Source: Thiobacillus sp. (GTDB lineage: Bacteria; Pseudomonadota; Gammaproteobacteria; Burkholderiales; Thiobacillaceae). Taken from it: a stretch of DNA of 32,316 bases. How positions within the stretch are numbered: position 1 is the first letter of the stretch; each line of letters begins with the position of its first letter. Of the stretch, positions 1 through 32,316 are shown one piece after another. The position numbers and the translations under genes are program-made. The stretch is taken from the NCBI GenBank assembly GCA_013335435.1, contig JAAXVP010000006.1, positions 1 through 32,316 on the forward strand. Direction: 5' to 3'. The notes below the pieces were generated by a model, which worked only from the letters and a program-made list of their open reading frames with translations, was not told where the DNA came from and did not search any database.

Positions 1-2
1 GG

Positions 3-167
3 CGGCGCCGCGCCAGCATCACCGCGGCCAAGCAGGCGCGTCTGCTGCACGCCGCCCGGCTCTACCTGGCCGGCCTCCCCAGCCCACCGCCCTGCCGCTT
101 CGATGCCGTGCTGTTCGAAGGCAAACGCCTGGCGTGGCTTAAAGATGCCTTCGGGGAAACCGGTTAA
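3..167 (+). CDS. yraN: YraN/UPF0102 family protein, 3' end only
   Basis: The window opens inside this gene. Reading from base 3 gives 54 residues before a TAA at 165-167. The visible part contains AAKQARLLHAARLYL and then PPCRFDAVLFEG, which matches the C-terminal portion of YraN/UPF0102 proteins, a small family with a restriction-endonuclease-like fold and no firmly established role. The N-terminal part with the likely catalytic residues is outside the window. The gene lies 9 bases upstream of diaA, and the order yraN-diaA-dolP is the same as in Escherichia coli, which supports the call. The start cannot be placed. Confidence 0.85.
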   Translation, partial: RRRASITAAKQARLLHAARLYLAGLPSPPPCRFDAVLFEGKRLAWLKDAFGETG

Positions 168-176
168 AATCACCGG

Positions 177-764
177 ATGGATCTCACCGAACATATCCAG
201 CAATCCTTTGCCGACTGCGCCCAGACCGTGCTCGAGGCCGCCGAGGCCCTGGCCGGCCCGATCGCCATGGCGGCCGAGCACATGGTCGCGGCCCTGCTCG
301 ACGACGGCAAGATCCTGGCCTGCGGCAACGGCGGCTCGGCGGCCGATGCCCATCTGTTCGCCTCCACCATGATCAACCGTTTCGAGCGCGAGCGCCCCGG
401 CCTGGCGGCGATCTCCCTGACCAGTGCCACGGCCACCCTGACCTCGATCGCCAACGACTACGACTACGGCCAGGTTTTCGCGCGCCAGGTGGCCGCCTTG
501 GGCGGGCCGGGCGACGTGTTGCTGGCCATCTCCACCAGCGGCTATTCGCGTAACGTCCTGGAAGCGGTTCGCACCGCACACGAAAAAGAGATGTCCGTGG
601 TCGCCCTGACCGGGCGCGACGGCGGCGACCTGGCCGAAATCCTCCACGAGGCGGACGTGCTGATCTGCGTACCGGCCGAGACCATTGCCCGCATCCGCGA
701 AATTCACCTGCTCGCCATCCACTGCCTGTGCGACAGTATCGACAATCTGCTCCTGGGAGCCTGA
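177..764 (+). CDS. diaA: DiaA-like SIS-domain DnaA initiator-associating protein
   Basis: A 195-residue single SIS-domain protein. It has the phosphosugar-binding loop CGNGGSAADAHLFAS (around residues 49-63), the MINRFERERP segment and the AISTSGYSRNV loop (around 120-130). It resembles E. coli DiaA along its whole length, including the MINRFE and IHCLCDSIDN segments, more than it resembles true GmhA sedoheptulose-7-phosphate isomerase. DiaA is known as a tetramer that binds DnaA and promotes its assembly at oriC. Databases often label such proteins phosphoheptose isomerase, and sequence alone does not exclude that activity. It sits between yraN and dolP; the dolP start follows the TGA by two bases, so the genes are probably co-transcribed. 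ATG at 177 is the start that fits family length. Confidence 0.85.
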   Translation: MDLTEHIQQSFADCAQTVLEAAEALAGPIAMAAEHMVAALLDDGKILACGNGGSAADAHLFASTMINRFERERPGLAAISLTSATATLTSIANDYDYGQVFARQVAALGGPGDVLLAISTSGYSRNVLEAVRTAHEKEMSVVALTGRDGGDLAEILHEADVLICVPAETIARIREIHLLAIHCLCDSIDNLLLGA

Positions 765-766
765 AC

Positions 767-1339
767 ATGCGCCTGACCCCTACCGTCCTGATCCTCGGCC
801 TTGCCGCCATCACCACCCTGCCCGGCTGTGCCCTGGTGGCCGGCGGTGCCGCCGGTACCGCCGTGATGATGGCGGAAGACCGCCGCACCACCGGCACCTA
901 CCTGATGGACGAGGAAATCGAGCTCAAAGCCGCCAGCAAGCTGCGCGAACAGACCTTCGAAGGCCTGCACGCCAACGTCACCAGCTACAACCGCCGCCTG
1001 CTCATCACCGGCGAGGCCCCCACCGAGGCGATCAAGGCCCGGGTGGCCGACCTGGTGCGCGGGGTACCGAACGTGCGCGAGGTCGCCAACGAGCTGGCCA
1101 TCGCGGCGCCGACCAGCCTGACCGCGCGTACCGGCGACGGCTACACCACCGCCAAGATCAAGACCCGCTTCCTCGACGACAAGCGTTTCGCCGCCCTGCA
1201 CGTCAAGGTGGTCACCGAGAACGGCGTCGCCTATCTGATGGGCATCGTCAAGCGCGAGGAAGGCGTTGCCGCCGCCGAGGTCGCCGCCAAGACCTCGGGC
1301 GTGCGCCGGGTGGTCAAGGTATTCGAGTACATAGACTGA
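767..1339 (+). CDS. dolP: DolP/YraP-like outer-membrane lipoprotein with two BON domains
   Basis: A 190-residue lipoprotein. Residues 1-20 form a signal peptide ending in a lipobox (TTLPGC), so Cys21 should be the lipidated first residue. The +2 residue is Ala rather than Asp, which fits sorting to the outer membrane. Two BON domains follow, roughly residues 46-105 and 126-188, each with the expected alternation of a hydrophobic strand and GxV/GI turns. DolP binds anionic lipids and supports envelope integrity in E. coli; that role is carried over by similarity. An SD-like GGGAG at 754-758 lies inside the end of diaA. An in-frame start further upstream, inside diaA, would destroy the signal peptide and was rejected. 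Confidence 0.87.
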   Translation: MRLTPTVLILGLAAITTLPGCALVAGGAAGTAVMMAEDRRTTGTYLMDEEIELKAASKLREQTFEGLHANVTSYNRRLLITGEAPTEAIKARVADLVRGVPNVREVANELAIAAPTSLTARTGDGYTTAKIKTRFLDDKRFAALHVKVVTENGVAYLMGIVKREEGVAAAEVAAKTSGVRRVVKVFEYID

Positions 1340-1400
1340 ACGACCGGACCGGCCGACGGCCTCCGGGGCAATTATCGAGAACACGCTTGAGGAGAATCTC

Positions 1401-1856
1401 ATGATCTGGATCCTGGTTGTCCTCCTGGCCGGCGTTGCCGCCTTCCTGGCCTATCTGCTGTTCAAGCAACGCGGCAACGCGGTCGTCCGAGCCGACGACC
1501 ATGACTCGGCCATTCCCGTCGCCACGCCGATCCAGGCCAAGCCGGCACCGAACAAGCGGCAACACTGGGGCAAGCAGTTCATCGTCATCGACCCCGACGA
1601 GGCTTGCCCAGAGGCGCGCGAAATGCACGGCCACTGCTTCGCCTACGGCAAGGTGCCCTCCGTGCCCTTGCAAGGCTGCGCCCATACCAACTGCACCTGC
1701 CACTTCCGCGACATCGATGAGCGTCGTTCCGGCCAGGAGCGTCGTTCCGGCAAGGAACGCCGGGATGACGTGCGCTTCGAGGACAAAGCCGACCGCCGTT
1801 CCGGCAAGGACCGGCGCAATAGCGACGACCACTACGACTGGCGCTACAACCCGTGA
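1401..1856 (+). CDS. Unknown membrane-anchored Cys-rich protein with RRSG repeats
   Basis: A 151-residue protein that I do not recognise. Residues 2-21 form one transmembrane anchor, followed by a polar linker. The middle (about residues 68-101) has five cysteines spaced C-x9-C-x13-C-x4-C-x-C with nearby histidines, a possible metal site. The C-terminal third is very charged, with repeated [ED]RRSG[QK] units; the DNA there holds two copies of GAGCGTCGTTCCGGC, at 1719-1733 and 1737-1751. The ATG at 1401 is preceded by an SD GAGGAG (1390-1395). Its TGA overlaps the GTG start of ubiD by four bases, so the two are probably translationally coupled. Whether it relates to ubiquinone synthesis is unknown. 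Confidence 0.75.
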
Positions 1857-3316
1857 AATACCGCGACCTGCGCGACTTCATCGGCCAGCTTGAGGCCCGT
1901 GGCGAACTGAAGCGGATCAGCGTCGAAGTCGACCCCCACCTGGAAATGACCGAGATCGGCGACCGCGTATTGCGCGCCGGCGGTCCGGCCCTGCTGTTCG
2001 AGAAGCCGAAAGGCCATGCCATGCCGGTGCTCACCAACCTGTTCGGCACCGTGAAGCGGGTCGCCCTGGGCATGGGCGAGGAAGACCCGGCCCGGCTGCG
2101 CGAGATCGGCCAGCTGCTGGCCTACCTGAAGGAGCCGGAACCGCCCAAGGGCCTGCGCGACGCCTGGGAGAAGTGGCCGGTCCTCAAGCAGGTGCTCAAC
2201 ATGGCACCGAAGGAAGTGCGCTCGCCGGCCTGCCAGGAGGTGGTCTGGGAAGGCCGGGACGTCGACCTCGCGCGCCTGCCCATCCAGACCTGCTGGCCGG
2301 GCGACGTCGCGCCCCTGATCACCTGGGGCCTGGTCATCACCAAAGGGCCGCGCAAGGCGCGCCAGAACCTGGGCATCTACCGCCAGCAGGTGATCGGCCC
2401 CAACAAGGTGATCATGCGCTGGCTGGCCCACCGCGGCGGCGCCCTCGATTTCCGCGACTTCCAGCAAAGCAACCCGGGCCAGCCCTTCCCGCTCTGCGTC
2501 GCCATCGGCGCCGATCCGGCCACCATCCTGGGCGCCGTGACGCCGGTGCCGGACTCGCTGTCCGAGTACCAGTTCGCCGGCCTGCTGCGCGGCGCCAAGA
2601 CCGAGGTCGCCAAGGCAATCGGCAACGACCTCAACGTGCCGGCCTCGGCCGAGATCGTCCTGGAAGGCGTCATCCATCCGGGCGAGACGGCGTTGGAAGG
2701 GCCTTACGGCGACCACACCGGCTACTACAACGAGCAGGAGACCTTCCCGGTGTTCACCGTCGAGCGCATCACCATGCGGCGCGACCCGATCTACCACAGC
2801 ACCTACACCGGCAAGCCGCCGGACGAGCCGGCGATCCTGGGCGAGGCCCTGAACGAGGTGTTCGTGCCCCTGCTGCAGAAGCAGTTTCCGGAGATCACCG
2901 ACTTCTGGCTGCCGCCCGAGGGCTGTAGCTACCGCATGGCGGTAGTCAGCATGAAGAAACAGTATCCCGGCCACGCCAAGCGGGTGATGTTCGGGGTCTG
3001 GTCCTTCCTGCGCCAGTTCATGTACACCAAGTTCATCCTGGTCACCGACGACGACGTCAACGTGCGCGACTGGAAGGACATCATGTGGGCCCTGACCACC
3101 CGGGTCGACCCCGCGCGCGACGCCCTGATCGTCGAGAACACGCCGATCGACTACCTGGACTTCGCCAGCCCGGTGTCCGGACTCGGCTCCAAGATGGGCA
3201 TCGACGCCACCAACAAGTGGCCGGGCGAGACCGACCGCGAGTGGGGCACGCCGATCGCCATGACCGGCGAGGTCAAGGCCAGGGTGGACGCCATCTGGTC
3301 GCAACTCGGCCTCTGA
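1853..3316 (+). CDS. ubiD: UbiD, 4-hydroxy-3-polyprenylbenzoate decarboxylase
   Basis: A 487-residue member of the UbiD family, which removes the carboxylate from 3-polyprenyl-4-hydroxybenzoate in ubiquinone synthesis using prenylated FMN made by UbiX (not in the window). Family segments include [14 protein letters not shown] at the N-terminus, [14 protein letters not shown]-like sequence (here [18 protein letters not shown]) in the cofactor/substrate region, [12 protein letters not shown], and a C-terminal segment ending at IWSQLGL. The length equals that of E. coli UbiD to within about ten residues. The start is GTG at 1853, inside the TGA of the upstream gene (GTGA overlap). Residue numbers for the catalytic acid/base were not assigned. 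The cyclic-nucleotide-domain gene begins two bases after its TGA. Confidence 0.95.
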
Positions 3317-3318
3317 AG

Positions 3319-4080
3319 ATGCTCGACCGGGAACGCCTGCAACGCTTTTCGCCCCTCGACACCCTGTCGGCGGAAGGCCTGTCGCGCGCGGCCGAGGCCA
3401 TGACCGAACGCCGCCTCGCCATCGGCGACATCCTGTTCCGCAAGGGCGACAACGATACCCTGGCCTTCTTCCTGCTCGACGGCAACGTCACCCTGCGCTC
3501 CGACCCGGGCGCCCAGCCCCTGCTCATCCGCGGCGGCAGCGATTCCGCCCTGGTGCCCCTGTCGCGCCTGAAGCCGCGCCGCTATACCGCCATCGCCGAT
3601 ACCCCGGTGACCGTGGCCGTGATCGAAGAAGCCCCGCTCAACGAACTGCTGGCGGTCGACCGCGTCGACAACTACGAAGTCGACGAGGTCGGCGCCACCG
3701 ATCCGGCCTGGCTGTTCAAGCTCATGGCCAACCCGCTCTACGCCAAGGTGCCGGCGGAGCACTTCGCCACCCTGTTCTGCCGCATGGAAGCGGTCGCCGC
3801 GCGCGACGGCCAGATCCTCGTGCGCCAGGGCGAGCCGTGCGAACACTACTACATCGTGCGCCAGGGCAAGGTCCGGCTCTGGTGCTCCCTGTCCGGCGAC
3901 ACGCCGATCCTGATCGAGGAACTGGGCGAGGGCGACGCCTTCGGCGACGATTCCCTGGTCCGGGGGGCGCCGGCGGAACTCAGCTACATCATGGCCGGAG
4001 ACGGCCTCCTCTTGCGCCTGTCCAAGGCCGATTTCGACCGCCTGCTCAAGCCCGCCCTGGCGGAGTGGATCGCCAACTGA
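3319..4080 (+). CDS. Protein with two cyclic nucleotide-binding-like domains
   Basis: A 253-residue protein of two cupin-like cNMP domains. The first, about residues 10-105, has DILFRKGDNDTLAFFLLDG. The second, about 135-240, has QILVRQGEPCEHYYIVRQGKV and GEGDAFGDDSLVRGAPAE. There is no helix-turn-helix and no kinase or rhodanese domain, so a classical Crp transcription-factor role is unlikely. In the second domain the phosphate-binding cassette is altered: the usual GE-x-PR-A pattern reads GD with no arginine at the PR position, so cAMP binding is doubtful. ATG at 3319 follows the ubiD stop by two bases, pointing to one operon. Some homologous architectures carry an extra C-terminal domain that is absent here. 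Function unknown; a sensory or partner-binding role is an inference. Confidence 0.8.
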   Translation: MLDRERLQRFSPLDTLSAEGLSRAAEAMTERRLAIGDILFRKGDNDTLAFFLLDGNVTLRSDPGAQPLLIRGGSDSALVPLSRLKPRRYTAIADTPVTVAVIEEAPLNELLAVDRVDNYEVDEVGATDPAWLFKLMANPLYAKVPAEHFATLFCRMEAVAARDGQILVRQGEPCEHYYIVRQGKVRLWCSLSGDTPILIEELGEGDAFGDDSLVRGAPAELSYIMAGDGLLLRLSKADFDRLLKPALAEWIAN

Positions 4081-4110
4081 GTCCGGCCGCGGCGGCATCG
4101 CACAATACCG

Positions 4111-4140
4111 TTTCCAAAACCATTAATAGTTGATTACAAT
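4111..4140 (+). promoter_or_regulatory. Putative promoter of the ankyrin gene
   Basis: TTTCCA (4111-4116), an 18-base spacer and TACAAT (4135-4140) form a sigma70-like promoter. The predicted transcription start is near 4147, inside the 4143-4158 palindrome. The surrounding 50 bases are clearly AT-richer than the flanking genes. Confidence 0.45.
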
Positions 4141-4142
4141 AC

Positions 4143-4158
4143 TCGGGTATATACCTGA
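4143..4158. promoter_or_regulatory. Near-perfect palindrome over the ankyrin transcription start
   Basis: TCGGGTAT followed directly by ATACCTGA is a 16-base palindrome with one mismatched pair. It lies where the predicted transcription start of the ankyrin gene falls and ends just before its SD (TAGGAG, 4160-4165). It looks like a dimeric repressor operator. The half-site ATACCYGA is reminiscent of Rrf2/IscR-type boxes, but the two halves are in the opposite arrangement to the classical IscR site, so the regulator is not identified. Confidence 0.4.
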
Positions 4159-4173
4159 TTTAGGAGCCTGACC

Positions 4174-4755
4174 ATGTCTGCAGAACTCTATTCCGCCGCC
4201 CTTGCCGGTGATGCCGAGGCCGTCCGCTCGCTGCTGGCCGCAGGCGCCAACCCGAACTGGGCCGACGAGGCCGGGGCCACCGCCCTGATGGCCGCCGCCG
4301 GCCAGGGCAACCTGGATGCCGTGCACGCCCTGCTCGATGCCGGTGCCCAGGCCGATGCCGCCGATGGCAACGGCTGGACCGCCCTGTTCAAGGCCGTCTA
4401 CAACCACGAACTGGATACCGGATTCGCACCCGTAGCCAAGGCCCTGATCGATGCCGGCGCGAACCCGAACGCCACCATCCATTTCGGCATCACCCCCCTG
4501 ATGCTGGCCGCCGGCGGCGGCGAGGGCGCGGTCTGCGAAGTCCTGCTGGAGGCGGGCGCCGACCCCAAGGCGATCAACGAGGCGGGGCGCACCGCCTTGC
4601 AGATGGCCAAGGAGCGCCACTGGGTCGATGTCATCAACCTGCTCCAGGAGGCCACCGGCTACGTGCCGGAGACCGAAGGCGCCTGCTCCACCACCGGTCG
4701 GCACGGTCCCAGCGATGCCGCCGTGGTGAGCTTCATGCCGAGGCGGCCGCACTGA
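4174..4755 (+). CDS. Ankyrin-repeat protein
   Basis: A 193-residue protein with four to five ankyrin repeats covering about residues 5-155. Examples are AEAVRSLLAAGANPNWAD, GATALMAAAGQGNLDAVHAL, FGITPLMLAAGGGEGAVCEV and AGRTALQMAKERHWVDVINL. Between repeats two and three there is a longer insert (NHELDTGFAPVAKAL). The last 35 residues are a non-repeat tail with a single Cys. No signal peptide is seen, so it is probably cytoplasmic. Ankyrin repeats mediate protein-protein contacts; the partner is unknown. A well-placed SD (TAGGAG) precedes the ATG at 4174. It has its own putative promoter and palindromic operator, and a strong terminator follows, so it is probably a single-gene unit. Confidence 0.85.
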   Translation: MSAELYSAALAGDAEAVRSLLAAGANPNWADEAGATALMAAAGQGNLDAVHALLDAGAQADAADGNGWTALFKAVYNHELDTGFAPVAKALIDAGANPNATIHFGITPLMLAAGGGEGAVCEVLLEAGADPKAINEAGRTALQMAKERHWVDVINLLQEATGYVPETEGACSTTGRHGPSDAAVVSFMPRRPH

Positions 4756-4771
4756 ACCGCAGCCAGCAATG

Positions 4772-4799
4772 AAAAACGCCGCTTCCGCGGCGTTTTTTT
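4772..4799. terminator. Strong bidirectional intrinsic terminator
   Basis: An 11-bp perfect stem (AAAAACGCCGC, 4772-4782, with its complement from 4787), a TTCC loop and a run of seven T. The A-run on the left arm makes it work equally on the minus strand. It separates the rightward ankyrin gene from the leftward mutarotase gene, which ends at 4816. Confidence 0.92.
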
Positions 4800-4815
4800 C
4801 GTCCCGGCGTTACGT

Positions 4816-5733
4816 TTACATCGCTTCCGCGCTGTAGACCACCGTCATGGTGTGGCTGGCGCCGGCCGGCACGCCGACCACGTTGTCCACGGCATTCCCG
4901 CTCTCCACGCAGACCATTTCGCGCCAGCCGCCCTGATTGGTCTTGCCGGGGCCGAAATCGCCCATCTTCTCGGCCTTCTCGAGCCAGGGCGTCCAGACCA
5001 CGGTGGAGCGGCTGCCGGTCTTGGCGATCCGGATGCGGCGCTTGAGGTCGGGGTCCTCGATGACGCACTCGGCCTCGGTGTTCACATAGACCCGGTCGAC
5101 CTCGCCGGTGAAGGCCACCGCGCCGGCCTGGGTCTTGCGCTGGCCGCCATCCACCTTGTCGACATATTCGCAGCCGTCCAGGCCGGTGACCGTGGCCGTG
5201 CCGATGTCGCCGATGCGCAAATAGGTATGCAGCGCCTCGCCGATCTCGACCGCCTCGGTGTCGAGGTTGCTGGTCACCAGGTCGACCTGCAGCGTGGCGC
5301 CGACGGTGGCGACCAGCTCGGCCCGGCAGGCCTTGCCGAACTGGGCATGGGTCTGGTCGTTCGGCATCAGCATGAAGCGGACCTGGGTGTCGCCGTTGGC
5401 CAGCGTCGCGCTGGCGGTGACCTGCCACATCACGGTGCGGGCGAAGCCGTGGCCGGGGAAGGTCTTTTCGGTGGCGTGGGGGCCGAACCAGGGCCAGCAT
5501 ACCGGCACCCCGCCACGGATGGACTTGCCGGGGCCGTACTTGGCCTGTTCCGACACCCAGACCACGGGCTCCGCCTGGCTCTTGGGCCGCCAGGAGACGA
5601 TGTGGGCGCCCTGCAGGCAAATGCTGGCGACGCCGCCGGCGTTGTCGATCTCGGCATAGGTGAGACCGCCGGCGCCCTCGACGAAATTCAGGTTGGGCTG
5701 GCCGTAGCGGCTATTGAGGTCGGACGGGTTCAT
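4816..5733 (-). CDS. yeaD: D-hexose-6-phosphate mutarotase (YeaD-like aldose 1-epimerase)
   Basis: A 305-residue galactose-mutarotase-fold protein that interconverts alpha and beta anomers of glucose-6-phosphate. Recognisable segments are RGGVPVCWPWFGPH (residues 73-86), TFPGHGFAR with likely catalytic His95, ALHTYLRIGDI with a second conserved His, and WREMVCVESGNAVDN carrying the likely catalytic Glu. A good SD (AGGAG) lies eight bases before the ATG at 5733. Cytoplasmic. It ends at the bidirectional terminator and starts 30 bases downstream of the small membrane gene's stop, so it could be the last gene of an ilvD-led leftward transcript. The fructokinase mak lies 3 kb away. Confidence 0.88.
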   Translation of the reverse strand: MNPSDLNSRYGQPNLNFVEGAGGLTYAEIDNAGGVASICLQGAHIVSWRPKSQAEPVVWVSEQAKYGPGKSIRGGVPVCWPWFGPHATEKTFPGHGFARTVMWQVTASATLANGDTQVRFMLMPNDQTHAQFGKACRAELVATVGATLQVDLVTSNLDTEAVEIGEALHTYLRIGDIGTATVTGLDGCEYVDKVDGGQRKTQAGAVAFTGEVDRVYVNTEAECVIEDPDLKRRIRIAKTGSRSTVVWTPWLEKAEKMGDFGPGKTNQGGWREMVCVESGNAVDNVVGVPAGASHTMTVVYSAEAM

Positions 5734-5763
5734 GGCTTGGCTCCTGCGCTTGATGAAAGGAGG

Positions 5764-6084
5764 TCAGGCGAGGAACAGGGCGATCCAGTTCGCCGCGATC
5801 ATCGCCAGACAGAGAATGACATAGAAGGAGCCGACGCTACCGGCGCTGTCCGCGGCCAGCTTCTTCATGAAAACGTAGTACAGCACCGTCGTGATGACGT
5901 TGAAGGGCAGCCAGCTCAGTGCCTTGGTCCAGACCGCGACGCTGGGGTCGCTGACGCTGCCCCACATGCCCCAGACGAACAGGGCATTGACCGCGATGGC
6001 GACGAACAGGAAGCTGCGCCAGCTACTGAAACGCGCCGGCGGGTCCGGGCCCTGCTCGGGCCCGGACGCATCGTCCAGCTTCAC
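5764..6084 (-). CDS. Unknown small membrane protein coupled to ilvD
   Basis: A 106-residue protein that I do not recognise. A polar, Pro-rich N-terminus of about 20 residues precedes three predicted membrane helices, near residues 24-42, 55-73 and 86-105. The start is taken as GTG at 6084, which overlaps the ilvD TGA by four bases (GTGA), a classic coupling arrangement; no ATG in this frame gives a sensible protein, and the frame continues upstream only as a shadow of ilvD. No enzymatic motif is seen. The link to branched-chain amino acid synthesis is by position only. Confidence 0.72.
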
Positions 6085-7934
6085 TTGCGTTCGACCTGGC
6101 TGACGTCGCGCACGGCGCCGTTGGCGGCCGAAGTGGTCATGGCGGCGTAGGCGCGCAGGGCGGCGGAGACCGGGCGGTCGCGCCCGACCGGCTGCCAGGC
6201 CTGCTTGCCCCAGGCCTCCATGGCCGTGCGCCGGCGGGCCAGTTCGTCGTCGCTGACGGCGATGCGGATGGTCCGGTTCGGGATGTCGATCTCGATGGTA
6301 TCGCCCTCTTCGACCAGGCCGATGTTGCCGCCCTCGGCCGCCTCCGGCGAGACGTGGCCGATGGACAGTCCGGAGGTGCCGCCGGAGAAGCGGCCGTCGG
6401 TGATCAGGGCGCAGGCCTTGCCCAGGCCCTTGGACTTCAGGTACGAGGTCGGATAGAGCATTTCCTGCATGCCGGGACCGCCGCGCGGGCCTTCGTAGCG
6501 GATCACGACCACGTCGCCGGGTTTGATCGCATCGCCCAGGATGGCCTCGACGGCGGCATCCTGGCTCTCGAACACCCGGGCCGGGCCGCTGAAGCGGAGG
6601 ATGCTGGCGTCGACGCCGGCAGTCTTGACGATGCAGCCGTCCAGGGCCAGGTTGCCGTGCAGCACGGCCAGGCCGCCGTCCTGGGAATAGGCATGCGCCT
6701 TGTCGCGCAGGCAACCCTGGGCGCGGTCGAGATCCAGCTCGGGATAGCGCTTGTTCTGCGAGAAGGCGACCTGGGTCGGCACCCCGCCCGGCGCCGCCTT
6801 GAAGAACTCGAACACCGAAATGTCGTGGGCCTGGATCACGTCCCAGACGTGGATCGCCTCGCCCATGGTCTTGCTGTGCACGGTATGGCAGCCGCGGTGG
6901 ATCAGGCCGGCGCGGTCCAGTTCGCCCAGGATGGCCATGACGCCGCCGGCGCGGTGGACGTCCTCCATGTGGTACTGCTGGGTCGAGGGCGCGACCTTGG
7001 CCAGGTGCGGCACCTTGTGGCTCAGGCGGTCGATGTCCTTCATGGTGAAGTTGACGCCGGCCTCGCGCGCCGCCGCCAGGAGGTGCAGCACGGTGTTGGT
7101 GGAGCCGCCCATGGCGATGTCCAGGCACATGGCGTTCTCGAACGCCTCGAAGGTGGCGATGCCGCGCGGCAGCACCGTGGCGTCGTCCTGCTCGTAATAG
7201 CGCTTGGCCAGGTCGACGGCCAGGCGACCGGCGCGCAGGAACAATTCCTTGCGGTCGGCGTGGGTGGCGAGCAGGGAACCGTTGCCGGGCAGGCTAAGAC
7301 CCAGGGCCTCGGTCAGGCAGTTCATCGAGTTGGCGGTGAACATGCCGGAACAGGAGCCGCAGGTCGGGCAGGCGGAGCGCTCGGTGGCCTCGACCTCTTC
7401 ATCCGAGCAATGGCTGTCGGCGGCCTGGACCATGGCGTCGACCAGGTCGAGCATGATGGTCTTGCCCTGCCAGACCACCTTGCCGGCTTCCATTGGCCCG
7501 CCGGACACGAACACGGTCGGGATGTTCAGGCGCAGGCTGGCCATGAGCATGCCGGGGGTGATCTTGTCGCAGTTGGAGATGCACACCAGGGCGTCGGCGC
7601 AGTGGGCGTTGCACATGTACTCGACCGAGTCGGCGATGAGATCGCGGCTGGGCAGGGAATAGAGCATGCCGCCGTGGCCCATGGCGATGCCGTCGTCGAT
7701 GGCGATGGTGTTGAACTCCTTGGCGACGCCGCCGGCCGCCTCGATCTCCCGCGCCACCATCTGGCCCAGATCCTTCAGGTGGACGTGGCCGGGCACGAAC
7801 TGGGTGAAGGAGTTGGCGATGGCGATGATGGGCTTGCCGAAATCGCCCTCCTTCATCCCGGTGGCGCGCCAGAGCGCGCGGGCGCCTGCCATGTTACGGC
7901 CATGGGTGGTGGTGCGGGAGCGGTATTGCGGCAT
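6081..7934 (-). CDS. ilvD: Dihydroxy-acid dehydratase
   Basis: A 617-residue enzyme that dehydrates 2,3-dihydroxy acids to 2-oxo acids, the common third step of valine and isoleucine synthesis, and also feeds leucine and pantothenate. It carries the iron-sulfur cysteines Cys122 ([12 protein letters not shown]) and Cys195 ([16 protein letters not shown]), the N-terminal [18 protein letters not shown] and the C-terminal [15 protein letters not shown]. It is close to E. coli IlvD over the full length. ATG at 7934 is chosen because it matches the family N-terminus and has AGGTG six bases upstream; a GTG at 7943 would sit inside that SD. Cytoplasmic. No other ilv gene is nearby. Confidence 0.96.
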
Positions 7935-7954
7935 TTCGGTCACCTAGCTGGGTC

Positions 7955-7960
7955 TATAAT
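7955..7960 (+). promoter_or_regulatory. TATAAT -10 element, probable lgt promoter
   Basis: A perfect TATAAT in the 95-base gap between divergent ilvD and lgt, pointing towards lgt. No convincing -35 hexamer is found at 16-18 bases. The predicted leader contains a 7-bp inverted repeat (CGGGCAC, 7981-7987, with GTGCCCG, 7997-8003) with no T-run. Confidence 0.4.
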
Positions 7961-8029
7961 CCTTGCCATTTTAACCCCGCCGGGCACCAACACGTCGTGC
8001 CCGCGTTGGATTCGTTCTGAGGCTACTTG

Positions 8030-8812
8030 ATGCTGGTCCACCCCCAATTCGATCCGGTCGCCCTACAGCTCGGCCCCCTCGCCGTACGCTGGTATGGCCT
8101 GATGTATGTCGCGGCCTTCATCGCCTTCATCGTCCTCGGCCGCATCCACGCCCGTCGCCGCCCCGACATGCACTGGAACCGGGACATGATCGACGACCTG
8201 TTGTTCTTCGGCATCCTGGGCGTGATCGTCGGCGGTCGCCTGGGCGAAATACTGTTCTACCAGCCCGGCTACTATTTCAGCCATCCACTGGAAATCTTCG
8301 CGGTCTGGAAGGGCGGCATGAGCTTCCACGGCGGCTTCCTGGGCGTCCTCGCCGCCCTCGCCTGGTTCGCCCGCAAGACCGGCCGGACCTTCTTCGAGAT
8401 CAGCGACTTCGTCGCCCCCCTGGTGCCCATCGGCCTGATGTTCGGCCGCATCGGCAACTTCATCAACGGCGAACTATGGGGCCGCCCGGCCAGTCCGGAC
8501 CTGCCCTGGGCGATGATCTTCCCCTATGTCGACGGCCTACCCCGCCACCCCTCGCAGATCTACCAGGCCGCCGGCGAAGGCCTGCTTCTGTTCCTGCTCC
8601 TGTGGACCTATTCCGCCTGGCCACGTGCGGTCGGCAAGGTTTCGGCCCTGTTCCTGGTCGGCTATGGCGTGCTGCGCTTCGTCGCCGAATTCTTCCGCAA
8701 TCCCGACCCCGGCATTTTCAGCGGCCTGCCGCTCGACCTTTCGACCGCGCAATGGCTCTGCGTGCCCATGGTCCTGGTCGGGCTCGGGCTGTTTTTCCGG
8801 CGCGGCAACTGA
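8030..8812 (+). CDS. lgt: Prolipoprotein diacylglyceryl transferase
   Basis: A 260-residue integral inner-membrane enzyme that moves diacylglycerol from phosphatidylglycerol to the lipobox Cys of prolipoproteins such as DolP. It shows the Lgt signature [10 protein letters not shown] (residues 139-148) and several hydrophobic helices. Also conserved are RWYGLMYV near the N-terminus and [10 protein letters not shown] in the middle, with HPSQIYQ and [12 protein letters not shown]-like motifs towards the C-terminus. ATG at 8030 is preceded by TGAGG at 8018-8022; an overlapping TTG at 8027 is the alternative. It is read divergently from ilvD and precedes tRNA-Ala. Length is normal for the family. 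Confidence 0.95.
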
Positions 8813-8818
8813 GGTTCC

Positions 8819-8848
8819 TTACCGAACGCCCGGTTTTTTTGTTATATT
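8819..8848 (+). promoter_or_regulatory. Putative tRNA-Ala promoter
   Basis: TTACCG (8819-8824), an 18-base spacer and TATATT (8843-8848), followed by a GC-only stretch (CGCCGCCC) up to the start region. A GC-rich discriminator of this type is typical of stringently controlled stable-RNA promoters. A weak 4-bp hairpin with a T7 run (8821-8840) overlaps it and may end lgt transcription. Confidence 0.45.
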
Positions 8849-8859
8849 TCGCCGCCCAA

Positions 8860-8935
8860 GGGCCGATAGCTCAGCTGGGAGAGCGCTGCGTTCGCAATGC
8901 AGAGGTCGGGAGTTCGATCCTCCTTCGGTCCACCA
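8860..8935 (+). tRNA. tRNA-Ala (anticodon CGC)
   Basis: A complete 76-nt cloverleaf. The acceptor stem GGGCCGA pairs with TCGGTCC and includes the G3:U70 wobble pair that is the alanine identity element. The D arm is GCTC/GAGC. The anticodon stem CTGCG/TGCAG holds the loop TTCGCAA with anticodon CGC, reading GCG. The T arm is GGGAG-TTCGATC-CTCCT. The CCA end is encoded in the DNA. In a GC-rich genome GCG is likely a common alanine codon. Confidence 0.97.
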
Positions 8936-8937
8936 GA

Positions 8938-9864
8938 TCAGAGAGCCTGTTTCGACAGGCTCTTTTCATTTCCGGCCAGCCAGGCCGCGCCCCTCACCCC
9001 GCTGGAATCGCCATGCCGGGGCGGCACCAGCCGGGTGCCGACATGATCGGAAAAGACATATTTATTCCAGAGCCTGGGCACATTGGTATACAGGCGTGCC
9101 AAGTTGGACAGGCCACCGCCCAGGACGATGACGTCCGGGTCCAGGATGTTGATGACATGGGCCAGTCCGCGCGCCAGGCGGTCCTCATACTCGTCCAGCG
9201 CCGCCCCGCATGCCAGATCACCGGTCGCGGCCCGCGCGGCGATCTCCGGCGGCGCCAACCTGAATCCGCTACGGGCCGCGAAATCCCTGGCCAGGCCCGG
9301 GCCCGATAGCCAGGTCTCCAGGCAACCGCGTTTGCCGCAATAGCAGGCGGACCCCGGTAGTTCCTCGGTACGGGGCCAGGGCAACGGATTGTGGCCCCAT
9401 TCCCCGGCAATGGCATTGGGTCCGCCGAGGACCCGGCCATGCACCACTACACCGGCGCCGCAACCGGTCCCGATGATCACCCCGAACACTACGTCGGCCC
9501 CGGCAGCGGCCCCATCGGTGGCTTCGGACAGGGCAAAGCAGTTGGCATCGTTGGCCAGCGCGACAGGCCTGCCGAGCAGGCGCTCCAGATCCTGCTTCAG
9601 CGGCTGGCCATTCAGGCAGGTGGAATTGCAGTTTTTCATCAACCCGCTGACGGGCGAGACCGCGCCCGGTGTGCCGATGCCGATATCGGCACGGCTGGCC
9701 AATTCCGCTTCCGCCCAGTCGACCAGGCCGGCTATCGTCGCCAGCGTCGCCCGGTAGTCCCCTTGCGGGGTCGCCGTGCGCCGGCGCAGGAGCTCGTTGC
9801 CCTGGCCGTCGAGTGCGATCAGTTCGGTCTTGGTGCCGCCCAGGTCTATCCCTACGCGTGCCAT
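8938..9864 (-). CDS. mak: ROK-family fructokinase (Mak-like)
   Basis: A 308-residue ROK kinase that phosphorylates a free hexose with ATP, most likely fructose by similarity to E. coli Mak. It has the ATP-binding GIDLGGTKTE (residues 5-14), catalytic Asp106 in LANDANCFALSEA, GTGCGAGVV, and the ROK zinc site with GEWGHNPLPW (His158) and CYCGKRGC (Cys174, 176, 181). ATG at 9864 is chosen because it starts at the conserved ARVGIDLGG and has GGAG seven bases upstream. After GVRGAAWL, where relatives usually stop, there are about a dozen extra residues, encoded by the tRNA-Ala terminator region. Other hexose substrates cannot be excluded. It is read divergently from the nitroreductase across 56 bases. 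Confidence 0.88.
   Translation of the reverse strand: MARVGIDLGGTKTELIALDGQGNELLRRRTATPQGDYRATLATIAGLVDWAEAELASRADIGIGTPGAVSPVSGLMKNCNSTCLNGQPLKQDLERLLGRPVALANDANCFALSEATDGAAAGADVVFGVIIGTGCGAGVVVHGRVLGGPNAIAGEWGHNPLPWPRTEELPGSACYCGKRGCLETWLSGPGLARDFAARSGFRLAPPEIAARAATGDLACGAALDEYEDRLARGLAHVINILDPDVIVLGGGLSNLARLYTNVPRLWNKYVFSDHVGTRLVPPRHGDSSGVRGAAWLAGNEKSLSKQAL
8943..8966 (+). terminator. Intrinsic terminator of tRNA-Ala, overlapping the mak 3' end
   Basis: A perfect 8-bp stem, GAGCCTGT and ACAGGCTC, closed by a TTCG tetraloop and followed by TTTT, starting seven bases after the tRNA CCA. On the opposite strand the same bases encode the last residues of the mak product. Confidence 0.88.
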
Positions 9865-9920
9865 GGTCAGACTCCGTGGAGTATCCTGGCCGGATTGTCG
9901 CATCGACTCTGGAGAAACGC

Positions 9921-13024
<3,104 letters not shown>

Positions 13025-14131
13025 TCAGATCCGCATCGGCATGACGACGTAACGGAAGTTGTCGTCTTCCGGCATGGTGATCAGCATGCTGCTGTTGGCA
13101 TCGCCGAACAGGCAACGCACCGCTTCGCAGTCCAGGTTGTTGAGGACGTCCTGGATGTATTGGACGTTGAAGCCGATGTCCAGGGGATCGTAGGCATAGT
13201 TGATCTCCAGTTCTTCCTGGGCCTCTTCCTGCTCGTTGTTGCTGCACGCGATGCGCAGGGTGCCGGCGGTCATGGCCAGGCGCACACCGCGGTACTTGTC
13301 GTTGGTCAGGATGGCAGCGCGGGTCAGTGACTGGTGCAGGCGCTGGCGATTGATGTCGAAGTGCTTCTCATAGCCGACCGGAACGACGCGCTGGTAGTCG
13401 GGAAACTTGCCGTCCACCACCTTGCTGCGCAGCTCGAAATTCGGGTGGCTGAACACTACCTGGTTGGCGCCGATGCGCACACGTGCCTTTGCATCGTCCT
13501 CGCCCAGCAGCTTGATCAGTTCCATGACCGTCTTGCGCGGCAGGATCACTTCCACCGGCTGGGCGACTTCGGCTTCCAGCTCGATGGCATCCACGGCCAG
13601 GCGGTGGCCGTCGGTCGCCGCGACCACCAGCTTGTTGCCCTGCAATTGGAACAACATGCCGTTCAGGTAGTAGCGGATGTCCTGTACCGCCATGGCGTAC
13701 TGGGCGCGGGCCAGCAGCTTGCGCAGTTTGCTGGCGCTCACTTCCAGCTCGATGCCGTCGCCCTCGCCGCTCTGCAGCTTGGGGAAATCCTTGGCCGGCA
13801 GGGTTTGCAGGTTGAACCGGCTCTTGCCGGCCTGGATGCGCACTTGTTCGTTGTTGAGGTCGAGCGCCATGCCGGTTTCGTCCGGCAGTGAGCGGGTGAT
13901 GTCGAGCAGCTTGCGCGCCGATACCGTGAAGGAGGTGTCCTGTTCCGCTTCGTTGTCCATCCAGGTGGTGATCTGGAGTTCCAGGTCGGTTGCGATCAGC
14001 GCGGTCTTGCCGACGCTGTTTTCAACCAGGATGTTGGAAAGGATGGGCAGGGTGTGTTTGCGTTCCACCACGCCGACAACGGCTTGCAGCGGTTTGAGCA
14101 GGGTTTCCTTCTGGCAGTTAAGTACAAGCAT
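13025..14131 (-). CDS. dnaN: DNA polymerase III sliding clamp (beta subunit)
   Basis: A 368-residue clamp monomer, dimerising into the ring that tethers polymerase III. Three repeated clamp domains are seen; typical segments are RKHTLPILSNILVE (around residues 24-37), FNLQTLPAKDFP, LLARAQYAMAVQDIRYYLNG and the C-terminal YVVMPMRI, which forms part of the partner-binding cleft. The length is standard. ATG at 14131 has a GAGA-type SD a few bases upstream. It follows dnaA on the same strand, with the putative oriC in the gap, and is followed by gyrB. Confidence 0.97.
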   Translation of the reverse strand: MLVLNCQKETLLKPLQAVVGVVERKHTLPILSNILVENSVGKTALIATDLELQITTWMDNEAEQDTSFTVSARKLLDITRSLPDETGMALDLNNEQVRIQAGKSRFNLQTLPAKDFPKLQSGEGDGIELEVSASKLRKLLARAQYAMAVQDIRYYLNGMLFQLQGNKLVVAATDGHRLAVDAIELEAEVAQPVEVILPRKTVMELIKLLGEDDAKARVRIGANQVVFSHPNFELRSKVVDGKFPDYQRVVPVGYEKHFDINRQRLHQSLTRAAILTNDKYRGVRLAMTAGTLRIACSNNEQEEAQEELEINYAYDPLDIGFNVQYIQDVLNNLDCEAVRCLFGDANSSMLITMPEDDNFRYVVMPMRI

Positions 14132-14329
14132 AATATCTCTTTCGTTAGTAGTAATAACGTTTGATACTGACCTGTATAAGTCGATATTTCTAATTAAAAT
14201 CAGGTAATTATATCATCACAAAAGCTGTGGATAAATCCTGTACGGGGTGTGCACGGATTGGGGATAAATCAGTGCTCGCCCAATAACGGCCAAACCATCC
14301 ACAGGATTCCAGCCCATTCATCCACATGG
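14132..14329. other. oriC: Candidate replication origin (oriC), dnaA-dnaN gap
   Basis: The largest intergenic gap in the window, at 198 bases. Its dnaN-proximal 89 bases are 73% AT by count, unlike the GC-rich surroundings, and would suit the unwinding element. The dnaA-proximal half has a perfect DnaA box TGTGGATAA (14226-14234), single-mismatch boxes TGGGGATAA (14259-14267) and TCATCCACA (14318-14326), and a two-mismatch CCATCCACA (14295-14303). TAG-TAG-TAA-TAA (14146-14157) resembles DnaA-trios. The gap must also hold dnaN leader sequence. Confidence 0.75.
14226..14234 (-). promoter_or_regulatory. Consensus DnaA box
   Basis: TGTGGATAA, the exact complement of the strong DnaA box TTATCCACA. 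It sits at the border between the AT-rich tract and the group of weaker boxes. Box-like sequences of this quality were noticed nowhere else in the window. Confidence 0.9.
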
Positions 14330-15682
14330 TTATCCCGTCAGCACCTGGATCAGAAGGCTGTAGTCCTTCCTGAACTCGGGCTCGGTGTTTTTCAGTTCCT
14401 CGATCTTGCGACAGGCATGCAGTACCGTGGTGTGGTCGCGGCCGCCGAAGGCCTGACCGATCTCCGGCAACGACAGGTCGGTCAACTCCTTGGCCAGGTA
14501 CATGGCCATCTGGCGGGGCCGGACCAGGTTACGGGTACGTTTTTTCGAGAACATGTCGGCGACTTTTATCTTGTAGTAGTCGGACACGGTCTTCTGGATG
14601 TTCTCGATCGACACCTGGCGGTTCTGTACCGCCAGCAAATCCTTCAGCGCTTCCTTGGCCAGCTCGACGGTGATCGGCAGCTTGTGGAAGCGGGCGTAGG
14701 CGATGACGCGCTTGAGGGCGCCCTCAAGCTCGCGCACGTTCGAGCGCACCTGCTTGGCGATGAAGAAGGCGGTGCTCTCGCCCAGCTGTTCGCCCTCCTG
14801 CTGCGCCTTGTTGAGCAGGATGGCGACCCGCATCTCCAGTTCGGGCGGCTCCAGCATCACGGTCAGGCCCCAACTGAAACGCGACTTCAGGCGCTCCTCG
14901 ATGCCTTCCATGTCCTTCGGGAAGGTATCGCTGGAGATGATCACCTGCTTGTGCGATTCGATCAGGTTGTTGAAGGTGTAGAAGAATTCTTCCTGGGTAC
15001 GGCCCTTGCCGGCAAAGAACTGGATGTCGTCGATGAGCAGGATGTCGAGGGTGTCGTACTTGCGCTTGAATTCGTCGAACGATTTGTGCCGGAACGCCTT
15101 GACCATGTCGGAGACGTAACGCTCGGCATGGATGTAGCGGACCTGGGCCTTGGGGTTGTTCTCCACCACCTTGTTGCCGATGGCCTGGATCAGATGGGTC
15201 TTGCCCATGCCGACGCCGCCGTAGACGAACAGCGGGTTGTAGCCGGATCCGGGATTGTCGGCCACTTGCAGGGCGGCGGCGCGCGCCAGGTCGTTGGCCT
15301 TGCCACGCACGAAACTGGAAAAGTTGAAGTTCGGGTTGAGGCGGGATTCGTTCGCTACCGGCTTGTCCGCGGCGGCGGGTGCGCGGACACCGGGCTTGGC
15401 TACCGGCGCGGCGTCCGCTCCTTCATCCTTGCCGGCAGCTTTCTGCTTCGCTTCGACGATGATCGACAATTCGGTCGGCTTGCCGAAATAGGCCGTGGCC
15501 AGGCCTTCGATCTCAGTCAGGAACTTGTCCTTGATCCACTGCGCGACGAACCGGTTGGGTGCGCTGATCTGCACTTGTCCGTCGCCGACGCTCACCGTCA
15601 GGGGCTTGATCCAGGTATTGACTTGCTGGGCGTTGAGCTTGACCTGGAAATGCCCCAGACAATGGGACCAGAAATCGTGCAT
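14330..15682 (-). CDS. dnaA: Chromosomal replication initiator DnaA
   Basis: A 450-residue initiator. Domain I begins MHDFWSHCLGHFQ, and a variable Ala/Pro/Lys-rich linker (about 78-112) forms domain II. The AAA+ domain has Walker A GGVGMGKTH (155-163) and Walker B LLIDDIQFF (from 215). Domain IV carries the box-binding signature GRDHTTVLHACRKI. ATG at 15682 is chosen because it aligns with the normal N-terminus; 21 in-frame codons upstream look unrelated. No clear SD precedes it. A TACAAT on the minus strand (15736-15731) is a possible -10 without a good -35. The stop touches the putative oriC. Confidence 0.97.
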   Translation of the reverse strand: MHDFWSHCLGHFQVKLNAQQVNTWIKPLTVSVGDGQVQISAPNRFVAQWIKDKFLTEIEGLATAYFGKPTELSIIVEAKQKAAGKDEGADAAPVAKPGVRAPAAADKPVANESRLNPNFNFSSFVRGKANDLARAAALQVADNPGSGYNPLFVYGGVGMGKTHLIQAIGNKVVENNPKAQVRYIHAERYVSDMVKAFRHKSFDEFKRKYDTLDILLIDDIQFFAGKGRTQEEFFYTFNNLIESHKQVIISSDTFPKDMEGIEERLKSRFSWGLTVMLEPPELEMRVAILLNKAQQEGEQLGESTAFFIAKQVRSNVRELEGALKRVIAYARFHKLPITVELAKEALKDLLAVQNRQVSIENIQKTVSDYYKIKVADMFSKKRTRNLVRPRQMAMYLAKELTDLSLPEIGQAFGGRDHTTVLHACRKIEELKNTEPEFRKDYSLLIQVLTG

Positions 15683-15770
15683 GGGCGGACGCAGTCGACG
15701 AGAGGGGGTAAGGGAATTACGGGACCCCGCATTGTAGCACTGCAAGGCCTGCCCAGAGGCCGTGAAATGT

Positions 15771-15800
15771 TTGACAAATTAGGGGCTTAAAAGGTCTAAT
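15771..15800 (+). promoter_or_regulatory. Strong sigma70-type promoter of rpmH-rnpA
   Basis: A perfect TTGACA (15771-15776), an 18-base spacer and TCTAAT (15795-15800, one mismatch). The predicted start near 15807 gives a leader of about 32 bases with SD AGGA (15829-15832) six bases before the rpmH ATG. This is the best promoter match in the window. Confidence 0.8.
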
Positions 15801-15838
15801 ACGCCGCTTTTACGTATTGTCGTAATTTAGGAATAACC

Positions 15839-15973
15839 ATGAAACGCACTTATCAGCCCTCCGTAGTCCGTCGCAAGCGCACCCACGGCTTCCGCGCCCG
15901 CATGAAGACCAAGGGTGGTCGCGCGGTCATCAACGCTCGCCGCGCCAAGGGCCGCAAGCGTCTCGCCGTTTGA
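15839..15973 (+). CDS. rpmH: Ribosomal protein bL34
   Basis: A 44-residue, very basic protein of the large ribosomal subunit beginning [18 protein letters not shown] and ending [11 protein letters not shown], the full-length bL34 pattern. It is the marker gene upstream of rnpA beside dnaA in most bacteria. It is read divergently from dnaA from a strong promoter. The TGA ends nine bases before the chosen rnpA ATG. Confidence 0.98.
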
Positions 15974-15981
15974 CGGACAGC

Positions 15982-16350
15982 ATGCACCGGGGGCGGTACG
16001 CCTTCGGTTGGGACAGTAAACTCAGGAAAACGGATGATTTTTCATCCGTTTTTCGTTTCAAGCGAGCCCAGCGGGGCAGTCATCTGGACATATTCTTCCG
16101 CGATAATGGACTCGCTTATCCGCGCCTGGGCCTGATCGTACCGAAGAAGATACTGGCCTTGGCAGTAATCCGGAACCGGACCAAGCGGGTATTGCGTGAA
16201 GCTTTCCGGCTCGGCCAGGCCGAGTTGGGTGGATTGGACGTAGTCATCCGGGTCAAGGCCGCCGGCCGGGATGCCGATTACCGGACGCAGTGGGATCAGT
16301 TCGTGCGCAGACGCGCCGGTCGAGCCCAAGCTGCTCCGGTCAACGAATGA
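15982..16350 (+). CDS. rnpA: Ribonuclease P protein component
   Basis: The 122-residue basic protein that partners the RNase P RNA in 5' maturation of tRNAs. The order of features is correct: SKLRKTDDFSSVFRF (binding of the pre-tRNA leader), RLGLIVPKK, and the RNR motif with NRTKRVLREAFR. ATG at 15982 is chosen; a TTG at 15970 overlapping the rpmH stop would add four residues and cannot be ruled out, as rnpA often uses a weak start. Codons for KTDDFSSVF coincide with a terminator-like hairpin. yidC starts 11 bases after its stop, with no yidD between. Confidence 0.93.
   Translation: MHRGRYAFGWDSKLRKTDDFSSVFRFKRAQRGSHLDIFFRDNGLAYPRLGLIVPKKILALAVIRNRTKRVLREAFRLGQAELGGLDVVIRVKAAGRDADYRTQWDQFVRRRAGRAQAAPVNE
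16025..16054 (+). terminator. Terminator-like hairpin inside rnpA (possible attenuator)
   Basis: AAAACGGATGA (16027-16037), a TTTT loop and TCATCCGTTTT (16042-16052), a perfect 11-bp stem followed by a further T, with the outer G25-C54 also able to pair. It begins about 50 bases after the rpmH stop. Translation through rnpA would be expected to melt it; free RNA would terminate. Confidence 0.55.
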
Positions 16351-16361
16351 ACGGGTAGAAC

Positions 16362-18011
16362 ATGGATTTGCAACGCATCGTCGCCTTCGTCGTGTTTTCC
16401 TTCTCCTTGCTGATGCTCTGGAATGCATGGCAGGACTATAACCATCCCAAGCCGGCCGTGGTTACGCAGGCGGGTGGCCAGCAGACGGCAAACCCGGCCC
16501 TGCCGACGCCCGGCCAGTCCCTGCAGGCGCCGCAGCAGGCAGCGGCCCCCTCTACCGGACAGGTCGCCGTGGGCACCCGCGCGGTGGTCAAGACCGATGT
16601 CATGACCGCCACCGTCGACGCCAATGGCGGCGACATCCGCGAACTGGTCCTGCCCGCCTACCGCCGCAACGAGGACAGGACCAAGCAGTTCGTCCTGTTC
16701 GAGGAACAGCCCGGCCGCAGCTACTTCGCCCAGTCCGGCTTCGTCGGCGACGGCATGGTCAACCACAAGACGGTCTACGAACTGGTACCCGGCGAATACG
16801 ACCTCAAGCCCGGCCAGGACACCGTCAGGTTGAGCATGAAGGCGACGGTCGGCGGCGCCGAGGTGGTGAAGACCTATACCTTCACCCGCGGCAGCTATGT
16901 GATCGGTGTCGACTACAGCGTCCACAACATCGGCAGCGCCCCGCTGCAAGGCTTCCCCTACTACCAGCTGGCCCGCCACGGCAAGGCACCCGAAGGCGAA
17001 TCTTCCTTCGTCTACACCTTCACCGGCCCGGCCATGTACACCGAGGAAGGCAAGTTCCAGAAGATCAAGTTCGAGGACATCGCCAAGGGCAAGGCCGACC
17101 ACGTCAAGGCCGCCCCGGACGGTTGGATCGGCATGATCCAGCACCACTTCGTCGCCGCCTGGCTGCCCGCCTCGGACGACCACGACAAGCGCGAGTTCTA
17201 CACCCGCTCCCTGGACAACGGCGAATACAGCGCCGGCCTGATCCTGCCGGCCGTCCAGGTCGCACCGGGCGAGACCAAGAGCACTTCGATGCGCCTGTAC
17301 GCCGGCCCGCAGGACCAGGAGAAGCTCAAGGAACTGGCCCCCGGCCTGGAGCACGTGGTCGACTACGGCTGGCTCACCATCCTGGCCTATCCCCTGTTCA
17401 TCCTCCTCAACTGGCTGGAAAACCTGGTCCACAACTGGGGCGTCGCCATCATCCTGCTCACCGTGCTCATCAAGGGCGCCTTCTATCCCCTGTCCGCGGC
17501 CAGCTACAAGTCGATGGCCCAGATGCGCAAGCTGGCGCCGCGCCTGCAGCATCTCAAGGAGCGCTACGGCGACGACCGCCAGAAGCTGCATGAAGCGATG
17601 ATGAAGGTCTACAAGGACGAGAAGATCAATCCGCTCGGTGGTTGCCTGCCCATCCTGGTGCAAATCCCGGTCTTCATCGCCCTGTACTGGGTGCTGATGG
17701 GCGCGGTCGAACTGCGCCAGGCGCCCTTCGCCCTGTGGATCACCGACCTGTCCGCCGCCGACCCGTACTACGTCCTGCCGGTCATCATGGCGGCGACCAT
17801 GTTCATCCAGCAGAAGCTGTCGCCGACGCCGCCCGATCCGGTCCAGGCCAAGGTCATGATGTTCATGCCGATCGCCTTCTCGGTGTTCTTCTTCTTCTTC
17901 CCGGCCGGCCTGGTGCTCTACTGGCTGGTCAACAACGTCCTGTCCATCCTGCAGCAATGGCGCATCAACCACGTGATCGAACGCGCCGGACATGGCAGCA
18001 AGACCGCATGA
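16362..18011 (+). CDS. yidC: Membrane protein insertase YidC
   Basis: A 549-residue Oxa1/YidC family insertase for inner-membrane proteins, working alone or with SecYEG. An N-terminal helix (about residues 5-22, [18 protein letters not shown]) leads to a large periplasmic domain with [11 protein letters not shown] and [16 protein letters not shown]. The C-terminal five-helix core holds [20 protein letters not shown] with the conserved groove arginine/lysine region, [20 protein letters not shown] and [13 protein letters not shown]. It starts 11 bases after rnpA and its last 20 bases overlap the mnmE start. It is the likely insertase for the Fo subunits a and c encoded further right. Confidence 0.96.
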
Positions 18012-19329
18012 CGTAATCGCCGCCGTCGCCACCGCCCCCGGTCGGGGCGGCATCGGCGTGGTGCGGGTATCCGGCCGCGACCTCGCGGCCATCGTTGCCG
18101 GCATCGTCGGCAAGCCGCTGGAACCCCGCCGTGCGACCTACGCCCGCTTCCGCGCCGCCGAGGGCGAGACCCTGGACGAAGGCATTGCCCTCTACTTCCA
18201 GGCGCCCCATTCCTTCACCGGCGAGGACGTCCTCGAACTGCAAGGCCACGGCGGCCCCCAGGTCCTGCAACTGGTCCTGGAGCGCTGCCTGGAACTGGGT
18301 GCCCGCGCCGCTGAGCCGGGCGAGTTCAGCCGCCGGGCCTTCCTGAACGACAAGATCGACCTGGCCCAGGCGGAAAGCATCGCCGACCTGATCGATGCCC
18401 AGAGCCGCGAGGCCGCCCGCTCCGCGGTGCGCTCCCTGACCGGCGAGTTCTCGCGCCACATCCGCGACCTGGTCGACGCTCTCATCCACCTGCGCATGCT
18501 GGTCGAGGCCACCCTGGACTTCCCCGAGGAAGAGATCGACTTCCTGGAAAAGGCCGATGCCTTCGGCCGGCTCGACGGCATCGAGGCCAGACTGGCGGGT
18601 GTCCTGCAACAGGCACGCCAGGGCGCCCTGCTCAGGGAAGGCCTCAACGTCGTCCTGGTCGGCCAGCCCAACGTCGGCAAGTCCAGCCTGCTCAACGCCC
18701 TGGCCGGCTACGAGGCGGCCATCGTCACCGATATTGCCGGCACCACCCGCGACGCCCTGCGCGAGGCCATCCAGATCGAAGGCATCCCCCTGCACGTCAC
18801 CGACACCGCCGGCCTGCGCGAGACCACCGACACCGTCGAGGCCATGGGCATCGCCCGTACCTGGCAGGCGGTCGAGCAGGCCGACGTCGCCCTGTTGCTG
18901 GTCGACGCCGCCCATGGCGTTGGCGCCGACGAGGCGGTCATCCTGGCGCGCCTGCCGGCCATTCCCCGCCTGACGGTGCACAACAAGATCGACCTGGCCG
19001 GGGAAGTCGCACGCCTGTCCGAAGATGGCAGCGAAATCTGGCTCTCGGCCAGGTCCGGCACCGGTCTCGATTTGTTGCGCAGGCGGCTGTGCGAACTGGC
19101 CGGCTGGCAGGCCGCTGGGGAAGGCATCTACATGGCGCGGCGCCGGCATCTCGTGGCCCTGGCCGAAGCGGCCAGCCACCTGGCGCAGGCCCGGGCCAAC
19201 CTGCCTGCACTCGACTTGTTTGCGGAAGAGCTGCGTTTGGCCCAGACGGCGCTCAACACCATTACCGGCGAATTCGGCGCCGACGATCTGCTGGGCGAGA
19301 TATTCAGCCGCTTCTGCATCGGAAAATAG
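17992..19329 (+). CDS. mnmE: tRNA uridine-5-carboxymethylaminomethyl GTPase MnmE
   Basis: A 445-residue GTPase that with MnmG modifies U34 of several tRNAs. The N-terminal folate-binding domain has [20 protein letters not shown] and [14 protein letters not shown]. The G domain has G1 GQPNVGKSS (224-232), G2 DIAGTTRD (247-254), G3 DTAGL and G4 NKID. The C-terminus ends with the catalytic-type [11 protein letters not shown] at 17992 overlaps the end of yidC by 20 bases, and the residues before [12 protein letters not shown] fit the family. Its partner mnmG is 2.8 kb downstream in another transcription unit. Confidence 0.96.
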
Positions 19330-19437
19330 CGGCATTTGCGAACCTTGCCGCAAGGTTACGCATGCGTAGATCGGTCGACAAAATCGCCCTGCTTGCTCTC
19401 GGAAGCGCGTGCGCCAGGCCTTGTCGCCACGCGCGCC

Positions 19438-19728
19438 TTACAAGGCACCAAACCCAAACGACTCCGGCAGTATCTCCACCCCGTCGTCATTGAAGTGACG
19501 CCGCTTCCAGTTCAGGTCGGAGATGAACATCAGTTCCTCGAACACTTCCGGGGGAAAACCGTGACGGTTATCGCGGTCGTCGACCAGCAACGCATTCAAT
19601 AAGTGCTCGGCGGCTTCCGGACTCACCCAAGCCTGGGCCAGCCGCTCGGCAATATGGGGAAAATCACGCTCCAGCAGGCTTTCGCCTTCCGTGGGCGAAC
19701 GGGTGGCCATTTTCATCGCCGTATCCAT
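19438..19728 (-). CDS. Unknown small acidic protein
   Basis: A 96-residue cytoplasmic-looking protein that I do not recognise. It has no membrane segment or cysteine; the C-terminal half has FPPEVFEELMFISDLNWKRR and ends with ESFGFGAL. ATG at 19728 is chosen because a strong SD (GGGAGCGGAG) precedes it, and because a possible promoter, TTGGTC-18-TATAAA on the minus strand with its -10 at 19764-19759, lies between it and the more upstream in-frame start at 19788. It is divergent from the ABC exporter gene. Coding status rests on the SD, promoter and non-shadow composition; no gene lies on the other strand. Confidence 0.65.
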   Translation of the reverse strand: MDTAMKMATRSPTEGESLLERDFPHIAERLAQAWVSPEAAEHLLNALLVDDRDNRHGFPPEVFEELMFISDLNWKRRHFNDDGVEILPESFGFGAL

Positions 19729-19796
19729 CACTCCGCTCCCGTTAACCTTCTTGCTTACTTTATAGTCGTGGTCATCTTCATTGACCAAGCTGCGTC

Positions 19797-21596
19797 ATGG
19801 CCCTGCCCGATCCGACGAATGAGCCCGCCGCCCTCTCCTGGCGCGGCATCCTGAACGAAGTCCTGCGCTATCGCCGCCGCCTGGTGGCGGCCAACCTGGT
19901 GGCCATCGTCGCCGTGATGCTGGCGGTGCCGGTGCCGCTGGTGCTGCCCATCCTGGTCGACGAGGTCCTGCTCGACAAGCCGGGGCGTTATGTCGCCACG
20001 GTCGCGCCGTTGTTCCCGGCCGCCTGGCATGGCCCGGTGCTGTTCATCGGCAGCGCCCTGCTCCTTACCGTGGTGCTGCGCCTGGGCTCCATCCTGCTCA
20101 ACGTCTGGCAGGGGCGCAGTTTCGCCCTGGTCGCCAAGGAGGTGGTGTTCCTGATCCGCCGCCGCCTGCTCGAACGCCTGTCCAAGATCGCCCTGTCGCA
20201 GTACGAGACCCTGGGTTCGGGCAAGGTGACCTCGCATTTCGTCACCGACCTGAATGCCATCGACAGCTTCCTGGGCGCCTCGATCTCCGGCTTCCTGGTT
20301 GCGGTCCTGTCGCTGATCGGCGTGGCGGCGGTGCTGTTCTGGATGAACTGGCAGATGGCCTTGTTCATCCTGCTGCTCAACCCGCTGGTGATCGGTTTTT
20401 CCAGCCATCTGGGCAAGAAAGTGAAGGAATGGAAGCGGCGCGAGAACACCGCCTTCGAACTGTTCCAGGAGGCACTGACCGAGACCCTGGATGCCCTGGC
20501 CCAGATCCGCGCCATGAACCGGGAACGCCATTACCTGGCCCGGGTGGTCGACAAGGCCGGCGACATCCGCTTCCACGCCGCCGCCTATGCCTGGAAGTCC
20601 GAGGCCCTGAGCCGCACCTCGTTCTTCATCTTCCTGGTCGGCTTCGACCTGTTCCGGGCGGTTTCCATGCTCATGGTGCTCTACTCGGGCCTGAGCATAG
20701 GCGAGATGTTGGCGGTGTTCGGCTACCTCTGGTTCATGATGTCTCCGGTGCAGGAGATCATCAACATCCAGTACGCCTGGTTCGCCGCCAACGCCGCCAT
20801 CAGCCGGGTCAACGGCCTGCTCGCCCTGCAAGCGGTCGACGACAGGGGCGGCGGGCGCGATCCGTTCGCCGGCAGCGAGACGGTCGGTCTGGAGCTGCGC
20901 CACCTGAGCTTTGCCTACGGCGATGGCGAAGTTGTCCTCGATGACGTCAGCCTGACCATCGCGCCGGGCGAGAAGGTGGCCCTGGTCGGGGCCTCGGGGG
21001 GCGGCAAGTCGACCCTGGTCCAGGCCCTGCTCGGGCTGTATCCGGCCAGCGCGGGGGCGATCCTGTACGGCGGTGTGGAGGTCGGCGAAATCGGCTGGGC
21101 GACTGTACGCGACCATGTCGGCGTGGTCCTCCAGCACCCGGTGCTGTTCAATGCCAGCGTGCGCGACAACCTGGCCATGGGCCGGGAATTTCCGGATGAG
21201 CGGCTATGGCACGCCCTGGCGATCGCCCAGCTGAAGGAACTGGTCGAGGACTTGCCGGGCGGTCTCGATGCCATCGTCGGCCGCCACGGCGTGCGCCTGT
21301 CCGGCGGCCAGCGCCAGCGCCTGGCGATCGCCCGCATGGTCCTGACCGAGCCCAAGGTGGTGATCCTGGACGAGGCGACCTCGGCCCTCGATACCGAAAC
21401 CGAGCGTACCCTGCATCATGCCCTGGCCGATTTCCTGCGCGGCCGCACCACCCTGATCATCGCCCACCGCCTGTCGGCGGTGAAGCAGGCCGACCGCATC
21501 CTGGTGTTCGAGAGCGGCCGGGTGGTCGAGGAAGGCGAGCACGCCGCCCTGATGGAGAAGGGCGGCCTGTACCACAAGCTATACGCCCACGCCTGA
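19797..21596 (+). CDS. ABC exporter, fused membrane and ATPase domains
   Basis: A 599-residue half-transporter. A type-I exporter membrane domain with about six helices fills residues 25-330, and an ATPase domain follows. Walker A is GASGGGKST (about 397-405), the Q-loop HPVLF region follows, the signature is LSGGQRQRLAIAR (from about 501) and Walker B is VVILDEATSALD (from about 521), with the switch His in IAHRLSAVK. It must dimerise to work at the inner membrane. It resembles MsbA/peptide-exporter-like proteins, but no peptidase domain or substrate gene is present, so the cargo is unknown. It is not obviously co-transcribed with mnmE, which ends 467 bases earlier. Confidence 0.9.
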   Translation: MALPDPTNEPAALSWRGILNEVLRYRRRLVAANLVAIVAVMLAVPVPLVLPILVDEVLLDKPGRYVATVAPLFPAAWHGPVLFIGSALLLTVVLRLGSILLNVWQGRSFALVAKEVVFLIRRRLLERLSKIALSQYETLGSGKVTSHFVTDLNAIDSFLGASISGFLVAVLSLIGVAAVLFWMNWQMALFILLLNPLVIGFSSHLGKKVKEWKRRENTAFELFQEALTETLDALAQIRAMNRERHYLARVVDKAGDIRFHAAAYAWKSEALSRTSFFIFLVGFDLFRAVSMLMVLYSGLSIGEMLAVFGYLWFMMSPVQEIINIQYAWFAANAAISRVNGLLALQAVDDRGGGRDPFAGSETVGLELRHLSFAYGDGEVVLDDVSLTIAPGEKVALVGASGGGKSTLVQALLGLYPASAGAILYGGVEVGEIGWATVRDHVGVVLQHPVLFNASVRDNLAMGREFPDERLWHALAIAQLKELVEDLPGGLDAIVGRHGVRLSGGQRQRLAIARMVLTEPKVVILDEATSALDTETERTLHHALADFLRGRTTLIIAHRLSAVKQADRILVFESGRVVEEGEHAALMEKGGLYHKLYAHA

Positions 21597-21601
21597 CGGC
21601 G

Positions 21602-22000
21602 TCAGTGGCTGGCGATCCAGTTCGCGGTCGCCCAGTCCATGGTCTGGATGTGCTGGATGAACCAGGCCGGAATTTCCTGTCCGATCACGCGCACGACCAT
21701 GGCCGGGTCGGCGCTGCCGGCGGCAATGCCGGCGGTCAGGCCGGCCAGCCAGTCCAGGGCGCGCTCGTGCTCGTTCTTGTGCACCGGATAGGGTGGGAAG
21801 CCGGTGGCTTGCATGGCGACCTCCTCGCGTCCGAAGTGCTCGCGGTTGTGGTCCAGGAAGGCGCGGCAGGCCTGGGCCAGGGTGGCGCCGTCGGCGGGAT
21901 AGGCCGGCAGGGCGGCGAGCATGGCTTCGAGCTGTTCGGCGGCGTGGTCGTGGTCGTCATTCATGAAATCGACCGGTAACCGGGGTATTTCCATATGCAT
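21602..22000 (-). CDS. Bacteriohemerythrin-type protein
   Basis: A 132-residue four-helix hemerythrin domain expected to bind a non-heme di-iron site and oxygen or nitric oxide. Candidate ligands are the His in MNDDHDHAAEQ, HxxxE in EHFGREEVAM, HKNEHERAL and HIQTMD. This is the full H-HxxxE-HxxxH-HxxxxD pattern, with spacing slightly different from the classical seven-ligand set. ATG at 22000 has AGGTG six bases upstream; a second ATG two codons later is less well placed. It is convergent with the ABC exporter (five bases apart) and divergent from mnmG. Its upstream region carries an FNR-type site, consistent with oxygen-responsive expression. Confidence 0.82.
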   Translation of the reverse strand: MHMEIPRLPVDFMNDDHDHAAEQLEAMLAALPAYPADGATLAQACRAFLDHNREHFGREEVAMQATGFPPYPVHKNEHERALDWLAGLTAGIAAGSADPAMVVRVIGQEIPAWFIQHIQTMDWATANWIASH

Positions 22001-22028
22001 CTAAGACACCTGGTTGGGCAATGCGGCT

Positions 22029-22034
22029 ATCATA
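22029..22034 (-). promoter_or_regulatory. Putative -10 element of the hemerythrin gene
   Basis: TATGAT on the minus strand, one mismatch from TATAAT. It predicts an A start at 22022 and a 22-base leader. No good -35 hexamer is present at the normal spacing, as expected for an activator-dependent promoter. Confidence 0.5.
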
Positions 22035-22056
22035 AGCGGCGCGCTGGTCCGGGACC

Positions 22057-22070
22057 ATGACAAAAGTCAT
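22057..22070. promoter_or_regulatory. CRP/FNR-family-like operator upstream of hemerythrin
   Basis: ATGAC-AAAA-GTCAT, a perfect inverted repeat (extended by one more C/G pair, 22056-22071). The TGAC-N4-GTCA core is that of FixK/NNR/DNR-type sites, and the TGA/TCA core is shared with FNR. Its centre (22063.5) is 41.5 bases upstream of the predicted start at 22022, the class II activator position. Confidence 0.55.
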
Positions 22071-22083
22071 GCCTGCAGTGCGA

Positions 22084-22099
22084 TGTTTCACGTGAAACA
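22084..22099. promoter_or_regulatory. parS: Perfect palindromic parS upstream of mnmG
   Basis: TGTTTCACGTGAAACA, a 16-base perfect palindrome matching the parS consensus. It lies between the divergent hemerythrin and mnmG genes, about 7.8 kb from the putative oriC and 3.4 kb before parB. A possible mnmG -10 (TAGAAT, 22115-22120) lies 16 bases to its right, so ParB bound here could affect mnmG-rsmG-parAB transcription. Confidence 0.95.
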
Positions 22100-22158
22100 G
22101 CGGCCGAATTTGCGTAGAATCGCGCTCCCTTCGCGAGCCAGAACCCCGACTTAAGCTG

Positions 22159-24048
22159 ATGATTTTCCCGGATATATTCGATGTGATCGTGGTCGGAGGC
22201 GGCCATGCCGGTACCGAAGCGGCACTGGCCTGCGCCCGCATGGGCGTGCGCACCCTGCTGCTCAGCCACAACATCGAAACCCTGGGCCAGATGTCCTGCA
22301 ACCCGTCCATCGGCGGCATCGGCAAGGGCCATCTGGTGCGCGAGGTCGACGCCCTCGGCGGCGCCATGGCGATCGCCACCGACGAGGCCGGCATCCAGTT
22401 CCGTACCCTGAACTCATCGAAGGGGCCGGCCGTGCGCGCCACCCGCGCCCAGGCCGACCGACTTCTCTACAAGCAGGCCATCCGCAGCCGCCTGGAGAAC
22501 CAGGCCAACCTGACCCTGTTCCAGCAGGCGGTCGACGACCTCGTGCTCGAAGGCGACCGGGTCGCCGGGGTGCGCACCCAGCTCGGCCTGGTGTTCCGCT
22601 GCCGTACCGTGGTGCTGACGGCCGGTACCTTCCTGGACGGTCTCGTCCACGTCGGCCTGGAGCACTTCCCGGCCGGGCGCATGGGCGATCCGCCGGCCGT
22701 CTCCCTGGCGGCCAGGTTGCGCGAACTGCAACTGCCGGCCGGGCGCCTGAAGACCGGTACGCCGCCGCGCATCGACGGCCGCAGCATCGACTTCGCGCAG
22801 ACCCAGGAGCAGCCCGGCGACGACCCGGCGCCGGTATTCTCGTTCATGGGCGACCGCGCCATGCACCCGCGCCAGCTGCCCTGCTGGATCACCCACAGCA
22901 ACGCACGTACGCACGAGATCATCCTCGGCGGCCTCGACCGCTCGCCGCTGTATACCGGCGTCATCGAGGGGGTGGGGCCGCGCTACTGCCCGTCCATCGA
23001 GGACAAGATCAAGCGCTTCGCCGACAAGGATTCGCACCAGATATTCCTGGAGCCGGAAGGCCTGGGCACCCACGAGTATTACCCGAACGGCATTTCCACC
23101 AGCCTGCCCTTCGACGTCCAGCTGGCCCTGGTGCGCTCGATCAAGGGCCTGGAGCACGCCCATATCCTGCGCCCCGGTTACGCCATCGAATACGATTATT
23201 ACGACCCGCGCGGCTTGAAGCCGTCCCTGGAGACCAAGGCCATCGCCGGCCTGTTCTTCGCCGGCCAGATCAACGGCACCACGGGCTACGAGGAGGCCGC
23301 CGCCCAGGGCCTGCTGGCCGGCCTCAACGCCGGTTTGCAGGTGCGGGACCAGGACGCCTGGTGGCCGCGCCGCGACGAGGCCTACCTGGGCGTCCTGGTC
23401 GACGACCTGATCACCCGTGGCGTCTCCGAGCCGTACCGTATGTTTACCAGCCGGGCCGAGTACCGCCTGTCCCTGCGCGAGGACAACGCCGACCTGCGCC
23501 TGACCGAGACCGGTCGCCGCCTGGGCGTGGTCGACGATGCCCGTTGGCAACGTTTCGAGGCAAAGCGCGAGGCCATCGCCCGCGAATCCGAGCGCCTGAA
23601 GTCGACCTGGGTGCATCCCGGCCGCCTGCCCGAGGCCGAGGCGGTGCGGGTGCTCGGCAAGCCGATCGAACGGGAATACTGCCTGTTCGACCTGCTGCGC
23701 CGGCCCGAGGTCGGCTACGAACAACTGCTGACCCTGCCCGAGGCCGGCGAGCCCGTGACCGATCCCGAGGTGCGCGAGCAGGTCGAGATCCAGGCCAAGT
23801 ACTCCGGCTACGTCGACCGCCAGATCGAGGAGATCGCCCGCCAACGCCAGCTCGAGGACACGCCGTTGCCGGCCGACCTCGACTACATGGCGCTCAAGTC
23901 GTTGTCCATCGAAGTGCGCCAGAAGCTCAGCCAGGCCCGCCCGGCCACCCTGGGCCAGGCCTCGCGCGTCTCCGGCGTCACCCCGGCGGCCATCTCGGTG
24001 CTGACGGTTTATCTGAAACGGGCCGAGAAGACGCGGGAGCGGGCATGA
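22159..24048 (+). CDS. mnmG: tRNA uridine-5-carboxymethylaminomethyl modification enzyme MnmG
   Basis: A 629-residue FAD protein that joins MnmE in U34 modification of tRNA. FAD binding is marked by [17 protein letters not shown] (from residue 8). Also present are [55 protein letters not shown] and [19 protein letters not shown], all characteristic. Length and both termini are normal. ATG at 22159 lacks a strong SD. The final ATGA overlaps the rsmG start. Confidence 0.97.
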
Positions 24049-24662
24049 AGGAACGATTGAACGCGGCCCTGACCGCCATGGGCCTGGATATCGCCGGCGA
24101 GCGGCAGGATCGCCTGATCGCCTATCTCGATCTGCTGCGCAAGTGGAACAAGACCTATAACCTGACCGCCATCCATGAGCCGGAGCGGATGCTCACCCAC
24201 CACCTGCTAGACAGTCTGGCGGTGCTGCCTTATGTGACCGCCGGTCGTCTGCTCGACGTCGGCGCCGGTGCCGGCCTGCCCGGCATCCCGCTCGCCATCG
24301 CCCGGCCCGAACTGGCCGTGACCCTGATCGACGCCAGCCACAAGAAGGCCGCCTTCATGCAGCAGGCCGCCATCGAGCTCAAGCTCGCCAACGTGACGGC
24401 GCTGCATGGCCGGGTCGAGGATCTGCGGCCCGAGGCGCCCTACCCGCAGATCATCTCGCGCGCCTTCAGCGACCTGTCCGACTTCGTGCGCGTCACTGGC
24501 CACCTCCTGGCCGAGGGTGGCGAGTGGCTGGCCATGAAAGGGCTGTTTCCCAACGAGGAGATCGCCCTGCTCAAGGGGGCCCGCCTGAAGCGGGATATCG
24601 AGCTACAGGTACCCGGCCTGGGGGCGGACAGGCATCTAGTCATCTTGGAGTTGGCGGCATGA
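24045..24662 (+). CDS. rsmG: 16S rRNA (guanine527-N7)-methyltransferase RsmG
   Basis: A 205-residue SAM-dependent methyltransferase that modifies G527 of 16S rRNA. The SAM loop [18 protein letters not shown] starts at residue 69, followed by [22 protein letters not shown]-like sequence ([13 protein letters not shown]) and [12 protein letters not shown] precede it, and [11 protein letters not shown] and [10 protein letters not shown] follow, in the family order. ATG at 24045 overlaps the mnmG stop (ATGA) and its own TGA overlaps the parA ATG in the same way. Confidence 0.96.
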
Positions 24663-25444
24663 GCGGAAAAGCGGCGCATATCCTGGCGGTCACCAACCAG
24701 AAGGGCGGTGTCGGCAAGACCACGACCACGGTCAACCTGGCCGCCGGCCTGGCCCTGCTGCGCAAGAAGGTCCTGCTGGTCGACCTCGATCCCCAGGGCA
24801 ACGCCACCATGGGCAGCGGGGTGGAAAAGCGCGACTGTAGCCAGACGATCTACCATGTCCTGCTGCGCCAGGCGGTCTGCCGTCAGGTGCGCCTGCCGGC
24901 CGGCAATTCCGAATACGATATCCTGCCGGCCAACCGCGACCTGGCCGGTGCCGAGGTCGAGCTGGTCATGGAGCAGGGGCGCGAACAGCGCCTGCGCGAG
25001 GCGCTCGCAACGATCGCTCAGGAGTACGACTACATCCTGATCGACTGTCCGCCGGCGTTGAACCTGCTCACGGTCAACGCCCTGGCGGCGGCGAACGCGG
25101 TGCTGATCCCCATGCAGTGCGAGTATTACGCCCTGGAGGGCCTGTCCGACCTGGTCAACACGGTGAAGCGGGTCAAGTCCAACCTGAATCCGGGGATCGA
25201 GATCGAGGGCCTGTTGCGGGCCATGTTCGACCCGCGCAACACCCTGGCCCAGCAGGTTTCCGACCAACTCAAGCAACATTTCGGCGACAAGGTGTACGAC
25301 ACCGTGATCCCGCGTAACGTGCGCGTGGCCGAGGCACCCAGCTACGGCATGCCGGTGCTCATCTACGATCGCAACTCCAAGGGCGCCCAGGCCTATCTCA
25401 AGCTGGCCGAGGAAATCGTCGAACGCCGCGCACGGCAAAACTAA
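24659..25444 (+). CDS. parA: Chromosome partitioning ATPase ParA/Soj
   Basis: A 261-residue ParA/MinD-type ATPase. The deviant Walker A KGGVGKTT is at residues 15-22, preceded by ILAVTNQ; LLVDLDPQGNATMGSG (A') and YILIDCPPALNLLT (Walker B) follow. It forms the DNA-bound gradient that moves ParB-parS complexes. ATG at 24659 overlaps the rsmG stop; an earlier in-frame start inside rsmG was rejected. The parB SD directly follows its TAA. Confidence 0.95.
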   Translation: MSGKAAHILAVTNQKGGVGKTTTTVNLAAGLALLRKKVLLVDLDPQGNATMGSGVEKRDCSQTIYHVLLRQAVCRQVRLPAGNSEYDILPANRDLAGAEVELVMEQGREQRLREALATIAQEYDYILIDCPPALNLLTVNALAAANAVLIPMQCEYYALEGLSDLVNTVKRVKSNLNPGIEIEGLLRAMFDPRNTLAQQVSDQLKQHFGDKVYDTVIPRNVRVAEAPSYGMPVLIYDRNSKGAQAYLKLAEEIVERRARQN

Positions 25445-25449
25445 GGAGG
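25443..25449 (+). promoter_or_regulatory. Ribosome binding site deciding the parB start
   Basis: AAGGAGG, a near-perfect anti-SD match overlapping the parA TAA. It lies one base from the ATG at 25451 and four from the ATG at 25454, so the second is more likely used. Confidence 0.7.
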
Positions 25450-25453
25450 CATG

Positions 25454-26293
25454 ATGGCTAAATTGAAAGGATTGGGACGGGGTCTGGATGCCCTGCTCTC
25501 GGAAGGCGAAACCCCTGAAGGCGAGCGTCTGCTGACCCTGCCATTGGGTAGCCTGACCCCGGGCCGCTACCAACCGCGTACCCGCATGGACGAGACCGCG
25601 CTCGCCGACCTGGCCGACTCCATCAAGGCCCAAGGCCTGATGCAGCCGATCCTGGCGCGCTCCATCGCCGGCGGCAAGTACGAGATCATCGCCGGCGAGC
25701 GGCGCTGGCGCGCCAGTCAGTTGGCCGGGCTCAAGGAAGTGCCGGTGCTGGTGCGCGACGTGCCGGACGAGGCCGCCCTCAAGATGGCCCTGATCGAGAA
25801 CATCCAGCGCGAGAATCTCAACCCGCTCGAAGAGGCCCAGGGCCTGCAGCGGCTGATCAGCGAGTTCACCATGACCCACCAGACCGTGGCGGAATCGGTC
25901 GGCCGCTCGCGTACCGCGGTGACCAACCTGCTCCGCCTGCTCAACCTGGCCAAGCCGGTCCAGACCATGATGATGGATGGCCGCATCGACATGGGCCATG
26001 GCCGCGCCTTGCTCGCCCTCGGCAATGCCCGCCAGGTCGAGGCCGCCGACGAGGTGGCCAAGCGCGGCCTGTCGGTGCGCGAGACCGAGCGTCTGGTCGC
26101 GCGCCTGCTCAAGCCGGTCGCCGCCAAGCCGGAGGAAAAGAAGGATCGCGACGTCATCCGCCTGGAAGAGTCGCTTTCGGAGCGCTTGGCCGCCAAGGTG
26201 TCCATCCGCTCGAACCGGAAGGGCGCCGGCCGCCTGAGCGTGGAATTCGCCAGCCTGGAACAGTTGGACGAGATCCTGAAGCGGATACGCTGA
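25454..26293 (+). CDS. parB: Chromosome partitioning protein ParB/Spo0J
   Basis: A 279-residue parS-binding CTPase clamp. The N-terminal LGRGLDALLSE is the ParA-interacting segment, GERRWRA (residues 81-87) is in the CTP-binding region, and ALIENIQRENLNPLEEAQ precedes a helix-turn-helix of about residues 140-165 (TVAESVGRSRTAVTNLLRLL). The C-terminal dimerisation part ends LEQLDEILKRIR. ATG at 25454 is preferred over 25451 on SD spacing. Its targets are the two parS sites in the window. Confidence 0.95.
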   Translation: MAKLKGLGRGLDALLSEGETPEGERLLTLPLGSLTPGRYQPRTRMDETALADLADSIKAQGLMQPILARSIAGGKYEIIAGERRWRASQLAGLKEVPVLVRDVPDEAALKMALIENIQRENLNPLEEAQGLQRLISEFTMTHQTVAESVGRSRTAVTNLLRLLNLAKPVQTMMMDGRIDMGHGRALLALGNARQVEAADEVAKRGLSVRETERLVARLLKPVAAKPEEKKDRDVIRLEESLSERLAAKVSIRSNRKGAGRLSVEFASLEQLDEILKRIR

Positions 26294-26326
26294 GTGGTGT
26301 GCGATCAACGGAGCGGCATGTCTACA

Positions 26327-26349
26327 AATCATCAAAGGGTTTGATGATT
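26327..26349. repeat. Perfect inverted repeat between parB and atpI
   Basis: AATCATCAAA, GGG, TTTGATGATT: a 10-bp perfect inverted repeat. No T-run follows, so it is a poor intrinsic terminator. Its right arm overlaps the first two bases of the putative atpI -35, so it may be an operator or a parB 3' stabilising hairpin. Confidence 0.6.
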
Positions 26350-26377
26350 GCATTAGCCACTCTAATCTCTTTATAAT
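26348..26377 (+). promoter_or_regulatory. Putative atp operon promoter
   Basis: TTGCAT (26348-26353), an 18-base spacer and a perfect TATAAT (26372-26377). The predicted start near A26383-C84 is only three or four bases before the atpI ATG. Confidence 0.6.
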
Positions 26378-26386
26378 AATCGACTA

Positions 26387-27669
<1,283 letters not shown>

Positions 27670-27699
27670 TTCGAATCTTTGTAATTTCACTTTATCTCT

Positions 27700-27950
<251 letters not shown>

Positions 27951-27989
27951 TTTCAGAATTCGCCCGGTAACCGGCAAGAAAGGTTTCGC

Positions 27990-28460
27990 ATGAACATCAA
28001 TGCAACCCTTATCGCGCAGGCGATCATGTTCGCCCTGTTCGTGTGGTTCTGCATGCGCTTCGTCTGGCCGCCCATCGTGGGCGCCCTGGAGGCACGCAAG
28101 AAACAGATCGCCGACGGCCTGGCCGCCGCCGATCGCGGCAAGCACGAGCTGGAACTGGCCGCCAAGCGCGCCAGCGAGTCCCTGCACGAGGCCAAGATGA
28201 AGGCCTCCGAAATCATCGCCCAGGCCGACAAGCGCGCCGCGCAGATCGTCGACGATGCCAAGACCGCCGCCAAGGCCGAAGGCGATCGCCAACTGGCTGC
28301 GGCGGAAGCCAACATCCAGCAGGAAGTGTTCCGTGCCCGCGAGCAACTGCGCGGCCAGGTCGCTGCCCTGGTGGTTGCCGGTGCCGAGAAGGTGCTGCGC
28401 CGCGAGGTCGATGCCAAGGCTCATGCCGACCTGCTCGAGGCCGTGAAGAACGAGCTCTGA
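27990..28460 (+). CDS. atpF: ATP synthase Fo subunit b
   Basis: A 156-residue peripheral-stalk subunit. One N-terminal helix (about residues 5-25, starting after MNINAT) anchors it. The rest is a long, charged, Ala-rich coiled coil (about 35-140) that dimerises and binds delta at its C-terminus. Length equals E. coli b. It overlaps neither neighbour; atpH begins two bases after its stop. Confidence 0.96.
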
Positions 28461-28462
28461 CC

Positions 28463-28999
28463 ATGGCAGAAATCACCACCATCGCCCGTCCCTACGCCGA
28501 AGCCGTCGCCAAACTGGCCGGCGAGACCCAGGGCTGGAAGGTCTGGTCCGACATGCTGATCCTGGCTGCCCAGGTGGCCGCCGATCCGCAAGTTGTCGCC
28601 CTGGCCGGCAACCCCGCCATCCCGGCCGAGCGCGTCGCCGACGTGATCGTTTCCGTGTGCGGTAGCGCCTTGAATGCCGACGGCAGCAACTTCGTCCGCC
28701 TGTTGGCCGAGAACAAGCGTTTCAATGCCCTGGCCGAGATTTCCCGCTTGTTCGAGGAGATCAAGGCCGCCCAGGAAGGCGTGCTGGAGGCCCGTATCAG
28801 CACGGCCTTCGAGCTCTCCGCCGAGCAGATGAAGGCCCTGGTGACGAAGCTGGAAACGAAGTTCGGCCAAAAGATCAACGCCAGCCAGGAAACGGATGCC
28901 TCCCTGATCGGCGGCGTGGTGATCCAGGTCGGCGACGAAGTCATGGATGCGTCGGTGCGCGGCAGGCTGCAAAGCATGGCCGCCACCCTGAAAGCTTGA
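28463..28999 (+). CDS. atpH: ATP synthase F1 subunit delta
   Basis: A 178-residue subunit that ties the b-stalk to the top of alpha3beta3. The N-terminal helical domain has [14 protein letters not shown]. The C-terminal part has [12 protein letters not shown] and ends with [23 protein letters not shown], the typical delta signature. ATG at 28463 gives family length. Confidence 0.96.
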
Positions 29000-29018
29000 T
29001 AGAAATCTGGAGTCCAGA

Positions 29019-30560
<1,542 letters not shown>

Positions 30561-30573
30561 TCGGGACTGAACG

Positions 30574-31434
30574 ATGGCCGCCGGAAAAGAGATTCGCACC
30601 AAGATCAAGAGCGTGGAGAACACGCGCAAGATCACCAAGGCCATGGAAATGGTCGCCGCGTCCAAGATGCGCAAGGCCCAGGAGCGGATGAAGCACGCCC
30701 GCCCCTATGCCGAGAAGATCGCCAACGTGGCGGCCCATTTCAGCCAGGCCCATCCCGAGTACCGGCACCCCTTCGTCGAGCACCGTGACCAGATCAAGCG
30801 GGTCGGCCTGATCGTGGTGACCACCGACAAGGGTCTGTGCGGCGCCTTGAACACCAACGCCCTGCGCCTGGCCCTGAACAAGATGAAGGACTGGGACGGC
30901 CAGAAGATCGAGGTCGACGTCACCGCCATCGGCACCAAGGGCTCCGGCTTCATGCAGCGCCTGGGCGCCAACATCGCCTCCCAGGTCACCGGCCTGGGCG
31001 ATACGCCGCACATGGAAAAGCTGATCGGCCCGGTTCAGGTCATGCTGGACAACTTCAAGTCCGGTCGCATCGACGCCCTGCACCTGATCTATTCCCGCTT
31101 CATCAACACCATGAAGCAGGAAGTCACCTTCACCCAACTACTGCCCCTGGCCGCCGATCCCGATGCCAACCCGACCCACTGGGACTACATCTACGAGCCC
31201 GAGGCCAAGGGTGTGGTCGACGGTTTGATGGTGCGCTATGTCGAGGCGCTGATCTACCAGGCCGTGGCCGAGAACATGGCCTGCGAGCAATCGGCCCGGA
31301 TGGTCGCCATGAAGTCCGCCTCGGACAACGCCAAGACCGTGATCGAGGAACTCAAGCTGGTCTACAACAAGACCCGCCAGGCCGCCATCACCAAGGAATT
31401 GTCGGAGATCGTCGCTGGCGCGGCGGCCGTGTAA
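30574..31434 (+). CDS. atpG: ATP synthase F1 subunit gamma
   Basis: A 286-residue central rotor shaft. The N-terminal helix has [25 protein letters not shown]-type sequence, the middle has [13 protein letters not shown], and the C-terminal helix has MKSASDNA and [17 protein letters not shown], both characteristic. Starts 13 bases after atpA. Confidence 0.97.

Positions 31435-32316
<882 letters not shown>

Follow-up and report, generated by a model that had tools for sequence, protein, structure and literature searches.

How might a bacterium draw from a single operon two proteins that it needs in very different amounts? Ribosomal protein L34 is needed at the level of the ribosome, whereas far less of the RNase P protein suffices. 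In most bacteria, according to the available part of PMC10941002, the products of rpmH and rnpA come from one operon. The question is posed by a 32,316-nt stretch of Thiobacillus sp. DNA (the window), in which a hairpin followed by a T-rich tract is written into the early codons of rnpA, amid the following features:

15771-15800, + strand: candidate sigma-70-type promoter of rpmH, picked by eye (TTGACA at 15771-15776, 18 nt, TCTAAT at 15795-15800)
15839-15973, + strand: rpmH, ribosomal protein L34, 44 aa (Pfam Ribosomal_L34, 6.1e-24)
15970 (TTG) or 15982 (ATG) to 16350, + strand: rnpA, RNase P protein (Pfam Ribonuclease_P, 2.3e-25)
16027-16037, + strand: left arm of a perfect 11-bp stem, AAAACGGATGA, with core ACGGATGA at 16030-16037 and A-tract at 16027-16030; its codons are frozen in relatives
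16038-16041, + strand: 4-nt loop, TTTT, varying freely in relatives
16042-16052, + strand: right arm of the stem, TCATCCGTTTT, with core TCATCCGT at 16042-16049
16049-16058, + strand: U-tract TTTTT-CG-TTT, coded by GTT TTT CGT TTC, with predicted RNA 3' ends near here
16362-18011, + strand: yidC, the next gene downstream (Pfam YidC_periplas, 4.7e-89, and 60KD_IMP, 8.5e-66)

We propose, with a probability of roughly 0.78, that the hairpin is a Rho-independent terminator of + strand transcription, placed in the rnpA codons about 50 nt past the rpmH stop, which would lower RnpA below L34 while permitting read-through; yidC would be on the same read-through transcript as rnpA. The candidate rpmH promoter at 15771-15800 was not listed by a consensus scan. 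In the presumed rpmH leader there is a short inverted repeat, TTACG-TATTGT-CGTAA (15810-15825), and the interval 16350-16362 leaves no space for a yidD between rnpA and yidC, the order in E. coli being rnpA-yidD-yidC.

The initial annotation had described an intrinsic-terminator-like hairpin at 16025-16054, with a perfect 11-bp stem inside the KTDDFSSVFRF codons, and the sequence bears this out. The perfect stem spans 16027-16052 and is extended by G16025-C16054 and G16026·T16053 to 13 bp with one G·U; at this full length it begins 52 nt after the rpmH stop, which ends at 15973, and its codons, AAA ACG GAT GAT TTT TCA TCC GTT TTT CGT TTC, lie in the RnpA frame. The whole has the form of an intrinsic terminator, with an 8-bp core (ACGGATGA-TTTT-TCATCCGT, 16030-16049) that holds 4 G-C pairs, a 4-nt loop, 13 bp in total, and, directly behind the stem, T5 (16049-16053) followed by CG and TTT (16056-16058). 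A 45-nt stretch folds on the + strand at -18.4 kcal/mol, whereas its shuffles average -5.9 (z -5.81; none of 200 as good), and a single fold of 89 nt of the window leaves the hairpin intact. Its D score (of the d'Aubenton-Carafa type) on the + strand, 23.6, is the smallest among the four + strand matches with D > 0 in the window. By this score it would be a moderate terminator, with only 4 G-C pairs in the stem and a U-run 5 long. The best-scoring terminator-like hairpin in the window lies at 4777-4792 (D 48.0 and 42.2 on the two strands). A stock consensus scan of the window did not list the rnpA hairpin, we think because it extended the stem into the hairpin's own T-tract.

For comparison, rpmH-rnpA loci were gathered by protein similarity, independently of the hairpin, from the Thiobacillus stretch's own family, from 80 genomes of 49 other families of the order and from 11 named loci; among named relatives Parasulfuritortus cantonensis is closest by RnpA (78%). 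All 161 loci, including 30 taken by DNA pattern, match the RnpA profile. Dropping these 30 and merging identical 210-nt stretches left 126 unique loci, 63 of which encode the protein motif [TA]D[DE][FYIL]SSV[FIL]. The 63 loci that lack it include L037-L041, four of the five being titled as non-betaproteobacteria; L037 is titled uncultured Methanobrevibacter yet carries bacterial rpmH and rnpA, so that its contig is probably misbinned.

Within the motif loci the codons of the stem and U-tract are nearly invariant: TCC and GTT each occur in 63/63, TTT and GAT in 62/63, TCA in 61/63, and ACG in all 55 loci with Thr at that position, the loci counted including related sequences, which are not independent. 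In the remainder of the same genes the corresponding fractions are 0.21 for TCC, 0.20 for GTT, 0.43 for TTT, 0.50 for GAT, 0.15 for TCA and 0.31 for ACG. Taken alone, the 80-genome sample with its 30 motif loci gives the same picture (TCC and GTT 30/30, TTT and GAT 29/30, TCA 28/30, ACG in 27 of 27 Thr codons), as do the 23 motif loci whose G+C exceeds 0.60 (TCC and GTT 23/23, TTT 22/23). Expressed as normalised synonymous entropy, the six stem and U-tract codons score 0.00-0.12 and the Lys codon of the A-tract 0.31, as against 0.66 and 0.80 for the two loop codons and 0.76-1.00 for 21 conserved control codons elsewhere in the same genes. Across the 63 loci the first loop codon is GAG in 37, GAA in 12, GAT in 11 and GAC in 3, and the second is TTT in 48, TTC in 10, TAT in 3, ATC in 1 and ATT in 1. 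Relatives thus show no free synonymous drift in the stem. As a conserved feature of these relatives the hairpin is more than a chance palindrome, and, judged from the sequences, hairpin and U-tract are kept by selection on nucleotides and not on the protein.

Base pairing was followed in 85 unique loci, where the search pattern had fixed the other stem letters, so that the result bears on the free positions only. In two stem pairs both partners are synonymously free. The first is G-C in 85/85; for the second, 73 loci have T-A, 11 have C-G and 1 has T·G, the C-G form, with both sides changed, occurring in families f37 (4 genomes) and f49 (7 genomes), and the T·G form in a single f37 genome. At the outer pair 56 loci have A-T and 29 have G·T, and no core stem pair among the 85 is non-standard. 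Behind the stem the conservation is one-sided. Counted from the Phe codon, positions +10 to +14 are T in 62-63 of the 63 motif loci; the codon at +5, after the U-run, ends in T in 61/63 and is followed by TT in 63/63. When this codon encodes Arg it is CGT in 40/40. The mirror Arg codon at -5 is free (CGC 17, AGA 8, CGA 3, AGG 2, CGT 1, CGG 1), and Arg at +7 uses six codons. The 80-genome sample contributes only 7 Arg at +5, all CGT, and its +5 codon ends in T in 28/30; the other 33 of the 40 CGT codons are chiefly those of the Thiobacillus stretch's own family. The T kept behind the U-run, together with the free mirror codon, favors an intrinsic terminator on the + strand rather than a DNA palindrome. 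The original suggestion of a terminator in the rnpA codons is thus strongly supported by synonymous freezing, compensatory change, a free loop and a one-sided U-tract.

Several other explanations have to be set against these patterns. Were KTD[DE]FSSVF conserved for RNase P, the hairpin would be a by-product of protein constraint and codon bias, and the motif residues are indeed fixed in the motif-bearing lineages; but codon choice is free at conserved residues in other parts of these genes (entropy 0.76-1.00), RnpA is still encoded by the half of the 126 loci that have no motif, TCA, GTT, TTT and CGT persist in G+C-rich loci, and the L009 lineage, with FSAVFRF, writes TCT GCC GTC TTC. With stem codons frozen and control codons free, we reject this explanation as scarcely credible. 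A DNA site for a dimeric protein, close to the origin-linked dnaA-rpmH region, would suit the perfect palindrome, its variable center and the one copy per genome among the matches listed, as for a single special site. That single copy, though, leaves no regulon, and a multi-copy regulatory site was rejected on the same count; moreover the invariant downstream CGT (40/40) faces a free Arg codon upstream, and the two-sided change from T-A to C-G suits pairing, even if a symmetric DNA site could change likewise. We regard such a site as improbable.

Among RNA-level explanations, a terminator for - strand antisense transcription, or a bidirectional one, could draw on the left A-tract, which reads as T4 on the - strand (D = 6.9), and on the Lys codon, AAA in 50/53. 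The - strand side is nonetheless both weaker (its fold gives -13.6 kcal/mol, z -3.97) and less conserved, with A at -10, -11 and -12 in 59, 60 and 54 of 63 motif loci versus T in 62-63 of 63, which makes the antisense reading highly improbable. A selected hairpin that does not terminate transcription, serving as an RNase landing site, a pause site, a translational roadblock or a protector of the 3' end left on the rpmH mRNA by cleavage or by Rho termination farther downstream, deserves more weight, since stem conservation and compensatory change suit any RNA hairpin. The T residues behind the core stem (GTT 63/63, TTT 62/63, T of the next codon 61/63) would be needless for a plain hairpin, and pairing with the A-tract could explain the first of these T but cannot extend to the last; hence we consider a non-terminating hairpin unlikely. 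Known RNA families yielded little: at the curated threshold the only Rfam match in the window is a tRNA (8860-8932), and a permissive scan of 15700-16400 gave three matches (16 to 21.4 bits), each of them on the - strand and under the threshold. One candidate, the Burkholderia sRNA BcKCsr2 (- strand, E 0.43, 16 bits), was rejected after failing to recur in the loci of 9 relatives at E 0.5.

The + strand terminator that we prefer has a patchy distribution. By a separate rule, terminator-like sites occur in 61/63 motif loci versus 2/63 others (shuffles: 20/1260 and 10/1260), so that 61 of the 63 non-motif loci have none between rpmH and early rnpA; likewise D exceeds 0 in 63/63 motif loci versus 1/63 others. 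Within the 80-genome sample of the order the hairpin is present in 30 genomes, from 20 of the 49 families besides the Thiobacillus stretch's own, and absent in 50, and protein motif and hairpin agree in 80/80. Because these 50 genomes and the non-motif loci do without the hairpin, an rpmH-rnpA operon can work in its absence. Of 399 genomes of the order, 133 contain the exact palindrome, and all 30 loci retrieved from among the matches listed fall in RnpA-positive frames. A degenerate coding pattern matched in 29 of 61 re-examined genomes, most of them without the exact palindrome, 28 times in RnpA frames; one match outside rnpA (G134), GCCGACGA-GTGA-TCGTCGGT followed by T4, is itself terminator-like. 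In a sample of the class the coding pattern was found in 2/370 genomes, the Thiobacillus stretch and G158, both inside the order, and in 0/365 class genomes outside it; a reversed-pattern control gave one match (G833). For other orders 80 genomes were searched, 3 of them without an rpmH match, and the 77 rpmH-rnpA loci had 3 terminator-like sites by a similar rule applied with no shuffle control, all of them beyond the rpmH stop (offsets 31, 119 and 127). One genome of another order (L212) has an 18-bp perfect stem soon after the rpmH stop, with no T-tract.

Presence and absence also alternate among close relatives. The L009 locus just mentioned belongs to a genus (g6) of which three other loci (L008, L011, L016) keep the motif; families f31, f20 and f43 are mixed for the hairpin in the sample, and genus g45 of f34 is mixed as well. 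The element can be lost, then, with the residues going along. This joint loss is the ground for a bolder reading, to which we give slightly less than even odds: one ancestral translation-sensitive terminator would have dictated TD[DE]FSSVF across about 20 betaproteobacterial families, lineages that lost the signal losing codons and residues with it, and RnpA synthesis would be self-gated, because only ribosomes on its first codons would let the polymerase pass. The association of motif and hairpin could also come from shared ancestry.

As to how such a terminator might operate, most polymerases from the rpmH promoter would stop in the U-tract near 16049-16058, releasing a short rpmH mRNA and yielding L34 in excess, and a minority would read through, allowing RnpA and YidC to be made. 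Less certainly, read-through may need a ribosome, possibly one re-initiating after rpmH, to be on rnpA in time to cover the left arm, which would tie RnpA output to translation of its own first codons. The distance from the rpmH stop to the Phe codon is 50 to 203 nt in the 63 motif loci. For a trp-type or riboswitch attenuator, which would call for a conserved leader upstream and an antiterminator fold competing with the hairpin, the relevant observations are this spread and the single 89-nt fold that leaves the hairpin intact. Since the left arm of the core is at least 41 nt from the stop, ribosomes finishing rpmH would not reach the hairpin, and as they stop short only ribosomes on rnpA could cover it. 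The rnpA start was thought from the outset to be weak, and this view has held: in a crude scan ATG 15982 has a 3-nt Shine-Dalgarno match and TTG 15970, which overlaps the rpmH stop as TTGA (an overlap of at most 4 nt), has none. In 17/63 motif loci neither ATG nor GTG lies in frame upstream, and in L004 and L007 a TTG overlapping the rpmH stop is the sole in-frame ATG, GTG or TTG from there up to the motif. Given a weak start and a hairpin opposed by ribosomes, termination is predicted to be frequent and rpmH mRNA to be in excess. The hairpin sits where translating ribosomes could cover it, which could alter its efficiency in the cell.

If correct, a terminator within codons would show how one clade sets its L34:RnpA ratio and would be a clear case of selection at the RNA level fixing residues of an essential protein. 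It would also be a caution that recoding rnpA synonymously, optimising its codons or taking RnpA conservation as catalytic can mislead.

A precedent for the general design is the rpsU-dnaG-rpoD operon of E. coli, in which an intrinsic terminator between rpsU and dnaG lowers the downstream gene. There too a partial intrinsic terminator behind a small ribosomal-protein gene reduces expression of a scarce essential enzyme; unlike it, the Thiobacillus signal lies inside the codons of the downstream gene, with letters common to the protein. Coupled ribosomes, as stated in the available part of PMC5021804, stop the hairpins of intrinsic terminators from forming, and two coding-region terminators of E. 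coli described there, in rsxC and narY, both terminate in vitro, that of rsxC only with NusA. These resemble the rnpA signal as intrinsic terminators within codons and opposed by translation; they differ in that they were found singly and in one species, whereas the rnpA signal is orthologous in many families and marked by synonymous freezing. The nested rpmH/rnpA genes of Thermus (PMC9841429, accessible portion) are likewise an unusual arrangement tying L34 to RNase P protein expression, but there rpmH is nested in rnpA with neighboring start codons, and in Thiobacillus the genes are consecutive (rpmH 15839-15973, rnpA from 15970 or 15982 to 16350), so that a Thermus-type arrangement was rejected. 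We found no report of a terminator in betaproteobacterial rnpA in the mostly open-access literature searched; nor is such an element mentioned in the available portions of PMC10941002, PMC9841429, PMC5688073, PMC10100675 and PMC4652775.

The rnpA of E. coli K-12 (L164, 416-438) also bears a perfect 8-bp stem, GGGAGTTA/TAACTCCC, in its first codons, but differs from the Thiobacillus hairpin in position and sequence and is without a U-tract behind it. The rnpA region of the L037 contig has a stem, GGAGTTAC/GTAACTCC, that resembles the one of E. coli.
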